Positions 1 to 64,000 of a stretch of 64,000 bases of DNA are shown piece by piece (the first letter of the stretch is position 1; the number at the start of each line of letters is the position of its first letter). This DNA is from Enteractinococcus fodinae (GTDB taxonomy: Bacteria > Actinomycetota > Actinomycetes > Actinomycetales > Micrococcaceae), in assembly GCF_031458395.1 (NCBI RefSeq), contig NZ_JAVDYJ010000001.1, positions 62,001 to 126,000 on the forward strand, in the 5' to 3' direction. Under the pieces are notes generated by a model, which was not told where the DNA came from, did no database searches, and saw only the letters and a list, made by a program, of their open reading frames with translations. The translations under genes were made by a program, and so were the position numbers.

Positions 1-352
1 CGTGACAGTCTTTGACCCAGATGCGCCAACCGGTTCCGGCTTCTGGCACTGGTCAGTGGGCAACATCCCAGCCGACGTTACCGAACTGGCTGAAAACGCC
101 GGTACCGCTGACGGTTCCGGTCTGCCCGAGGGCGCCTTCCAGCTCAAACACGACGGCGGCGGACGCGGCTTTATCGGTGCCGCCCCACCAGCAGGCCACG
201 GCGCACACCGCTACATCATTACCGTCCACGCCTTAAGCGTCGAAAAACTCGACATTCCAGAAGACGCGTCCAACGCGTTCTTCGGCTTCAACCGTTTCGG
301 CAACACATTAGGCCGCGCAACGATGACGGTCTACGGCATCGTCGAAGAGTAA
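1..352 (+). CDS. YbhB/YbcL (PEBP) family protein, 5' truncated
   Basis: Only the C-terminal ~116 residues are inside the window; the frame is open to the left edge, so the GTG at position 2 is an internal valine rather than the start. The fragment begins with the PEBP signature [14 protein letters not shown], where the DPDAP and HW elements line the small anion/phosphate-binding pocket of the phosphatidylethanolamine-binding/Raf-kinase-inhibitor-like fold. It continues with NIPA and a later AYGxPxP-like segment ([11 protein letters not shown]), and ends FGFNRFG...YGIVEE. Bacterial members are small soluble proteins of uncertain physiological role. Family assignment is secure from the motifs; substrate or partner is unknown. 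Confidence 0.9.
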
Positions 353-376
353 GAATCTCGGCCGCACCGTGGGTGT

Positions 377-392
377 TAGGCTTAGCAAGGTG
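377..392 (+). promoter_or_regulatory. -10 box TAGGCT with leaderless GTG start
   Basis: TAGGCT (377-382) fits the actinobacterial TANNNT -10 hexamer and lies exactly 7 nt before the GTG at 390. No Shine-Dalgarno sequence is seen. This arrangement suggests a leaderless transcript starting at or next to the start codon; it is inferred from spacing only. Confidence 0.5.
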
Positions 393-1103
393 ACTACCCA
401 TCAAGCAGCCGTAGACTCCCACGGTGCCACCGTGGCCGAGATGTTCGATCAAATCGCCGACCGTTATGACCTCATGAACCTGGTCATGACGTGGGGGCAA
501 GAGCCCCGTTTCATCCGCGATACTGTCGCTGCCCTCAAACTCGGACCCACCCCAAAAGTGCTCGATATTGCGACCGGCACGGGCGATCTCGCATTTGAAG
601 CTGCCAACCAGCGCTACGGTGCTGAAGTCCACGGGCTGGATATCTCCAACGAGATGCTCGAAGTCGCACGTCGCCGTCCCGGGGGCCAAAATATCACCTG
701 GCTGACCGGGGATGCCATGGCGCTGCCTTATGAGGATGACACGTTTGATGCGATCACCCACGGGTACCTGCTGCGCAACGTCACCGACATCGCCGCGACC
801 CTGAAAGAACAGTACCGGGTTCTGAAACCCGGGGGCATGATGAGCTGTTTAGAAATGTCACCGGCACCGCGTGATGTGATCAAACCGTTTTCCACCGCCT
901 ACATCAAATACATTGTCCCGCGCTTGGCCAACGCCATTACCCAAAACCCGGACGCCTACGAGTACCTGTCCCGCACCTCACGAGCCTTCCACACCGCCGA
1001 CCGGGTCGAGCACATGATGCAAGAAGCCGGCTTCGTCGCCACGGGATACCGCTCGTATATGTTCGGCACCATGGCCATCCACTGGGCACAAAAGCCCGCA
1101 TAG
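390..1103 (+). CDS. menG: UbiE/MenG-like SAM-dependent methyltransferase
   Basis: A 237-residue class I methyltransferase. SAM-binding motif I is VLDIATGTGDLA, followed by the acidic motif GLDISNEML and by LPYEDDTFDAI. The LLRNV segment corresponds to the YGLRNV signature of UbiE/MenG, and the LKPGG post-motif follows. The family C-methylates demethylmenaquinone (or the ubiquinone precursor) at the membrane, and menaquinone would be expected in an actinobacterium. The GTG at 390 is preferred because a TAGGCT -10 box lies 7 nt upstream; a longer form would start at GTG 369. The Tyr of the usual YGLRN motif is shifted (HGYLLRN). UbiE-family methyltransferase is certain; the demethylmenaquinone substrate is inferred. 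Confidence 0.82.
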   Translation: MTTHQAAVDSHGATVAEMFDQIADRYDLMNLVMTWGQEPRFIRDTVAALKLGPTPKVLDIATGTGDLAFEAANQRYGAEVHGLDISNEMLEVARRRPGGQNITWLTGDAMALPYEDDTFDAITHGYLLRNVTDIAATLKEQYRVLKPGGMMSCLEMSPAPRDVIKPFSTAYIKYIVPRLANAITQNPDAYEYLSRTSRAFHTADRVEHMMQEAGFVATGYRSYMFGTMAIHWAQKPA

Positions 1104-1122
1104 CATCCCCAAGACCACGGGT

Positions 1123-1671
1123 ATGTCACGGTATTTCATCGGGCTCATGGTCCCGGCAAGGATCCAGGATCAGCTGACGACCTTTGCCAGAACCATCCAG
1201 GCCACCCTGCCTGATCAGCATCCCTATCAGTTGTCGTGGAATGCACCAGCGGACCTGCACTGCACCCTGCTCTATGTCGGTCCAACCGACGAAGAAACAC
1301 ACCTGAGAAGTGAGATGCACCGCATCGCAGCCCATGTGCCACCGGCTACCATCACCATCAGTGGTGTAACACACTGGCTGGGGCGCAACAGCCTGGCCCT
1401 GGCCGCCACCGGAGCCGAGCTAGCGGGGACACGATTTATTAACGAACTGGCTCACCTGTCATCCGATGCGCGGGCCGGCACGCGACCCTTCTACGGACAC
1501 GTGACGCTGGGCCGAGTCCGCCCGGTCCCGACCCAAGGGCAGGACCCCTTCGTGGGGCATGACATTGAGCCACTCGCCTGGACGGCGACCTCGGTGCAAC
1601 TGGTCAAAAGCCAGGACCAACCCGGCCCGCGACGCTATCAGATCGTCTCGGATGCCCGCTTCGGCGGCTAG
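1123..1671 (+). CDS. thpR: RNA 2',3'-cyclic phosphodiesterase (2'-5' RNA ligase family)
   Basis: A 182-residue protein of the 2H phosphoesterase superfamily. It shows the two HxT motifs that define the fold, HCTLLYVG near residue 48 and HVTLGRVR near residue 126. It opens with the usual RYFIGLMVP strand. Family members hydrolyse 2',3'-cyclic phosphate ends to 2'-phosphates and show 2'-5' ligation in vitro; the cellular role is poorly defined. It follows the methyltransferase by 19 bp on the same strand, so co-transcription is likely. No clear Shine-Dalgarno precedes the ATG. Length is normal for the family (~180 aa). Confidence 0.85.
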   Translation: MSRYFIGLMVPARIQDQLTTFARTIQATLPDQHPYQLSWNAPADLHCTLLYVGPTDEETHLRSEMHRIAAHVPPATITISGVTHWLGRNSLALAATGAELAGTRFINELAHLSSDARAGTRPFYGHVTLGRVRPVPTQGQDPFVGHDIEPLAWTATSVQLVKSQDQPGPRRYQIVSDARFGG

Positions 1672-1788
1672 GCTCAATCAGCGTCCTGTCACGATCCAAA
1701 GCATCACACCCGCGATGGTCTCTTCACAGGGCTTTATCAACACAGTAGCGTTGAAGTAATCCAAAGCTTGTGAGAGGGGAGTAGCCCT

Positions 1789-2121
1789 ATGGCTGAACAA
1801 GAAGATATTCACTCACCGCACGATAATACGACCTCACCCCAAGATCCTACGTGGGAAAAATCCGCGAGTGGTTGGGGATTTTTCTGGATCCTAGGCGAAA
1901 TCATCTTGCTGATGATAGCGGTGATCATCGCCATCAGGTTCTTCGTCGCGGGCAGACCCGACCTGGTGAGTTGGATGCTTGTAGTCCTCGCCGTGGCACT
2001 TCTGGCGGATATTGTCCGACGAATCCTCAAAGCCCGAAAGATCAATCGTCGCGCAGCCAAAGACGCGGAGCTCTATCATCGGACCCAAGATCCTTCCGGC
2101 GGCGAAGCCACTGGCAGATAG
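1789..2121 (+). CDS. Small membrane protein of unknown function
   Basis: A 110-residue protein with a polar, acidic N-terminus (about 28 residues), two hydrophobic segments (around residues 29-52 and 58-75), and a basic C-terminus rich in Arg/Lys that should face the cytoplasm. A purine-rich stretch (GAGGGGAG) about 12 nt upstream supports the ATG at 1789. I do not recognise the family. It sits alone between thpR and an HTH regulator, so context gives no function. Confidence 0.6.
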   Translation: MAEQEDIHSPHDNTTSPQDPTWEKSASGWGFFWILGEIILLMIAVIIAIRFFVAGRPDLVSWMLVVLAVALLADIVRRILKARKINRRAAKDAELYHRTQDPSGGEATGR

Positions 2122-2136
2122 GGCCGTCACTGTGCC

Positions 2137-2151
2137 TATGATGCCAGCATG
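2137..2151 (+). promoter_or_regulatory. -10 box TATGAT with leaderless ATG start
   Basis: TATGAT (2137-2142) is followed by 6 nt and the ATG at 2149, with no Shine-Dalgarno. This is a strong leaderless promoter arrangement for the HTH regulator, inferred from sequence and spacing. Confidence 0.6.
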
Positions 2152-2886
2152 CCTCGCAGAACCACAGATTACCGCGGCCTGACGGAGTCCAGCCGACTCC
2201 GACTCCTCCACGCCGTACAGCGCCGCCCCGGTCAGAGTCTCAAATCCCTGGCCGCGGCGGCCGGTATTCATGTTAACACCGCTCGTGATCACCTACGGGT
2301 CCTCGAAGACGAAGGGCTGCTGTATCGCGCACCGGCCGACACCGGACAGCGCGGTCGCCCACCCATGCAGTACTTTCCGGTCGATGACTCGGCACAGAAC
2401 CAGGCTGCGCGAGGACGGGCCGCTGAGGCGAGCGCTCGCGGTGCACTACTTCGTCGCATCAGTCCTGACCTTGACCATGGTGACCACCTCGGGCACAGCG
2501 CCCAGCATCAACTCGATGTGCTCTACGAACATCTGGACGACGCTGGTATGGAGCCCGTCATCGATTCGACAGCACTGACCGTTGGGGTACGGCCCTGTCT
2601 CTACCAGGGCTTACTCGAAGATGAACGCCCGGTGGTGTGTTCGGTGCACGCCAACCTTGTGCGCCAACAACTCGACCAGGTTGACGGGCCGCTCACACTG
2701 CGCCGCCTCCACCCCTTCACCACCGCGCACAGTTGCTTGCTGGTGCTTGGCACCGACGACACCGAACCAGCAACACAGCAGCTCGGCATCGATGCGAACC
2801 GCACCGACGCCGAGCTGGCGGACTTTGCCCTACGGGCCCAGCAGCGAGCTCTGGCCGAAGGGCAGGAGACGGCCTGTCAGGTTTAG
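2149..2886 (+). CDS. HTH transcriptional regulator (ArsR/SufR-like), next to hmp
   Basis: A 245-residue protein with an N-terminal winged helix-turn-helix (residues ~12-65, e.g. SLKSLAAAAGIHVNTARDHL then LEDEGLL and a GRPPM wing). The architecture resembles predicted ArsR-family regulators related to SufR. Its C-terminal half carries three spaced cysteines (RPCLY, VVCSV, HSCLL) that could ligate an Fe-S cluster or metal. Its stop codon overlaps the stop of the convergent flavohaemoglobin gene by 4 bp. Family knowledge makes an Fe-S or NO-sensing role plausible, and the neighbour suggests control of hmp; both are inference. The start is supported by the leaderless TATGAT box. Confidence 0.7.
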   Translation: MPRRTTDYRGLTESSRLRLLHAVQRRPGQSLKSLAAAAGIHVNTARDHLRVLEDEGLLYRAPADTGQRGRPPMQYFPVDDSAQNQAARGRAAEASARGALLRRISPDLDHGDHLGHSAQHQLDVLYEHLDDAGMEPVIDSTALTVGVRPCLYQGLLEDERPVVCSVHANLVRQQLDQVDGPLTLRRLHPFTTAHSCLLVLGTDDTEPATQQLGIDANRTDAELADFALRAQQRALAEGQETACQV

Positions 2887-4091
2887 GCCGGACGCTGTGC
2901 CCACATATCGGGGCCGAAGACCTCATAGTGGATCGATTCCGAGGGCACGCCCTGGTCCATGAGCGTCTTTCGAGCGATCTGCATAAACGGTAGGGGACCG
3001 CACATGAACACTTCGGCATCGGCCGGGAGCTCGACGTCAGAGAGGTCCATGAAGCCCGGGCGCGCTGGATGCAGGGTCGGAGCCTCCTCGGCGCCTTCTT
3101 CGTACCAGTTCTGCGCGCGAGCATCCGACATGGCCAGCACCTGACGGCGTAGGCCGTCATACAGGGCGTGATGCGCATGCGTCTTATCGGCGTGGAAGAG
3201 ACGCACGGTCCGATCGGGTTGTCGACGGGACAGGTCCTCCATAATCGCCGCGACCGGAGTGATACCAATCCCCGCCGAGACCAAAACCAGCGGTTTGTCG
3301 GAATCCTGCAGAATGACATCCCCAGCCGGCTGCGACACGTTCAGCACGGTCCCCGGGGTGGCATGCTCATGTAGCCAGCCCGAAACGCGGCCATCCGGTG
3401 CGCCATCGACGCCGCGCACTCGTTTGATGGTCACCCGCAGTGAATCGCCGCGCGGACCCGAGGAGATGGTGTACTGGCGGGGCTGGCGATACCCGTCGGG
3501 CAGATCCACGGCGATCGACACATACTGGCCCGTGTAGTGACTGGGCACCTGACCGTCCAGCGGGGCCAACAGCAGCGAAAAGATCTCATCGGATTCTTCA
3601 AACCGTTCGACCACCCGGTACGGACGGTAGGGTTCTTCAGGATCAGTGCCGGCCTGGGCATAGAGCTTGGCTTCTTCAGCGATCAGGGCGGTGGCAAACA
3701 GCCAGTACACTTCATCCCAGGCGGCTGCAATTTCTGGAGTCGCGGCATCGCCGAGGACTTTGGCAACCGCGCCCAGTAGATACCGCCCGACGATCAGATA
3801 CTGCGAGGCAGTAATCCCCAGTGAGACGTGTTTGTGGGCGATCCGTTGCATGACCGGGGTGAAGTCGGGGGCATCCGGGTCGATGAGATGGACCGCGAAG
3901 GCGACGACGGAGGCCGCTAATGCTTTGGGTTGCTCGCCGATCGCCTGGTTGGCTTGGTTGAAAACATTGAGCAGTTCCGGGTGGGCGGCAAACATATCGC
4001 GATAAAACAACGCGGTCGCTTCATCGGCGATCTCGGCGACTACACCGGCGGTTTCTTTCACCACGGCTTCAGATTCTGGTGACAGTTTCAT
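2883..4091 (-). CDS. hmp: Flavohaemoprotein, nitric oxide dioxygenase
   Basis: A 402-residue protein of typical Hmp length. The N-terminal globin domain (~1-135) contains the proximal-side HKHVSLGI. The FAD-binding ferredoxin reductase-like domain (~150-255) has RQYTISSGP, and the NAD domain (~265-402) has LVSAGIGITPV and FMCGPLPFM. The family converts NO plus O2 to nitrate using NAD(P)H, FAD and haem in the cytoplasm. An AAGGAG sequence lies 10 nt before the ATG. It is convergent with an HTH regulator carrying possible cluster-binding cysteines. Assignment is secure; regulation by the neighbour is a guess. Confidence 0.95.
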   Translation of the reverse strand: MKLSPESEAVVKETAGVVAEIADEATALFYRDMFAAHPELLNVFNQANQAIGEQPKALAASVVAFAVHLIDPDAPDFTPVMQRIAHKHVSLGITASQYLIVGRYLLGAVAKVLGDAATPEIAAAWDEVYWLFATALIAEEAKLYAQAGTDPEEPYRPYRVVERFEESDEIFSLLLAPLDGQVPSHYTGQYVSIAVDLPDGYRQPRQYTISSGPRGDSLRVTIKRVRGVDGAPDGRVSGWLHEHATPGTVLNVSQPAGDVILQDSDKPLVLVSAGIGITPVAAIMEDLSRRQPDRTVRLFHADKTHAHHALYDGLRRQVLAMSDARAQNWYEEGAEEAPTLHPARPGFMDLSDVELPADAEVFMCGPLPFMQIARKTLMDQGVPSESIHYEVFGPDMWAQRPA

Positions 4092-4327
4092 GATGGCTTC
4101 AGCTCCTTCGACAATGCTCCGCGGCGCGGAGGTGCAGGTAGAGCCATTGTCGGCCAGCTGAGAGGTACGCTGCAGCGGTTTCCACCGTGTTTAATCCCGC
4201 AGGAGCAAACCCTGTCGTCAGGTCAGAGGCACTGAGAAACAGGTTGTTAACATTCATGCGTGGACGACCCACTCGAGTTTGTGTTGGATCGCGCTGCAGG
4301 CAGCCGGTGATTGGTATCGAGGGAGCC
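4092..4327. other. Intergenic region between hmp and metQ
   Basis: This 236-bp gap holds the 5' region of hmp on the minus strand and the 3' end of the lone metQ. I could not recognise an NsrR or FNR operator. A short GC-rich hairpin (GGAGCC/GGCTTCC, 4322-4340) overlaps the metQ stop and is only a weak terminator candidate, because no T-run follows. Confidence 0.4.
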
Positions 4328-5224
4328 TTAGGAGGCTTCCTCAGTGGCTTGAAAATCTTCCCAGAGTTCCGATATGTCGAGATCGAATGCGGTTTTTTTG
4401 AGGCCGCCGATGTATCCTTCAAACCACTCCTGCACCTCTTCTGACTGGTAGGCCGCCCGTAGAGCTTCGTATTTTTCAGGCTCATTCTCGGCAAAGTCAG
4501 ACGCTGCGGCAATCACCACGGTATAAGGTATTTGAGCTTCTGCATCTTCTTCGATCAGCAATGGTTCAGTAGCCTCTACCTCGAGATCTGCTTCTGCGAT
4601 AAGCCTGGTGAATGAAAAGCCTGCGTCCACATCAGGAAGGATTTGTGCCAGGGATTGCTGGTCTACTTCGACGAAATCATATTCGTTCGGGTTATCGATA
4701 ATGTCTTCTTGAGAAATCTGGGTGACGTCCTGAGAGGTATCCACTTCCAAGAGGCCAGCTTCGTGCAATAGCAGAAGTCCTCGCCCGTTGTTCGCGCGAT
4801 CTACGGGGAGAGCAATTTGCGCGCCGTGTGGTAGCTCTTCCACGGTATCGTGTCGCTCGGAGTAGATACCTGCGGGGGCTTGAAATACTGCGAGTAGTGG
4901 CTCGACATCTAGATCGTAATCGTCATTGAACTGTCGCAGATATGCCAAATGCTGGAAGTAGTTGACATCATACTCACCGTTGGAAACCACTTGATTCGGC
5001 TGGACTATATCGGTGACGTAGGTGGGCTCTAAGGTCCAGCCTTCCGCTTCCAGGATGTCGGAGGCTATGTTCGTTGGTTCCTGGAACGGGCCAGACTCCG
5101 TGAGGATCATCGAAATGGTCTGATCATCATCATTAGCTAATCCGCAAGAACTTAGGGCAAGGATTCCGGCAGCACTCACGGCTCCAAATAGCAGTTTCGA
5201 AGGTGTGCGATGTGGGACAGTCAT
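4328..5224 (-). CDS. metQ: MetQ/NlpA-family substrate-binding lipoprotein, orphan copy
   Basis: A 298-residue lipoprotein with signal peptide and lipobox (LALSSCGL, Cys at ~27). It has the NlpA/MetQ binding-protein fold, including YVTDIVQPNQVVSNGEYDVN, the NYFQH motif and VDRANNGRGL. The family delivers D/L-methionine or related sulfur compounds to MetNI at the outer face of the membrane. No ATPase or permease gene is adjacent. It parallels the second MetQ (55567-56481) motif for motif, so it may feed that transporter. A SAM-I riboswitch lies upstream on the same strand with 222 nt between them. Base composition looks lower in GC than its neighbours by eye. Confidence 0.9.
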   Translation of the reverse strand: MTVPHRTPSKLLFGAVSAAGILALSSCGLANDDDQTISMILTESGPFQEPTNIASDILEAEGWTLEPTYVTDIVQPNQVVSNGEYDVNYFQHLAYLRQFNDDYDLDVEPLLAVFQAPAGIYSERHDTVEELPHGAQIALPVDRANNGRGLLLLHEAGLLEVDTSQDVTQISQEDIIDNPNEYDFVEVDQQSLAQILPDVDAGFSFTRLIAEADLEVEATEPLLIEEDAEAQIPYTVVIAAASDFAENEPEKYEALRAAYQSEEVQEWFEGYIGGLKKTAFDLDISELWEDFQATEEAS

Positions 5225-5446
5225 GAATTCATCTCTCTATGGATCGAGTCGAAGGAACATACTCGCCGGGCGGCGGTGAAGTTCCATAAGGATGAGGTGC
5301 GCTTCGGCAGTGATGCGACAGATCGTGTTCACCTTGTCGCCGCGTCTGGGTATCTAGGACGATCCGCAATACGAGGTGTGCTGTTCCCAGGTAAACGTCG
5401 GCGCGACAAACATGGAAGAAACAGAAAATGCGATCACAAAAAGGCT
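5225..5446 (-). other. Leader between SAM riboswitch and orphan metQ
   Basis: About 220 nt lie between the riboswitch P1 stem and the metQ start, whereas in the metNIQ copy the first start codon is 9 nt after P1. The region contains the short frame described separately (5354-5437) and otherwise no supported gene. It is a candidate scar of a lost metNI. Confidence 0.45.
5354..5437 (-). other. 27-codon reading frame at the metN start position
   Basis: A GTG (5437-5435) lies 7 nt after a GGAG, the same spacing that places the metN GTG after its riboswitch at 54010. The peptide begins VIAFSVSSMFVA and stops after 27 codons, while MetN begins [12 protein letters not shown]. This could be a leader peptide or a decayed remnant of metN. 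The resemblance is short and could be chance. Confidence 0.35.
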
Positions 5447-5530
5447 CCATCGTTGCTGGCGGTAGCACCGGACCCCTAGGGGAGGTTGCTGCGACGTCGT
5501 TGAGCCAGATCTCTCAGTCGCTCTGGATGG
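5447..5530 (-). ncRNA. SAM-I (S-box) riboswitch upstream of orphan metQ
   Basis: Read on the minus strand, the element has the SAM-I core in order: AGAG, GAGAGA, GGCTC, then CGACGTCGCAGCAACC and GGTGCTA followed by GCCAGC. Stem P1 is CCATC (5530-5526) with GATGG (5451-5447), and GCGAC/GTCGC forms P2. The downstream copy at 53905-54000 has the same core, with P1 changed to CCATT/AATGG, a compensatory change. The SAM-I class binds S-adenosylmethionine and switches off methionine or sulfur genes. A GGAG overlaps the 3' side of P1, suggesting translational control of whatever starts there. Confidence 0.85.
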
Positions 5531-5534
5531 TAAT

Positions 5535-5552
5535 GATCCGTGTTCACGGATC
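5535..5552. repeat. Inverted repeat GATCCGTG-TT-CACGGATC
   Basis: A perfect 8-bp inverted repeat with a 2-nt spacer lies immediately upstream of the riboswitch in the direction of transcription. It could be an operator or an RNA hairpin. The metNIQ copy has no obvious counterpart. Confidence 0.5.
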
Positions 5553-5640
5553 GAGAGTCACTCTACATCGAAGGGGATGGGGAAACGTCTCAGTCGGGTC
5601 TTAGGGCTGGCTGTGACCCAGGTCAGCGGCTACTCACAAC

Positions 5641-5654
5641 ATGTCGGCCGACAT
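5641..5654. promoter_or_regulatory. 14-bp palindrome ATGTCGGCCGACAT
   Basis: A perfect palindrome in the ~260-bp gap between tetR and the metQ riboswitch. Its size and symmetry suit a dimeric repressor, but the cognate protein is unknown. The rest of 5553-5791 shows no gene. Confidence 0.4.
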
Positions 5655-5791
5655 AAGAAACCCCGTCATTGCAACGTTGTAGGGTCAGAGGCCAAGCTAT
5701 TGAGCTCGACGAAATACCTAGTTAGCAGTGTTAAGTAGTGTTGCGTCAGGTGAATATTTATGCCGACGCGGCAGGAGACCACGAACCACCC

Positions 5792-6376
5792 TCAGTGTTT
5801 AGTCTTGCGCAGGCTCAATCGATATTGCTCTGGGTCGCGCTGCAAATAGCCGGCGATTTGATCGACGAAGGGTTGCATCAGTACCTGGCCGAGTTGGACC
5901 AGCATGACTTGCATGACCTGGTCTTCTGCTTCGCGGGCCGTCGAAGCGATCCCGTGTCGACGCAGATCTTTAATCTGCCGTAATGCCATGCGGGTGAACC
6001 GCTCGGTAATGTCGGAACCCTCTCCATTGCCCTCGATGAGCATCATGCGCCGCAGATAGGCGGCTACCAGCGGGTTCGCGTCGATATGATCCATCAGCCG
6101 CTGATCGAGTTTCTTGACGACCCCGTCCACGGTAGCGTCGGTTTCTTTATATTCGATCGCTTTCTGAATGCCGTTAAGTAAATCATCCTCCACGGCCTGA
6201 ATCAGCCCAGCTTTGGTGCCAAAATGATGCGTAATCAGCCCCACGGTGACGCCAGCGCGTGACGAGATGGCGCGCATTGAGGTGGCGTCGGCTCCGTTGA
6301 GCGCAAAAAGCTCCAGGGCCACCTGACGAATGCGGGCCTTGGCGGTCAAATCGGCGTTAAGATCGGCTGTCGGCAT
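5792..6376 (-). CDS. TetR family transcriptional regulator, divergent from etfBA
   Basis: A 194-residue TetR-type protein. The N-terminal HTH (~14-58) reads RIRQVALELFALNGADATSM, then ISSRAGVTVGLITHHFGTK, the canonical TetR recognition helix region. The C-terminal ligand domain is unclassified. It starts 136 bp from etfB on the opposite strand. The divergent region holds the repeat TTGTAC-N8-GTACAA and two copies of TACGGTAT, plausible operators. TetR regulators beside etf genes often respond to acyl-CoA or fatty acids, but no ligand can be read from the sequence. Confidence 0.85.
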   Translation of the reverse strand: MPTADLNADLTAKARIRQVALELFALNGADATSMRAISSRAGVTVGLITHHFGTKAGLIQAVEDDLLNGIQKAIEYKETDATVDGVVKKLDQRLMDHIDANPLVAAYLRRMMLIEGNGEGSDITERFTRMALRQIKDLRRHGIASTAREAEDQVMQVMLVQLGQVLMQPFVDQIAGYLQRDPEQYRLSLRKTKH

Positions 6377-6451
6377 GGGACGCTACCTTTTTACGGTATG
6401 GTGTTTGAGGTCACAGCTTCCGTAACCTTCGGGTTCTATGGGGCATCTAGA

Positions 6452-6471
6452 TTGTACGGTATATTGTACAA
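6452..6471. promoter_or_regulatory. Putative TetR operator in the etfB-tetR gap
   Basis: TTGTAC-N8-GTACAA is a perfect inverted repeat with 6-bp arms. It contains TACGGTAT (6455-6462), which recurs at 6392-6399 nearer the tetR start. It is placed to control both divergent genes. Binding is inferred. Confidence 0.5.
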
Positions 6472-6511
6472 AAATATAGTCTGAGTGAACGTCATCACTG
6501 TTGAGGTGGAC

Positions 6512-7282
6512 ATGAAAGTCGTAGTGCTAGTGAAGCAGGTGCCTGACACCTATGAGAAACGCCAGATCGCGTTGGATACCGGCCTGTTGGCTCGGGAAGC
6601 ATCCGAAAATGTGGTCGATGAAATCGACGAACGGGTCTGTGCTGTCGCGGCCGATCTGAAAAAAGACGGGACTGCGACCGAGGTCGTGGCGGTGACCATG
6701 GGTCCTGCTGACGCGGATAAAGCCATCCGGAAGGTGCTAGCACTGGCAGCAGATCGTGCCGTTCACGTGGTCGATGACGCGCTGGCAGGGTCGGATATGG
6801 TCCAGACCGCCCGCGTATTGGCCGAAGCGGCCAAAGACGCCGACATTATTTTGTCCGGTGCCGAATCCACCGATGGTCGCGGCGCCATGGTCCCAGCGAT
6901 GATCGCTGAAATCTTGGGCCGTCCACACATCGTGGGCGCGGACTCGATCGAGATTGCCGACGGGACGATCACCGGTGTGACCAACACCGAAACCGAAAAA
7001 ATCACGCTGTCGGCGACGACTCCAGCGGTCGTATCGCTGACCGAAAAGGCCGGCGAGCCAAAACTGCCAAACTTCAAAGCCATCCGTGAGGCCAAGAAGA
7101 AAGAAATCGCCGTAACCTCACTTGCTGATCTCGGTATTTCGGCCGGGCCAGATGCCGCGTATGTGCGTAACGTGATGGTTTCTGCCGCAGAACGCCCGCC
7201 GAAAGAGGCCGGCCAGAAGGTCTCGGGCGATACCGCTGCCACTGAACTTGTCGACTTCCTTGCCCAACGGCACTTGATCTAA
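6512..7282 (+). CDS. etfB: Electron transfer flavoprotein beta subunit
   Basis: A 256-residue protein of normal EtfB size. It begins [16 protein letters not shown], and includes [16 protein letters not shown] and the conserved [18 protein letters not shown] segment of the AMP/FAD-binding region. The ATG at 6512 is chosen over an upstream GTG at 6485 because GAGGTGGAC supplies a Shine-Dalgarno and family homology begins at MKVVVLVKQ. With EtfA it forms the soluble flavoprotein that accepts electrons from acyl-CoA dehydrogenases. It is followed by etfA after 13 bp and by a membrane cytochrome b, suggesting a three-gene operon. Confidence 0.95.
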
Positions 7283-7295
7283 GGAGCTTTCCTAC

Positions 7296-8243
7296 GTGAC
7301 GAAAGTACTTGCTTTAGTAACGAATGCAGAACCCGCTGAAGTACTGGGTGCCGCCTCAATCGTTGGCGACCCCGTCGCCGTGGTCACCTCGACTCCCGAT
7401 GCCGAGACCATCGCAGCGCTGGGACAGGCCGGGGCCACCGAAATCTTTGTACACACCGGTCCAGAGGATCAGTTCGGTACCGCCGACGTCGCCGCCGGTG
7501 TAGCTGCTGTAAAACATTACGGCGCGTCACTGCTGCTCATGGCACATGGCCCGGTCAATGCCTCCTTTGCCGGTCGTATTGCCATCGCAGCCAAGGGCGC
7601 GGTCGCCGCTGATGCCACCGGGTTGTACTGGGATGCTGACGGCCAAGAAACCGTCGTCACCCACTCGATTTTCGGTGGCGACTACAACACCGAATCCACC
7701 GTCGAAGGTGGGCTGATGATCGCCACCCTGCGTCCCGGCACGATCGATACCCGCGCCGCAGCTGTTGCTGAACCTACCGTGGTGAACTCCGATGTTGAGG
7801 TTCAGACCGGCCCAGGTGCCACCATCGTGTCGGCCGAAGAGGTTGAGGCCGCTTCGGACCGCCCAGCCCTGACCGCTGCCTCAGTCGTCGTCTCGGGTGG
7901 TCGCGGTCTAGGTTCCGAAGAGAACTTCAAACTCGTCGAGGACCTGGCTGATCAATTCAATGCCGCCATCGGTGCCTCCCGTGCTGCTGTCGACTCCGGT
8001 TACGTGCCGCACAACTTACAGGTTGGACAAACCGGTGTTTCGGTTTCCCCGGATCTCTACATTGCGGTAGGAATTTCCGGTGCGATCCAGCACTTGGCTG
8101 GTATGCAGACCGCCAAGACCATTATTGCCATCAACAAGGACGAAGACGCCCCAATTTTCGATGTGGCTGACTTCGGTGTGGTGGGTGACCTCTTCGAGGT
8201 CGTGCCAAAAGTTGTTGATGAAATCCAAGCCCGTCGAAGCTGA
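7296..8243 (+). CDS. etfA: Electron transfer flavoprotein alpha subunit
   Basis: A 315-residue EtfA. The GTG start at 7296 follows AAGGAG with good spacing. The C-terminal FAD domain carries the family signature, with [14 protein letters not shown], then [15 protein letters not shown] and VGQTG, followed by [11 protein letters not shown] and [10 protein letters not shown]. EtfA binds the catalytic FAD, and the heterodimer passes electrons to an ETF:quinone oxidoreductase in most organisms. The next gene, 5 bp downstream, is a membrane cytochrome b rather than an ETF-QO. Likely partners in this window include the acyl-CoA dehydrogenase at 41007-42224. Confidence 0.95.
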
Positions 8244-8248
8244 TATTT

Positions 8249-10066
8249 ATGTCTAAACGTCGAATGGTCGGATGGCAGCCGTTGGCCGTCGAAAACCCCG
8301 ACGCGCCCACCGCTGCCCCAGCACCAGCTGCACCCCAAGCGGCCCCAGAGCCTGCACAAACACCGGCACCTCAGCCAGAGCACACACCGGCCGCTGAGCA
8401 GTCGGCTGCAGCCGCTGCTCAAGCGGCTCCGGTTGCTGACGGGCCGCCACAAGACCCCAACGTGCCGCGCCGCCGCATGGCCGGTTGGCAGCCACTGACC
8501 GTAGCCAATACGGCAGGTCCGGTTGCGCCAGCCGCTGCACCGCAAGCGTCGGCACCCGCCCCAGCTGCGGAATCGGTTGCCCAACCCGCTGATGCGGCAG
8601 AGCAACCTGCTGCTGAACCGGTTGCGTCGGGTCCGATTCAGGATCCCAACGTGCCGCGGCGGCGGATGGCTGGTTGGCAGCCGTTGTCGGTGGCTCGTGA
8701 TGGTGCACCAGCTGCTGCGGCCCCAACCGCAGCACCCGCGGCGGCAGCCCAAACTGCGGCTGCTGCCGAAACACCAGCTGTTACTGAGCAGGCCACCCCG
8801 GCTGCTGCGCAGGCGGTACCGGTCGCTCCAGCACCGGTGACCGAGGACTTACCACGGCGACGCATGGATGGGTGGGAACCGCTGAAGGTGGGCCACCCGG
8901 ATACCGCCGAGGCGATTGCTCCACAGCCTGACCCTGCTTCGGCGGCCGAAGAGCCGACCCCGGCACCGGTCGCCGAGACCGCACCGGCTGCTCCGCGACG
9001 TCGAATGGGCGCCCCAGCGGCCAGCCAGGAGTCGGCACCTGCTGCTGAGCCGGCGGTAAAGACCCCAGAGGTAGTGACGCCCGAACCGGCGAAACCCGCA
9101 GCCAAGACCGAGGCCGCACCTGCTGGTGCGTCCGCGCAGAAGCCACCGAAGAAGGAAATGTCGAAGGTCACCAAGGTCGTGTTGACCTTGTTGGGTGTGG
9201 CCGTGGTCGCCGCCGGGCTGGTCCTGATCGCCCAGTGGGTGCGCGGACTAGAGCCCGTCTCTGAGTTCATCGCGACCTACGACGGGACCCCGACCCATCC
9301 CGATGGGGTTGAGCCCGGCATCCCGGCCTGGGTGGGCTGGCAGCACTTCTTTAACTTCTTCATCATTGTCATGGTCATCCGCTCCGGACTCTTGATTCGG
9401 AATCAGGAACGCCCCGAAGCGTACTGGACACCCAACGATGGTGGATTTTTCTCACCCAATAAGAAGAACTCCCCGCAGAAGGTCTCGATCCAGCAGTGGA
9501 TCCACCAAAGCTTCAACGTGTTGTGGGTGGTCAACGGGCTGATCTTCTACATTATGGTGTTCGCCACCGGGCACTGGATGCGCATTGTGCCGACCAACTG
9601 GGACATCTTCCCCAACATCGTCTCAGCTGGCCTCCAGTATCTATCGTTGGACTGGCCGGCCGAGAACTCGTGGGTGTATTACAACGCGTTGCAGATCATG
9701 ACGTATTTCATCACGGTGTTCATCGCCGCCCCCATCGCGGTGCTCACGGGGCTGCGGTTATCGACGTGGTGGCCGCAGAAGGCCGAAGGCATCAACAAAG
9801 TGTTCACCTTGCCGGTGGCTCGGAAGATTCACTTCTTCACGATGATCTATTTCATTCTGTTCATCATCGTCCACCTGTTCCTGGTATTTACCACCGGGGT
9901 CTTGCACAACATGAACATTATGTTCACCGCCCGGGATGCTAGCGACTGGTGGGGCATCGCCGTGTTCGCACTGTCGGTGGCCGTGACCGTGGGGGTGGCC
10001 TGGCTGATCAAGCCGATCTTCATCTCCCCGATCGCCGAAAAAACCGGAACGGTGTCAACAAGATAA
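8249..10066 (+). CDS. Cytochrome b (b561-like) membrane protein with repeated GWQPL-motif Pro/Ala-rich tail
   Basis: A 605-residue protein in two parts. Residues 1-300 are Pro/Ala-rich and low complexity, punctuated by a repeated basic motif: KRRMVGWQPL (~3), RRRMAGWQPL (~74 and ~137), RRRMDGWEPL (~203) and a decayed RRRMG (~250). Residues ~308-595 are membrane-embedded. They contain one leading helix and a cytochrome b561/formate dehydrogenase gamma-type four-helix core with candidate haem ligands H366, H419, H528 and H542; the last pair is H-X13-H in one helix. It lies 5 bp after etfA and is followed by a terminator. Electron transfer from EtfBA to quinone is inferred. The tail probably faces the cytoplasm and could dock the flavoprotein. 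I know of no described function for the tail. Confidence 0.8.
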   Translation: MSKRRMVGWQPLAVENPDAPTAAPAPAAPQAAPEPAQTPAPQPEHTPAAEQSAAAAAQAAPVADGPPQDPNVPRRRMAGWQPLTVANTAGPVAPAAAPQASAPAPAAESVAQPADAAEQPAAEPVASGPIQDPNVPRRRMAGWQPLSVARDGAPAAAAPTAAPAAAAQTAAAAETPAVTEQATPAAAQAVPVAPAPVTEDLPRRRMDGWEPLKVGHPDTAEAIAPQPDPASAAEEPTPAPVAETAPAAPRRRMGAPAASQESAPAAEPAVKTPEVVTPEPAKPAAKTEAAPAGASAQKPPKKEMSKVTKVVLTLLGVAVVAAGLVLIAQWVRGLEPVSEFIATYDGTPTHPDGVEPGIPAWVGWQHFFNFFIIVMVIRSGLLIRNQERPEAYWTPNDGGFFSPNKKNSPQKVSIQQWIHQSFNVLWVVNGLIFYIMVFATGHWMRIVPTNWDIFPNIVSAGLQYLSLDWPAENSWVYYNALQIMTYFITVFIAAPIAVLTGLRLSTWWPQKAEGINKVFTLPVARKIHFFTMIYFILFIIVHLFLVFTTGVLHNMNIMFTARDASDWWGIAVFALSVAVTVGVAWLIKPIFISPIAEKTGTVSTR

Positions 10067-10131
10067 GTAACGCGGGCGCTCACGAAGTCCTAAAGGATTT
10101 CATCGCCCACGGAGCCTTGCGAACTGCACCA

Positions 10132-10170
10132 CGCACCCCGCCCCGATCCACCAGATCGCGGCGGGGTGCG
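10132..10170 (+). terminator. Rho-independent terminator after etfBA-cytochrome operon
   Basis: CGCACCCCGCC (10132-10142) pairs perfectly with GGCGGGGTGCG (10160-10170), with an inner CGATC/GATCG stem. CTGCTTT follows. It lies 65 bp after the cytochrome gene. Confidence 0.8.
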
Positions 10171-10197
10171 CTGCTTTAATGTGCACAATTTATGGCC

Positions 10198-10226
10198 TTG
10201 TAAACCCGGGGTGATAGGCGGATACT
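10198..10226 (+). promoter_or_regulatory. Promoter -35 TTGTAA / -10 GATACT
   Basis: TTGTAA (10198-10203) and GATACT (10221-10226) are separated by 17 bp. The ATG at 10233 is 6 nt after the -10 box, so the transcript may be leaderless. Confidence 0.5.
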
Positions 10227-10232
10227 AAGCTT

Positions 10233-10673
10233 ATGAAGACGGCGCCGAACCTTGTGCTTGCCATCATCACCGGATTCGTAGTGATCGTGGCTATCCTCGC
10301 TGCGATTTTCGCCTCCCGGGATATGGCACCCGACTGGCCCGATGATTCCCCCGAAGCCACCGTCCAGGCATATGTCCAAGCGGTCATCGACCAAGACTAT
10401 GCCCAAGCGATCACGCACCTCGATCCGAGCATGGAGTGCACCCCCGAAGACTTGGCACAGTCCTATTATCCACAAGACACTGCCATGTCCCTACTCAAAG
10501 CCCATATCGGCCCAGATGAGGCTACCGTGAGCGTTGAGTTCGGCAGCTATAGCGAAGCCTTCACCGACCCGTTTATTGGTCAAGAACAGTTTGAACTAAT
10601 CCCGGATGACACCGGCGGGTGGCTCATCACCGGCACGCCGTGGCCGATCTACAGCTGTGCGGGGACCCTATGA
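10233..10673 (+). CDS. Membrane-anchored protein of unknown function
   Basis: A 146-residue protein with one N-terminal transmembrane anchor (~7-28) and an extracytoplasmic domain of ~115 residues. The domain begins SPEATVQAYVQAVIDQDYAQA, a helical pattern like NTF2-fold/DUF4878-type lipoprotein domains, and contains two cysteines (~70 and ~142). The NTF2-like assignment is tentative. Its stop overlaps the next start (ATGA, 10670-10673), so it is translationally coupled to the large membrane protein downstream. It is preceded by a good promoter and no Shine-Dalgarno. Confidence 0.6.
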   Translation: MKTAPNLVLAIITGFVVIVAILAAIFASRDMAPDWPDDSPEATVQAYVQAVIDQDYAQAITHLDPSMECTPEDLAQSYYPQDTAMSLLKAHIGPDEATVSVEFGSYSEAFTDPFIGQEQFELIPDDTGGWLITGTPWPIYSCAGTL

Positions 10674-12352
10674 TTATCAGCGTATTACTGCTGGCGCTGC
10701 TCGTCGGTGGCGTCGGATTCATCGGCACCGCATCACGACGACTCCAAGGCCAACCGCTTAGCGGTCAGATGTTTCGGCGAGCTTTCCAATACGTACTGCT
10801 CTACGTCCTGGTCTTGATCGTTGCGAACGGCGCCGTGGACCTACTGGGCCGCGTCTTCGGTTCCAGGGCGATTGGGGATGATGGTTTTCTGTTCGCCCAG
10901 TCGCTGACCGCTATTGTTATTGCGTTACCCATCGCAGTCTTGTTGAGTTGGTGGATCTACCGCACGCATCGTCGTGACCCTCTCGAGCGGGAGTCGTTGC
11001 TCTACCAGGCCTATCTGACCACGGCGGCGCTGACCGGGGTCGCCATGACGGCGGCCAACCTCCAACAAACCCTCACCACCGCGATCGGGTCCCAAAACCT
11101 CAATGCCGAAGCACTGGTCGGTGTCGCCATCTGGGCAGCGGTATGGGCGGTGCACTGGCGCATCATCGAACGCAGCCTCACGGTGCCCAATACGGTAGCG
11201 CATGTCCTGTTGGGCTGCACTATCGGATTAGTACTGGCTGTAAGTGGGCTGATCGCCCTGTTGGCCACATCGCTCGAGCTGTTGACTGGTCCAGAGATCA
11301 TCATCGGCCCCTATGTTGGTCTCGGTGCGGCAGCGGGCATGTTCGTCAGCGGAGCCGTCATCTGGAGTGTGTACTGGTTCGGTGCGGCGGCCAAACTCCC
11401 ACGCAACACCGCCTGGCATGCGTACGTCCTTTTACTGGGAGTGGCCGGTGGGCTGACCACCGCACTCTTCGGGACCCATGGACTGATATGGCACGGGCTA
11501 GTGCAGCTCATGGGGCACCCCGAGCTATTTACCGACTGGCTCAACTGGTCCACTGCGGTGGCCACCATGGTCATCGGGGCGACCGTGTGGTGGTATCACC
11601 GCACCATCCTGGATCCTGCCCAACGCTCCACGGTACAACGCGTGTATGAATACCTCACCGCGGGCATCGGTGCGCTGGCGGCCGCAGCAGGTATCGGCAT
11701 GCTGGTGATCTCTCTGATTGATGCGATCGCTCCGGCCTCCCTGTACTACCATCCGCTCAACACCCTGCTGGGAGCGCTACCCCTGTTCCTCATTGGCGCG
11801 ACAGTGTGGTGGCTGCACTGGCGGCGCATCCAAGCTCACGCAGATGCTGACCCCCAGACAGAGCTGACAGCCACCCCGCGGCGAATCTATCTGGTAATGC
11901 TCCTGGGCGGGTCGGGCGTAGCCGTGGTGATCGCGCTGATTTCCGGGGTGGTCGATATCGTCCACGACATAGGCCAGGGCTCCCTGAGCCTTGCCACACT
12001 GTATAAAGTGCGGATGGAGACCAGTTTTCTGGCTGCCAGTGCGGCACTGATCGCCTATCACGTTGCGATCTTGCGCCAGGACCAGCGGCACGGTCCTCTC
12101 AAGGCGCCCACACCGGTACGCCACGGCACCCTGACCCTGGTCGGTCCGGCAGACCCATCCCTTGAAGCAGACCTAGCCCAGCACATCACGGGGCCGGTTC
12201 GGTTGTTACCCGTGGAGGTCGCGGCCTCTTGGAGTATTGACGCGATTCTGGCCGCGTTGACCACCTATGACCCAGACGAAGATGTCGTGATCATTGCCCA
12301 CGAGCGTGGCATCGAAGCGCATCCGGCCCAGGCACTGCGCTATTTACATTAG
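10670..12352 (+). CDS. Polytopic membrane protein, probable DUF5671 repeats
   Basis: A 560-residue protein with about 14-15 hydrophobic segments and a ~95-residue soluble C-terminus. The ATG at 10670 overlaps the upstream stop (ATGA) and starts a clean hydrophobic N-terminus (MIISVLLLALLVGG); a longer in-frame start at 10619 would lie inside the upstream gene. Four helices end in related motifs: VWAVHWR, IWSVYW, VWWYHR and VWWLHWR. The spacing of ~95 residues implies tandem duplication of a four-helix-type unit, which I associate with DUF5671. The C-terminal soluble part (TLTLVGPADPSLEADLAQHI onward) has no recognised fold. Function unknown. It converges with dodecin, overlapping by 4 bp. Confidence 0.65.
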   Translation: MIISVLLLALLVGGVGFIGTASRRLQGQPLSGQMFRRAFQYVLLYVLVLIVANGAVDLLGRVFGSRAIGDDGFLFAQSLTAIVIALPIAVLLSWWIYRTHRRDPLERESLLYQAYLTTAALTGVAMTAANLQQTLTTAIGSQNLNAEALVGVAIWAAVWAVHWRIIERSLTVPNTVAHVLLGCTIGLVLAVSGLIALLATSLELLTGPEIIIGPYVGLGAAAGMFVSGAVIWSVYWFGAAAKLPRNTAWHAYVLLLGVAGGLTTALFGTHGLIWHGLVQLMGHPELFTDWLNWSTAVATMVIGATVWWYHRTILDPAQRSTVQRVYEYLTAGIGALAAAAGIGMLVISLIDAIAPASLYYHPLNTLLGALPLFLIGATVWWLHWRRIQAHADADPQTELTATPRRIYLVMLLGGSGVAVVIALISGVVDIVHDIGQGSLSLATLYKVRMETSFLAASAALIAYHVAILRQDQRHGPLKAPTPVRHGTLTLVGPADPSLEADLAQHITGPVRLLPVEVAASWSIDAILAALTTYDPDEDVVIIAHERGIEAHPAQALRYLH

Positions 12353-12558
12353 GGTTCGTGCCGGAAACCAATTTTGACGGTGACCTGCCAATCGATGACC
12401 TTGCCGTCCTCAAGGTGACCTCGAATAGATTGCACTTCAAACCAGTCCAGATTCCGTAAGGTTTTCGACGCTTGGGTGATCGCGTTGGTAATCGCGGCGT
12501 CGGTCCCTTCGGGCGACGTGCCTACTATTTCGGTGATGTTATAAACATTGCCGGTCAT
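12349..12558 (-). CDS. Dodecin, flavin-binding storage protein
   Basis: A 69-residue protein with the dodecin pattern: VYNITEIVGTSPEGTDAAI, then the flavin-stacking tryptophan in LDWFEVQSIRG, and VTVKIGF at the end. Dodecins assemble into hollow dodecamers that hold flavin (FMN or riboflavin) dimers in the cytoplasm and buffer free flavin. An AGGAGAG Shine-Dalgarno lies about 7 nt before the ATG. It has no operon partner; the upstream 230 bp hold only a hairpin. It overlaps the DUF5671-like gene tail to tail by 4 bp. The family is clear from length and motifs. Confidence 0.92.
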   Translation of the reverse strand: MTGNVYNITEIVGTSPEGTDAAITNAITQASKTLRNLDWFEVQSIRGHLEDGKVIDWQVTVKIGFRHEP

Positions 12559-12739
12559 GACTCTCTCCTGGTTGACGGCCCCGGAAGGGCCCCGAGGCCT
12601 GGTCTAGGCCACGCTACGCCCAGAGGTCTAAGAGTTCTAGCGTTTTCCAACAATCAAGAGCCATTGAGGCCTGCGTCGCTGCGCGACAGGTATCGTGTCG
12701 CGCATTGGCTCAAGATGCTGTCGTCATCTAGGCAGCACA

Positions 12740-12771
12740 GCGGCGGCGCAGTCCAGGAACTACGCCGCCGC
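12740..12771. terminator. GC-rich hairpin between dodecin and the AGCS symporter
   Basis: GCGGCGGCG (12740-12748) pairs with CGCCGCCGC (12763-12771). It lies 22 bp beyond the symporter stop on the minus strand. It has no T-run, so it may be a terminator or a transcript-end structure. The remaining 12559-12792 shows nothing else. Confidence 0.45.
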
Positions 12772-12792
12772 AGATAGCTGGCTTAGGGCCTG

Positions 12793-14307
12793 CTAGTGGA
12801 TCCGATCATCGGAAGGGTATTCCGTTTGAATTCCGTACTTCCGAGACGACCCGATGACGTCACCGGATTTCCATTCATCCCAACCGGGGCGGTTGGCCAT
12901 GAAGGCTTCGATTTGGTCTTTATCGGCTTCCAGTTTCGGATCGTGTTTGAGGTAGTACTTCGTCTCCCGGGCAATCAAACCGGACAGTACGAGCAGACCA
13001 ATCAGGTTCGGTAGCGCCATCAGACCGTTGAAGATATCCGAGAACAACCAGACGACCTCCAGCTCGGCGGTTGCACCGACAAACACAACCAGGGAGAAGA
13101 ACACGCGGAACGGCATGACCAGGCCGCGACCAAAGAGCCGTTCGATGTTCCGTTCGCCGTAGTAGGACCAGGAAAGCAGGGTCGAAAACGCAAAGAGCAC
13201 CAGGCCGATGGTTACGATCCAGTGGCCCCACTGGCCGGGTAGACCGTGGCTGAAGGCCTCACCGGTCATCAGTGCTGCGGAGATCTGTTCGCCGGTCTCG
13301 GGGTCCGTCTGGCTCCAGGTACCGGTCGAGATGATGACCAACCCGGTGATGCTGACCACGATGATGGTGTCGATGAACGTCTGGGTCATGGAGACCAGGC
13401 CCTGACGGACCGGGTGAGTGGTCTGGGCGGCTGCCGCAGCAATAGCGGCTGAACCCAGGCCGGATTCGTTGGAGAACATACCGCGAGCTACACCGTACTG
13501 AATAACGATGATGATGGCGGCCCCCGCGAAACCACCGGTTGCAGACGAACCGGTGAATGCTTCGGTGAAGATTTGGGCGAACGCTGCAGGCAGTGCGCCA
13601 AAGTTCGCCAGCAGAATGTACAGGCCACCCAGTACATAGAAGACAACCATGAACGGCACCAGGCCGGCGGTGACGCGACCGATGGATTTAATCCCACCGA
13701 CCAGAACCACCATCACCATGACGGTCAAAATGATGCCTGTGATCCAGATGGGGATGTTCCAGCTGCTCTCCACGTTTGAGGCGATCGCGTTGCCCTGGGT
13801 CATGTTGCCGATACCAAAGCAGGCGATGACGGCGAAGATTGCGAACGCGAGCCCGAGGATCTTTCCGATTGGGCCTTTGATGCCGCGTTCCAGGTAGTAC
13901 TGAGGGCCACCGGATTTTTCGCCGGCGGTATCTGTACCGCGGAAGCGGACACCCAAATATGCTTCAGCATATTTCGAGGCCATCCCGACCAGACCCGTCA
14001 CCCACATCCAGAACAGCGCCCCGGGACCGCCGATCGCCAGCGCGGTGGCGACACCGACAATGTTTCCGGTACCGATCGTGGCGGCTAACGCGGTGGTGAG
14101 CGCCTGGAACTGCGAGATATCCCCTTTAGAACCGGGGTCTTTTCGCTTAATGATTCCCAGACTTAACGCTGGGATGAGTTTGGTAAATTGTATTCCGCCC
14201 AGGCGGATAGTTAGGTAGAGCCCGGCTCCCAGCAGCAGCGGGATGAGGAAAAATGGCCCCCAAACGAAGCCACTGATCTCATCGAGAATTGTCGTTAAAT
14301 CTGTCAT
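12793..14307 (-). CDS. Alanine or glycine:cation symporter (AGCS family)
   Basis: A 504-residue membrane protein with about 11 hydrophobic helices. It carries AGCS hallmarks: the N-terminal FVWGPFFLIPLLLGAGLYLT, the conserved ATIGTGNIVGVATAL, GPGALFWMWVTGLVGMASKY and FSNESGLGSAAIAAAAA. The family takes up alanine or glycine with Na+ (or H+). The C-terminal ~60 residues are charged and cytoplasmic. It is monocistronic, divergent from the acyl-CoA ligase across a 254-bp gap. Substrate cannot be decided from sequence. The upstream ATCCTC on the reading strand gives no strong Shine-Dalgarno. Confidence 0.92.
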   Translation of the reverse strand: MTDLTTILDEISGFVWGPFFLIPLLLGAGLYLTIRLGGIQFTKLIPALSLGIIKRKDPGSKGDISQFQALTTALAATIGTGNIVGVATALAIGGPGALFWMWVTGLVGMASKYAEAYLGVRFRGTDTAGEKSGGPQYYLERGIKGPIGKILGLAFAIFAVIACFGIGNMTQGNAIASNVESSWNIPIWITGIILTVMVMVVLVGGIKSIGRVTAGLVPFMVVFYVLGGLYILLANFGALPAAFAQIFTEAFTGSSATGGFAGAAIIIVIQYGVARGMFSNESGLGSAAIAAAAAQTTHPVRQGLVSMTQTFIDTIIVVSITGLVIISTGTWSQTDPETGEQISAALMTGEAFSHGLPGQWGHWIVTIGLVLFAFSTLLSWSYYGERNIERLFGRGLVMPFRVFFSLVVFVGATAELEVVWLFSDIFNGLMALPNLIGLLVLSGLIARETKYYLKHDPKLEADKDQIEAFMANRPGWDEWKSGDVIGSSRKYGIQTEYPSDDRIH

Positions 14308-14561
14308 CGTAGTAGATCCTCTTCAAACGGTCCCTGAGGACGACATGTGTGAGCGCAGGTGAGGTGTGTCACCATGCTTTTGCCAGATTACCCGATAAGC
14401 CTTACTAGGCGGTAGCCCCTACAAATCTTTGCAGCCTGACATCGAAAGATGCTCAAGGCCTTGGGCATTTAGTTAACACATCGAACGTGCTTCACAGTAG
14501 CAATCAGCTTCGCTAGAGTGATGTGCACCACTATCAGTTATACAAATGTTTAAGGACCATA
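14308..14561. other. Divergent intergenic region, AGCS symporter / acyl-CoA ligase
   Basis: This 254-bp gap should contain both divergent promoters. It has several short GTGAG and TGTGT elements near the symporter start but no repeat convincing enough to call an operator. AAGGA (7 nt before 14562) is the ligase Shine-Dalgarno. Confidence 0.4.
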
Positions 14562-16208
14562 ATGGCAGCTGTTGTACACGGATACCCCTCAACTATGCAG
14601 GACGACTACCAGCTCAGCATGGGCCGGCTCATCCGCCAAGCGGTCCGGGCCTATCCGGATGCCGAGATCGTGCATCGCAACTCGGCTGGTGAATGGGGTC
14701 GGACTACCTACCGAGAGAACTTCGACCGGATCGAGCGGGCCGCGGGCGCATTTGCCAAACTCGGTGTTGAGGTGGGGGACCGAGTGGGCGTCATGGATTG
14801 GAACTCGCTGCGCCACTACGAGCTGTACTGGGCGATCCCGGCAATCGGCGCGGTCTTCACCCAGCTGAACATTCGCCTGCCAGAAGACGACCTGCACTAT
14901 GTCATCAATGACTCCCAAGCCTCCGTTGTGGTGGTGGATGAAACGCTGGTCCCGATCGTAGAAAACATCGCTCCACAAGCCAAAGGCGTCAAAACCTGGG
15001 TGATCCTGTCAGAAGGGCAGATCGACCACAACCTACCCAATGCGGTCTACTACGAAGACCTCCTTGCCGATGCTCAACCGCTGGATTCCTGGCCAAACAT
15101 CTCGGAAACCTCTGCTTTCGCCGCCGGGTACACCACCGGCACCACCGGCCGGCCCAAGGGCGTGTTTTACTCGCATCGTTCCCAGTACCTGCACACGTAC
15201 AATACGGCCAAAGATCTCTCGGCCAGCGTGGACGACGTGATCATGCCGATTACCCCGATGTTCCATGTGCTCTCCTGGGGGATGGTGCAAGTCGCGGTGA
15301 TGGTCGGGGCGAAACTGGTCTTGCCGGGACAGTTCTCCGCCGAAACACTCGGGGAGATTACCGGTGCCCTCACCGATGAAGGGGTCACGGTCACCAACGG
15401 CGTCCCAGCCATTTTCACGCCGATGTTTGAGGTGCTCAAATCCAAAGGCGTGACCGATCTAACCGGGTTGCGCCTGCTATGTGGTGGCAGTGAGCCGCCG
15501 GCATCGTTGATCCAAAGTTATCAGGAGACGTTTAACGCCGAAGTTGTCCACGGTTATGGCGCTACTGAAACTTCCCCGATTGTCACCGTCAATCGCGTCA
15601 CCGAAGCGATGCGGGAGCGCATGAGCCAGGAAGAATTGAACGCCTACGGCTCGAAACAAGGGAAGGCTTCAGTCAACATAGACCTCAAAATTGTCGATGG
15701 CCTCGGCAATGAAGTCCCAGCCGATGGCGAGACCTCGGGCGAGATTCTCTTGAAGGGGCCGTGGATTACCGCCAGTTACCACGGGATGCCCGAAGAGGAG
15801 TTGGCCGATAAATTCGTCGACGGTTACTGGCGTTCCGGAGACGTGGCCACCATCGATGCCCACGGTTTCATCAAGATCACAGACCGTCTCAAGGACGTGA
15901 TCAAGTCAGGTGGGGAATGGATCTCCTCGATCGATATGGAAAATGCGATGATCGGCCACCCGAAAGTTGCCCAGGCGGCAGTCGTGGGGCTTGAACATCC
16001 GAAATGGGATGAACGCCCATTCATGCTGCTGGTGCTGCGCGACGGGGAGACCATCACCAAAGATGAGATCGACGAACACTTACGGCAGCGGTTTGCTGAC
16101 TGGCAATTACCGGAAGAGTTCGAAGTCGTCGATCAGATCCCAGCTACGTCGGTGGGCAAGATCGACAAAAAAGTCATCCGCAACCAGTATCAAGATCGCT
16201 ACAAATAA
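14562..16208 (+). CDS. Fatty-acid/aryl-CoA ligase (AMP-binding superfamily)
   Basis: A 548-residue acyl-adenylate-forming enzyme. The P-loop is [14 protein letters not shown] (~190), with [12 protein letters not shown] (motif A5), [11 protein letters not shown] (A7/A8), and a C-terminal [10 protein letters not shown] containing the catalytic lysine. The closest architectural match is the medium/long-chain fatty acid CoA ligase group. The enzyme activates a carboxylate with ATP and joins it to CoA in the cytoplasm. The ATG at 14562 is supported by AAGGA; a longer in-frame start exists at 14523. It is followed by a strong hairpin shared with the convergent hydroxylase gene. The exact substrate is unknown; nearby genes suggest fatty or aromatic acids. 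Confidence 0.88.
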
Positions 16209-16215
16209 TGCTTGG

Positions 16216-16248
16216 GGTGTGAACGTATCGTAACGATACGTTCACACC
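16216..16248. terminator. Bidirectional hairpin between ligase and hydroxylase
   Basis: GGTGTGAACGTATCG (16216-16230) pairs perfectly with CGATACGTTCACACC (16234-16248) around a TAA loop. It sits between convergent stops at 16208 and 16266. It has no clear T-run. Confidence 0.75.
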
Positions 16249-16265
16249 ACCACGCACGGGTGGCG

Positions 16266-18224
16266 TCAGTCCTCCACATTGATGGCGAGACGAGCGCGGT
16301 CAGCAACCTCAAGGTCGCTGATGTATTCGGGTGGACCGGTCGGGGCCGGTTCCAGCATGTTGGCAGCGAAGAACTTAGTAAGCTCTTCGCGTGCGCTCAA
16401 GGGCAGCACACCGGCGACATACTGGTCCGGCCGGACCACCACGATCGCGCCGTCTTTGCTGATCTGGCGGTCGCGGAAGATATCGCGACCATGTCCCGAA
16501 GCAAAAATCTGATTCGTGTCGATCAGACCGTACGGGACCTTGACCGGTTTGAACGCCGCGGGAACGTTATAGGGTTCGACCTCGGTGTAGTCCTGTTGGT
16601 AGATGACCTTGGTATCGAAAACCGCATCGGTATCCCCATTACCAGGTGTGTATCGGACGCGCGGTGAGGTCGGGTCGTCGTTCCACCACGTGGCGAATTC
16701 GGCGACCGGTGTGCCTTCCAGTGCCGGGGCTGCTGGGTCGGCAAAGACATAGATGCGCCAGCGGCCATCGGCCTCGTGGAAGTGGCCCAGATGACGCCAG
16801 CGGTTATCTGCTCGGCGCATGACTTCAGCCGATTTGAAGCGCTTGCCCACCGGGAAGCCGGGGGCCAAGTCCTGGTGCTCGGTGCCCATGGTGATCTGGT
16901 TCTTGGTGTATTCGGTCATGAAACCGGCGGGGAATTCGAAAGTCTTCAAATAGAACTCTTCGACTTCTTTGGGGTCGCCTTCATCGGCCATAATTGCCGA
17001 CCATTGCTTATCGAAATTGATCAGCTCATGGGCCACCACTTCGCGTTCTTCCGCGTAGGTATTCAGCAGGCTTGCCGGAGCGCGACCATCTAGCACGAGG
17101 CCGAGTTTCCAACCGAGGTTGAAGCCGTCCTGCATCGACACGTTCATCCCCTGACCGGCTTTTGCCGAGTGGGTATGGCACGCGTCGCCCATGATGAAGG
17201 CGTGCGGGGTGCGGGTATCGCGCTCGCCGTCTGGGACATCATCGAAACCGGTTGCCACACGGTGTGCGACCTCGTAGACCGACCACCAGGCCACTGATTT
17301 CACGTCCAGCGAGTAGGGGTGCAGAATATTGTTCGCATCCTGGATGATCTCTTCGATGGGTGTGGAGCGGATGGTTTTCGCGCTGTCTTCGGTGACTTCG
17401 CCGAGGTCAACGTACATCCGCACCAGATAGCCGCCTTCGCGAGGGATCAACAGGATGGTGCCGTGCTCTTGCGACCGAATTGAGCACTTGACCTGGATAT
17501 CGGGGAAGTCGGTGTTGGCCAAGATATCCATGACACCCCAAGCATGCATCGAAGCATCCCCTTGGAGCCGGTGGCCCAGCGTTTTGCGGACGGTCGAACG
17601 AGCTCCGTCGCCACCGACCAGGTACTTGGCTTTGACGGTGCGCTCTTCACCAGCTCGCGGTCCCGTGACGTACCGGATCTTGGCGGTCACTGGGTAGTCG
17701 GCATCGGGGTCGATATCGGCTCCGAGGAATTCCACTCCGTAGTCCGGAACTGCCCGACCGGGTGCTCGCTGAGCGTCACGCAAGAAATAGTCCAAAATAC
17801 GTGACTGGTTGACGTAGATGTGCGGGAACTCTGATATCCCGGTCGCATCGTCGGGGCTGCGCGAGGATCGGGCAATATGCGATGGATTCTGCGAATCTGG
17901 CGCCCAGAAGCACATTTCGACGTTCCGGTAAGACTCTTTGATGACCTCTTCAGCGAAACCGAAGGCCTGGAACGTCTCGACCGAACGCGCCTGAATACCA
18001 TCGGCCTGGCCTACTTCAAGCCGACCCGGGCGCCGTTCAACCGCCCGTACGTTCACCGAGGGGAAGCGAGACAACTGCGCGAGCACGACAGCCGCAGCGG
18101 GACCGGTGCCCACGATGAGCACGTCCATCTCATCCGGCACATCTGCCGCGCGGTTGATGCCGTAACCGGCTGCTGGCTTGATACGCGGATCGTGGGAGTC
18201 ATAACCCCGGTAGTGAAATTGCAT
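16266..18224 (-). CDS. FAD-dependent aromatic hydroxylase, MobA/phenol 2-monooxygenase-like (copy 1)
   Basis: A 652-residue class A flavoprotein monooxygenase. It has the N-terminal FAD fold (VLIVGTGPAAAVVLAQL), the DG motif region (YLVGGDGARS), GDACHTHSAKAGQGMN for FAD ribityl binding, and a C-terminal thioredoxin-like dimerisation domain ending GAIVVVRPDQYVAGVLPL. The layout matches 3-hydroxybenzoate 4-hydroxylase (MobA) and phenol hydroxylases, which use NAD(P)H and O2 in the cytoplasm. The first glycine-rich motif has GTGPAAAVV where most members have GTGPAG. ATG 18224 is chosen over upstream ATGs because AAGGAG lies 6 nt ahead and it matches the paralogue (MQYHLNGY). It is divergent from an IclR regulator. 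Substrate inferred as a hydroxylated aromatic. Confidence 0.85.
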   Translation of the reverse strand: MQFHYRGYDSHDPRIKPAAGYGINRAADVPDEMDVLIVGTGPAAAVVLAQLSRFPSVNVRAVERRPGRLEVGQADGIQARSVETFQAFGFAEEVIKESYRNVEMCFWAPDSQNPSHIARSSRSPDDATGISEFPHIYVNQSRILDYFLRDAQRAPGRAVPDYGVEFLGADIDPDADYPVTAKIRYVTGPRAGEERTVKAKYLVGGDGARSTVRKTLGHRLQGDASMHAWGVMDILANTDFPDIQVKCSIRSQEHGTILLIPREGGYLVRMYVDLGEVTEDSAKTIRSTPIEEIIQDANNILHPYSLDVKSVAWWSVYEVAHRVATGFDDVPDGERDTRTPHAFIMGDACHTHSAKAGQGMNVSMQDGFNLGWKLGLVLDGRAPASLLNTYAEEREVVAHELINFDKQWSAIMADEGDPKEVEEFYLKTFEFPAGFMTEYTKNQITMGTEHQDLAPGFPVGKRFKSAEVMRRADNRWRHLGHFHEADGRWRIYVFADPAAPALEGTPVAEFATWWNDDPTSPRVRYTPGNGDTDAVFDTKVIYQQDYTEVEPYNVPAAFKPVKVPYGLIDTNQIFASGHGRDIFRDRQISKDGAIVVVRPDQYVAGVLPLSAREELTKFFAANMLEPAPTGPPEYISDLEVADRARLAINVED

Positions 18225-18235
18225 GAAGAGCTCCT

Positions 18236-18254
18236 TGTCTCTATAGTTGAGACA
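18236..18254. promoter_or_regulatory. Putative IclR operator TGTCTC-N7-GAGACA
   Basis: A perfect inverted repeat with 6-bp arms lies in the 100-bp gap between the hydroxylase (minus) and the IclR gene (plus), next to an AT-rich palindrome (CTATATATAG) and a TACAAT -10-like box at 18271-18276. Its position suits autoregulation and control of the hydroxylase. Binding is inferred. Confidence 0.5.
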
Positions 18255-18324
18255 TAGTTCTATATATAGATACAATACTAGCGTGGTGGAGGTCACTGCG
18301 CACTCTTTTGGCAAGGACAAATGT

Positions 18325-18999
18325 ATGTCGAGCACGACCAAACAGGTCACCGGCGGATCGCAAACCCTCGCCCGCGGCCTCCATGCGCTAGCGCTGATCG
18401 GTGAATCGGATACCCCGCTGACGGTGCCAAAACTCGCCCAAGAGCTGGGCATTCATCGCTCAATGGCCTATCGCTTAGTGCGCACCTTAGAAGAGTTTGG
18501 CTTTATTGAACGGGACTCGACGGGAAATCTCGAGATCGGGGTGCGGATGGCGACCTTGACGCGCAGCATCGCCCGCGATCTGCAAACCGCAGCCAGCCCG
18601 GAGCTGATCGTCCTGTCCAACGCGCTGGGGATGACGGCTTTTATCGTGACTTATGACGGTGAACAGGCTGTTACATTATTGGCGGTCGAGCCGCAGGATG
18701 CCATCACAACGGTAGCGCAGCGTCCCGGGAGTCGACATCCCATTGACCGCGGCGCACCCGGTCGGGTGATCCGCTCCCAGCTGCGTCCCGAAGAGTACCC
18801 GCCCAAGGACTACGAAGTCAGCCATGATGAAGTTTTCGCTGGGGTCACCTCGATTGCAGTGCCGTTACGCACCAAAGACGGTCGACCGGCTTCCCTGGCG
18901 ATCTTGTACCTGACCGAAGGGGGCGCGGATATTGCTGATGCCGCAGCCCAACTGCGCCGGTCAGCCCAGCGCATCGAACGAGTGCTTGGTACCGCGTGA
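18325..18999 (+). CDS. IclR family transcriptional regulator (copy 1)
   Basis: A 224-residue regulator. The N-terminal winged HTH (~12-65) reads LARGLHALALIG, then LTVPKLAQELGIHRSMAYRL and LEEFGFIERD. The C-terminal effector domain is shorter than average for IclR proteins. ATG 18325 is selected because AAGGA lies about 8 nt upstream and homology starts shortly after. IclR proteins commonly control aromatic catabolic genes, and this one is divergent from a MobA-like hydroxylase. It overlaps the convergent MpaB-like gene by 39 bp at the 3' ends. Effector unknown. Confidence 0.85.
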   Translation: MSSTTKQVTGGSQTLARGLHALALIGESDTPLTVPKLAQELGIHRSMAYRLVRTLEEFGFIERDSTGNLEIGVRMATLTRSIARDLQTAASPELIVLSNALGMTAFIVTYDGEQAVTLLAVEPQDAITTVAQRPGSRHPIDRGAPGRVIRSQLRPEEYPPKDYEVSHDEVFAGVTSIAVPLRTKDGRPASLAILYLTEGGADIADAAAQLRRSAQRIERVLGTA

Positions 19000-19782
19000 T
19001 CCAGCGATCAACTCAGCCACCACAAGCCGTGCAGGAATATGACGGATTCCCGCAGGGAATTGCGGATAGGCGGAGGCAAGGATGCGCCACAGTCGGTCTT
19101 CTCGGACAGCATCGGCGCCATCCCAGTCCAGGCCGAGCTGGACGCGAACCTCAGCGGGCAACAGACCGGCCGTCAGAAACCTGGCCGTCGGCATCGCGGT
19201 GCGCAACCACCACGGAGCACTGTGTGCGGCAAAGAGATCACTAACGATCTGCCGTGCCGCGTCCGTGACATCCAGGCTGGCTAGCTGCTCATCCCAGTAG
19301 CGTTGGAAAGCGGCACGATCTGCGGGCCAGTATTCCTGCGGCATACCTAGCGCGGTACCCAAGGCGGCGTAGCTGCGGTAAATCTGATCGGCGTCGTCGG
19401 GATGCTGTTCACCCCAAATGCGCCAGCGAATTTCTTCGGCCGTCCAATATAGCGTGGCGGTGACCCAGCGTTGCGTGTCCGGGTCGGCGGCGCTGTAGGC
19501 CACGCCATCGGCGATTCCTTCGACTGGTTCGTGGGCGCGTGCCACCCAACCGGTAACGGTGGCGCGGGCAGATCGAGCTTCTGGAAGCACGATAGCGGCC
19601 AGATACTGGAGTGTGCGGCGCAGCCTGCCCAGTGGGTCGGCGGTAAAGTTCGAGTGCTGTTGGACGCCGGCGGCTACGGGCCGGTGCGCAACCTGTAAGG
19701 CGATGGCAGCTCCACCCCCGGCGAGTACGATCCCTTCCCGCGCGAGCTCGACATCGGTGCGCGGAGACTTAGGCTGGCGCAT
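18961..19782 (-). CDS. MpaB-like oxygenase (DUF2236) family protein
   Basis: A 273-residue protein with the DUF2236/MpaB-like pattern: an N-terminal AREGIVLAGGGAAIALQ, then VAHRPVAAGV and DPLGRLRRTLQYL. These are features of the latex-clearing-protein/ER-bound oxygenase MpaB superfamily, whose studied members bind haem b. The start at 19782 (MRQPKS) overlaps the upstream membrane-protein gene by 14 bp; a longer frame exists but would run far into that gene. It is probably co-transcribed with it. Its 3' end overlaps the IclR gene by 39 bp antisense. The reaction is unknown; catalytic competence was not assessed. Confidence 0.7.
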   Translation of the reverse strand: MRQPKSPRTDVELAREGIVLAGGGAAIALQVAHRPVAAGVQQHSNFTADPLGRLRRTLQYLAAIVLPEARSARATVTGWVARAHEPVEGIADGVAYSAADPDTQRWVTATLYWTAEEIRWRIWGEQHPDDADQIYRSYAALGTALGMPQEYWPADRAAFQRYWDEQLASLDVTDAARQIVSDLFAAHSAPWWLRTAMPTARFLTAGLLPAEVRVQLGLDWDGADAVREDRLWRILASAYPQFPAGIRHIPARLVVAELIAGSRGTKHSFDALG

Positions 19783-20953
19783 GGTTACCACCCGTTGTCT
19801 GGCTGACTGTTGTGGCCTCGGTATCGGGGTGGTCGCTGCGAGGTCGTGGCCGCCGGATATCCGACAACATGGCATCCAGGGTGCGAATCAGGACCACGAG
19901 CCAGGCGAAGATAATGCCGGCAAAAGCCAGTTCCAGGGCGGTCAGATTGTAATAATTCAGCGGATGCCACAGGGCCACGGCCAGCACGCCGAGCCCCAGC
20001 ATCAAATAGCTAATGACATACATCGCCGCCGGGGCGCCCGGTAACCAGATCGGCACAGTGAGCAACATGAGCCCAAACGTCACCGCCAATACTTGGACGA
20101 AGCCGGTGTGGATCGGGTCGCTGATATTGATCGGCACCCAGGATATCCCGACCATGCACAGTCCCATGATGATGATGCCACCCTTGAGCACTCGGACATA
20201 CCCGCGGCGCTGATCCTGGCGACGTCGATGTGCTGCCCAGGCGTTGAAGTCCTGGGATATAAAGTTCGCCAGCGTGATCAACATCAGACCCGAAACGGTC
20301 AGTGTGGTGTTGAACGTCCAAAACGATAGGATCCCTGCCTGGCCGGTGCCCAGTTCTGAGAAGAACATATGCCACCAGTAGGGGTTTTCGGCCAGCAGCA
20401 TCGAAGCCAGCACGCCTGCGGCCATAAATAGTGCCAGCAGGTTTGAAATTGAGGCCGTCGTGGCGCGCGAGGCGGAGCTAAACCCGAAATAGGATGCTGC
20501 GGCGGTAACCAGACACAACATGACGGTCGCGGCGATCGCATCCACGACGAGCCCTTGAAACGCTTCTTGGAAGAGCCGGAAGGTGCTCAGCACCGCGAGG
20601 GTGGCAATGGCCCCGTGGGTGATGATCAGCCCGATGAGATCGATCAGCCACCATCCCCAGAAGCGACGGCGCATCCAGCTGAGTTTGCCACGCGGTGATT
20701 CGGTGGCCAGCAGTAGCCCAATCATCGCCGAGGCACCCGCGGCGATGCCTGTGGTCCACCCGGCCACGGTGCCCACCGAGTAGTCGGCGGATAGGGGCGT
20801 GAGTTTATTCGAAAACGCGATCAGCCCGACCACGACTGCCAGGGCCGCGAAGCTGATCGAAGCCCAGATCGCACCGGACTCCATGCGTGCCGAGGATCGC
20901 TTCGGGCTGCGTTCCTCCACTCGGCTGTCGGGTTCTGGCGCTCGGTCCGTCAT
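19769..20953 (-). CDS. Polytopic membrane protein of unknown function
   Basis: A 394-residue protein with about 10 hydrophobic helices between residues ~30 and ~365. An acidic, Ser/Arg-rich N-terminus and a polar C-terminus rich in Arg and Pro should both be cytoplasmic. I do not recognise the family. The ATG at 20953 is preferred because a TAGAAT -10 hexamer sits exactly 7 nt upstream, indicating a leaderless transcript; ATG 20962 would lie inside that hexamer. The following MpaB-like gene overlaps it by 14 bp, so the two probably form a unit. Confidence 0.65.
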   Translation of the reverse strand: MTDRAPEPDSRVEERSPKRSSARMESGAIWASISFAALAVVVGLIAFSNKLTPLSADYSVGTVAGWTTGIAAGASAMIGLLLATESPRGKLSWMRRRFWGWWLIDLIGLIITHGAIATLAVLSTFRLFQEAFQGLVVDAIAATVMLCLVTAAASYFGFSSASRATTASISNLLALFMAAGVLASMLLAENPYWWHMFFSELGTGQAGILSFWTFNTTLTVSGLMLITLANFISQDFNAWAAHRRRQDQRRGYVRVLKGGIIIMGLCMVGISWVPINISDPIHTGFVQVLAVTFGLMLLTVPIWLPGAPAAMYVISYLMLGLGVLAVALWHPLNYYNLTALELAFAGIIFAWLVVLIRTLDAMLSDIRRPRPRSDHPDTEATTVSQTTGGNHAPA

Positions 20954-20966
20954 GCCCTCCATTCTA
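20951..20966 (-). promoter_or_regulatory. -10 box TAGAAT with leaderless ATG start
   Basis: On the minus strand TAGAAT (20966-20961) is followed by 7 nt and ATG at 20953. No suitably spaced Shine-Dalgarno exists, since the GGAGGG is only 1 nt from the ATG. Confidence 0.55.
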
Positions 20967-21004
20967 AGGGGCGCCCGCAAGTTCAGGATTGGTCGATGTT
21001 GCGG

Positions 21005-21784
21005 TCAGCCACGTCGAATATAGGGTGCGATGCGTCGAATCGTGGCGGCCAGCGATAACGCCGTCGTGCCCGAGGTTGCCGGGTTGATGGGGCTGGGGGC
21101 CGAGACGAATTCGAAGTTGAACTGACCGGCATTCCCGGATGCTTCGATGCGGTGGGCGGACTCGGGACGCAGCGGATCGGCCACTAAGCGTACTTGTACC
21201 CGCTGTATGGCTTGCGAGAACGGGCGCGACCCGCGCGTCGCGTAGGCCAGCGCCACCGCAACATTGACGTTGCCGGGAAACTGCTCGATCGCATCCACCG
21301 GGTTGCCTTCAAATAGCGTCTCCGGTTCGGTGAGTGCTTCGAGTCGCGCCGCCTCGTCTTGGCTCATCCAGGGTTGGATCAACCCGGTCGGATCTTTTGA
21401 GGTCGTGATGGAGATGTGCTCGAGTTGGTCAGCCACGGCCTCGAACAGGTCGAAACCCCCGATGGCGCCGTTAGTGATGTGCAGGTTCGGTGTCATCAGC
21501 TGATTGGCGATCTGCGGGTCGGCGAGTGCCCCAACAGAGGTTAGCACCATGGGTTTATGGACGCGGGGTAAAAACTCTTTGGCAGCTGCAACGCCAGCGG
21601 CCTCAACCACTAGGTCGGCCTTGGTCAGTGCCTCCTCGAAATCTGCCTCGGTAATCAGCCGAACGCCCATGGTTCCGCGCTCGCGGTGGGCAGCAATGTC
21701 TCGGACCATCGCCGTGAAATCGTGGTCGAGCAGTTTCACGATATGTCGGCCGATTGACCCAAAACCCAGCAACAAGATCTTCAT
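21005..21784 (-). CDS. Aspartate dehydrogenase-like NAD(P)-dependent oxidoreductase
   Basis: A 259-residue protein. It has an N-terminal Rossmann fold (LLLGFGSIGRHIV), the conserved VVEAAG, and the DUF108 C-terminal domain with GNVNVAVALAYATRG and PATSGTTALSLAATIRRI. The family (NadX/aspartate dehydrogenase) interconverts L-aspartate and iminoaspartate/oxaloacetate, and some members feed NAD synthesis. No nadA or nadC genes are adjacent, so the physiological role is open. It ends 52 bp from the start of the membrane-protein gene and is read toward it. The ATG is the natural start, as homology begins at MKILLLG. Confidence 0.8.
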   Translation of the reverse strand: MKILLLGFGSIGRHIVKLLDHDFTAMVRDIAAHRERGTMGVRLITEADFEEALTKADLVVEAAGVAAAKEFLPRVHKPMVLTSVGALADPQIANQLMTPNLHITNGAIGGFDLFEAVADQLEHISITTSKDPTGLIQPWMSQDEAARLEALTEPETLFEGNPVDAIEQFPGNVNVAVALAYATRGSRPFSQAIQRVQVRLVADPLRPESAHRIEASGNAGQFNFEFVSAPSPINPATSGTTALSLAATIRRIAPYIRRG

Positions 21785-22006
21785 GCTGCCAACTCTAGCG
21801 AAGCCCCGTGGGGACTAGACCCAACGGGGCTTGGCTGAGGCTTTGCACTACAACATGCAGGACATGGCGGCCACAACATCGGCCCGGTGAGTCATGCTGG
21901 GTGGGTCTTTCATGGAAATGAAGGCAATATTGGTTGACAACGATTCCGGCTCGGTGATTAGTCTGAAAGTGTCTTGCATACACGACGAGGTAAGGAGTCG
22001 AGGTAC
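21785..22006. other. Divergent intergenic region, aspartate dehydrogenase / deacetylase
   Basis: This 222-bp region must hold two divergent promoters. AAGGAG at 21992-21997 is the deacetylase Shine-Dalgarno. No operator-like repeat stood out. Confidence 0.4.
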
Positions 22007-22891
22007 ATGGCAAAGAAAATTTATATCGCAGTGGGTGTCGATGTTGACGCTGTTGGCGGTTGGTTAGGTTCCTACGGGGGCCAAGACTCCCCGAATGACA
22101 TCTCGCGAGGCATGTTTGCCGGTGAGGTTGGTGTGCCACGACTGCTCCAGTTGGCTCAGCGCCGGAATCTGCCCTTCACCTGGTTCTGGCCCGGGCATTC
22201 GATCGAAACCTTCCCAGAGGAGTTCGACCAAGTTGTGGAAGCCGGTCACGAGATCGGCCACCACGGGTACTCGCATGAGAACCCGTTAGAGATGACCCGC
22301 GAACAAGAAACCGAAGTCTTCGAATACGTCTACGATCTAATTGAACGTCGCGCAGGCCAAGCTCCTGTTGGGTATGTGGCACCGTGGTGGGAAATGTCGC
22401 ACCACACCAACGAGATCCTCTCCGACGCCGGCATGCTGTACGACCATTCCTTTATGCACCGGGATTTCACGCCCTATTATGTGCGTGTCGGCGATACCTG
22501 GACCAATATTGACTACAACGCAAAATCCGCCAAAGAATGGATGAAGCCTCTTGTCCGCGGTGAAGAAACGGACCTGGTGGAGATCCCTGCGTCCTGGTAC
22601 ATCGATGACCTACCACCGATGATGTTCATTAAATCCAGCCCAAACTCCCACGGATTTGTGAACCCACGCGATATCGAAGAGCTGTGGCGCGACCAGTTCG
22701 ACTGGGTCTATCGCGAGATGGATTACGCGGTATACCCGATGACCATCCACCCGGACGTCGCAGGTCGCCCCCAAGTGCTGCTGATGCTGGAACGACTCTT
22801 TGATCATTTCTCCTCTCACCCCGGGGTCGAATTCGCCTACATGAAAGACATCGCCGAAGACTTCAAGCAGCGCTATCCGCGCAAGAAGTAG
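22007..22891 (+). CDS. Polysaccharide deacetylase family protein (PuuE/PgdA-like)
   Basis: A 294-residue cytoplasmic NodB-fold protein without signal peptide. Motif 1 is [11 protein letters not shown] with the metal-binding aspartates, motif 2 is [12 protein letters not shown] with the HxxxH pair, and a WWEMSHHT segment follows. The absence of a signal sequence resembles the PuuE allantoinase / HpPgdA subgroup that acts on small amides rather than secreted glycan deacetylases. AAGGAG supports ATG 22007. It is followed by two hairpins, then an SDR and an M20 amidohydrolase on the same strand, which together look like catabolism of an N-acyl or cyclic amide compound. Substrate unknown. Confidence 0.85.
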
Positions 22892-22898
22892 GAGAGTT

Positions 22899-22948
22899 CG
22901 CGGCTATTATTCAGGCCGCGCCCCTACGCTTGAGGTGTCTTCTCAAGC
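22899..22948 (+). terminator. Two consecutive hairpins between deacetylase and SDR
   Basis: CGCGGC/GCCGCG (22899-22904 with 22915-22920) is followed by GCTTGAG/CTCAAGC (22928-22934 with 22942-22948). The first may be a leaky terminator and the second a leader structure for the SDR gene. Neither is followed by a T-run. Confidence 0.45.
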
Positions 22949-22972
22949 ATCGGGCAACCTTTAGGAGTTGAA

Positions 22973-23761
22973 GTGCAGATGGCAACAATTCATCCAGTAC
23001 TTGAAGGTAAAACGGCAATCATTACCGGCGCTGCAATGGGTATGGGGGAAGCAACCGCACGGGTCTTCGCCGAAGCGAAAGCCAACGTCGTCGTTGCGGA
23101 CTTCAACGAAGAAAAAGGACGCGAAGTCGCCGATGATATAGCCAACACACTGGGCGCCAAGACACTCTTTATCAAAGTCGATGTATCGGATTCTGCCCAA
23201 GTCAAAGACATGGTCGCCAAAACCGTGGAAGAATTTGGGTCGCTCGAGGTCGCGGTCAACAACGCGGCACTGACTCCAGATAATGCACTGGTCTCAGAAT
23301 TTGATGAAGACTATTGGGACCGCCTGATGAGCGTGGCCCTCAAAGGGGTCGCCCTGTGTATGAAATACGAGCTCCAGCAAATGATCGCCCAAGGAAACGG
23401 CGGGTCGATCATTAACATCTCATCGGTGTCTGGTTTTCGGCCACAGCCCAACAATATCGCCTATGTTGCAGCGAAACACGGTGTTGTCGGGGCGACCCGG
23501 GTGGCCGCCCTAGAAAACGGCAAGCACAACATTCGGGTGAACTCCGTGGCTCCCGGTGCGATCGATACGCCGATGTTGCGTGGTGCACTGGAAGAATTCG
23601 GATTGGACGAAGAATCCTATGCTCCCCAGCTGTCACTGCTGGAGCGGTTTGGGAAACCAGAAGAAATCGCCCATGCCAGCCTGTGGTTAGCATCCGATCA
23701 GTCCAGTTATGTCACCGGAACCACGATCCACGCCGATGCCGGCTACGTTGGCGGGCGCTAA
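22973..23761 (+). CDS. Short-chain dehydrogenase/reductase
   Basis: A 262-residue classical SDR. It has the cofactor motif TGAAMGMGEA (~15-24), VVADF for adenine binding, NNAA, catalytic Ser in NISSVSG, and Tyr/Lys in YVAAK. Oxidation or reduction of an alcohol/ketone with NAD(P)H is expected. The GTG at 22973 has an AGGAG five nt upstream; an ATG at 22979 is an alternative two codons in. It lies between a deacetylase and an M20 amidohydrolase on the same strand, suggesting a shared pathway. Substrate unknown. Confidence 0.88.
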   Translation: MQMATIHPVLEGKTAIITGAAMGMGEATARVFAEAKANVVVADFNEEKGREVADDIANTLGAKTLFIKVDVSDSAQVKDMVAKTVEEFGSLEVAVNNAALTPDNALVSEFDEDYWDRLMSVALKGVALCMKYELQQMIAQGNGGSIINISSVSGFRPQPNNIAYVAAKHGVVGATRVAALENGKHNIRVNSVAPGAIDTPMLRGALEEFGLDEESYAPQLSLLERFGKPEEIAHASLWLASDQSSYVTGTTIHADAGYVGGR

Positions 23762-23770
23762 AGAGTAGGG

Positions 23771-23825
23771 GAGAACTCCTGTTCTCTTCAGAGCCGGCTC
23801 GACCTCCAGGGTTTGAGCCGGCTCT
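23771..23825 (+). terminator. Tandem hairpin terminator after the SDR gene
   Basis: GAGAAC/GTTCTC (23771-23786) is followed by an 11-bp perfect stem AGAGCCGGCTC / GAGCCGGCTCT (23790-23800 with 23815-23825). The T-run is weak. Confidence 0.6.
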
Positions 23826-23886
23826 TGCGTACCGTAATCCGAACCGTTGTGCCGAATCACTCCAGTGAGCAACCAGAGAGGAAAGA

Positions 23887-25053
23887 ATGCACGTTGATAC
23901 GTTGAAATCTCAAACCGAAGCAACCGTGACTGAACACGCTGATGCGCTGACTGACCTATCCGAAACGCTGCACGCCAACCCCGAAACAGCCTGGGAAGAA
24001 TACGCATCTTCTAAAGCCGTCGCAGATCTGTTGGAACACCACGGCTTTACCGTCACCCGCAATTACCTGGGATTTGAGACTGCTTTTCTTGCCGAAGTCG
24101 GCAGCGGGTCTCGTACGGTCGGCTTCATGGCCGAATACGATGCACTGGCAGGACTCGGTCATGCCTGCGGGCACAACCTCATCGCGGCAAGCTCAGTGGG
24201 CGCCGGTGTAGCGCTTGCTCCGTTGGCTGATGAGCTCGATCTGACGATTCGCGTCTATGGCACACCTGCCGAAGAGGGCGGAGCCGGCAAGGTAGAACTG
24301 ATCGATGCCGGGGCCTTTCAGGATCTCGAATTTGCCATGATGGTACATCCGGCACCGGTAGACATCGCCGAAGCTGAACCGTTTGCGGTGTCGCATAAAT
24401 ACATCGAGTACACCGGGGTGTCTGCTCACGCTGCAGCCTATCCCGACGAAGGGATCAACGCCAACGATGCCTTTGTGATAGCGCAGGTCGCGATCGGTTT
24501 GCTGCGTCAACAACTACCGCCTGACACCCGAATCCACGGCGTCCAAACCGTTGGAGGGTCGGTGCCCAATGCCATCCCAGATAAGACCGAGGGGCGCTGG
24601 TACATCCGGGCCGCAACACTCGAGGACTTGGCTGAAGTAGAGCGCAAAGTGGAGGCGTGTTTCGAGGCCGGAGCAGTCGCCACCGGTGCTGAACTGAAGA
24701 TCACCGAGGAAAGTAAGTCCTACGCTGAGTTCCGTACCTACGAACCGGCACTTGAGGCATATAAACGCAACGCACAGGCTCGCGGAAGAGTCTTTGCGGA
24801 TGCGAAAACAGCGGGCCGCATGAACCGGGCGTCAACCGATATGGGGAACGTGTCCCAGCTCGTGCCGGCGATCCATCCATACATTGGCGTTGACTCGCTG
24901 CCCTATACCAACCATCAAAAAGGCTTCGCCGATGCCTGCGTTGGTCCCGTCGCCGAACAAACCCTGCTTGATGCGGCCGTTTTGATGGCGTGGACAACGA
25001 TCGACCTGTTCGCGGCTGGCACCAACGAGGGTGCGACACCGGAAAGCACCTAA
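23887..25053 (+). CDS. M20 family amidohydrolase (AbgB/HipO-like)
   Basis: A 388-residue metallohydrolase. The family metal motifs are FMAEYDALAGLGHACGHNL, the general base pair in GTPAEEGG, and HPAPVDI, with the dimerisation/lid domain in the middle (~185-300). M20D members hydrolyse N-acyl amino acids, hippurate or aminobenzoyl-glutamate. A GAGAGGAAAG Shine-Dalgarno is close to the ATG. It follows a strong hairpin, so it may be a separate transcription unit although it shares the strand and likely theme with the deacetylase and SDR. No signal peptide. Exact substrate unknown. Confidence 0.88.
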   Translation: MHVDTLKSQTEATVTEHADALTDLSETLHANPETAWEEYASSKAVADLLEHHGFTVTRNYLGFETAFLAEVGSGSRTVGFMAEYDALAGLGHACGHNLIAASSVGAGVALAPLADELDLTIRVYGTPAEEGGAGKVELIDAGAFQDLEFAMMVHPAPVDIAEAEPFAVSHKYIEYTGVSAHAAAYPDEGINANDAFVIAQVAIGLLRQQLPPDTRIHGVQTVGGSVPNAIPDKTEGRWYIRAATLEDLAEVERKVEACFEAGAVATGAELKITEESKSYAEFRTYEPALEAYKRNAQARGRVFADAKTAGRMNRASTDMGNVSQLVPAIHPYIGVDSLPYTNHQKGFADACVGPVAEQTLLDAAVLMAWTTIDLFAAGTNEGATPEST

Positions 25054-25092
25054 CACCAGAGGTTCGGTCGGCATGACGTCTAGAGTGGAACC

Positions 25093-25896
25093 ATGCGCTC
25101 AGATCTCATTGGATTCGGAACCCTTGTACAAGCCGGTCGAGACAACCCAGATGTCTACCGTGCTGCCACGCTTTCTGCGCTCGAAGTAGGGTATCGGACC
25201 CTCGACACGGCGCTTCGCTATAACAACGAGGTCCAAGTCGGCCAGGCCATCGCCCAAACCGACGTGCCACGCGAAGACATCACCGTCACGACGAAAATTC
25301 CGGGCAGATTCCATGGTTACCACGAAGCAAAAACGTCTATCGTCCGGTCGCTGATCGACCTGGATCTACCCTACGTGGATGTGGCATTGATCCACTGGCC
25401 GCTCCCGCGCTTGCATAAATATGTCGATACGTGGCGGGCCATGATCGAAATGCGTGATGCCGGTCTGATCCGTGCGATCGGAGTGTCGAACTTTCTGCCC
25501 GAACATCTGCAACGACTGGTGGACGAGACCGGTGAGGTGCCCGTGATCAACCAGGTCGAGATGCACCCATATTTCGGGCAAGCCGAACTGCGCGACTTTC
25601 ACGCTAGATACGGCATTCAGACTCAAGCGTGGTCACCGCTGGGTCGCACCACGGACATGATCCAAGACCCGGTGCTCGTGAAGATCGCCGAAAAGCACGG
25701 CGCCACCCCGGCCGAAGTCGTACTGGCCTGGCATGTGCATCACGGCTCCATGCCCCTCCCGGCCTCATCAAACCCACAGCGCCAGCGTCAGAACCTCCTG
25801 TTCGAGGTCGAACTCGATGAAGCCGATATTGCCGACATTGACGGGCTAGAACGCGGCCGGCTGTTTTTCGATCCGGCAGAGCACGGAGAGTTCTAG
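25093..25896 (+). CDS. Aldo/keto reductase
   Basis: A 267-residue TIM-barrel AKR. Catalytic elements are LDTALRYNNE (Asp/Tyr), TTKIPG with the lysine, and ALIHWPLP with the histidine. GVSNFLPEHL and INQVEMHPYF are typical of the AKR5 (2,5-diketogluconate reductase) group, as is the C-terminal NADP-binding PLPASSNPQRQRQNL. It would reduce carbonyls with NADPH in the cytoplasm. It lies 39 bp after the amidohydrolase and may be co-transcribed. In vivo substrate unknown. Confidence 0.9.
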   Translation: MRSDLIGFGTLVQAGRDNPDVYRAATLSALEVGYRTLDTALRYNNEVQVGQAIAQTDVPREDITVTTKIPGRFHGYHEAKTSIVRSLIDLDLPYVDVALIHWPLPRLHKYVDTWRAMIEMRDAGLIRAIGVSNFLPEHLQRLVDETGEVPVINQVEMHPYFGQAELRDFHARYGIQTQAWSPLGRTTDMIQDPVLVKIAEKHGATPAEVVLAWHVHHGSMPLPASSNPQRQRQNLLFEVELDEADIADIDGLERGRLFFDPAEHGEF

Positions 25897-25982
25897 CCCA
25901 CCAGCTCCCACCGCGGTCTGCAATGTAGGCCGCGTTCAGGCGACTACACTAATCTAAGTCCGATTGTAAGGATTGTGAGTAG

Positions 25983-26912
25983 ATGCGCCCAGTACACGAA
26001 CGTCGAACCTCAGTGCCCGGCAACCTCATCCGAGGGGCCCTCATTGGTGTGGTGGAAACCATCCCCGGTATCTCCGGTGGCACGGTGGCCCTGGTAGTTG
26101 GGATCTACCAACAACTGATCGGATCCGCCTCCGCACTGATCCGCTGGGGCCTGTCGTTGGTTCGCGGTCGAGGCGATGAGGCCCGGCACTACTGGGAACA
26201 GGTTTCCTGGCGGCTACTTATTCCGCTGGGCATCGGCATGATTGCGGCGGTATTCACCGTCGCCGGTCCGGTAGCCGATCTTGTCGAAACCTATCCGGAG
26301 CAGATGCGCTCGCTATTCTTCGGGATGGTCGCTGCCTCTGTGCTCGTCCCGCTGCTGATGGTCCGTGACGATGTGCAATACCATCGCAAAACATTGGGCT
26401 GGCGCCACTTAGTCTTGTTTATTGCTGGGGCCGTGATCACCTTCGGTATCCTCTCGCTGCCAGGGACAACAGCACTTGAACCCCACTGGTATATCGTGCT
26501 GCCGGCGGCAGCGATCGCCGTATCTGCCCTGGTGCTACCGGGGCTCTCTGGGTCATTGATCCTGCTGACCGTTGGTCTTTATGAGCCCACCCTGCGCGCG
26601 GTGGAGGCGTTAGATCTGGGTTATCTGGCGGTGTTCTTGGCTGGGCTGGCCCTGGGCGCTGTGGTGATTGTCCAGTTGATGAAGTGGTTACTCGATCATC
26701 ATCACGCCATCACGTTGCTCATTCTCGCTGGTGTCATGGTCGGTGCGTTGCGCGCACTGTGGCCGTATCAAAATGAGGTTGGTGCGCTGCAGCCCATCGG
26801 TGACGCCTTTGGTCTCAACGTAGTCCTTGCGCTGCTTGGGGCTGCCGTTGTACTTGTCATGATTGTTCTCGACCGCCGCATGAGTCGCCGTGTACCCCAG
26901 CCCGTTCATTAG
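25983..26912 (+). CDS. DUF368 family polyprenyl-phosphate transporter (PopT-like)
   Basis: A 309-residue membrane protein with about 8-9 hydrophobic segments. The DUF368 signature is present twice: ETIPGISGGTVALVVGIY near the N-terminus and LVLPGLSGSLILLTVGLY in the middle, forming an inverted-repeat pair. DUF368 (PopT) proteins recycle undecaprenyl phosphate across the cytoplasmic membrane for wall synthesis. An AAGGA lies 10 nt before the ATG. The NUDIX gene begins within its 3' end, a 23-bp overlap suggesting coupling. Confidence 0.88.
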   Translation: MRPVHERRTSVPGNLIRGALIGVVETIPGISGGTVALVVGIYQQLIGSASALIRWGLSLVRGRGDEARHYWEQVSWRLLIPLGIGMIAAVFTVAGPVADLVETYPEQMRSLFFGMVAASVLVPLLMVRDDVQYHRKTLGWRHLVLFIAGAVITFGILSLPGTTALEPHWYIVLPAAAIAVSALVLPGLSGSLILLTVGLYEPTLRAVEALDLGYLAVFLAGLALGAVVIVQLMKWLLDHHHAITLLILAGVMVGALRALWPYQNEVGALQPIGDAFGLNVVLALLGAAVVLVMIVLDRRMSRRVPQPVH

Positions 26913-27327
26913 CGTCGCCGCCGTCGTGCTGACCAACGACGCCGGCCAAGTCGCGTTGGTACGTAAATATCAGACCACCGCGCTGATCTTTCCCGGCGGT
27001 AAACCGGAACCGGGCGAAACCGCTCGGGCAGCCGCCGCCCGCGAACTGCACGAAGAACTTGGGATCGTCGTCGCGGCTGAAGACTTTACCCACGTGGGGG
27101 AATACACCACCCGGGCCGCAAACGAGGCGGCGACCGAACTGCGGTCCGACGTCTACAGCACCCACCTGCCGCCCGGTCAGCACGCCAGCGCACAGGCCGA
27201 AATCGCCGAGATGTGGTGGGTGGATCCCGCGGCACTTGACGTGCCAGCGGGTTATCGTTTGGCGCCGCTGAGTTCCCGCGTGCTGCAACTGTTGGCACAA
27301 GGCACCGTCCCGGGACAGCACCGGTAG
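26890..27327 (+). CDS. NUDIX hydrolase
   Basis: A 145-residue protein with a complete NUDIX box, GGKPEPGETARAAAARELHEELGI (residues ~37-60) matching Gx5Ex7REUxEExGU. The GTG at 26890 overlaps the DUF368 gene; GTG 26926 is an in-frame alternative but would remove the first beta strand (SVAAVVL). The family cleaves nucleoside diphosphates linked to other moieties using Mg2+. The metallopeptidase gene follows after 11 bp. Substrate cannot be inferred. Confidence 0.88.
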   Translation: MYPSPFISVAAVVLTNDAGQVALVRKYQTTALIFPGGKPEPGETARAAAARELHEELGIVVAAEDFTHVGEYTTRAANEAATELRSDVYSTHLPPGQHASAQAEIAEMWWVDPAALDVPAGYRLAPLSSRVLQLLAQGTVPGQHR

Positions 27328-27338
27328 GAGGCAACCTC

Positions 27339-27686
27339 ATGGACATGACCATGGATGAGTTTGAAACGCTCGTTACCGAGGTGCTCGACTCCCTCGATGA
27401 TGAGATCGTGGGCGGGCTAGAAAACCTCGTCTTTGTCGTGGAGGATCGTCCTGCCGACGGTTCCATGGACTTGCTGGGGTATTACGAAGGCTACGACCGA
27501 GATGCGCGTGCTGATTACGGATTCGGCCAACTGCCCGATCAGATCGTGCTGTTCCGTGAGCCGCTACTGTCAATCTGCGATGACGTACAACAGTTGCGAC
27601 ACGAGGTCAGAGTGACCCTGATTCACGAAATCGCACACTACTACGGCATCGACGACGACGCTCTGCACGAGCTGGGCTGGGCCTAG
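27339..27686 (+). CDS. Zincin-like metallopeptidase family protein
   Basis: A 115-residue small protein with the zinc-binding HExxH motif in TLIHEIAHYYGI at its C-terminal end. It has the DEFETLVTEVLDSL N-terminus and LFREPLL segment characteristic of the actinobacterial Zincin_1 (PF06262) family. AGGAGG lies a few nt upstream of the ATG. It is adjacent to NUDIX and probably co-transcribed. Activity of this family is largely untested; no signal peptide is visible, so it would be cytoplasmic. Confidence 0.85.
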   Translation: MDMTMDEFETLVTEVLDSLDDEIVGGLENLVFVVEDRPADGSMDLLGYYEGYDRDARADYGFGQLPDQIVLFREPLLSICDDVQQLRHEVRVTLIHEIAHYYGIDDDALHELGWA

Positions 27687-27729
27687 GGTAGCCGTCGCAT
27701 CTTGCCGCCCCAACTACAAGGAGACCCCA

Positions 27730-28056
27730 ATGACTCAGTATCAGCCATATCCGCATCCCACTGAGTCGCCTGAACTCGGCTTCGATTCCCTTCCCACGCC
27801 CCAAGACCGAGAAACCTTGGGCAGCTGGATGCTGGTCGTGTTGCTGACCCTCATACCGCTGGTGAACATTATCTACCTGCTCGTATTGGCTTTTGGGACC
27901 AGTACCTCCGCTGCCAAACAGAACTTTGCCAGGGCCAGTCTTATCTGGATGGCCGTTGGACTCGTGTTAGCCATTGTGCTGGGAATTCTTCTGGCAGTCG
28001 CCGGGTTGTCGGTGTTCGCGGAGCTGGCCAATATGTACCTCAGCACTGCGGTGTAG
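27730..28056 (+). CDS. Small two-helix membrane protein, unknown
   Basis: A 108-residue protein with a Pro/Ser-rich N-terminal 32 residues, then two hydrophobic helices (~33-55 and ~73-98). AAGGAG precedes the ATG by 7 nt. The layout resembles small DUF4870-like or Tic20-like membrane proteins, but I cannot assign a family. It lies between the zincin gene and another membrane-anchored protein. Confidence 0.6.
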   Translation: MTQYQPYPHPTESPELGFDSLPTPQDRETLGSWMLVVLLTLIPLVNIIYLLVLAFGTSTSAAKQNFARASLIWMAVGLVLAIVLGILLAVAGLSVFAELANMYLSTAV

Positions 28057-28123
28057 TCCTATTCGTCCTGGTTCCACCGCGTTATGCTACGGTAACGAGC
28101 AGCTTTGGGGAGCGGGAGGGACA

Positions 28124-28609
28124 ATGGAGCTTCAGAGCGAAGAACGTCAAGCGTTTCAGCGACGTGAGTGGACTGTCCAACGATTCGGCATCCTCGTGCT
28201 GGTCGCGTTTATTGTGGCAGGCTTTTTGGGTTTGCTGGGTGCCGGACCGTTAGCCACTACAACATCTTCCAGTTCGCAGGGTATGGTCACGGTCGAGCAT
28301 GACTGGATCGTTAGAGCGAATGCAGAAACCACCATGCACGTCAGGATCGCACCGGAAGCCGTTGAGAACGATACCGTCACCCTGGAATTCACCGGACCGT
28401 GGGTCAGTGGCGTTGACCTCGAATCGATTTCCCCCGACCCCGTGGAACAACACGCCATCCCGGATGGGACTGCGCTGACATTTATGGTCGAACCTTCCAG
28501 CGACATCGACGTGTCATTGACCCTGATACCTCAAGAGCTTTTCCAGCGTGAAGCTCAAGTTACCGTCGCGGAGGAAACCGTCTTGTTTAACCAGTTCGCC
28601 CTGCCTTGA
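28124..28609 (+). CDS. Membrane-anchored protein of unknown function
   Basis: A 161-residue protein with a charged cytoplasmic N-terminus (~1-22), one transmembrane helix (~23-44), and a ~115-residue extracytoplasmic part rich in beta-type sequence (VTVEHDWIVRANAETTMHVR). GGGAGGG about 7 nt upstream of ATG 28124 fixes the start. It is followed after 10 bp by the DUF421 gene and likely forms an operon with it. No family recognised. Confidence 0.6.
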   Translation: MELQSEERQAFQRREWTVQRFGILVLVAFIVAGFLGLLGAGPLATTTSSSSQGMVTVEHDWIVRANAETTMHVRIAPEAVENDTVTLEFTGPWVSGVDLESISPDPVEQHAIPDGTALTFMVEPSSDIDVSLTLIPQELFQREAQVTVAEETVLFNQFALP

Positions 28610-28619
28610 GGAGTTTGTA

Positions 28620-29075
28620 GTGGATGTCGTCATTCGTGCTGCAGCCGTCTACCTGCTGATCCTGCTGATCATGCGGATTTCCGGCAAACGAACCATGGCT
28701 CAGGTGACAATCTTCGATTTTATTCTGCTGCTCATTATCGGTGAAGCGGTGGCTGAAGCCCTCGTGGGGGAGGATCCCTCCCTGACGGCTGCAGCGCTGA
28801 TCGTCACCACCCTGGTGCTTCTAGACCGGGTCTCGGATTACCTTGGCTGGCGCGTGCCGCGGCTCAAACGCATCCTTGAAAGCGCCCCCGTAGTGCTGGT
28901 CGAAGATGGCCGACCGCTGCGCGACACCATGAATCGCGAACGGATCTCCGATGACGATATCCTCAGTTCCGCTCGAGAGACCCAAGGGCTGGAATCCATG
29001 GACCAGATCAAATGGGCGGTCCTGGAAACTTCTGGGACGATCAGTATCGTGGCCAAGCAAGAAGAATCAGCTTAG
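28620..29075 (+). CDS. DUF421/YetF family membrane protein
   Basis: A 151-residue protein with N-terminal hydrophobic helices (~4-70), including MRISGKRTMAQVTIFDFILL, which is the DUF421 signature. The C-terminal soluble part contains PVVLVEDGRPLRDTMNRERIS, DDDILSSARETQGLES and WAVLETSGTISI. The GTG at 28620 is preceded by GAGGAG with 6-nt spacing, and homology begins there rather than at upstream ATGs. Bacillus YetF/YdfS homologues are linked to spore envelope; the role in actinobacteria is unknown. Assignment to the family is secure. Confidence 0.85.
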   Translation: MDVVIRAAAVYLLILLIMRISGKRTMAQVTIFDFILLLIIGEAVAEALVGEDPSLTAAALIVTTLVLLDRVSDYLGWRVPRLKRILESAPVVLVEDGRPLRDTMNRERISDDDILSSARETQGLESMDQIKWAVLETSGTISIVAKQEESA

Positions 29076-29086
29076 CTCCCGGTGTC

Positions 29087-29893
29087 TCAGACCGGCGGTT
29101 CTGGTGTGTCAGAGCGGTGGGCATAATACAGCGGTAAACCCACCAGCGCTAAGCCGCCAACCCAGTTTCCTAATAACACCGGAATCTGATTCCACAGCCA
29201 CCAGTCGTCCACCCCGATCGGTGCGCCCAGCATCATGCCCACGGGGATCGCAAACAGATTGACCACGCTGTGTTCCAGATCTAATGCGAAGAACGCGGCA
29301 ATGGGTGGCCAGATGGCCATGATCTTACCGCTGGTCGACTCGCTGGTCATCCCCATAACTACACCCAGGACCACCAGCCAGTTACACAAAACCCCACTGA
29401 GAAAGGCCAAGCCGGCTCCACCCAGGTAGCCGTGATGCTGGTAGTCGATAGTTTTAGCTTCTGCCAAATGGATTAGGCCTTGGGCGGTGGGATCAGCCCC
29501 GGTGGTCCACCACTGCGAAAGCAGTGCTGCAAATAAAAAGGCAGCCAAGAGGCCGCCGAGGATATGACCGAGCAAAACCCAGGTGAAATTCCGCCAGAGC
29601 TCACCCATCGTCGACTGCCGGTGCATCACCGACAACGGGACCAGCGCAAAGTTTCCGGTGAGCAGTTCGACGTTCAGCAATACGACGACCACCAGTCCCA
29701 AAGGAAACAACAGTGCTCCGACAATGCCGAATCCTGTCTCCTCGCTAGCAAAGATCGCAAAGGTGGTCGCTCCGGCAAGCAGGAATACCGAAAACCCAGC
29801 GCGCAAGACGAGCTGGGCGGCACTCAAATCCGTTTTGGCATCACCTGCCTCCAGCATGGAGTCAACGACAGCGGGCGGGGCAACATAGGACAC
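29087..29893 (-). CDS. Formate/nitrite transporter (FNT) family channel
   Basis: A 268-residue membrane protein with six helices. FNT hallmarks are LNVELLTGNFALVPL (the omega-loop region), LCNWLVVLGVVMG and the conserved EHSVVNLFAIPVGMM. The family transports small monovalent anions such as formate, nitrite or hydrosulfide. It is divergent from the ATP-sulfurylase homologue across 183 bp, which makes a sulfur anion worth considering, but this is speculation. The ATG gives the expected N-terminus. Confidence 0.88.
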   Translation of the reverse strand: MSYVAPPAVVDSMLEAGDAKTDLSAAQLVLRAGFSVFLLAGATTFAIFASEETGFGIVGALLFPLGLVVVVLLNVELLTGNFALVPLSVMHRQSTMGELWRNFTWVLLGHILGGLLAAFLFAALLSQWWTTGADPTAQGLIHLAEAKTIDYQHHGYLGGAGLAFLSGVLCNWLVVLGVVMGMTSESTSGKIMAIWPPIAAFFALDLEHSVVNLFAIPVGMMLGAPIGVDDWWLWNQIPVLLGNWVGGLALVGLPLYYAHRSDTPEPPV

Positions 29894-30030
29894 GGCATAC
29901 CTCTTCGCGTAGTCATCGGCTGCACCCAGGATTACGGGTCTTGCGGGTGAGCGTCAATTGTTCGTGTTCGGTCCGGATCCCATCGGGGCGACGGACGAGT
30001 GACAGAACCATTCCTATCGGCCAGACTGTT

Positions 30031-30043
30031 ATGTGGATCACAT
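30031..30043. promoter_or_regulatory. Inverted repeat ATGTG-GAT-CACAT in FNT/sulfurylase gap
   Basis: A perfect 5-3-5 inverted repeat 34 bp upstream of the sulfurylase-like ATG. The half-sites resemble CRP half-sites, but the spacing is too short for a standard TGTGA-N6-TCACA box. Possible operator for either divergent gene. Confidence 0.4.
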
Positions 30044-30076
30044 CACCTTGCGTCTTGAAAGGAATGAATCGTTCGT

Positions 30077-31759
30077 ATGCGTACCTATCCTCAAACTCCT
30101 CACGGTGGGGTGCTGGTAGATCAGGTCGTCCCGGAAGCTACTCGCGCGGCAGAGATTGAACGGGCCAGAACTCTCCCGAGCATTCGGGTGGATCTGGAAG
30201 CGATCATCACCATCGAAATGATTACCACCGGCGTGCTGTCTCCTAATCGTGGGTTCATGAATGAGCAGGACTATCTGTCGGTCTTGGAACAGGGACGCCT
30301 CTGCGATGGGACGGTCTGGCCGGTCCCGTTGAGCTTCGCGCCGACCGGGACCATGAACCAGGAGGTCATCGCGGGGCTTTCCAACGGAGACCAAGTGGCC
30401 TTGGTCGATGATGCCAACGAACCCGTGGCGATTTTAGAGATTGAAGATATTTTTGCTTACGACCGCGAACACCGCGCCGAGCATCTTTTTGGGACCACCG
30501 ATCGCAAACATCCGGGCGTGGATTCTATCTACCGTCGGATGGGCGATACCGCCCTGGGTGGTACATTGCAGTTGCTCAACCGGGTGGACTGGGGACCATT
30601 TGAACGGCTCCGGCTCGAGCCCAAGGACACTTGGAAACTGTTCTACGAAGAGAAACAATTCAACTCGGTGGCCGGGTTCATTACGGGTGCTAACCCGTTG
30701 CATCGCGGACATGAGTACATTCACCGCAATGCGTTGGAAGAGATTGACGGGCTGTTCTTACAACCGTTAGTCGAGATGGCAAAGCGAGAGTTCGTCCGGC
30801 ACGAATACCGGATCCGTGGCTACCAGAACGTGATGGACACCTACTACCCCACGGACCGCTCGATTCTGTCCCCGCTGCGTGTGACCTACATTTTCGCCGG
30901 CCCACGCGAGGCCGTACTGCACGCGTTGATCATGAAAAACTACGGGTGCACCCACGCGCTCATTGGCCGTGACCACGCCGGCATCGGCGACTTCTACGAT
31001 AAATACGCCGGACACAATGTGTTTAGTGACTACGGCGAAGACGAACTCGGGATCGATGTACGGCTCTTCCACGAAGTCTTCTATGACACCCGAGCCGCCA
31101 CCCACGCCTCCGCCCGAACGGTCGGCAACGACGACATCCGGTATCGACTCAACATCTCAGGTACCGGCATCCGAGAGTTGCTGCGCTACGGGTATATGCC
31201 ACCCAAGGAAATTGTCCGGCCAGAAAGCGCGCTCGCAGCGATGCAGGGCATTCAACCCAAAGGCATCGGCGAGGATGGCGAGGCCACCATCACGCCGGTG
31301 GGCAAAGTCATCAAGAGCATGTTCCCGTTCTATTTGGAATACAAGCGCCTGGGCGGCGAGAAACTCGAGACCCCGCGCAAGGTCGAGGACCTCACGCTCC
31401 AAGACCTGGAGACAGCACTGCGTGACGTGCGCGCCAATGCCAACCTGATCTATCAAGACATCTACGACGAATACAGCTCTCATCTGGATCGGTCACCCTC
31501 GTTGCAGCCGGTCTGGCGCGAGGAAGCACGCGACGAGCTGCGCTGTGCTCAAGAGAAACTGCTGGGCGAGCTGGAACAGAAACTCCAGACCGCTCCAGAG
31601 GTTACCTCGGATGAGTACATGTATCAGGACCGCGCCGAAGTTGAACGAGAGTTGCACGCCGCGAAGCGGCTGCTTGCGGAGCTCCCGGTCAAAGTCAGCG
31701 ACGAGTCCCGTCAACAGCGATCCTGGAACCCGATGCCGTACGAACGCTACCGTTCTTAG
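30077..31759 (+). CDS. Sulfate adenylyltransferase-like protein with altered QxRN motif
   Basis: A 560-residue protein. The N-terminal PUA-like domain (~1-165) and nucleotidyltransferase domain (~170-400) align with dissimilatory-type ATP sulfurylase: NPLHRGHEY, YYPTDRSILSP, FAGPREAVLHALIMKNYGC, GRDHAG (297-302) and ISGTGIRELLRYG. The family's QTRN sulfate/ATP-binding tetrapeptide before PLHR reads TGAN (203-206), so the normally essential Gln and Arg are missing. Residues ~400-560 form a charged helical extension with no APS-kinase P-loop. No cys genes are adjacent. It may be an inactive or re-purposed nucleotidyltransferase. A hairpin terminator follows. Confidence 0.75.
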   Translation: MRTYPQTPHGGVLVDQVVPEATRAAEIERARTLPSIRVDLEAIITIEMITTGVLSPNRGFMNEQDYLSVLEQGRLCDGTVWPVPLSFAPTGTMNQEVIAGLSNGDQVALVDDANEPVAILEIEDIFAYDREHRAEHLFGTTDRKHPGVDSIYRRMGDTALGGTLQLLNRVDWGPFERLRLEPKDTWKLFYEEKQFNSVAGFITGANPLHRGHEYIHRNALEEIDGLFLQPLVEMAKREFVRHEYRIRGYQNVMDTYYPTDRSILSPLRVTYIFAGPREAVLHALIMKNYGCTHALIGRDHAGIGDFYDKYAGHNVFSDYGEDELGIDVRLFHEVFYDTRAATHASARTVGNDDIRYRLNISGTGIRELLRYGYMPPKEIVRPESALAAMQGIQPKGIGEDGEATITPVGKVIKSMFPFYLEYKRLGGEKLETPRKVEDLTLQDLETALRDVRANANLIYQDIYDEYSSHLDRSPSLQPVWREEARDELRCAQEKLLGELEQKLQTAPEVTSDEYMYQDRAEVERELHAAKRLLAELPVKVSDESRQQRSWNPMPYERYRS

Positions 31760-31786
31760 CGCTGGAAGTGGGCGCACAGGCTCGGG

Positions 31787-31812
31787 CCGGTGAGCTGATG
31801 ACAGCTCATCGG
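31787..31812 (+). terminator. Hairpin after the sulfurylase-like gene
   Basis: CCGGTGAGCT (31787-31796) pairs with AGCTCATCGG (31803-31812), one G-T wobble, loop GATGAC, followed by TTCAGTTT. Confidence 0.6.
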
Positions 31813-31924
31813 TTCAGTTTGGGTGCCTCGTGGGGTTTTCCACAGGGCATCGAGATAGCAGGAAGTTGTCCACAAAGTGGCCGTTTTCCCTTATCATGTC
31901 CATGTGAATAGGTACCCTTGAGGT

Positions 31925-33259
31925 ATGGAAACGGCAGTTGATTTGGGGCAACGGGTGCAGGAGTTTATCGACTCTCTGGCCTCGGTGCCGGCTGCTGTGT
32001 CCGAAGAGGACAATATTGATCGGTTGCAGCATTTAGAGCGCGCCAAGCGCGCCTTGGCGGCCGCCCAAGCGAAGGCGACGCATGCTTTTGTTGAGCAGCG
32101 TCAGGAAAATGAGGCTAGGCTGCGGATCACCACCACGGAGCAGCTCAAGGGCATAGAAGCTGAAGTCGGGTTAGCTCGTGGGGAATCCCCGTTCGTGGGG
32201 GCCGCGTTGACGCATATGGCCATTGCCCTGGGGACGGTGTTACCGAACACGTATACGGCTTTAGCCGAGGGTCGGGTCAGTGAATATCATGCACGGATCG
32301 TGGCCGACCAAACCAACCACCTCTCAGAGGCCCACCGCAAAGACATCGATGCTCTGATTACCCACCGGTTAGGGAAAGCCTCCAGCTCGCAGTTACGCAA
32401 ACTCATTGAAGGCCACGCCTACCGGCTCGACCGCAAAGCCGCTGACCAGCGAGCGGCTGACAACGCCCGGCGCCGACGCCGAGTGTGCTTAGATCCGGCC
32501 GGGGAAGGCATGGTCTCTTTGACTGCCGAGCTGCCTACCCACCAGGGCCTGGCCGTCATGGACGCATTAAAGAAACGCACGAATAAACGCCTAGTCGCGC
32601 TACTGCGCCGCACCAGCGATGGCACCGCCGAAGCCGATACCACCCGGATCAGCCGCGATGACCTCATGGCCGATGTGTTTGTGGAAGCCCTCACCGGCCA
32701 AACCACCGCCAACAGCGTCACCGCCGAAGTCGTCGTCGTGATGCACGATACCAGCCTGTTGGGTGATGATGACGTGCCGGCCTGGATTCCCGGCCACGGG
32801 CCACTGCCGGCGGGCATGGTGAAACGCTGGCTGTCCGACCCGCAGGCGGCAAAGTTTTTCCGGCGGATGTATACCCGCGCCACCGATGGCCAATTGGTGG
32901 CCCTTGAATCCAAACGACGCCACTTCCCTGAAGGCCTGAGCAAAATGCTGACCATCCGGGACGACACCTGCGCCACACCCTGGTGCAATAGCCCCATCGA
33001 AGATGCCGATCATCGTAAACCCTGGGCTAAGGGTGGGGCTACCAGCTGGGATAATGCCACCGGGTTATGCAAACGCTGCAACCAACGCAAAGAAAACCGG
33101 GGCTGGACGTATTCCGGGACCCCAGATCGGTTGATGGTCCCCACCCCGACTGGGCACCAGTACACGGTGCCCACCCGACCACCCATCAGCCAGCTGCGCC
33201 ATGACACCACCGACCCACCCATGGGACCCATCGACATCGCCTGGCGCACCGCAGCCTAA
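31925..33259 (+). CDS. DUF222 / 13E12-repeat HNH endonuclease domain protein
   Basis: A 444-residue protein. The N-terminal DUF222 region (~25-330) is helical and charged. The C-terminal HNH domain has TPWCN, then ADHRKPWAKGGATSWDNATGLCKRCNQRKE with the CxxC zinc pair. Such proteins are multicopy in many actinobacteria (the 13E12 repeat family) and are associated with mobile or repetitive loci, though their biological role is unresolved. No inverted repeats or target-site duplications were seen at its borders. ATG 31925 lies downstream of a short A/T-rich region without a clear Shine-Dalgarno. Confidence 0.85.
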   Translation: METAVDLGQRVQEFIDSLASVPAAVSEEDNIDRLQHLERAKRALAAAQAKATHAFVEQRQENEARLRITTTEQLKGIEAEVGLARGESPFVGAALTHMAIALGTVLPNTYTALAEGRVSEYHARIVADQTNHLSEAHRKDIDALITHRLGKASSSQLRKLIEGHAYRLDRKAADQRAADNARRRRRVCLDPAGEGMVSLTAELPTHQGLAVMDALKKRTNKRLVALLRRTSDGTAEADTTRISRDDLMADVFVEALTGQTTANSVTAEVVVVMHDTSLLGDDDVPAWIPGHGPLPAGMVKRWLSDPQAAKFFRRMYTRATDGQLVALESKRRHFPEGLSKMLTIRDDTCATPWCNSPIEDADHRKPWAKGGATSWDNATGLCKRCNQRKENRGWTYSGTPDRLMVPTPTGHQYTVPTRPPISQLRHDTTDPPMGPIDIAWRTAA

Positions 33260-33328
33260 CTCCCACGTGCCCGGCGCCAACAAGACCAGACTGTACGGCT
33301 CCGACCTCGCCACGGTGCATGGATACAG

Positions 33329-33940
33329 TTATCCCTCGCGACGCTGATGCTGTGTGGGTTCGCCTAAGGAGAGCATCAACCGGTTTGCCCAGTTGAAGAA
33401 GGCCGCCCCGTTGATCACATCAACGATGTCTGCGTCATCGAGACCAGCTTGGCTCAACGCCTCGATGTGCTCAGCGTCGAATTGGCTGGGTGTTTCGGTG
33501 AGTGCCGCAGAGGCTTGTGCGATGGCGGACCACGGTTGACCGAGGTCCGCCTCTACGCCCTCGTCAAGGAGTTTTTGCACGTCGTCTCGGCGACCGGACT
33601 CTTTGGTGGCTCGAGCGGTGTGCACGGACGCGCAATAGACGCACCCATTGACGCGGGAGGCCGCTGAGGCGGCGATCTCTCGTTCGGCGCGCGGCAGACC
33701 CGTGGTGACGTTATAGAAAATGTCTTGATCCGTGAGCGTGCGGGCTTCCAAGGCGTCCGGGTTGCGAACCAAGAGCCGGAAATACGGGCTCTTGAGCCGG
33801 AACTGGCCAATGAGCGCCGCGCGTTGCTCCTCGGTGAGGTCAACCTCTGCTACCGGAGCTAACCAAGGCTCCCACCCGAGGCTGTCTTGAGTAAAGCCTT
33901 CGGGGCGCTGTGATTCAGTACGTGCAGGAGTGTCACTCAT
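33329..33940 (-). CDS. Alkylhydroperoxidase (CMD) domain protein, Avi_7169-like
   Basis: A 203-residue AhpD-fold protein with the redox motif VNGCVYCASVHTAR (CxxC, ~115-118, plus the downstream His), and an N-terminal segment GFTQDSLGWEPWLAPV characteristic of the group found with luciferase-like monooxygenases. It overlaps the preceding CMD gene by 4 bp and ends the three-gene unit 33329-35543. AhpD-type proteins reduce peroxides or act as carboxymuconolactone decarboxylase relatives. In this set they may handle the product or peroxide of the FMN monooxygenase; that is inference. Confidence 0.82.
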   Translation of the reverse strand: MSDTPARTESQRPEGFTQDSLGWEPWLAPVAEVDLTEEQRAALIGQFRLKSPYFRLLVRNPDALEARTLTDQDIFYNVTTGLPRAEREIAASAASRVNGCVYCASVHTARATKESGRRDDVQKLLDEGVEADLGQPWSAIAQASAALTETPSQFDAEHIEALSQAGLDDADIVDVINGAAFFNWANRLMLSLGEPTQHQRREG

Positions 33941-34533
33941 GATTTGGCTCTTTTCAGGGCGATCAGCCCGTCGACAACGCGTATCTGGAACGACAAAAAC
34001 GAGATGAGCTGGCTCAACGTGACGATGTCATCGGCACTCCAACCGGCCGCTTCAAGCCGCCGTAAGTGCCCGGGTTCGGCGTCGCGGGGATGCAAGCTCA
34101 GCAGATGGGCGTGCTCGAGGGCCGCGGCGAGACGCTCATCGATCACCGCCGGACGGTGCTTGGGTGTGTAGGACACGGTTGGGCCCGGTTCGGATTCGGC
34201 CGCCAGCCCGGTTTCCTTGTACTCGCCATACGGACCGGGGCGACGATCCCGTGCTGCCAGCTCGGCAACCGCTGCGGCGAGCTCCGGGCTGATTTCGTCT
34301 TCGAGCAGCTCGGTGTAGAACGCGGCGGCCGGAGATTCGCTGGCCTGCAAGCTGACCGTATAGGCCGCAATCGCATAGCGTTCGGCCAAGGGGAAGGTCC
34401 CGGGATCGGCGGGTTCAAACAGGACTTCGAAGCTGCGTTGGGCGTTGTCGCGGGCTTGTTGCCGGGTCCGACGGATCTGATCCAGTGCGGAACCGGGCTC
34501 AATCTGGGCCAAGGTATCAATGATGTCCGCCAT
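33937..34533 (-). CDS. CMD-domain protein, Avi_7170-like
   Basis: A 198-residue AhpD-like helical protein that lacks an obvious CxxC, partner of the neighbouring CxxC protein. It begins MADIIDTLAQIEPGSALDQI and has YAIAAYTVSLQ and GHLRRLEAAGWSADDIVTLSQ. Start 34533 is used because it leaves a 2-bp gap to the upstream monooxygenase stop and matches family length; an in-frame ATG at 34554 would overlap that gene. The 4-bp overlap with the next gene indicates translational coupling. Function unknown beyond the conserved trio. Confidence 0.78.
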   Translation of the reverse strand: MADIIDTLAQIEPGSALDQIRRTRQQARDNAQRSFEVLFEPADPGTFPLAERYAIAAYTVSLQASESPAAAFYTELLEDEISPELAAAVAELAARDRRPGPYGEYKETGLAAESEPGPTVSYTPKHRPAVIDERLAAALEHAHLLSLHPRDAEPGHLRRLEAAGWSADDIVTLSQLISFLSFQIRVVDGLIALKRAKS

Positions 34534-34535
34534 GC

Positions 34536-35543
34536 CTAGCCCGCCACACTCCAACCCAGTGCCGGGGCAACCTGGGTGCCGAGCAATTCCAGCGAGCGCA
34601 TGGTCAACTCGTGACCCGGGTCCAGGGAGTGGACCTGGAAGCTGACCTCGGTGGCTGCCGCTGCGGCCTTATCTTCCGCTAGTTGTTCAGCGACCTCATC
34701 AACGGTGCCGAAATACGTCCCGGTGTACCGCAACAGCTCGGTGTCGCTGAGATCGGCGGCATTGATGGGCTCGCCATTGGAGCGCAGATTGCGTTCGGCC
34801 AAGTGCGCCACGCGAGTGCGCAAGTGCTTCAGCGCGGCAGACCGGTTCTCTTCGTCAATCACCACTGCGGTCCGTGAGGCCAGAATGCGCGGTTCGACGC
34901 CGGACGTGAGGTGTTCGCGGTAGGTTTCGATGATCGGCATTTGCAGATCGCCGACGAGTTCACCAACCTCAGCTCCGGGCTGGATCCGCGACAGCATCAG
35001 TCCGTCACCGGCCTGGCCGGCCCGGGTGGCGCCATTGGCCGAGAACGTCGCCTGCCAGATGCGCTCCCCGAGGCCTGGCGAGAGCGGTTGCATGACTTTG
35101 TCGGTGGACCCCAGGGGTTCACCGGCTAGCGCAGCGCGGAGCACCGGCAGATCCTGGTTGAATCGCTCTCGGGCATTGGTGTTCTCGTATCCCAGGGCTG
35201 CCAGATTCTCAGGACTGGCGCCCGGCGCGATGCCAAATTCGAAACGACCGTCGGACAGGATATCGAGCACTGCGGCATCTTCGGCCGTACGCACCGGGTT
35301 TTCATGCGGCAGCGTCACCACGGCGGTACCCAACCGGATGCGACTGGTGGCTTGCGCTGCGGCACCAAGAAACGGCCACGGGGTGGGCAATCCGCCCTCA
35401 TCGGCATCAAAGTGGTGCTGCGCGACCCACGCGGTGGCAAAACCAGCACGCTCGGCCTGCTGGATCTGTTCCAGCGCCCACCGGTACCGTTGGGCAGCCG
35501 TCCCCTCATCAAGCAGTCGGGTGAAAAATCCTATGCGTGGCAT
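34536..35543 (-). CDS. Luciferase-like FMN-dependent monooxygenase (KPN_01858-type)
   Basis: A 335-residue bacterial-luciferase-fold protein. It begins MPRIGFFTRLLDEGTAAQRYRW and contains WVAQHHFDADEGG, GTAVVTLPHENPVRTAEDAAVLD and FEFGIAPGAS. These features match the F420/FMN group that occurs next to paired CMD-domain proteins. Reduced flavin plus O2 would oxidise an unknown substrate. It is first gene of a three-gene unit and divergent from a tctCBA transporter across 199 bp, so that transporter may import its substrate or be controlled jointly. Confidence 0.85.
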   Translation of the reverse strand: MPRIGFFTRLLDEGTAAQRYRWALEQIQQAERAGFATAWVAQHHFDADEGGLPTPWPFLGAAAQATSRIRLGTAVVTLPHENPVRTAEDAAVLDILSDGRFEFGIAPGASPENLAALGYENTNARERFNQDLPVLRAALAGEPLGSTDKVMQPLSPGLGERIWQATFSANGATRAGQAGDGLMLSRIQPGAEVGELVGDLQMPIIETYREHLTSGVEPRILASRTAVVIDEENRSAALKHLRTRVAHLAERNLRSNGEPINAADLSDTELLRYTGTYFGTVDEVAEQLAEDKAAAAATEVSFQVHSLDPGHELTMRSLELLGTQVAPALGWSVAG

Positions 35544-35742
35544 GCGTCTATCCGCTTTCTGTACTGAAGTGCTGAACGATCGTCGCTCATATCTTTGCCT
35601 ACCGCAGCGAAACTGGCAAACGACTATTACCTTGAGTTGCAGCGGAAAGCCAGAGCGTGCCTAGGGCGTAATAGCATAGGCTGTTGCTCTATCTGGCGCT
35701 ACCGCCATCGATACCCGATTTCTTTCACCGGAGGTTTCATCC

Positions 35743-36717
35743 ATGAAGCTGACTTCTGCCCTACGCGGCATCAGCGTGGCAGCCGTACTCGCACTGACTC
35801 TCACGGCCTGCGGGGCCGCATCTGAGGGTGATGACGATGCCGCATGGCCGGACGAGAACCTCGAAATGCTCATTGGTTTCGGCGCCGGGGGCACCCCCGA
35901 CCTGCTGGGCCGAGCCGTCGGCGATCACCTGCAAGAGCGGCACAACGTCAACGTGACCGCGACCAACCGCACCGGTGGAGCCAGCACTATCGCGCTGAAT
36001 GAAGCGTTGAGCGCACCCGCAGATGGCACCACGCTCGCGCTAGCGACCTCCAACGGCTTGTTGTGGCAACCGCTGGTGGAATCCGGGCTGGAATACGACC
36101 AAACCGAGGGCTATGAAGCCCTGGCGAAAGTTGGGGAATCACCCTTTTCGCTCATGGTTGCCGCCGACGGGGACTTTGAGACCATGGACGACTTCATCGA
36201 CGCCGCCGACGCGGGCGAAGAACTTGCGGTGGCCGTCACCGGTGAAGGCGCCCAGACGGACCTGACCGTTCAACAACTCAATGAACAAAACGACTGGCAG
36301 CTGCGCAGTGTGCCATACACCGATGGGGCCGGTGAAGGCATCCTGGCGGTCATGCGCGGGGAAGTCGACGCCCAAGTCAGCACCACCGCCGGAGTCCAAG
36401 GACAGATCGATGCCGGCGACGTCAACATTCTGGCCGTCCTCTCGGATGAAAACGAACCCGAGAACCCAGATGTCCCAACCGTCGACGAATTTGGTCTCGA
36501 CGTACCGATGGGCACTTCGTTCTATGTGGTCACCACCGATGAAATTGATGACCAACTCCGGGACGAGATGATCGCGGCGATGGATGACCTTGCCCTATCT
36601 GCCGAATGGACCGACACGCTGCGTGATCTAGGGCTGCCAGAAAGCGCACTGAACCACGAGGACACCCAAGAAGAGATCGCCACCCTCATCGAAGAATACG
36701 ACACGCTCGAGCCGTAA
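35743..36717 (+). CDS. tctC: Tripartite tricarboxylate transporter substrate-binding lipoprotein
   Basis: A 324-residue lipoprotein (lipobox LTLTACGA, Cys ~25) of the Bug/TctC family. It has IGFGAGGTPDLLGRAVGDHL in the ligand-binding loop and NRTGGASTIA. CCGGAGG precedes the ATG at suitable distance. Bug proteins bind carboxylates such as citrate, tartrate or aromatic acids at the outer membrane face and dock on TctAB. tctB and tctA follow directly (3-bp gap, then a 4-bp overlap), forming a complete TTT operon. Specificity unknown. Confidence 0.9.
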   Translation: MKLTSALRGISVAAVLALTLTACGAASEGDDDAAWPDENLEMLIGFGAGGTPDLLGRAVGDHLQERHNVNVTATNRTGGASTIALNEALSAPADGTTLALATSNGLLWQPLVESGLEYDQTEGYEALAKVGESPFSLMVAADGDFETMDDFIDAADAGEELAVAVTGEGAQTDLTVQQLNEQNDWQLRSVPYTDGAGEGILAVMRGEVDAQVSTTAGVQGQIDAGDVNILAVLSDENEPENPDVPTVDEFGLDVPMGTSFYVVTTDEIDDQLRDEMIAAMDDLALSAEWTDTLRDLGLPESALNHEDTQEEIATLIEEYDTLEP

Positions 36718-36720
36718 ACC

Positions 36721-37221
36721 ATGTCCACCCAACAGCCGTCCCCAGCCACACCCGAGGAGCCCACCGGCCAGGGCCCCGCAGCCACCGAGCAACGCTCGGC
36801 CACCGTACCCTGGCGGGTTGCTGGCCTCATCGGCCTGGTGGTAGCCGCCGTGACAGCCTGGATCACGTGGCAGAACTACCCGTTGGGTACTTTGGACCGG
36901 CCAGGCCACGGGCTGTTTCCGTTGCTGGTGGCCGGGCTGATGGCGATCGCCTCGCTGGTGGCGCTGATCGAGGCTCGCGGCGTCACCTTCGGCTATCACC
37001 CGATCGCGTGGCGACGATTCGGCATCGGTGCGGCAGTTATCTTAGGTGGCGCTTGTTTGCTACCGGTGCTGGGCTTTATCCCGGTCGCCCTCGTGGGGAC
37101 CACCGTGTTGGGAATCCTGATTGAAGGAAGCTTCCACTGGAAAATCCCGGTCACGATGACGGCCGTGACCTTCGGCATCTGGGCGCTGTTCGAAATGCTA
37201 TTAGGGATTAACCTGCCATGA
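36721..37221 (+). CDS. tctB: Tripartite tricarboxylate transporter small membrane subunit
   Basis: A 166-residue protein with a polar N-terminal ~30 residues and four hydrophobic helices, normal for TctB. Conserved features include YPLGTLDRPGHGLFPLLV near the second helix. It begins 3 bp after tctC and overlaps tctA by 4 bp (ATGA, 37218-37221). TctB and TctA form the cation-coupled carboxylate permease. Confidence 0.88.
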   Translation: MSTQQPSPATPEEPTGQGPAATEQRSATVPWRVAGLIGLVVAAVTAWITWQNYPLGTLDRPGHGLFPLLVAGLMAIASLVALIEARGVTFGYHPIAWRRFGIGAAVILGGACLLPVLGFIPVALVGTTVLGILIEGSFHWKIPVTMTAVTFGIWALFEMLLGINLP

Positions 37222-38753
37222 ACCCGTGGGAAGGTCTGCTCTACGGGCTCAGCATCGCCCTGACCCCAGAACACCTGCTGGCCGCCCTGGTCGGCGCCCT
37301 GCTGGGCACGATCATGGGACTCATCCCGGGGGTTGGTCCCGTCTCGGGGGCGGCCATCCTGCTGCCTCTGACCTATGTTTTCGATCCGCTGACCGGCATG
37401 ATCGTGATCGCCGGGATGTTCTACGGGATCATGTACGGCGGGTCTACGACCTCCATTCTGCTCAACATCCCCGGAGACGCGCCCTCGGTGGTCTCGGCAT
37501 TTGAGGGATACCCGTTAGCACGGTCTGGCAGAGCCGGCCCGGCACTGGGGATCACCGCGATTGCCTCATTTATCGGCGGCACCGGCAGCGTCATTGTGCT
37601 GAGCATGGTGGCCGCACCGGTGGCCGAAGTGGCGGTGCTGTTTGGGTCGGCGGAATACTTTGCCCTCACGCTCGGCGGGTTAATCATTCTGGCGCGCATC
37701 ATGGGCGGGTCCATCACCGCAGGCTTACTGCCCCTGGCCTTTGGTTTGCTGCTTGGCGTGCTGGGCGAAGATGCCATTAGCGGCGACGCACGGTTTACCT
37801 TCGGTGTGCGGGAAGCCTCCCAAGGGGTGAGCATCGTGGCGCTGGCCGTTGGCATGTTCGGGCTGACCGAAATTTTGCGGTTGATCATCCAAAAACAATC
37901 CACCCCGTACGTCGGTTCGCTGCGCTGGCGACAACTCATCCCGACCAAAACCGACATGAAAAACTCGGCCGGCAGCTGGTTCCGCGGAAGCGGTATCGGA
38001 TTCGGCCTCGGCCTGCTCCCGGGCCCCAGCATTTCGCTCTCAACCCTGCTGAGCTATCGACTCGAATCGATGGTCGGACGCGACCGCAAAAACTTCGGCA
38101 AAGGCGCGGTCTCTGGCCTGGCCGGACCGGAATCGGCGAATAATGCGGCAGCAACCTCGTCGATGATCCCGCTCCTCGCACTGGGGCTGCCGTTTTCGGC
38201 GACCTTGGCGGTCATGTTGGTGGCCATGCAGGTACACGGCATCCAACCCGGACCACAACTGGTGACCACCAACCCGGACCTGTTTTGGGGACTCATCGCC
38301 TCGCTGCTGATCGGCAACGTGATGTTGTTACTCCTCAACGTCAATCTCATCCGCGTGTGGGTGGCGGTGCTGCGCGTGCCCAACTGGATCCTGCTGCCCG
38401 CCGTGGTCGCGATCTGCTGGGCCGGCGTCTACACCTACCGGTTGAGCTGGTTCGATCTCGTGGTCGCAGCAGCACTGGCCGTCATCGGGTTTTTCATGCT
38501 GCGCTACAACTTCCAACTCGTCCCGGTCCTGCTGGGGACGCTCATCGGACCGCTGGTCGAACGCCACTTCCGACAGGGACTGACCGCCGCCAATGGCGAC
38601 CTGACCTATTTCATTAGCCAACCCATTGCCGCGGTCATTTGGATCGCCGTGCTGTTGATTGTCGTCGGTTTGCCGCTGTTGCGGTGGTGGTTGGGACGAC
38701 GCAGCCGAGCCAACCCGGACCCCACCGCCTCGCAGCAGCACCCTTCGGTCTAG
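37218..38753 (+). CDS. tctA: Tripartite tricarboxylate transporter large membrane subunit
   Basis: A 511-residue TctA with ~11-12 helices. The family signatures are GTIMGLIPGVGPVSGAAILL, MYGGSTTSILLNIPGDAPSV and a second inverted copy, GLLPGPSISLSTLL, with GPESANNAAATSSMIPLLALG. It is the main transport subunit moving carboxylates with H+ or Na+. Last gene of tctCBA; no strong terminator was seen in the 47 bp before the convergent HTH gene. Confidence 0.93.
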   Translation: MNPWEGLLYGLSIALTPEHLLAALVGALLGTIMGLIPGVGPVSGAAILLPLTYVFDPLTGMIVIAGMFYGIMYGGSTTSILLNIPGDAPSVVSAFEGYPLARSGRAGPALGITAIASFIGGTGSVIVLSMVAAPVAEVAVLFGSAEYFALTLGGLIILARIMGGSITAGLLPLAFGLLLGVLGEDAISGDARFTFGVREASQGVSIVALAVGMFGLTEILRLIIQKQSTPYVGSLRWRQLIPTKTDMKNSAGSWFRGSGIGFGLGLLPGPSISLSTLLSYRLESMVGRDRKNFGKGAVSGLAGPESANNAAATSSMIPLLALGLPFSATLAVMLVAMQVHGIQPGPQLVTTNPDLFWGLIASLLIGNVMLLLLNVNLIRVWVAVLRVPNWILLPAVVAICWAGVYTYRLSWFDLVVAAALAVIGFFMLRYNFQLVPVLLGTLIGPLVERHFRQGLTAANGDLTYFISQPIAAVIWIAVLLIVVGLPLLRWWLGRRSRANPDPTASQQHPSV

Positions 38754-38800
38754 AGCTGACAATCTTCCCGTTTGAATACAGATCCAGCATAGTGACGAAG

Positions 38801-39046
38801 TTAGTCGCGGCCTAAGCGCTGGTAAGCGGCCTGTCGTCTCGTCTCGAGAGCAGCGCCAATGATGGTCCAGGAATCTCCGGCAGCACGTGCTTGCTTTATT
38901 GCTGCACGTAGGTCGGCTTCGGCTTGCTCGAGTTTAGCTCGAGCAGCACGGATGTTGCGAAAGTGTGTTGCGTCTCGAGCGGGGTTGACTGTTGGGTCCA
39001 GGTCTTTGAGACCGGTAGCGTTGTTGGCGTCTAAGTGAGTGCTCAT
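38801..39046 (-). CDS. Small HTH-like protein, unknown
   Basis: An 81-residue charged protein with a central heptad-like helix (RNIRAARAKLEQAEADLRAA) and a C-terminal GDSWTIIGAALETRRQAAYQ, which resembles the SW-x-x-I-G-x-x-L-x-x-SRQAA HTH element common in small actinobacterial DNA-binding proteins. The start MSTHLD at 39046 is preferred to an upstream ATG at 39094. Not adjacent to a clear partner. DNA binding is inferred from the motif only. Confidence 0.6.
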   Translation of the reverse strand: MSTHLDANNATGLKDLDPTVNPARDATHFRNIRAARAKLEQAEADLRAAIKQARAAGDSWTIIGAALETRRQAAYQRLGRD

Positions 39047-39283
39047 CGTTATCACCGTAGATAGTCGTAGAACTTTGGGCGTCATGCAGAACATCTGCTG
39101 AGCTGTTCCGTGTTTCAGCGCGAACCGTAGAACCGCTGTGTTGTAAACATAACTTTTACACTGCGCCGGGCCAAGGGCGGACGAGGCGAAGAGGTCTGCT
39201 ATGTGGCTCCTGAACTACGCTTTTGTCTTGAAATTTGCACGCCCCTATTGACATACCCCGGGCATCCGAGCAGGCTCGAAGTA
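39047..39283. other. Gap upstream of the GMC oxidoreductase
   Basis: About 240 bp without a gene; it appears richer in A/T than the flanking genes. It includes TTGACA at 39248-39253, but no -10 box at 16-18 bp. The CRP-like site follows at 39284. Confidence 0.35.
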
Positions 39284-39299
39284 TGTGACACTCATCACA
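39284..39299. promoter_or_regulatory. CRP/GlxR-type site TGTGA-N6-TCACA
   Basis: TGTGACACTCATCACA is a perfect match to the CRP/FNR-family consensus, 47 bp upstream of the GMC oxidoreductase ATG. It implies cAMP/GlxR-type carbon control of this gene. The regulator gene is not in the window. Confidence 0.75.
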
Positions 39300-39345
39300 T
39301 ACACGCTTGTGAGAGTCATAAGCGGTGCGAACCTGGAGGGCCAGG

Positions 39346-40941
39346 ATGAATACCGATATTTTTGACTACATTATTGTCGGCGCTGGAGCGGGTGGGGCAA
39401 CCCTCGCTTATGAGCTGAGTCGCCGCACCAATAAGACCATTCTAGTTTTAGAATCGGGTGGTCCCGATCTGGACCCGATGATTCATATTCCGAAGGGCTT
39501 CTTCTTTCTTTACGGCGGCAAGAAGCACTCGTTTTACTACGAAACAAAACCCGTCCCGCAGTCGGGAGAGCCTGACATATGGCAGCGCGGCCGCGTCGAC
39601 GGGGGCTCAACCTCGATCAACGGCATGCAGTATGATCGCGCCGGCGGACACTATTGGAATTCTGTGGCTCAAAAGGCTGATGAACGATGGAGTTGGCGGC
39701 ATATGTTGGATACGTTCCGCTCCATCGAAGATCATGAGCTCGGCGAGTCTTCTGCTCGAGGTGCAGGCGGCCCACTATCTGTCCATGTCACTCGCGATCC
39801 TGAACCTCTCAATGACGCGGTAGTGGAAGCTGCTCAAGCTTGGGGACTGCCCTGGACCGAGGACTTGAATTCCCATGACGGAGAGCGCATCGGTTACATC
39901 CCCAACACGACGAAGAATGGTCGGCGGCATAATACGGCTCGCGCCTTTTTATCACTGGCGAAGAAGAAACGTACTGTAACCCATGTCAACCACGCCCACG
40001 CCGCACAGGTGCATTTTGATGGCAGGCGCGCCATCGGGGCCGAAACGATCGTGAAGGGACAGCGCCGCATGTTCCGGGCACGTCGCGAAATTATTTTGTG
40101 TGCTGGCCCGTTGGAATCCCCGTTACTCTTGGAGCGTTCCGGCGTTGGCCAGCCCGAGGTGCTGCGCCAGCTGGGCGTCAGTCAGGTGGCGGAGAGCCCA
40201 CATGTAGGGGAACATGCGGTAGAACAGCGCATGTTCGCATATCAGTGGCGCATCAAAGAGCAGATGGGTTATAACCAGAAACTGTCCACTAAATTTAGCC
40301 AGTTGGTTGCTGGGGCCGCCTGGCTCACCACACGGGGTGGCATCATCAGTACTGGCGGCTACGATCTAGCTGCGTTTGCTAAGTCGGCTCAGCACCTGGA
40401 GGTGCCAGATTTATTCTTGATGTTCACGCCTCACATGTTGGACTTAGCGGCAACTAGCATGGCTGTAGCCCCCGAACCGGGATTCAGCGGTGCAGGGTAT
40501 CTGGTTACTCCTACCACCGAGAGTTCAATTCATGCGACAAGCCAGGACCCATTCGCCCCACCGGTCATTGATGCTCACTATCTCGAAGATGAGGCGGAGT
40601 GCGAGGCGCAATATCGTGGCTTACAGATTGTCCGAGAGATTGTAGCCCAACATCCGCTGGCGGATCTGGTGACCGAAGAACAAGCCCCGGGTCCTAACGT
40701 GAACTCCCGTGAGGAGGCTATTGGTCACTCGTGGGCCAGCGGGCACGCCTTACATGCGTGCGGGACAGTTCGGATGGGTTCCGCCGATGATGCCCCCTTG
40801 GATGCAGATCTGCGTGTTCGAGGCGTTGAGGGTCTGCGGGTCGCTGACGCTTCGGTGCTCCCACGTCAGCCTGGGAACACCATGGCTCCCAGCATTGGGG
40901 TTGGTGCCCGCGCTGCTGCGCTCATCGCAGACCAAGAATAA
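39346..40941 (+). CDS. GMC family FAD-dependent oxidoreductase
   Basis: A 531-residue glucose-methanol-choline oxidoreductase. It has the N-terminal Rossmann fold YIIVGAGAGGATLAYELS with a VLESGG beta-2 end, GGSTSINGMQY for FAD binding, and a C-terminal active-site region. There ALHACGTVRMG supplies the catalytic histidine and RQPGNTMAPSIGVGARAAAL the second conserved position, an Asn. GGAGG lies about 8 nt before the ATG. A perfect CRP-like box upstream suggests control by carbon status. The family oxidises alcohols, sugars or choline; the substrate here cannot be read. A stem-loop ends the gene. Confidence 0.9.
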   Translation: MNTDIFDYIIVGAGAGGATLAYELSRRTNKTILVLESGGPDLDPMIHIPKGFFFLYGGKKHSFYYETKPVPQSGEPDIWQRGRVDGGSTSINGMQYDRAGGHYWNSVAQKADERWSWRHMLDTFRSIEDHELGESSARGAGGPLSVHVTRDPEPLNDAVVEAAQAWGLPWTEDLNSHDGERIGYIPNTTKNGRRHNTARAFLSLAKKKRTVTHVNHAHAAQVHFDGRRAIGAETIVKGQRRMFRARREIILCAGPLESPLLLERSGVGQPEVLRQLGVSQVAESPHVGEHAVEQRMFAYQWRIKEQMGYNQKLSTKFSQLVAGAAWLTTRGGIISTGGYDLAAFAKSAQHLEVPDLFLMFTPHMLDLAATSMAVAPEPGFSGAGYLVTPTTESSIHATSQDPFAPPVIDAHYLEDEAECEAQYRGLQIVREIVAQHPLADLVTEEQAPGPNVNSREEAIGHSWASGHALHACGTVRMGSADDAPLDADLRVRGVEGLRVADASVLPRQPGNTMAPSIGVGARAAALIADQE

Positions 40942-40957
40942 GCTGCCTTGAACGCAA

Positions 40958-40993
40958 GCCTCGAGGTTGACCGAACGTCGTCGACCCCGAGGC
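40958..40993. terminator. Bidirectional hairpin between GMC oxidoreductase and acyl-CoA dehydrogenase
   Basis: GCCTCGAGGTTG (40958-40969) pairs with CGACCCCGAGGC (40982-40993) with one mismatch and one wobble. It lies between convergent stops at 40941 and 41007. Confidence 0.6.
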
Positions 40994-41006
40994 GTGCTGT
41001 AAAGGT

Positions 41007-42224
41007 TTAGCTGAATGCGGCCTCACCGGTTAGCTTCTGGCCCACGATCAAGGTGTGGACCTCGTCGGTGCCCTCATAGGTCCGGACCGATTCGAGGTTA
41101 TTGGCGTGCCGCAGTGGCGAGTAGGCAGCGGTGATGCCGTTGCCGCCGAGGATCGTGCGGCACTCGCGGGCAATCTCAATCGCCACGCGCACGTTATCGA
41201 GTTTGGCCATCGAAATCTGGTGCAGGTCCATGGTGCCGGCATCGTTGGCGCGTCCCAACTGCAAGGCCATGAGTTGACCCTTATTCAGCGCGATAGTCAT
41301 ATCGGCCAGTTTCTTCTGGGTCAGCTGGTAGGCGGTCAGGGGCTTGCCAAACTGCATACGAGTTGAGGCGTAATCGAGCGCGGTTTCAATTGAGTCGCGG
41401 GCTGCACCGAGGGCACCCCAGGCGATCCCGTAGCGGGCTTCATTCAGGCACGAGAACGGTCCGCGCAAGCCTGGGTTGTGCGGCAGAATCGCATCGGCGG
41501 GCAGCTTGGCGTCTTCCAGGTAAATATCGCACTGCAGTGAGGCGCGCATCGACAGTTTCTGTTCGATGGCTTCAGCACGGTATCCAACGGTATCGGTCGG
41601 GACGATGAATCCGCGAACGACCATTTCATCGTCGGCGCGAGTATCGCCTTCGGGGTGCACGCCGGCGGCTTTGGCGTCGGCAACTGACGCTTTGGCCCAG
41701 ATGATGGCCACATTCGCTACGGTGGCTAGTCCGATCCAGCGCTTGGCGCCGTTGAGCACCCATTCACCGTCGACAAACTTTGCGTGGGTAGTCATCGACG
41801 ACGGGTCGGATCCGGCGGTTGGTTCGGTCAGACCGAAACACCCAATGATCTCACCGGCTGCCATCTTGGGCAACCAGGTTTGTTTCTGTTCCTCCGAGCC
41901 ATTCTTTGCGATAGCGGTCATCGCCAGGGAGCCTTGAACGGAGATGACGGTGCGCAGTCCGGAGTCGCCGGCTTCCATCTCGTGCATCGCGATGCCGTAT
42001 TCGACCGCGCTGCGGCCGCCACAGCCGTAGCCTTCGATGTGCATGCCGAATAGGCCCAGCTCGGCCATCTCGGGGATGAGCTCCATTGGCAGGTGTGCTT
42101 CGTCGTACCACTTGGCAATATTGGGCCGAACGCGGCGGTCAACGAACTCGGCGACTCTGTCGCGGACTGCGAGTTCCTCATCGGTGAGCATCGAGGCGAT
42201 ATTGAACAGATCTGTTTTCGACAT
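41007..42224 (-). CDS. Acyl-CoA dehydrogenase, glutaryl-CoA dehydrogenase-like
   Basis: A 405-residue flavoenzyme. It has FGLTEPTAGSDPSSM (FAD/substrate loop), WVLNGAKRWIG, TRMQFGKPL and the C-terminal RTYEGTDEVHTLIVGQ with the catalytic glutamate. These place it with glutaryl-CoA dehydrogenases, which pass electrons to ETF. ATG 42224 has TTGGAG five nt upstream; an in-frame GTG at 42284 would add 20 residues without a Shine-Dalgarno. It is divergent from a class III CoA-transferase, the usual partner for glutarate activation, and the window also encodes EtfBA. Confidence 0.88.
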   Translation of the reverse strand: MSKTDLFNIASMLTDEELAVRDRVAEFVDRRVRPNIAKWYDEAHLPMELIPEMAELGLFGMHIEGYGCGGRSAVEYGIAMHEMEAGDSGLRTVISVQGSLAMTAIAKNGSEEQKQTWLPKMAAGEIIGCFGLTEPTAGSDPSSMTTHAKFVDGEWVLNGAKRWIGLATVANVAIIWAKASVADAKAAGVHPEGDTRADDEMVVRGFIVPTDTVGYRAEAIEQKLSMRASLQCDIYLEDAKLPADAILPHNPGLRGPFSCLNEARYGIAWGALGAARDSIETALDYASTRMQFGKPLTAYQLTQKKLADMTIALNKGQLMALQLGRANDAGTMDLHQISMAKLDNVRVAIEIARECRTILGGNGITAAYSPLRHANNLESVRTYEGTDEVHTLIVGQKLTGEAAFS

Positions 42225-42335
42225 GCGTACTCCAAGCGTCTGGTCAGCATTCTGACCCTGTGTGGCTACTGTGATGTCATTCACGGTAGCTAACCCCGCG
42301 GGACCCGAGCAACATCGGCACCTATCATTACGGAG

Positions 42336-42368
42336 ATCGATTCGGATCGATGTTGTTACGGCATCGAT
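42336..42368. promoter_or_regulatory. Three ATCGAT palindromes in the divergent promoter region
   Basis: ATCGAT occurs at 42336-42341, 42346-42351 and 42363-42368, the first two separated by TCGG. The cluster lies between the acyl-CoA dehydrogenase and CoA-transferase starts. It is a candidate operator; the regulator is unknown. Confidence 0.4.
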
Positions 42369-42397
42369 CTTGCAGAGCCAGGGGTCGTGGCCCCACG

Positions 42398-43585
42398 ATG
42401 ATGACCATGACTACTTCTCTTGGTTCTTCTTCCAGCGGCGTCTTAGATGGCATTGTGGTCGCCGATTTCTCGCGCGTCTTAGCGGGCCCCTATGCGACCA
42501 TGCTGCTCGCTGACATGGGTGCCACCGTCATTAAGGTGGAATCTCCCGGGGGAGATGACACCCGCGCCTGGCAGCCGCCGGTGCGCGACGATCAGGCCAC
42601 CTATTTTCTTTCGGTGAATCGCAATAAACACGCCATCGCGTTAGATCTCAAAGATGAGGACGATCTCGCCACGGCGCATCAACTTTTAGCCAAGGCCGAT
42701 GTCTTCATAGAGAACTGGAAGCCCGGCGGTTTGGCGAAGTTTGGGATGGACCCTGACTCGGTTGCCGAACGGTACCCACAACTGGTGCACGCTTCGATCA
42801 CCGGCTTCGGCACGGCCGGTGGCGCGCACCTGCCCGGTTACGACCTGCTAGCGCAAGCGGCCTCGGGACTGATGGACATCACCGGAGAACCCGAATCGCA
42901 CGGTCAAAAAGCCGGGGTCGCGATCTTCGATGTCGTGACCGGGTTGCATGCCACGGTCGGTATCCTGGGCGCGCTGCAGGAGCGCCAGCGCAGCGGGAAA
43001 GGCCAGCACGTGGCCGTGAATCTCATGTCTTCGGCACTGTCCGGGTTGGTCAACCAGACCTCGGCATTTGTTGCCGGGGGAGTGGTACCGACCCGGATGG
43101 GCAATGACCACCCGTCGCTGGCGCCCTATGGCCCGTTTGCTGCAGCCGACCAGCCGCTGATTATTGCCGTCGGCAATGACAACCAGTTCCGTCGACTCGC
43201 CACCGCCCTGGGCGTGCCCGAACTGGCCGACGACGAGCGCTTTGCGACCAACCCTGGTCGCAACGCCCACCGTGAGCTGCTGCGGGCCGAACTCGAGACC
43301 CACCTCCAGGCGAAATCCGCCTCGGCGTGGGTCGAAGAGCTGCGAGCAGCACACATCCCGTGTTCCGAAGTGTTCACGATCGCCCAAGGCGTCGAGTTTG
43401 CCGACGAGATCGGGTTGGAACCGGTCCAGCCTGCCGGGGAAGAAGCAATTCCGACCGTCAAGCACCCCATCGACTACTCGCGCAGTGGGGTCAGTTATGC
43501 CAAAGCACCACCGAAACTCAACGCCGACGCCGAGGCAATTCGCGCATGGTTGCACGACACTGCGGCACACACCGGCAGGAGATGA
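42398..43585 (+). CDS. Class III CoA-transferase (CaiB/BaiF family)
   Basis: A 395-residue CoA-transferase family III protein. It shows VVADFSRVLAGPYATMLLADMGATVIKVE at the N-terminus, the catalytic-aspartate region YDLLAQAASGLMDITG, and NDHPSLAPYGPF. The enzymes move CoA between carboxylates through an aspartyl thioester. Three close ATGs (42398, 42401, 42407) are possible starts; the first is used. Divergence from a glutaryl-CoA dehydrogenase-like gene suggests glutarate or a similar dicarboxylate as acceptor, resembling human SUGCT; that is inference from context. Confidence 0.88.
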   Translation: MMTMTTSLGSSSSGVLDGIVVADFSRVLAGPYATMLLADMGATVIKVESPGGDDTRAWQPPVRDDQATYFLSVNRNKHAIALDLKDEDDLATAHQLLAKADVFIENWKPGGLAKFGMDPDSVAERYPQLVHASITGFGTAGGAHLPGYDLLAQAASGLMDITGEPESHGQKAGVAIFDVVTGLHATVGILGALQERQRSGKGQHVAVNLMSSALSGLVNQTSAFVAGGVVPTRMGNDHPSLAPYGPFAAADQPLIIAVGNDNQFRRLATALGVPELADDERFATNPGRNAHRELLRAELETHLQAKSASAWVEELRAAHIPCSEVFTIAQGVEFADEIGLEPVQPAGEEAIPTVKHPIDYSRSGVSYAKAPPKLNADAEAIRAWLHDTAAHTGRR

Positions 43586-43726
43586 CCCTAAGCCCCGCTT
43601 GGTCTGCGTAGTTGCCGGAACTTTCCGGGCAGCTGCGTGCTCGAGAGCGTCAAACCTCTGACATTTCCTAGTGGAAGGCACGCGCGCAGGAGTACTATTT
43701 TGGGTGATAGCGAGTGAGGTGTGTTT

Positions 43727-43954
43727 ATGGCATCGATTATTGTTTGTGGGCTTGATGAGTCTGTAAAGCGTCGACTAGCGGCACAGGCTAAAGAACACGG
43801 CAGGTCGATGGAAGCGGAAGTGCGGGACATCCTGACCCGCGCCGCAACACGCCCGCATATAGGTCTGGCGCAGGCCGCCCGTGAAGTTGGCGGTGTGGAT
43901 GAACTGCAGCTTCCCGAACGAACCGATCCAGCTCGAAGTGTAGATTTCGGATGA
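43727..43954 (+). CDS. FitA/VapB-type ribbon-helix-helix antitoxin
   Basis: A 75-residue protein with the FitA-like N-terminus MASIIVCGLDESVKRRLAAQ, then AKEHGRSMEAEVRDIL, a ribbon-helix-helix DNA-binding fold. It overlaps the following toxin frame by 4 bp (ATGA), the standard TA arrangement. GTGAGGTG upstream may act as Shine-Dalgarno. Such antitoxins bind their PIN-domain toxin and repress the operon. The adjoining toxin looks disrupted, so this antitoxin may be solitary in function. Confidence 0.85.
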   Translation: MASIIVCGLDESVKRRLAAQAKEHGRSMEAEVRDILTRAATRPHIGLAQAAREVGGVDELQLPERTDPARSVDFG

Positions 43955-44264
43955 TTGCCCTTGATACGAATGTAATTTCGGAGATGTTCCGTCCGCGTCC
44001 TGACCCGCAAGTCATGTCATGGCTTGAATTGCTCACTGATGATGTTGCTATCACGACCATCACGCTGGCTGAGTTATTGGCCGGAGTCCAGCGTTTACCG
44101 GAAGGGAAACGAAAGGCGCAGTTAGAAAATGCAATCGATACGGGGATTGCGCCGTATCGACATACCGAGTCCCTACTCACCTTCGACGCTCGGAACACGA
44201 AAGATTTCACCGCGACGGGCATCGAAGCGTCAATCCATGGGCCGCGGAAAATACCGGAATCTAG
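43951..44264 (+). pseudogene. FitB/VapC-type PIN-domain toxin, internally deleted and frameshifted
   Basis: The frame starts as a normal FitB-like PIN toxin: MIALDTNVISEMFRP with the first acidic residue, then ITTITLAELLAGVQRLPEG. It then jumps from ENAIDTGIAPY almost directly to FDARNTKDFTATGIE. The intervening ~45-50 residues of the family, which hold the YAxLVARR helix and the catalytic DAQIAAIA, are absent. After GIE the original frame reads on to 44307, but the +2 frame gives VNPWAAENTGI and a stop at 44262-44264, which is the expected NPW ending. So it has both a deletion and a frameshift near 44228, and is probably inactive. Confidence 0.75.
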
Positions 44265-45193
44265 AGGCCGGCCTGATCGACCCCGTATCGTGCTTGTGAC
44301 TCGGTGAACCCTTCGAAGATCAGCTGGTCGATGAGTCCGCTGCGCGAAAAGCTCGAGTACTCGAGATACGTCTCTGCCGAGGCGGCGGCTTGCTCGTTCC
44401 AGTCCACCGTGATGCTATCGACGGCAGCGACCGCATGGTCATTCGAAAAGCCCTCAAACTCAAGCTGGTCGATCAGTCCAGAGCGTGAAAACGCCATGTA
44501 GTCTATATAGGTTTCCGCCGACTCTATGGCCTGTTCGCCCCAGTCCACGTCGACGTTCTCGACCGCCCAGGTGGCATCGGCAGTCGAGTAGCCTTCGAAC
44601 TCTAACTGGTCGATCAGACCCGACTTGGAGAACGCGGTGTAGCGAAGGTAGCTTCGCGCCGAGTCCAGCGCGTTTTGCTGGCTGGCCGTCCCGGCTTCTT
44701 CGTCCTCGGTTGGCTCAGGGGTTGGTTCCTCAGTCGTGGGTTCCGGGCTCGGTTCTGGTTCGGTGGGCGTCTCTGTCGGTGTTGGTGTCGGGCTCGGGCT
44801 CGGTGTCGCCGTTTCAGTGGCCGTGGGTGAAGGTGTGGTCTCGGGCGAAGGAGGTGCGATCGTGGCGCGCGGGGTGGGGGCCTCGTCCGGAATAATCTCG
44901 TCAAGAAGGATGAACCCGGCGATGGTGACCAGAATCGAAGCCAACGCACCCAGTGCGCCGGTGATAATGCCGGCCCAACTCATCCCGCGGGACTGGTTTT
45001 TGCGCAGCGCAACTATGCCTAACACGATGGCTGCGGCCCCAATGAGTACGCTCAAGACCGGTATGAAACCGAACACGAGAGCGACGATCCCGGTGACCAA
45101 AGCGGCCACTGCGAATCCCCTGGGTGCTGGTGCGGGCGACATCGGTGGGGGCGGAGGGGGCGGCTGATGTGGGGTAAAAGGCCCTTGTGTCAT
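44261..45193 (-). CDS. DUF4190 / Ltp-repeat membrane protein
   Basis: A 310-residue protein. It has a Pro-rich N-terminus (~1-28), two transmembrane helices with the DUF4190 pattern (VAALVTGIVALVFGFIPVL ... GIVALRKNQSRGMSWAGII), a long Thr/Pro/Glu linker (~105-170), and three C-terminal Ltp repeats of ~48 residues. Each repeat has the form SAxxYLxYxxFSxSGLIDQL then FEGxxxxxAxxxVD. Ltp repeats occur in surface-exposed lipoproteins and in a phage superinfection-exclusion protein. ATG 45193 follows CTGGAG. It is a likely surface protein, role unknown. Its 3' end overlaps the toxin remnant antisense. Confidence 0.82.
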   Translation of the reverse strand: MTQGPFTPHQPPPPPPPMSPAPAPRGFAVAALVTGIVALVFGFIPVLSVLIGAAAIVLGIVALRKNQSRGMSWAGIITGALGALASILVTIAGFILLDEIIPDEAPTPRATIAPPSPETTPSPTATETATPSPSPTPTPTETPTEPEPSPEPTTEEPTPEPTEDEEAGTASQQNALDSARSYLRYTAFSKSGLIDQLEFEGYSTADATWAVENVDVDWGEQAIESAETYIDYMAFSRSGLIDQLEFEGFSNDHAVAAVDSITVDWNEQAAASAETYLEYSSFSRSGLIDQLIFEGFTESQARYGVDQAGL

Positions 45194-45274
45194 GGAAGAA
45201 CTCCAGAACAGATCGGTGTGATGATGTGCCCCGCACTGTATCACCAACCCCAAGCCAGCAGCAGGTTTCGTGTA

Positions 45275-46060
45275 CTAGAGCATGTCTGGCAGCGGTGGTC
45301 GACCTTCGTCGGCAAACGCCGTTTGCACCTCGTGCTGAACGGTCACCAGCGCATCGGCGATGTGTTGATGCGTGGTGCCCGAGTACCTCGCTAACGGCAA
45401 CGCGACACTAAAGCTCACGTGTTCGCCACCGAGGTGACCCAGTGAGACGGCCAGCGCGACCAGCCCTTGTTCGGTGGCTTCGACATTGACCGCATATCCG
45501 CGCTGCCGGATGTGGTCTAACTCGGTGTGCAGATTCGACATGTTGAAAGCGATGGCTTGCGGCATAGCGCCGCTATCGGTTGGTGCGTAGCGGGCGCTCA
45601 CCACCGCAGGGTCCAGGTCGGCCAGCATGACTTTGCCCGAGGCAGCTAAGTGCGCCGGCAAGCGTTTCCCCACGCGGCTGGTCAACACCAACGCGCGATC
45701 GGTGGCCGCAATGGCATCACTGTGATGGACCGTGGTGCCCACCAATGTAGCGGTGTGCACGGTCTCGTGCGTCAGACTGGATAAGCGTTCCAGGTGCGGA
45801 CGCAGCCGCTCATAGAGTTTCGGCATGACCGGCGGCTGGCCGAAGTGTAAGGCGTTGGCGCCGGGGTAGTAGCGTCGCTTGGCCCCGCGCACCGCAAACC
45901 CGTCGGATTCGATCGTGGTCAGAATTCGGGAAGCGGTCGAGGGATTCACGGCCAAATAGTCAGCGGCTTCGGACACACTCACGGAACCCTGGGAAGCCAT
46001 GAGTTTCAGGACTTGCAGGGCACGGTGAATTGCTTCAATACGGTCCGGTGATTTGCGCAC
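45275..46060 (-). CDS. IclR family transcriptional regulator (copy 2)
   Basis: A 261-residue regulator. The winged HTH (~8-62) reads IHRALQVLKLMASQGSVSVS then EAADYLAVNPSTASRIL, and the C-terminal GAF-like effector domain contains LPAHLAASGKVMLADL. The GTG at 46060 is chosen because a TATATT -10 box lies 6 nt upstream (leaderless); a longer in-frame start exists at 46096. It is divergent from a MobA-like hydroxylase, the same pairing as at 16-19 kb. Three alternating ATTTGC half-sites overlap its start. Confidence 0.85.
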   Translation of the reverse strand: MRKSPDRIEAIHRALQVLKLMASQGSVSVSEAADYLAVNPSTASRILTTIESDGFAVRGAKRRYYPGANALHFGQPPVMPKLYERLRPHLERLSSLTHETVHTATLVGTTVHHSDAIAATDRALVLTSRVGKRLPAHLAASGKVMLADLDPAVVSARYAPTDSGAMPQAIAFNMSNLHTELDHIRQRGYAVNVEATEQGLVALAVSLGHLGGEHVSFSVALPLARYSGTTHQHIADALVTVQHEVQTAFADEGRPPLPDML

Positions 46061-46085
46061 ACTGCAAATATAGCACGGTATTTGC
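46051..46085. promoter_or_regulatory. IclR-hydroxylase divergent operator and -10 box
   Basis: ATTTGC-N7-GCAAAT (46051-46069) and GCAAATA-N8-TATTTGC (46064-46085) share a half-site, giving three alternating half-sites. They cover the IclR start codon and its TATATT -10 box (46072-46067 on the minus strand). Autoregulation by IclR is the likely reading. Confidence 0.6.
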
Positions 46086-46161
46086 TGCAGTCGCACTAAA
46101 CGGGATAGTCTGCAACCAACAAACGTGTTCTAGAACACCGAGGAAGAAACGGAATTTTCAG

Positions 46162-48111
46162 ATGCAATATCACCTCAACGGCTATACCTTCGGCGACCCG
46201 ACGATTGCCCCGGCCGCCCCAGACCACCGTCAACCAGGCGACGACCTTCCCGAGCAGGTCGACGTACTGGTCGTTGGGACCGGACCTGCCGGCGCCGTGC
46301 TCACCGCGCAACTCGCCGAATTCCCAGAGGTAAGCATCTGCACGATTGACCGACGCACCGAACCGTTGGCCCGCGGCCACGCCGACGGTGTTGCCTGCCG
46401 AACCGTCGAAATGTTCGAAGCTTTCGGCCTGGCCGATACCTTGCTCAGCGAAGCGCTGTGGGTCAATGAGACCGCCTTCTGGTCGGTCGCCGACTCGGGC
46501 AAGGGCATTACCCGCACCGGTGTCGTCCAAGACGTCGCCGACGGCTTGTCTGAATTCCCACACGTGATCGTCAACCAGGCTCGCATGCAGGAACTACTCT
46601 TCGACAATGCGGCCAAAACCCCATCGCGTCACAGCGTGGACTACGGGTGGAAATACCTTTCCCAGACCCTTGACGAAACCCAAGAGTACCCGGTCGAAGT
46701 CACCGTTGAATCCACCGCCGAAGCAACCGCCGGCCAGACCCGCACCCTGCGCGCCAAATACGTTGTCGGCTGCGACGGTGCCGGCTCGGTCGTGCGCAAA
46801 TCTATCGGCCGCCAGCTCCACGGGGACGCCCAAAACCACGCCTGGGGTGTGCTCGACATCCTGGCCGTGACCGACTTCCCAGATATTCGCAAAAAAGCCG
46901 TCATCAGCTCCGAGGCCGGCTCGATGATTCTCATTCCGCGTGAAGGTGGTTACCTGGTGCGGATGTACGCCGATATGGGTGCCGTGCCAGAAGACGACGC
47001 CGAATTCCGCAAGCGCATCACCGTTGACCAGGTCATCGACCAGGCCAACGCCATCCTCAGCCCCTACATCGTCGATGTCCGTGACGTCGCGTGGTGGTCG
47101 GTGTACGAGGTCGGTCAGCGGATCGCCGATGGCTTCGACAACCTCAACGACGACGAGCGCGCCGCCAACCAGCCACGCATTTTCATCGCCGGCGACGCCT
47201 GCCACACCCACTCGGCCAAAGCCGGTCAGGGCATGAACGTGTCGATGCAAGACACCTTCAACCTGGGTTGGAAACTCGGTGCCGTGCTGCGAGGTCAGGC
47301 CCATCCGAGCCTGCTGCACACCTACGAGCACGAACGCAAAGTCACCGCCCAACAGCTCATTGACTACGACACCCGCTGGTCCAGCATGGTCGGTTCCCGT
47401 GACGCGGATGAACCCGTGACCCCACAAGAAGTGCAAGACCAGTTCGTGCGCGGTGGTAAATTCACCGCCGGCTTCGGTACCCATTACCAGCCCGAGTTCT
47501 CCCGTCTCACCGGCGAAAACACCCACCAGGACCTGGCCACCGGCTTCGAGATTGGCACCCGCTTCCACTCGGCTCCGGTCATTCGGGTCGCTGATGCCAA
47601 ACCACTGCAGCTGGGCCATGTGCACCAGGCTGACGGTCGCTGGCGCGTCTACCTGTTCGCTGATGAATCAGGCGTGGGCACCGGGTCGACCGTGGCCAAC
47701 TGGTGTGAACGCATGAGCACCGAGGCCAGCAGTGCCATCAACCGCTTCACCGCCAATGACGCCGATCCAGACTCGGTTTTCGACGTCTACGCGGTCACCC
47801 AGGCGCACCACCTCGACGTGGACGTCAACGACATCCACCCGTTGCTGCAGCCAACAAAAGGCAAGTTCGCGCTGAAGGACTACGAAAAGGTCTTCGCAGC
47901 CGAACAAACCAACGGCCAGTTGTTGGGTACCATCCCCGGTTTGCAGGCCACCCAGGACATCTACCAGCTCCGCGAGATCGACCGGTCCAAGGGCGCGGTT
48001 GTGATCGTTCGGCCCGACCAGTACATCGGCCACGTCCTGCCGCTGGATGAGTTCGAAGCTTTCGACCAGTACTTCGAAACCTACCTGCTGGACGCCAACG
48101 TCACCGTCTAA
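46162..48111 (+). CDS. mobA: 3-hydroxybenzoate 4-monooxygenase-like FAD hydroxylase (copy 2)
   Basis: A 649-residue class A flavoprotein hydroxylase. It shows VDVLVVGTGPAGAVLTAQLA, HADGVACRTVEMFEAFG, SEFPHVIVNQARM, YVVGCDGAGSVVRKSIGRQL, GDACHTHSAKAGQGMNVSMQ and a C-terminal VVIVRPDQYIGHVLPL thioredoxin-like domain. Length and motifs follow MobA, which converts 3-hydroxybenzoate to protocatechuate with NADPH and O2. ATG 46162 matches the copy-1 start context (MQYHLNGY versus MQFHYRGY). It is divergent from IclR copy 2 and ends in a strong terminator. No ring-cleavage genes are in the window. Confidence 0.87.
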   Translation: MQYHLNGYTFGDPTIAPAAPDHRQPGDDLPEQVDVLVVGTGPAGAVLTAQLAEFPEVSICTIDRRTEPLARGHADGVACRTVEMFEAFGLADTLLSEALWVNETAFWSVADSGKGITRTGVVQDVADGLSEFPHVIVNQARMQELLFDNAAKTPSRHSVDYGWKYLSQTLDETQEYPVEVTVESTAEATAGQTRTLRAKYVVGCDGAGSVVRKSIGRQLHGDAQNHAWGVLDILAVTDFPDIRKKAVISSEAGSMILIPREGGYLVRMYADMGAVPEDDAEFRKRITVDQVIDQANAILSPYIVDVRDVAWWSVYEVGQRIADGFDNLNDDERAANQPRIFIAGDACHTHSAKAGQGMNVSMQDTFNLGWKLGAVLRGQAHPSLLHTYEHERKVTAQQLIDYDTRWSSMVGSRDADEPVTPQEVQDQFVRGGKFTAGFGTHYQPEFSRLTGENTHQDLATGFEIGTRFHSAPVIRVADAKPLQLGHVHQADGRWRVYLFADESGVGTGSTVANWCERMSTEASSAINRFTANDADPDSVFDVYAVTQAHHLDVDVNDIHPLLQPTKGKFALKDYEKVFAAEQTNGQLLGTIPGLQATQDIYQLREIDRSKGAVVIVRPDQYIGHVLPLDEFEAFDQYFETYLLDANVTV

Positions 48112-48124
48112 AACACCTGCTGCG

Positions 48125-48153
48125 CCTGGGCCAAGACAACCGCTTGGCCCAGG
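48125..48153 (+). terminator. Terminator after mobA-like gene
   Basis: CCTGGGCCAAG (48125-48135) pairs perfectly with CTTGGCCCAGG (48143-48153). It lies 14 bp beyond the stop. No long T-run. Confidence 0.7.
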
Positions 48154-48247
48154 CCGCCACCACCGTCTGTGCTGCGGTGTAATCCAGTCATTGGGTGTCA
48201 GATGGCTTTCCGGTACCGTGGGAGCCAATCGATCTGACGGAGGCACA

Positions 48248-49966
48248 ATGGCAAACGTAGCAGAGCATTTCATCTCAACCTTTGAAGCCAACGGTATCGA
48301 ACGCATTTGGGGCATCGCCGGAGACTCCCTGAACGGTTTTACCGATGCGCTTCAAGGCTCCAGCATCGAGTGGATGAACGTCCGGCATGAAGAAGCTGGC
48401 GCGTTCGCAGCCTCGGCCGAAGCGGCCATGACCGGTGAGCTGGCCGTGACCGCTGGGACAGCCGGGCCGGGCAATCTCCACCTGATTAATGGCCTCTATG
48501 ATGCGCAGCGCTCCCGCGTTCCAGTGCTGGCGCTAGCTTCGCATATCCCGGCCGAAGAAATCGGCACCGGGTACTTCCAAGAAACGCACCCGCAGGAGCT
48601 CTTTCGGGAATGCAGCGTCTATGTTGAACACGTCAGCGACATCGGTCAGTTACCCCGGGTGCTGACGATCGCGATGCGCTCGGCCATTGAGAAGCGCGGG
48701 GTCGCCGTCCTGGTGCTCAGTGCCTCGATGTTTCTGACCGAGATGCCCGAGACCGAACCTGAGATCATCCGGCACACCAGGTCCCGTATCCTGCCCTCCG
48801 AGGAAGAACTCCACCGCGCCGCAGAACTGCTCAACGGGTGTAAGCAAGTCACGATCCTTGCCGGTGCAGGTGTCGAGGGCGCACACGACGAGTTGCTGAC
48901 CATTGCCGAACGACTCCAGGCGCCTATCGTGCACGCAATGCGCGGCAAAGAACACATCGAATACGACAACCCCTACGACGTGGGTATGACCGGGCTGTTG
49001 GGATTCGCTTCGGGATATCGGGCCATGAGTGAGGCCGAAGCCCTGCTGATGATCGGCACCGACCTGCCCTACCGGCAGTTCTATCCAGAGGTGCCGGTCA
49101 TCCAAATCGACAACCGGGGCGAACAGATCGGCAAACGAGTGCCCGTTGAGGTGCCGTTGGTCGGGACCGCTAAGGACACCATGCGCGAGCTCACGGCGCT
49201 GCTGGAACCGGCCAAGTCCTCGAAACACCTGTCGAAGATGCGTGACCACTACGATAAGACCCGAGAAAAACTCGATGATCTGGCGAAACCGTCGCGTGGC
49301 TCTCGACCAATTCATCCGCAGTACCTCACCCGGGTCGTCGACGAGCTCGCCACCGATGATGCGGTCTTTATCCCAGATGTCGGTTCCCCGGTCATTTACG
49401 CGTCACGATACGTGCACACAACCCGCGATCGACGCATTCTGGGTTCCTTTGCGCACGGTTCGATGGCTAATGCGTTGACGATGAGTCTCGGGGCACAGGC
49501 CAGCTTCCCCGACCGCCAGGTGATTGCTCTGGCCGGTGACGGTGGGCTGGGGATGATGCTCGGCGAGCTGCTGACCGTGCGCGAGCACGACCTGCCCATC
49601 AAGATCGTGGTCTACAATAACTCCTCGCTGAACTTCATCGAACTCGAAATGAAAGCCGATGGCTTCGTCCCGTTTGCGACCGACCTTGATAACCCGGATT
49701 ATGCCAAAGTGGCCGAATCCATGGGCATCTGGGGCAAGCACGTCGAGCGGAGTAAAGACCTCCCGGATGCCGTGGAGGCCTTTCTCGCCCACGATGGTCC
49801 GGCCGTGCTCGATGTCGTCACCGAACGCCAAGAACTCTCAATTCCGCCGACCATTACGGCACAACAGGTCAAGGGCTTCTCGCTGTATGCGCTGCGTACA
49901 GTGCTCAGCGGTCAGGGCTCGCAGCTGGTCGATCTGGCACGCGCCAACCTGCGCCACATCCTCTAA
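48248..49966 (+). CDS. poxB: Thiamine-pyrophosphate enzyme, pyruvate dehydrogenase (quinone) PoxB-like
   Basis: A 572-residue TPP enzyme of normal PoxB length. The N-terminal PYR domain has the catalytic glutamate in VRHEEAGAFAA and GTAGPGNLHLINGLYDA. The central domain follows, then the C-terminal PP domain with the TPP/Mg motif GDGGLGMML...NNSSLNF. PoxB decarboxylates pyruvate to acetate and CO2, sending electrons via FAD to menaquinone at the membrane. ATG 48248 follows GACGGAGG; the frame is open further upstream but overlaps the hydroxylase gene. It is convergent with a LysR gene 5 bp away. Other TPP enzymes (acetolactate synthase, oxalyl-CoA decarboxylase) are less likely. Confidence 0.85.
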   Translation: MANVAEHFISTFEANGIERIWGIAGDSLNGFTDALQGSSIEWMNVRHEEAGAFAASAEAAMTGELAVTAGTAGPGNLHLINGLYDAQRSRVPVLALASHIPAEEIGTGYFQETHPQELFRECSVYVEHVSDIGQLPRVLTIAMRSAIEKRGVAVLVLSASMFLTEMPETEPEIIRHTRSRILPSEEELHRAAELLNGCKQVTILAGAGVEGAHDELLTIAERLQAPIVHAMRGKEHIEYDNPYDVGMTGLLGFASGYRAMSEAEALLMIGTDLPYRQFYPEVPVIQIDNRGEQIGKRVPVEVPLVGTAKDTMRELTALLEPAKSSKHLSKMRDHYDKTREKLDDLAKPSRGSRPIHPQYLTRVVDELATDDAVFIPDVGSPVIYASRYVHTTRDRRILGSFAHGSMANALTMSLGAQASFPDRQVIALAGDGGLGMMLGELLTVREHDLPIKIVVYNNSSLNFIELEMKADGFVPFATDLDNPDYAKVAESMGIWGKHVERSKDLPDAVEAFLAHDGPAVLDVVTERQELSIPPTITAQQVKGFSLYALRTVLSGQGSQLVDLARANLRHIL

Positions 49967-49971
49967 CCCGT

Positions 49972-50862
49972 TTACCCGAAGAGATCTCTGGCCGTCTCTA
50001 TGACGGTTTGCAGCACCGGATTGAAGGCATCTCGGCGCCACACCAGACGCAAGGGTAAGGGAGTGTTCGACTCATCGTCGATCCGCAGGAAGGCCACGTC
50101 ATCGGCGGGCACCGAGGAGGCCACTGAGGAGAGGGTGAGGGAAGCGCCCATCCCAAGTCCTACTAACAACATCACGGTCCACGAGTCGGGGACCGTCTGA
50201 TTCCTGCGGGGCACGAATCCCGCGTTGAGGGACAGGTGGCGAAACCGGTTTTGGAGGGCAGAGTTGTACCCGCCGGGCAGATTAATCCAGGGATCCTGCG
50301 CGAGCTGAGCTATCTTGATGCGCTCGTGCTTGGCCAGCGGGTGGTTCTTGTGTAGCGCGATGAGGACATCGTCATCGCTGAGATGCAGCGCATCCAGCTC
50401 TGAGGGTACGTATTCCCACAGGCCGATGGCGAAGTCCAGCGACTGGTCGAGTACTTTCTTCAGCGAATCATCGGCAAACTGGGAGGATTGCACCTCGAAC
50501 CGCAGCCGGGGCGCCCGGATCGCCAGCTCGCGAGTTAAAGCAGCCACTTCAGCATTCGAGCTTGCACCCGCAAAGCCCAAGGAAACCGTGCCGATCTGAC
50601 CGGTAATCGTCGATTTCACGGCTTCCACGGCGCGCTCTGAGGCGGCTACTAACTCACGGGCCGGCTCGATCAGGCTTCGCCCGGCCACGGTTAACTCCAC
50701 TTGACGCGAGGTTCGTTTGAATAATTCCGTGCCCAGGGACCGCTCGAGGCGCTGAATCAGCCGCGACAGCGGCGGCTGACCCATTTGCAAGCGTCGCGCG
50801 GCCCGGCCGAAGTGGAGTTCTTCGGCCAGCGCCAGAAACGCCCTGGCATCGGATACTTCCAT
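49972..50862 (-). CDS. LysR family transcriptional regulator
   Basis: A 296-residue LysR protein. The N-terminal HTH (~4-62) reads ARAFLALAEELHFGRAARRL, then QMGQPPLSRLIQRLERSLG and LFKR. The periplasmic-binding-like effector domain spans ~90-295. ATG 50862 is preferred to a TTG two codons upstream. It is convergent with poxB and does not lie divergent to an obvious target, so its regulon is unclear. It follows PspA by 19 bp on the same strand and could be co-transcribed. Confidence 0.88.
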   Translation of the reverse strand: MEVSDARAFLALAEELHFGRAARRLQMGQPPLSRLIQRLERSLGTELFKRTSRQVELTVAGRSLIEPARELVAASERAVEAVKSTITGQIGTVSLGFAGASSNAEVAALTRELAIRAPRLRFEVQSSQFADDSLKKVLDQSLDFAIGLWEYVPSELDALHLSDDDVLIALHKNHPLAKHERIKIAQLAQDPWINLPGGYNSALQNRFRHLSLNAGFVPRRNQTVPDSWTVMLLVGLGMGASLTLSSVASSVPADDVAFLRIDDESNTPLPLRLVWRRDAFNPVLQTVIETARDLFG

Positions 50863-50881
50863 GGTCAAGTGGAGCTTAGGA

Positions 50882-51616
50882 TTAACTACCCAGTTCTTTG
50901 GGCTGCTGACCAGATTTCAGCGCGGCCAGACGGGCCTCAATTTCAGTTTGCTGACCAAGGTCCTCTAGCTCTTCGAACTGGGAATCTAACGTGGAAGCGG
51001 CCAGTTCTTCTTGACCACGCACGCGCGCTTCTTCGCGACGGATTTTTTCTTCGAAACGTGCAACCTCAGATGTGGGATCCAATAGGTTGATGGATTTCAC
51101 CGCATCTTGGACCTGTCCCTGTGCCTGGACGGCTTTGGCACGAGCCACGAGCTGATCGCGACGCGACACGAGCTCCTGACGCTTCTGTTTCATCGCTTCC
51201 AAACCCTCTTTGAGTTTGTTCACGACCTCGTTCTGGGACTCGATAGCTGGAGCGGCGGTCTTCGCCGAAGATTCAGCATCCATTTGCCGTTCAATCGCAA
51301 TACGGGCAAGTTTGTCGAACTTTTCGGCACCTGCAGCGTCATCTTGGCCGCGCAGTTCTTCGGCTTTATTCGAAGCTGCCAGAGCCTTTTGTCCCCATGT
51401 GTTGGCCTCTTCGAGGTCCTCGCGATAATCATCTTCGGCCAGACGCAGGTTGCCGATGGTTTGCGCGATCGCGGATTCGGCTTCAGAAATGTTGGCCGTG
51501 TAGTCGCGGATCATCTGATCCAACATTTTCTGGGGGTCTTCTGCTGAGTCCAACATGGCGTGAATGTTAGCTTTTGCCATTTGGGTGATGCGGCCTAGGA
51601 TCGATTGTTTTTCCAT
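50882..51616 (-). CDS. pspA: PspA/IM30 family envelope-stress protein
   Basis: A 244-residue, almost entirely helical protein. It begins QSILGRITQMAKANIHAMLD, then AEDPQKMLDQMIRDYTANIS, the PspA/Vipp1 N-terminal pattern, followed by long coiled coils. These proteins form ESCRT-III-like assemblies on the inner membrane surface and protect it under stress. ATG 51616 is supported by AAAGG about 9 nt upstream. It lies 70 bp after the TPM-domain gene on the same strand, a common actinobacterial pairing. Confidence 0.92.
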   Translation of the reverse strand: MEKQSILGRITQMAKANIHAMLDSAEDPQKMLDQMIRDYTANISEAESAIAQTIGNLRLAEDDYREDLEEANTWGQKALAASNKAEELRGQDDAAGAEKFDKLARIAIERQMDAESSAKTAAPAIESQNEVVNKLKEGLEAMKQKRQELVSRRDQLVARAKAVQAQGQVQDAVKSINLLDPTSEVARFEEKIRREEARVRGQEELAASTLDSQFEELEDLGQQTEIEARLAALKSGQQPKELGS

Positions 51617-51686
51617 AGTGCGTACCTTTCGTCGAACGTAGTATTTGATTACGTGTCTGTCATGGTCGGGGCAGTAGCTAAAGGGT

Positions 51687-53714
51687 TTAGAAACTGCCCC
51701 CGCTGCCTCCACCGAAGCCGCCGCCAATGCCGCCTCCGAATCCACCGCCGGAGCCACCGAAGAATCCGCCACCTCCGCCGCTGGAGCCGCCACCAAACAT
51801 GCCGCCGCCTCCCGAGGATCCACCGCCGCCAAGGATCTGCCCGAGCAGGATGCCACCGAGCACCGCGCTCATGTTCGAGCCGCCGCCACCGCGCGGACCA
51901 CCGTAGTGTTGGTTGAAGTCGGTGTAATTTTCTTCGGCCAGCTGTTGCGCGCGTCGGCCCAACTGGACGGCTTTTTGGGCTTCGCTCAGGGCCTGGACGG
52001 GATCTTGATTGCGCAGTTGCAGTGCCGTGTTGAAGTGCATCTGAGCGGCTGACAGCTTCGTACGAGCATCGTGGCGAACAGCCCCGCGACGGCGGCGGAT
52101 ATAATCGTCGGCCGCGTCAATGCTCGAGCGCGCCCGGTCCATCGTGGGTTCAAAATCACGTCGCGCCACTTCGACTTGCTGTTGGTGATCGCGCAGCGGT
52201 TGCAACGCTTCTACGACTGGGTCGAGAGTGTCTTCTAGCTGATCGAGATCTCGGACAGGATGCCGACTGGGCACTTGGGCCCCAATGCGGTCTGCGGTCT
52301 GTTCTAGGGCTGCGATCTGGGCGGAGAATGACGAGTCCGTGCGATGCTGTGCAGCAAAATTTTTCGCTTCGGCCAGCATATTTTCGGCCTGTCCCAACTC
52401 AATGCCAAGCTGTCGTTGAGCCTGATCTAAGTGGGCAGGCAGTTGTCTGATCGAAGCAAATAACTCTTGGAGCTCTTGGGTGGCATTTTCGGTTTCGTGA
52501 ATGCTCCACGCGGCCCGCGAGAGCTGGCCGTCTTGCAGTTGTTGTTCGGCTTCGCGGATGCGTTCTTGGCCGAAATCTAACAACCCTTTGGCTTGTTCGA
52601 GGTTATCCACGCCTTCTTCTAGCGCTGCCGCATCGTAACTGGCCGATAAGTCTTCGACGGTGCCAATAGCCTGGTCCAACTGTCCTGGAAGCGGTGCAAA
52701 CACGCCCTTCACGCGCTCGAGTGCCTCGGGAGCGTTCTTCTCCAAGTCTCGCAACGTGGCAAAGTCCTGCTCGTGTTCCTGCAACGCCGTCACGACCTGT
52801 GCGCTGCGGTCGAGAATTTCTTTGAGCCAGGCGCGTTGATCTTCTTCCGTATCGGGAATGTGATCATCCAATTGATGCTGCAATTGGAAGGACTGCTGCA
52901 TGTGGTCTTTGGCCTCTTGCAGATCCCGTTGAAACACCTCAACCGCACGATCCCCGTAGGAGGCCTGAGCGAAGCCGATCTCTTGTTCCGCGACCTTGAT
53001 GGCATCGTCGGCTTGAATCAAGGCCGAACCAGCTTGTGTGCGTAATTCAGGGATTGGCATGGCATCCCGAGGATCTTCAGGCGCAGGCTGCTCCACCGGC
53101 CGTCGACGTTGCTTTCGACGTTGGGAGCTCTGATACCAAATGAAAACGGCTACCAGAATGCCGACCGGGATAAGCAGCCACAGCAGACCACCACCGGCGC
53201 CGCCATCTTGTGCAGCGCCCGGGCCGGCGCCGACGTCGCCAGTCGCAGCTGTTGCCAGTCCTTCAACCGCGCCCGCACCGGCCCCGTACCAATCACTGTT
53301 GGACAGCGCTGGCAGGATGTATTCGCGGTCAATGGCCGATTGGTACTCGCGGAAGGGTCCGTCGGAGTGGGCGACGAAGTTATAGAGTCGGTCATCGGTC
53401 GCGATAGCCAGGATGTTGTCGTTGCTGCCTAACTGTTTCTGCTCGGCGACTTGCTGCACCCACGCTTCGGGTTCATCAGGGTTTTCAAACGTGGGTACAT
53501 AGATGACAAAAAGCGTTGCCCCGTGCTCGCTTTGAAGCTCGCGGACCTGGTCTTCGAGGGCATCTTCTTCACTGGGTGACAGGACGTCGGCCTCATCCAC
53601 CACAAAGGTTCCCGGCGGTATGGTTACCGGATCGGCAGCGTGCGCTGGCGCAAGAAAGCCGAAAATCATCAGGCACGACGTCAACAACGCCATCCCGAAT
53701 GTTCTTATCGTCAT
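51687..53714 (-). CDS. TPM-domain secreted/membrane protein with Gly-rich tail
   Basis: A 675-residue protein. A signal peptide (~1-26, ending PAHAAD) leads to a TPM domain (~32-150; FVVDEADVLSPSEEDALEDQ and FVIYVPTF), a transmembrane helix (~175-193), a long coiled-coil region (~220-590), and a C-terminal ~60 residues almost purely Gly/Ser/Phe. TPM domains occur in membrane stress and photosystem-repair proteins, and actinobacterial versions are usually next to pspA, as here. Orientation should put TPM outside and the coiled coils inside, where they could contact PspA. That contact is inference. Confidence 0.85.
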   Translation of the reverse strand: MTIRTFGMALLTSCLMIFGFLAPAHAADPVTIPPGTFVVDEADVLSPSEEDALEDQVRELQSEHGATLFVIYVPTFENPDEPEAWVQQVAEQKQLGSNDNILAIATDDRLYNFVAHSDGPFREYQSAIDREYILPALSNSDWYGAGAGAVEGLATAATGDVGAGPGAAQDGGAGGGLLWLLIPVGILVAVFIWYQSSQRRKQRRRPVEQPAPEDPRDAMPIPELRTQAGSALIQADDAIKVAEQEIGFAQASYGDRAVEVFQRDLQEAKDHMQQSFQLQHQLDDHIPDTEEDQRAWLKEILDRSAQVVTALQEHEQDFATLRDLEKNAPEALERVKGVFAPLPGQLDQAIGTVEDLSASYDAAALEEGVDNLEQAKGLLDFGQERIREAEQQLQDGQLSRAAWSIHETENATQELQELFASIRQLPAHLDQAQRQLGIELGQAENMLAEAKNFAAQHRTDSSFSAQIAALEQTADRIGAQVPSRHPVRDLDQLEDTLDPVVEALQPLRDHQQQVEVARRDFEPTMDRARSSIDAADDYIRRRRGAVRHDARTKLSAAQMHFNTALQLRNQDPVQALSEAQKAVQLGRRAQQLAEENYTDFNQHYGGPRGGGGSNMSAVLGGILLGQILGGGGSSGGGGMFGGGSSGGGGGFFGGSGGGFGGGIGGGFGGGSGGSF

Positions 53715-53904
53715 GGACCCACCTATGTCGTCGACTCGGTATGTCAGGCTCGGACTGATGCCCTGTCTGGAGTTTACCGGTTTCGTTCGACGAATGCGCC
53801 TATCGACGTGAGATGATCAGGCGGCAATGTTGCGTCGTATGACCCGGAGCACGTCGGGAGAATTGGCAGCCTCACATTGTTTGATGTACCGTTCTATACG
53901 CAAA
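53715..53904. other. Gap between TPM gene and metNIQ riboswitch
   Basis: This region holds the divergent promoters of the TPM/PspA unit and the metNIQ unit. No palindromes like those upstream of the orphan metQ copy were found. No gene. Confidence 0.35.
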
Positions 53905-54000
53905 CCATTCAGAGCGACTGAGAGATCTGGCTCGTTGACGTCGCAGCAACCCCCGAAGCTGTTTTGCAGTGTGGGACGGTGCTACTGCCAGGACCAATGG
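53905..54000 (+). ncRNA. SAM-I (S-box) riboswitch upstream of metNIQ
   Basis: The core in order is AGAG, GAGAGA, GGCTC, TGACGTCGCAGCAACC, then GGTGCTA and CCAGG. P1 is CCATT (53905-53909) with AATGG (53996-54000); P2 is GCGAC/GTCGC. The last two bases of P1 form part of the GGAG Shine-Dalgarno (53999-54002) for the metN GTG at 54010. SAM binding would therefore stabilise P1 and hide the ribosome site, a translational off-switch. The other copy (5447-5530) differs in P1 by a paired C-G to T-A change and in P3 loop sequence. Confidence 0.9.
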
Positions 54001-54009
54001 AGTGATGAC

Positions 54010-54852
54010 GTGATTTCTCTCTGCAATGTATCCACCGTTTTTGCTGACCATGGCAAGGACCCCATCACCGCGGTTGATGATGTCAGCCTCGAAGTGCCTC
54101 GCGGCAGTATTCAAGGCATCATTGGGTTTTCCGGTGCCGGGAAGTCCACCCTGCTACGAAACATCAACCTGTTGGAACGGCCCACCCGAGGTCAGGTCCT
54201 CATCGACGGTACCGATCTGACACAACTCAACGAGGAAGCACTGCGTCAAGCCCGTCATCAGATCGGCATGATTTTCCAGGGTTTCAACCTGGTCAATAAC
54301 CTCACGGTCGAACAGAACGTGGAGCTGTCGCTGAAATTTTCCGGTGTCAAAGCCTCGGCACCTCGTCGTGCTCGGGCCGCTGAGGCCCTGGAAATTGTGG
54401 AACTCGCCGACAAGGCAGCCGCCTACCCCGCGCAGCTATCGGGCGGACAAAAACAGCGCGTGGCAATCGCTCGCGCACTGGCAACCCGTCCCCAAGTGTT
54501 GCTCTGCGACGAACCCACCTCAGCACTGGACCCCTTTACTACTGCGACGGTCTTGCAGTACTTGGCTGACATCAATAGAGAATTGGGCATTACGGTTGTC
54601 GTGGTGACCCACGAAATGGAAGTCATCAAAGCGCTCACCGACCACGTGGCCGTGATGGAATCCGGGCGCATTGTCGAGCGTTTCGCCGCCCACCAGCTCC
54701 ACGATCCGGCTTTCTCACCGTCGACTTCCATTGGTCAGTACCTGGTCTCAGATGGCATTCGCATCGACCGCGGTGCACCCCCGCTGGATACGCTGCCGTC
54801 GGGTCTGGAGTCCTCTGACGAGCCGGTTGCTGTGGCAGGAGGGCGAGCCTAA
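54010..54852 (+). CDS. metN: Methionine ABC transporter ATP-binding protein
   Basis: A 280-residue ABC ATPase. Walker A is [13 protein letters not shown]-loop GMIFQGFNL, signature [15 protein letters not shown], Walker [13 protein letters not shown], and H-loop VVTHEM. The C-terminal extension past the ATPase is the ACT-like regulatory part of MetN but appears short (~35 residues), so transinhibition by methionine may be reduced. The GTG at 54010 follows the riboswitch-embedded GGAG by 7 nt. The frame is open upstream but crosses the riboswitch. metI overlaps by 1 bp (TAATG). Confidence 0.93.
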
Positions 54853-55514
54853 TGGAACGTATCATTGAACTCCGTCCTGAACTGGTCCAGGCCTTACTCG
54901 AAACCTTTGCCATGATCGGCGTCTCGATCCCCATCGCCGTGCTCCTGGGCACTCCATTAGGCATCTGGCTGTTTGTCCACGCACCAGGATCGATCGCGCC
55001 GCAACCACGATTACATGCGATCGTCAGCGGCCTGGTGAACATGCTGCGGTCCTTCCCCTTCCTCATTTTGCTCATTGCCATCATCCCGTTCACGCGGTTC
55101 GTTGTCGGAACAACGGTTGGTACAGCGGCCGCTATTGTGCCGCTGACCATCAACGCGATCCCATACTTTGCGCGATTGGTCGAACAAAACATCTCGCAGC
55201 TGGGTACCGGTGCTGTAGAGGCCTCACGGGCCATGGGTGCGACACACGGCCAAATCATTCGCAACGTGCTGCTCGTAGACGCCCGACCAGGCATCATCGG
55301 GTCCATCACCGTAACGACCGTGAGTTTTATTTCCTACTCCGCCATGGTCGGATTAGTCGGGGGCGGTGGCATTGGCGATTTCGCCATTCGCTACGGCTAC
55401 TACCGATATGAAACGCCGGTGATGTTCGTCGCCGTCGTGCTGATGGTTTTACTAGTCACCGCGGTCCAACTGGGTGGCAACCGCCTGGCGCGGGTCACCG
55501 ATAAACGCATCTAG
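54852..55514 (+). CDS. metI: Methionine ABC transporter permease
   Basis: A 220-residue permease with five hydrophobic helices. It has the MetI signature FVVGTTVGTAAAIVPLTINAIP and the EAA coupling loop around EASRAMGATHGQIIRNVLL. It forms the transmembrane dimer bound by MetN. It overlaps metN by one base and is followed after 52 bp by metQ, so the three are one operon under the SAM riboswitch. Confidence 0.93.
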   Translation: MERIIELRPELVQALLETFAMIGVSIPIAVLLGTPLGIWLFVHAPGSIAPQPRLHAIVSGLVNMLRSFPFLILLIAIIPFTRFVVGTTVGTAAAIVPLTINAIPYFARLVEQNISQLGTGAVEASRAMGATHGQIIRNVLLVDARPGIIGSITVTTVSFISYSAMVGLVGGGGIGDFAIRYGYYRYETPVMFVAVVLMVLLVTAVQLGGNRLARVTDKRI

Positions 55515-55566
55515 CCCCCAGCTCCACCACACCATTTCTTCTCCACTACTCTTCAAAGGATTTGTC

Positions 55567-56481
55567 ATGCCCTTTTTCTCCGCCCAGACCCCAAAGATCA
55601 CGCAGTTCCGCCGCGCTCTGATCACCGGTGTCGCCTCGGCAGCGGCCCTGACCCTCACGAGCTGCGGCCTGACGCAAGCAGGTTCAGCAGCGTCGGAAGA
55701 CAGAACCATCAGTCTCATTGTCACGGAAACACCCCGGTACCAAGAACCCACCGAGATAGCTCGAGAAATACTCGCTGAAGAAGGGTGGGAACTGGAAACG
55801 ACCTATGTCACGGACATCATTCAGCCCAACGAAGCTGTTTCGCAAGGCGAGTATGATGCCAACTTCTTCCAGCATGCGGCCTACCTGCGGCAATTCAATG
55901 ATGACAACCACACCGCGGTAGAGCCCGCGTTCAGCGTGTTCTACTCGCCAAGCGGCGTCTTTTCGTTGAAATACGATTCGTTAGATGCCCTACCCGAGGG
56001 AGCCACGCTGTCGATCCCCGTTGATCGTTCCAATAATGGGCGCGCCCTGCATCTGTTTGCACAAGCCGGCCTCATCGAGGTGGACGAGAGCGTCGAGATT
56101 ACTGAGCTCTCGCAAGCTGACATTACGGCCAATCCCAAATCATTTGAGTTCGTGGAAGTGGATCAGCAATCTTCTGCTCGGACACTTCCTGACGTCGATG
56201 CAGCCTTTGCTTTTGGCAGCTCGGTGGTCGAAGCCGGGTACGAGTACGACGACGTGCTGCTGGCCGTTGAAGAGCACGAGGATTTCTTCCCGTTCACCGT
56301 ATTCCTCAGCGTTGCAGAAGGTGAACGCGATGCAGAGAAAACCCGAGCGTTACAAGAGGCATACCAATCTGATGAAGTCGCTGAATGGTTCGCCGAATAC
56401 ATGAATGGCGTCAATGAATTCAGTGACGCCTACAGCGTCGACAACGTCGAGGAACGCTGGAACGAATTCAACGCCAATTAA
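55567..56481 (+). CDS. metQ: MetQ substrate-binding lipoprotein (operon copy)
   Basis: A 304-residue NlpA/MetQ-family lipoprotein (lipobox LTLTSCGL, Cys ~34). Characteristic parts are YVTDIIQPNEAVSQGEYDAN, FFQHAAYLRQFND and VDRSNNGRALHLF, with EVDQQSSARTLPDVDAAF. AAAGGA precedes ATG 55567; the frame is open upstream but overlaps metI. It shares extensive similarity with the orphan MetQ at 4328-5224, implying duplication. The substrate may be methionine or another sulfur compound, since a sulfur-type monooxygenase follows. Confidence 0.93.
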   Translation: MPFFSAQTPKITQFRRALITGVASAAALTLTSCGLTQAGSAASEDRTISLIVTETPRYQEPTEIAREILAEEGWELETTYVTDIIQPNEAVSQGEYDANFFQHAAYLRQFNDDNHTAVEPAFSVFYSPSGVFSLKYDSLDALPEGATLSIPVDRSNNGRALHLFAQAGLIEVDESVEITELSQADITANPKSFEFVEVDQQSSARTLPDVDAAFAFGSSVVEAGYEYDDVLLAVEEHEDFFPFTVFLSVAEGERDAEKTRALQEAYQSDEVAEWFAEYMNGVNEFSDAYSVDNVEERWNEFNAN

Positions 56482-56535
56482 TGCCACGACATCCCGACTG
56501 CACGCATCTTCAGTCTCAACCCCTAGGAGTCTTTC

Positions 56536-57999
56536 ATGTCTCATCGTCCACTTATTTTGTCCGCCTTCATGATGAACACCACCAGCCATATTCTTGGCGG
56601 TGCGTGGCGTCGAGAGGAGGCACAACAACACCGGTTTAATGAGCTGCAGCACTGGGTGGATCTCGTGAACACCCTGGAAGACGGGGGATTCGACATCGCG
56701 TTTTTCGCTGACGTCGTCGGAGTCTATGGCGACCACGAGGGAGGGTGGGCCTCGCACGTTCGCCGCGGCCTGCAGATTCCGGCCAATGACCCGCTCGTGC
56801 TGCTCTCAGCACTTGCCGCAACGACCCAACGTATCGGCCTGGCACTGACTTCGTCGGTCATCCAAACCCACCCGTATACGTTCGCCCGACAGCTGAGCAC
56901 ACTGGATCACCTCTCGGGAGGTCGGGTCGGGTGGAACATGGTCACCTCGGCGTTAGAAAACGCGCACCGGAATTACGGTGGGGCGGGACTGGCCCAGCAC
57001 GGGGACCGGTACGATCTGGCCGAAGAATATCTGGCGGTCTGCTACAAACTTTGGGAAGGCTCCTGGGATGACGATGCACTATTAGCCGATAAGACCTTAG
57101 CCCATGAGCGTGGCACCGGGCTCCACGCCGACCCGGCGAAAGTCGCCAAGATTCATCACGAAAGCGCAAATTATCAGGTTGAAGGGCCCCACTTGTCAGC
57201 CCCTTCGCCGCAGCGGACGCCACTGATATTCCAAGCGGGGTCTTCACCGCGAGGCCGCCAGGTTGCGGCCGAACACGCCGAAGCGACGTTTTCGATGGCC
57301 CCACGCTTAGCGCAAGCCAAAGATCATGCCGCCGATGTGCGCCGTCGAGCAGTACAATCCGGGCGGCGAGCAGATGACGTAAAATTTATTCAGGGCCTAT
57401 CCTTTGTTATCGGATCGACCGAGGCCGAAGCCAAGGCAAAAGCCGCTGAGTTGGATGACTCGCTTGATGATGACGCGTTGATCGCTCACACCGGCGGCAG
57501 CCTGGGCATCGATCTTGGATACCTTCCGTTAGATCAGCCGATTGGTGAGCTCACCACAGAAGGTTCGCGCGGGCACCTCAATGAGTTGCGAAAGATGAAT
57601 CCCGACGGGACCATGACGGTGCGCGATCTGGCACGGTTCCGCGCCCAGGCAACCCGCGTGACCGGCACCCCGGAACAGATCGTTGATGAATTAGCCCAAT
57701 GGCAGGACGCCGGAATCGATGGGGTGAACGTCATCAACGCAACCCTGCCGGGCAGTTATGTCGAATTCATTGACCATGTTATTCCCGAGTTACGTCGTCG
57801 CGGTATGGCCCGCAGCGAGGCAGAACTGCAAGCCGACACCGGCACCACGCTGCGGGGTCGCCTGACTGGGCAAGACCGTCTGTCCGACACGCATCCGGCC
57901 GCCCAGTACCGGGGTGCCTTCGGGCACTACAGTGCGGCCGCTACGGAACGTTCGAGGGCTGAAGTACTGGGCGAAACCGAGGCCACGACCGGTGTTTAG
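56536..57999 (+). CDS. FMN-dependent monooxygenase of the NtaA/SnaA/DszA family
   Basis: A 487-residue luciferase-fold flavin monooxygenase. NtaA/DszA hallmarks are AWRREEAQQHRFNELQHWVD, GFDIAFFADVVGVYG, SGGRVGWNMVTSAL and QAGSSPRGRQVAAEHAEATF. The family uses FMNH2 from a separate reductase to oxidise nitrilotriacetate, dibenzothiophene sulfone or other organosulfur/amino compounds. It starts 54 bp after metQ with an AGGAG-type site, so it probably belongs to the SAM-riboswitch operon. This suggests scavenging of an imported organosulfur compound, an inference. It converges on the SipW-substrate gene with a 4-bp overlap. Confidence 0.87.
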   Translation: MSHRPLILSAFMMNTTSHILGGAWRREEAQQHRFNELQHWVDLVNTLEDGGFDIAFFADVVGVYGDHEGGWASHVRRGLQIPANDPLVLLSALAATTQRIGLALTSSVIQTHPYTFARQLSTLDHLSGGRVGWNMVTSALENAHRNYGGAGLAQHGDRYDLAEEYLAVCYKLWEGSWDDDALLADKTLAHERGTGLHADPAKVAKIHHESANYQVEGPHLSAPSPQRTPLIFQAGSSPRGRQVAAEHAEATFSMAPRLAQAKDHAADVRRRAVQSGRRADDVKFIQGLSFVIGSTEAEAKAKAAELDDSLDDDALIAHTGGSLGIDLGYLPLDQPIGELTTEGSRGHLNELRKMNPDGTMTVRDLARFRAQATRVTGTPEQIVDELAQWQDAGIDGVNVINATLPGSYVEFIDHVIPELRRRGMARSEAELQADTGTTLRGRLTGQDRLSDTHPAAQYRGAFGHYSAAATERSRAEVLGETEATTGV

Positions 58000-58715
58000 T
58001 TGGTGGGCCGGAACGTCTCGTATTCGAAAGTAATCACATGGTTGGGCTCGTCCTCGGGGTCCATAGACGAGGTGACTTCCGCGTTCCAGGTATCGGTCGC
58101 CTCGACTGAGGTGCCGGCCGGGTCTTCGGCCTTTGCCGTGACCGAGTTCGAGTACGTGCCCTCATCGGGCAGGTCTTCAATGGTGGCAACGAGACACCAG
58201 GTTTCGACCACGGGATCTTCGGTGTCCGAATAGTCTGCGCTGACCGGTGTCGAGCTTTGTGCTCGAGACGAATCCGGCGCGCCCTCGACGGTGCACTCCT
58301 GCGCTGACGGGACTTGGAACAATGTGGTGGTCGCAGCGCCGAAAAAATGGTCGCCCCAGTCGGGTTCAGTGATCGTGTAGCGCAGCCCCTTATTGCCCTG
58401 GCTGATCGACTCGGTCTCCAACGGGATGGCGGTCTGTCGCTCAGACTGCAGCTCGGCGGCGTGTTCGGCTCCCACGGTGAACTTGACGGTGCCATTGGTT
58501 GCTGGCTGGGTCTGACCGGGAGCGCCGGCCGCGAAGTATTCATACCCGCTGCGGGCGGATACCGAAAAACCAGCCTGGTCTTGCCACAGCGCAAGGGTGC
58601 TGCCACCCATGCCAAGCGCGGCGCCGGCTAGCACTGCAGCTCCTGCCAGCATCGTTGGTTGACGCCAGGTAGGGAGCGCGCGGTGGGCACGTCGGCGAGT
58701 CATGGCGTGTTTCAT
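57996..58715 (-). CDS. SipW-dependent-type secreted protein (third substrate)
   Basis: A 239-residue exported protein. A twin-Arg-rich N-terminus (RRRAHRALPTWRQ) precedes a hydrophobic segment ending GMGGSTLALWQDQAG, the alternate signal peptide pattern shared with its two neighbours. The mature part (~195 residues) has four cysteines? Two are clear (QECTVEG, ETWCLVA) and could form a disulfide. Its start overlaps the preceding gene's stop by 4 bp. ATG 58715 or 58703 could start it. It probably forms part of an extracellular assembly processed by the adjacent SipW-type peptidase. Confidence 0.72.
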   Translation of the reverse strand: MKHAMTRRRAHRALPTWRQPTMLAGAAVLAGAALGMGGSTLALWQDQAGFSVSARSGYEYFAAGAPGQTQPATNGTVKFTVGAEHAAELQSERQTAIPLETESISQGNKGLRYTITEPDWGDHFFGAATTTLFQVPSAQECTVEGAPDSSRAQSSTPVSADYSDTEDPVVETWCLVATIEDLPDEGTYSNSVTAKAEDPAGTSVEATDTWNAEVTSSMDPEDEPNHVITFEYETFRPTN

Positions 58716-59356
58716 TGCGTCTCATCTCCCGGGCGAACTTGGTGCAGCTCTACGGTCAGATCTCCGAGGTCGCTGAGCTGGTCCACGCTGTCAGCGCCAA
58801 AACGATCATCAAGTCCCGCGAAATCTAGCTCCACGTGGACTCTGTAGGCTGCCGTGTCACCATCAAGCTGTGTTGGGGTGAGTTCAAGTTCGGTTTCAGT
58901 GCCAAGTGCGGCCCCAGGTTCGGTCAGTTCATTGCCCTCAGCGTCGTACACGCCGTACCGACCAAAAACGGAATCAGGGACCCGCGTGTCAGTATCCCAA
59001 TCGACGAGCAACTTGGCGCGCATGTTATCGCCGGTCAAAGCCACTTCGAAGGGGAACTCGACGGAGACGCTGTCTCCGCTGCGAATGAGGAACTTGTTGG
59101 GATCGATGACCCGCGGTGCCGTGGTCACGTCAGGGGAGGTCTCTTTCCACACCGGATCATCGGTAGCGGTGACGCGCAGGTCCCCGGAGGTCACGAAGTG
59201 CGCTTGGGGCCATGCTGCGTCCTGATTCCACAGGGCGAATGACCCCGCGGCAGCGCCCAGCGCGGCTAGCACAGCCAGCGTGATCCATAGCGGCCATATA
59301 CCGTGCCTGGGTTTGCGTTCGCCCCGCTGACGCGATGCGTTGTGCGTGTGCCTCAT
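58712..59356 (-). CDS. Alternate-type signal peptide protein (second substrate)
   Basis: A 214-residue exported protein. A basic N-terminus (NASRQRGERKPRHG) is followed by a hydrophobic stretch and AAAGSFALWNQDAAW, the alternate-type signal motif. The mature region repeats a plan seen in the 60005-60679 protein: LxVTATDDPVW, PRVIDPNKFLIRSGDSVSVE, then GDNMRAKLLVDWD and a C-terminal LDDRFGADSVDQLSDL. It overlaps both neighbours by 4 bp, so the trio is translationally coupled. Likely a TasA-like or pilin-like subunit; function inferred from context. Confidence 0.75.
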   Translation of the reverse strand: MRHTHNASRQRGERKPRHGIWPLWITLAVLAALGAAAGSFALWNQDAAWPQAHFVTSGDLRVTATDDPVWKETSPDVTTAPRVIDPNKFLIRSGDSVSVEFPFEVALTGDNMRAKLLVDWDTDTRVPDSVFGRYGVYDAEGNELTEPGAALGTETELELTPTQLDGDTAAYRVHVELDFAGLDDRFGADSVDQLSDLGDLTVELHQVRPGDETQ

Positions 59357-59949
59357 GACTTCTCCGCTTGTTTACGACGCCGGTCCTGGATCAGGCCGGA
59401 CGCGATCGCGTAGATGGCGTAACCAAAGAGGCCGGTCGCGGCCGCACCAATCAGGAGGTTGCGATGCTCTCCAACGGCCAGGGATACGTGGCCGACGTAG
59501 GGGACGTGGTAAATCACTTTGCCCATAATCTGTCCGCCGACAATAGGGTTGTCGTTGTTACCGTTCGCGTCGCCGCGGGTGACGTATGAGATGGCCGTGT
59601 CGCCGGTCCGATGGGCAACAATCCGGTGGGTAATCAACGTTGGGTCCCCTGAAACCGGCTGAAAGGTAACCACGTCACCAACAGCATAGCTATCTTGCGG
59701 GACCGAGATCACCATATCCCCGGGTGAATAAGTGGGCTCCATCGAGCTACTGAGGACCGTGAGGCCGGCCCCACCCAGCATTTTCGGCACCACAACGACG
59801 GCGCCAAGAATAAGAAGTAGACCCACCAGCACAGTGGTAAACATCCCAGAGAGCACACCCCGCCATATACCCGGCTCTTTCACCGCTTGGCGGTGACGGG
59901 GCTGATCAGTTGCTTGGTGTGAGCGTCGAGCGTCTGATCTGGTTTCCAT
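59353..59949 (-). CDS. sipW: Signal peptidase I, SipW (ER/archaeal) type
   Basis: A 198-residue membrane protease with an N-terminal helix (~33-55) and a C-terminal helix (~160-182). The catalytic serine is in LTVLSSSMEPTYSPGD. The usual bacterial lysine is replaced by histidine in DPTLITHRIVAH, the mark of the ER/archaeal/SipW class, and RGDANGNNDNPIV is the conserved Asp region. It cleaves signal peptides of a restricted set of secreted proteins. Three such candidates flank it in the same operon, two overlapping its transcript by 4 bp and one upstream. Confidence 0.9.
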   Translation of the reverse strand: METRSDARRSHQATDQPRHRQAVKEPGIWRGVLSGMFTTVLVGLLLILGAVVVVPKMLGGAGLTVLSSSMEPTYSPGDMVISVPQDSYAVGDVVTFQPVSGDPTLITHRIVAHRTGDTAISYVTRGDANGNNDNPIVGGQIMGKVIYHVPYVGHVSLAVGEHRNLLIGAAATGLFGYAIYAIASGLIQDRRRKQAEKS

Positions 59950-60004
59950 GATGCTTACCTAACTGTGCTGGTGAGTACTACGATTTAGACCGGGCTACAT
60001 CGAT

Positions 60005-60679
60005 CTAGCGGTAACCGAAGACGTCCTCACGGACTTGCTCGAGTTCAAGCTGTGCATCGGCCAGTGTTGCCTTCGCTTTCCGGTAGTCCAGGTCGTCGCC
60101 AGTGAATTCCACGGTGACAGTGACGTTGAAGTCAGCTTTGTTGTCAACATCACGATCGACCACCATGTGTATGAATGGCAACCGGATGTTGTTATCTCTG
60201 GCGTAGAGGTCTGCCTCTTTGGAGATCATGTTTACTTCAACACCATCGCCGTCTCCTTCAACCGCATCCTCGCTAAACGGCCAGAAACCGCCGCTAGCCC
60301 TCTCGAGTTTGTAGGTCACTTTCAGGCCTGGTGCAAGAGCGCCATCAACGGTGTTTCCGTCTTTGTCTTTCAGACGGAGCTTGGCCACCATGTTGTCGCC
60401 TTCGAGGCCTACGCTGACTCCGTATTTAGCCTGGATCTTGTCACCAGGGATAATGCGGAATTTCTCGATATTGTTGATCCTGTGGCCGCGGTCGAAGCTA
60501 CGGTCATAGGAGATATCTCTCCATTCGCTGCTGACCACGCCGACGGCGAGGTTACCGGCAGTGAGCGTAGTGTCACTACCTAATCCCGCGGTGTCGGTCC
60601 AGAGTGCAAAGGTGGAACCACCTAGTACGAGCCCCAGGCCAGCTGCGCCGGCGAGAAAGCCTTTCGTTGTATTTTTCAC
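60005..60679 (-). CDS. Alternate-type signal peptide protein (first substrate, TasA-like)
   Basis: A 224-residue exported protein. The short basic N-terminus MKNTTKGFLAGAAG leads to GLVLGGSTFALWTDTAGLGS, the most typical alternate signal peptide of the three. The mature part has LAVGVVSSEWRDIS, FRIIPGDKIQAKYGVSVGLE and GDNMVAKLRLKDKDG. This shares the 'PGD...GDNMxAKL' plan with the 58712-59356 protein. The GTG start at 60679 follows TAGGAGAG. It sits between the vWA adhesin gene and sipW; spacing (55 bp) suggests one operon. A role as filament or pilus-like subunit is inferred. Confidence 0.78.
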   Translation of the reverse strand: MKNTTKGFLAGAAGLGLVLGGSTFALWTDTAGLGSDTTLTAGNLAVGVVSSEWRDISYDRSFDRGHRINNIEKFRIIPGDKIQAKYGVSVGLEGDNMVAKLRLKDKDGNTVDGALAPGLKVTYKLERASGGFWPFSEDAVEGDGDGVEVNMISKEADLYARDNNIRLPFIHMVVDRDVDNKADFNVTVTVEFTGDDLDYRKAKATLADAQLELEQVREDVFGYR

Positions 60680-60800
60680 TTGTCTCTCCTATATGTGAGC
60701 CCCGGCCGCTGCCGGGATATTGATGGGTGTGTTAGTAATGCAATGTGCTGCGGATATATCGACTTCCGTCCAGTTGAACGAGAGTGTGATGAGTAAAGTA

Positions 60801-62660
60801 TTAAGGTTTCGTGGTGACCTTTCCGGAGGCGGTGCACGTCATGGACTTGCCGACTTCCAGGGTGGTCTTCGGGCACGTGACGGCATCGTCGGGTAGCTGA
60901 TCGTCGACGACTTCGATGTCGCGCAGAGCCGTTTCACCGGTGTTTGTCACCTCATAAGTCCAAGTCACTTGGTGACCGGAGAGTAGGCTGTGGCCCGGTG
61001 CTAAGTTTTTGGCCTCGGACAGGTCCGATGCGTTCGGGGTATCCCAGGCTTGCTTTTTCACCGTCATGCCAGGTTTGAGCGTTTGAGTATTCAAGAACGT
61101 GCATTCGATGCGATCGCCCGGAGTCACCGAGAATTTGGCGGTGGGCGCTTCTACGTCGATGGTGCTGCCGTTGTTGCTGCAAGTGACCTGTTTCAGCGCC
61201 CAGCCCTCAGTCTCCTGCTCGTCGCTGAGAATGCTCTTGAGTGACGCGTCGAGCTGGTCTGGTTTGGTGGAGTCGAACTCAATGGAGTAGGAGACTTTTC
61301 CGTTATCACCGGTCGTCTGTTTGGCATCAGGCCGTACCGTGCCAGCGTCGGTGGTGAGTTCAAATTTCCAACCTGAGCCCCCAGCTACTGCCGAGTCTTG
61401 GTCGTAGGCTTGAGTCTTTTGGGTGACCTCAACGGTTGTTTCGCATTCCACTTGCTGTGCGATCGACTCCAGTAGGCTCTTCAGCTGTCCGTTCCCGATG
61501 GCGTGGTAATCAGCACCCGAGTACGTGGCGTTTCTGGAGAATTCGTTACCGGAGATTGCCCGCAGATTCGCATGATTGCTCGTTCCCACGCCGATGGCCA
61601 GAACGCGCGAGCCCTGGGCTTTCAACGTATTGGCAGCAGTAATCGCTTTCTCGGTCGGCGCGAACCCGGCCGAGCTTTCCGATCCGCCCGTCGCCACCAC
61701 GACGAGGTCATGTCCAGAGCCCGCAGCCTTGCCCAAACCTTGTGCCAGGCTGCTAGCTCCGTCGTAAACGGTCACGGAAGAATTCGTGCCGATCATGGCC
61801 TCTTTCATCGCAGCCGCGGCTGAGGTGCCTGCCGAACCGGTGCGATCCAACACCACGGCGAAATCCGCACCGGGCCGACATGTCAGGTCTGCTCCCGGAT
61901 TATTCCGGGAGTTCTGCCATGCTCCCGTCGAGGCTCGATCAGAACCGGCGGTCATGAAGTCACTGCCCGAGGTGTAGTGCTGTCCAGCTCGAAGCTGTGG
62001 TCCCGTCCGGAATTCGTAGGCTGCCGTGGAGTTGCCGGTCAATCCAAGGGTCTCGTTCATATACCAACCGGAAGGTGCGGAAACTTGTTTGACCCAAAAC
62101 TGTTGATCATAATTTTCGCCGGCTTCGTAATCGTCACTGGAGGCGTGCGTTTCTGGCACGGTAAAAGAACATTTCCCGGCACCATCTGAAACGCAGCTGG
62201 CCCACGCTTCTGGTATCGCTGCCCCAGACTTATTGGCGTTGCCCGTATGCAACTGCAGTTTCACGCCACTTAAACCACCGGCTATACGGACTGTGATAGT
62301 GGCCTCGGTGACGTCCGGGGTGGCTTCTGGGGTTGGTGTAGCTTCAGCGCTTTCAGATGGTGACTCTGAAGGTGCTTCTTCTTCTGTCGGTGAGCTCTCG
62401 GGCGAGGTAGAAGCTTTTGGTTCAGCCGAACGGGCCGATTGTGACGGGCTAGGCGTCACCGGTGCGCTGGACTCTTGGCGCGGTTCCTCCACTGTTGCCG
62501 ACACGGAAGGCTCCGCAGAGCTATCTTCTGGGGTAGCAACCGAGTGGCTCGCACCGGAAAAGTTTGAGAGGAGCAGTGCCGCACTGAATAGCGCAGCGGT
62601 CGCCGTGCGGTAGTGGCGTGTCTTGCCGGCATTACGGATCGTGCCTAAAGAAGTTCGCAC
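60801..62660 (-). CDS. vWA-domain secreted surface protein, apparently C-terminally short
   Basis: A 619-residue exported protein. A signal peptide (~1-42) is followed by a Ser/Pro/Glu/Thr-rich linker (~45-118), a prealbumin-like domain with Cys residues (~118-215), and a von Willebrand A domain (~262-405). The vWA part starts DFAVVLDRTGSAGTS, where DRTGSAG replaces the MIDAS DxSxS, and continues with VVATGGS. Beta-rich domains follow, including a DUF7507/DUF11-like segment with QVTWTYEVTNTGETALRDI. It stops at VGKSMTCTASGKVTTKP, before that domain's usual end, and lacks an LPxTG anchor. It is first gene of the SipW cluster and probably an adhesin. Confidence 0.78.
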   Translation of the reverse strand: MRTSLGTIRNAGKTRHYRTATAALFSAALLLSNFSGASHSVATPEDSSAEPSVSATVEEPRQESSAPVTPSPSQSARSAEPKASTSPESSPTEEEAPSESPSESAEATPTPEATPDVTEATITVRIAGGLSGVKLQLHTGNANKSGAAIPEAWASCVSDGAGKCSFTVPETHASSDDYEAGENYDQQFWVKQVSAPSGWYMNETLGLTGNSTAAYEFRTGPQLRAGQHYTSGSDFMTAGSDRASTGAWQNSRNNPGADLTCRPGADFAVVLDRTGSAGTSAAAAMKEAMIGTNSSVTVYDGASSLAQGLGKAAGSGHDLVVVATGGSESSAGFAPTEKAITAANTLKAQGSRVLAIGVGTSNHANLRAISGNEFSRNATYSGADYHAIGNGQLKSLLESIAQQVECETTVEVTQKTQAYDQDSAVAGGSGWKFELTTDAGTVRPDAKQTTGDNGKVSYSIEFDSTKPDQLDASLKSILSDEQETEGWALKQVTCSNNGSTIDVEAPTAKFSVTPGDRIECTFLNTQTLKPGMTVKKQAWDTPNASDLSEAKNLAPGHSLLSGHQVTWTYEVTNTGETALRDIEVVDDQLPDDAVTCPKTTLEVGKSMTCTASGKVTTKP

Positions 62661-62896
62661 AGCGTACTGTCCTCTCTAGCCGACGGTGTGGTGATGAGCG
62701 GTGGCAAGGTGCTACCCAACAAATTTGCGGGTAGCGTCAACCGGTATGTCAGCTATCTCACAGAGTAGGGAGGCCCAGTGCGGGGAACACTAGCCTTTCA
62801 GATGGTCTTGGCGTTGGGATCGCGTGAGGAACGACCGGTTTTCGGCGAGGTTGTGTGAGGCTTCCGTGGCTTTCCGGCTAGGTTCGCAAACACGAC
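62661..62896. other. Gap upstream of the vWA gene
   Basis: About 235 bp without a gene, carrying the promoter of the vWA/SipW cluster on the minus strand. No operator-like repeat was recognised. Confidence 0.35.
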
Positions 62897-62935
62897 AAAA
62901 AAAGGGGCTGGCCTACCGTGTAGTAGGCCAGCCCC
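62897..62935 (-). terminator. Rho-independent terminator of the LuxR-type gene
   Basis: GGGGCTGGCCTA (62904-62915) pairs perfectly with TAGGCCAGCCCC (62924-62935). On the minus strand the stem is followed by seven T (forward A-run 62897-62903), 23 bp after the regulator stop. Confidence 0.92.
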
Positions 62936-62957
62936 GAGGGTGCGCTGGAGTGCCCGG

Positions 62958-64000
62958 TTACCGACTCCGGGTGAGGTGTTTGAGCACGCGTGGTACTTCA
63001 GCCCGTGAATTCAATTGAAGCTTGCGCAGTATATTGGACACGTGGAAGCGTGCGGTCGATTCTGAGACCACGAGTTGTTTAGCGATCGTCTTATTCGAAT
63101 GCCCCTCCGCCAAGAGTGCAGCAACTTCGCGCTCGCGTTTTGTCATGGCCGCAAAAGCGTTCGTTTGGGCACTACTGTTGCGATCTATTGCTTTTTTGAG
63201 GTGTTGCTCTGCGGTCCGCAGGTAGGCGGTCGCCCCGATCTTTTCCAGGGTGGACACGGCTTCGCGCAGGATGTTCTCGGCGCCTTCGGCGTCTTCGATG
63301 CTGAACAGGAATTCGCCATAGTCGATCGCGGTGAGCGCCCACGCCAGCGGGAAGAGTCGCTGTTTGAGCGCTGATTCGTACAGCTTGCGCGCCGAAGCGT
63401 GATCGTCCTGCGCCTGTGCCATTCGGGCTTCGAGACCATCGAGCGTGCCCCAGTACTCGAACCAGGTCGTGCCGCGTCGTTCGCGCAGTTCCTGGATCAG
63501 GTTGCGCGCATCGTCCAGCGCTCCCAGGGTGATTAGCGCATGTGCTTTATACGTCAAGAAGCCACGTTGGGTATTGCGGAAGGATGCCGCTCGCGGGACT
63601 GAAGCCGCGGTGACTACTCCCATGGCATCATCTTTGACCCGGGCGATTTCGACTTTGGCCATGACCGACAGATCGCGCCCGTAATGTTCCCAGTCGATGT
63701 CACTGGCGCGGCGTGCATGTGCCAGGTACTGTTCGGGGTCTCGCTGACACCTGATGGCCGCGATGGAGGACCGAAGCGCGGCTCCGGTCAAGCGGGCTTC
63801 TAGATCGAGGGCATCGTGGTTGAATTCGTCCAGGATATCGAGAACTTCTTCGGCTTGCTGGTATTTACCCAGCAGCACCAGCACGTGGGCCAGAATGACG
63901 CGAGGCGTGGCAGCGGTCCACGGTTCGCCATGGACACGCTCCAGGATGTCTACGGCCTGGGCTGCGATATCGTGCGCCAGGATAATATCCCCCGTAGCCA
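62958..64000 (-). CDS. LuxR-type transcriptional regulator with TPR-like repeats, 5' truncated
   Basis: The frame is open to the right edge, so at least 347 residues are seen and the N-terminus is missing. The GTG at 63884 is internal. The visible N-terminal part is made of helical pairs (LLGKYQQAEEVLDIL, LGALDDARNLIQELRER, ARKLYESALKQRLF), typical of TPR/MalT-like sensory domains. The C-terminal ~65 residues form a LuxR HTH: MTKREREVAALLAEGHSNKT, then IAKQLVVSESTARFHVSNIL. An N-terminal AAA/STAND ATPase is possible but outside the window. It faces the vWA/SipW cluster from upstream on the same strand, separated by a strong terminator. Confidence 0.85.
   Translation of the reverse strand, partial: ATGDIILAHDIAAQAVDILERVHGEPWTAATPRVILAHVLVLLGKYQQAEEVLDILDEFNHDALDLEARLTGAALRSSIAAIRCQRDPEQYLAHARRASDIDWEHYGRDLSVMAKVEIARVKDDAMGVVTAASVPRAASFRNTQRGFLTYKAHALITLGALDDARNLIQELRERRGTTWFEYWGTLDGLEARMAQAQDDHASARKLYESALKQRLFPLAWALTAIDYGEFLFSIEDAEGAENILREAVSTLEKIGATAYLRTAEQHLKKAIDRNSSAQTNAFAAMTKREREVAALLAEGHSNKTIAKQLVVSESTARFHVSNILRKLQLNSRAEVPRVLKHLTRSR

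Follow-up and report, generated by a model that had tools for sequence, protein, structure and literature searches.

The window analysed here is a stretch of 64,000 nucleotides from the genome of Enteractinococcus fodinae (contig NZ_JAVDYJ010000001.1, positions 62,001 to 126,000). It carries, on the forward strand, three consecutive genes, each with an open frame: etfB, encoding the 256-residue beta subunit of ETF (6512–7282; PF01012, ETF, E 3.8e-27), etfA, encoding the 315-residue alpha subunit (7296–8243; PF00766, ETF_alpha, E 3.9e-36), and a gene for a tailed b-type cytochrome of 605 residues (8249–10066; PF01292, Ni_hydr_CYTB, E 2.6e-9), separated from etfA by 5 bp and proposed here to encode an ETF:menaquinone oxidoreductase. 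Frames, coordinates and Pfam matches agree with the description of this locus in an earlier note, made from the sequence alone, as etfBA followed within 5 bp by a b561-type cytochrome. The best-scoring solved relatives of EtfA are the human and Paracoccus ETFs (1efv, 1t9g and 1efp), with 6fah, the ETF of the caffeyl-CoA reductase complex, close behind.

A gene for a TetR-type regulator (5792–6376, reverse strand; PF00440, E 4.9e-15) diverges from etfB, and the gap between the two contains a palindrome, TTGTACGGTATATTGTACAA (6452–6471), which is a candidate operator. It is the single site in the window with two mismatches or fewer, and is present on both strands. Because an equal result was obtained in 11 of 100 shuffles, support for an operator comes from conservation: the core, TGTAC-N8-GTACA, is found 5' of etfB in six of the nine cassettes of the genus.

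A tail with predicted disorder and a repeated motif

The cytochrome begins with an Ala/Pro-rich tail (8249–9142, forward strand; 31% Ala and 19% Pro), predicted to be disordered up to about residue 272, since AlphaFold2 returns pLDDT values below 50 across nearly all of residues 1–272 and mostly of 74–95 from residue 301 onwards (one block being at 64). A cytoplasmic location for the tail is presumed from the lysines ahead of helix 1. A Tat signal or a secreted tail was ruled out by reading, the RR motifs having no hydrophobic stretch after them. The tail contains four copies of a (K/R)RRMxGWxPL motif, all on the forward strand: KRRMVGWQPLAV from residue 3 (8255–8290), RRRMAGWQPLTV from residue 74 (8468–8503), RRRMAGWQPLSV from residue 137 (8657–8692) and RRRMDGWEPLKV from residue 203 (8855–8890). 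A fifth, degenerate copy, RRRMGAPAAS (8996–9025, forward strand), resembles the K-x-RMG form seen in other genera. An extension of some 300 residues, rich in Pro and Ala and with four motif copies, had been noticed before; the copies and the composition confirm it, and the extension is N-terminal.

Shuffling the tail 20,000 times gave no single copy of [KR]RMxGWxPL. A DNA pattern for the motif has seven matches in the genome, all seven inside the tails of the two cassettes that it contains (a backward control pattern has two), which rules out a common genomic peptide. Across the genus there are 35 motif copies over nine cassettes from eight genomes, with three or four per cassette at a spacing of 48–88 residues. 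Conservation counts are conditional on the residues demanded by the search expression (R, M/L, G, W/Y, P and L/V); where that expression left freedom, all 35 copies have the second R, W rather than Y and L rather than V, while M and a final V are each found in 34 of 35.

The membrane domain

The membrane domain (9143–10063, forward strand) gives the cytochrome its PF01292 score of 37.6 bits against a cut-off of 30.1, and no other Pfam family is matched. When the window sequence was aligned with those from 56 of the 80 best named relatives' loci, all 57 matched PF01292 at E 0.001, and four histidines were invariant in 57 of 57: H68, H121, H230 and H244 of the domain, equivalent to H366, H419, H528 and H542 of the whole protein. 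The last two are 14 residues apart, as are two histidines of formate dehydrogenase gamma, and a four-histidine pattern likewise provides the haem ligands of FdnI. These conserved residues could hold two haems b.

There is no cysteine in the window cytochrome; 39 of the 49 tailed proteins checked, this one included, have none and the others have one to three. Without cysteine, the protein can contain no ordinary iron-sulphur cluster, so that electrons could reach a putative haem only straight from the flavin of ETF. Transfer from flavin to haem is known in flavocytochrome b2 and NADPH oxidase; to our knowledge, no ETF oxidase functions without either an Fe-S cluster or a flavin of its own.

A model of the domain by itself reached a pLDDT of 87.7 and a pTM of 0.82, while the full-length model was of no use for a fold search. 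Foldseek returned no significant match with either model; the cytochrome b of hydrogenase-1 (6g94) ranked seventh, with an E of 3.6 and a TM of 0.55 on the target. Among solved chains no sequence relative of the cytochrome was found.

A second cassette in the genome

The genome (2.93 Mb in one contig) contains a second etfB–etfA–cytochrome cassette in the same order, with identities to the window cassette of 91% for EtfB, 84% for EtfA and 94% for the cytochrome domain, and both etfA genes of the genome are thereby placed in such cassettes. The second lies near genes for an acyl-CoA dehydrogenase and an acyl-CoA ligase (AMP-ligase). A third homologue, L032, is a cytochrome b fused to a domain read as a molybdopterin-type oxidoreductase. 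A profile search of the whole genome for PF05187, the ETF-QO domain, found no match, which upholds the suggestion that a cytochrome stands at this locus in place of ETF-QO. Nor was an EtfD found hidden in the genome, its sole CCG match lying in a 971-residue ORF read as a FAD/Fe-S protein lacking the membrane part of EtfD.

Conservation among relatives

We fetched 79 cytochrome loci, mainly of Micrococcaceae, and 80 named loci, the best 80 of 543 encoding a relative; this collection mixes picks with long open frames and a sample of short ones, and is not random. The nearest named relatives among those best 80 belong to Enteractinococcus and Yaniella. The earlier note had proposed that neighbours of etfBA be compared, and in the loci fetched the order etfB–etfA–cytochrome does recur, both across the family and in Microbacteriaceae, which points at the level of sequence to a conserved operon. 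Neither of the two things that had been named as telling jointly against the note's reading, an ETF-QO elsewhere in the genome and an unconserved gene order, was found: the genome has no PF05187 match and the order is conserved.

Among 133 cytochrome loci, 61 have a motif-bearing tail and stand behind etfA, 28 stand behind etfA untailed, and 44 are neither, although the label 'tailed' demanded at least two motif matches together with an etfA match, and the link to etfA is thus partly built in. When unlinked rows were checked separately for two or more motif matches, L065 alone came up; its 'tail' was taken, on reading, for an Arg-rich frame that overlies a different gene, and it was kept as untailed. 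Since 28 linked and 44 unlinked cytochromes scored untailed, the tail would seem unnecessary for the basic function. On a tree of the 133 domains the tail requires three changes, compared with a mean of 43.8 when shuffled, and one of the three is L067, which was mis-scored: its tail seems to be TTG-started and it is untailed in the tree, although its frame has three RQGLPR/RQGMPR copies and it is tailed in later counts. The tree excludes rows with identical domains and also, removed ahead of the counts, L074, L075, L191, L205, L219, L225, L236, L251 and L256, the last seven taken out by hand; these are mostly at contig ends, and the excluded L205 has one K-TRMG copy.

Tailed relatives likewise have a Pro/Ala-rich tail with more than one motif copy, the first usually near the N-terminus, but the motif itself differs by lineage. 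Besides RRMxGWxPL there are RMxGYxPL (39 distinct copies with an RMxGY core), K-x-RMG (96 distinct copies with an RMG core, with no aromatic among the common residues) and RRGLPRxPGGEPWPP (41 copies with an RRGLPR core, 35 of them with W and 36 with the P that follows it), as well as one intermediate, QRMxGYTxFRGxPWPP. Genera with tailed forms include Auritidibacter, Micrococcus, Citricoccus, Glutamicibacter, Pseudarthrobacter and, in part, Arthrobacter; Leucobacter and Microbacterium are examples from the Microbacteriaceae. The presence of multiple copies is kept across lineages, whereas the exact GWxPL form on which attention had first settled is limited, in the loci fetched, to this genus and one neighbour, Auritidibacter.

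Given this divergence, a single conserved pocket on ETF is not obvious. A change of the ETF surface that tracks the tail was considered and set aside: only two positions in EtfA and six in EtfB separate tailed from untailed loci, and these are confounded by descent. The EtfB positions include K196, L204 and M222, which we take to be in or after the region that holds the recognition loop in human ETF.

ETF oxidases and co-occurrence in the family

None of 395 sampled Micrococcaceae genomes has a match to PF05187 (control: 3 of 14 genomes positive) or to EtfD, as represented by a six-sequence alignment at E 1e-40. As a positive control, the same alignment was run separately on 197 genomes of the class and was positive in 171; the misses numbered 26, and the 20 listed include both the window's genome and G017, along with eight genomes from a single other family of the order. 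The sampled family genomes contain etfA in 346 cases and the cytochrome, at E 1e-30, in 262, all of them among the 346 with etfA; 84 have etfA alone and 49 have neither, so that the cytochrome is found in 0 of 49 genomes without etfA. The earlier note had proposed to test co-occurrence with absence of ETF-QO: the domain was found in none of the 395 genomes, and the cytochrome only in those with etfA. Copy numbers of the two genes rise together (Spearman 0.73, among related genomes), cytochrome counts being lower bounds where only five candidates were scored; in the 128 genomes with at least two etfA genes, cytochromes are equal in number in 41 and one fewer in 83. Because the sampled genomes are related, P values carry no weight.

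The 84 genomes with etfA alone (no cytochrome at E 1e-30) also have no ETF-QO domain and no EtfD, and another ETF acceptor must therefore exist in the family. On these profile counts the cytochrome is not the sole ETF acceptor of the Micrococcaceae, and the acceptor of those 84 could act in the window's genome too. In two of the cytochrome-less genomes, no cytochrome match was found near etfA within 9-kb stretches.

Comparison with known systems

Electrons are passed from ETF to quinone by ETF-QO (ETFDH) and FixABCX, which have their own FAD and 4Fe-4S; the PF05187 domain of ETF-QO is absent from the cytochrome, which matches PF01292 alone. The PF01292 cytochromes of formate dehydrogenase and NiFe hydrogenase share the family profile and the four-histidine pattern, but are subunits of metal enzymes, whereas the gene described here has ETF as its partner gene and encodes a long repeat tail. 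Multivalent scaffold tails in which a short basic motif is repeated along a disordered chain are known from CsoS2 and EPYC1; they have this design in common with the cytochrome tail, but are Rubisco scaffolds and not membrane redox proteins. EMO of Syntrophus aciditrophicus, which contains two haems b, is an oxidoreductase between ETF and methylmenaquinone (PMC8805022), but also has an Fe-S cluster, unlike the cysteine-free cytochrome.

EtfD (Rv0338c / MSMEG_0690) resembles the cytochrome in its proposed job of taking electrons from ETF to menaquinone, in a membrane haem b (putative in the present case) and in a disordered tail with repeats, although the last is true of some EtfDs only and many have no repeats. 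The two proteins are unrelated, EtfD having two [4Fe-4S] domains, two CCG domains and a C-terminal tail, and the cytochrome a PF01292 domain, no cysteine and an N-terminal tail. The M. smegmatis protein has an invisible C-terminal region of about 30 kDa, disordered and with conserved interspersed repeats, through which AlphaFold 3 suggests that ETF makes contact (PMC13083937), and EtfB co-immunoprecipitated with M. tuberculosis EtfD (PMC8593149). We inspected 36 EtfD tails by eye and saw evident repeats in 11, a count that is no frequency, the second batch being partly long-frame picks. Seven tails of one family have KGLGIAxGAKRPGAKK-, KGFGM- or GGLKKPG-like repeats, three of another have GGSLFDL/I and one of a third has NAAPSWES; the remaining 25 are either short or, where long, devoid of such a motif. 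The work cited for EtfD repeats is reportedly Szekely 2020. What these motifs have in common with each other or with those of the cytochrome is a design, with no demonstrable homology. In the literature searched, by titles and the starts of abstracts, we recognised no published account of an etfBA–tailed cytochrome system.

Proposed function and alternatives

A tailed cytochrome beside the ETF genes looks like a new kind of link from ETF to the respiratory chain. Gene order, the lack of a detectable ETF-QO domain or EtfD and the invariant histidines speak for such a link, as the earlier note had read it, and the alternative acceptor implied by 84 of 346 etfA genomes speaks against it; likewise, multivalent docking is favoured by the retention of several copies and by the precedent of the EtfD tail, and weakened by a motif that differs between lineages. 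With moderate confidence, we regard the third gene of the operon as encoding an ETF:menaquinone oxidoreductase that has two haems and no cysteine and docks ETF through a multivalent tail. For that activity the cytochrome is the leading candidate in the genomes that possess it, as its tail is for a multivalent ETF dock.

The cytochrome may instead oxidise ETF on its folded part while its tail recruits acyl-CoA dehydrogenases, or further enzymes of beta-oxidation, through the motifs to form a membrane metabolon, as the 28 untailed cytochromes linked to etfA, in which contact with ETF may do without a tail, and the acyl-CoA dehydrogenase and ligase genes near the second cassette would allow. We consider this unlikely, for the EtfD precedent (PMC13083937 and PMC8593149) suggests that such a tail has ETF as its partner, and the sole unlinked row with motif matches, L065, was discounted by reading. 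That the motifs fold back on anionic lipids as a simple tether, with no protein partner, is suggested by the Arg-rich genus motif and its Trp in 35 of 35 copies, but seems very improbable when the K-x-RMG form, in 96 distinct copies, has no common aromatic residue and some EtfD tails bear an acidic SLFDL motif.

A different electron partner, such as a molybdenum enzyme, with the adjacency to etfBA reflecting co-regulation only, would fit the fusion in L032, which implies that relatives serve other enzymes. Yet the cytochrome is never found in a genome without etfA (0 of 49), searches revealed no ETF-QO domain or EtfD that could act on ETF in its stead, and Pfam identified no molybdenum enzyme when ten genes next to four unlinked copies were scanned, three of the ten being unmatched; this explanation we rate as quite improbable. 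We give hardly any credence to a reversed flow, from menaquinol through the cytochrome to ETF for a reductive reaction: reverse use of EMO is described in syntrophs (PMC8805022), but genes near the second cassette indicate acyl-CoA use, and EtfA scores best with the human and Paracoccus ETFs.

In the oxidative scheme that we prefer, the cytochrome would do for these bacteria what EtfD does for mycobacteria and ETF-QO for mitochondria. ETF, reduced by acyl-CoA dehydrogenases, would dock on the short motifs of the cytoplasmic tail, multiple copies of which would keep more than one ETF close to the membrane. The ETF flavin would then reduce a putative haem b on the cytoplasmic side directly, and from there the electrons would travel by way of another haem and a quinone site to menaquinone, the presumed acceptor. 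A broader proposition, which as a whole we rate as slightly less likely than not, is that the cytochrome represents a third class of ETF:quinone oxidoreductase, without structural kinship to the others, in which a cytochrome b with two haems and no cysteine is reduced directly by the flavin of ETF. Under it, multivalent tails of short motifs would have arisen separately on the cytochrome and on EtfD as a shared means of keeping ETF at the membrane, each with a lineage-specific motif and a matching ETF surface.

For those Micrococcaceae in which ETF-QO and EtfD are not detected, the cytochrome provides a concrete and testable candidate for the entry of electrons from fatty and amino acids into respiration. 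If the proposal is true, ETF would be oxidised by flavin-to-haem transfer without Fe-S clusters, and the unexplained repeats of EtfD tails would become one case of a wider principle, in which a mobile electron carrier is docked multivalently.

Flanking sequences of the operon

A near-perfect palindrome, TTGTACGGTATATTGTACAA, lies 5' of etfB at positions 6452-6471 of the window, between this gene and a divergent TetR-type regulator (5792-6376, reverse strand), and is a candidate operator. Its core is present in six of the nine etfB-etfA-cytochrome cassettes of the genus, and is absent upstream of the second cassette in the genome from which the window derives. On the 3' side of the operon, positions 10619-12352 encode a protein that reads as membrane-bound and contains two DUF5671 stretches.

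Related loci elsewhere

The window's genome has a third cytochrome b homologue (locus L032, 4911-6455, reverse strand), fused to a domain read as a molybdopterin-type oxidoreductase. The cytochrome family also has a member in Corynebacterium dentalis (locus L215, 5275-6852, forward strand), with a Pro/Ala tail bearing two PLKL stretches; no etfA match was found within that locus. Arthrobacter-like cassettes occur in records labelled Sporosarcina and Akkermansiaceae (L201, L242), assemblies that are probably contaminated or misnamed. Two genomes (those of L291 and L292) possess etfBA, and in these neither the cytochrome, the ETF-QO domain nor EtfD, the mycobacterial-type ETF oxidase, was found. 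In other actinobacterial families (L273, L276-L278), EtfD itself carries long, repeat-bearing C-terminal tails, each with its own motif, the repeated motifs being NAAPSWES and GGSLFDL/I.
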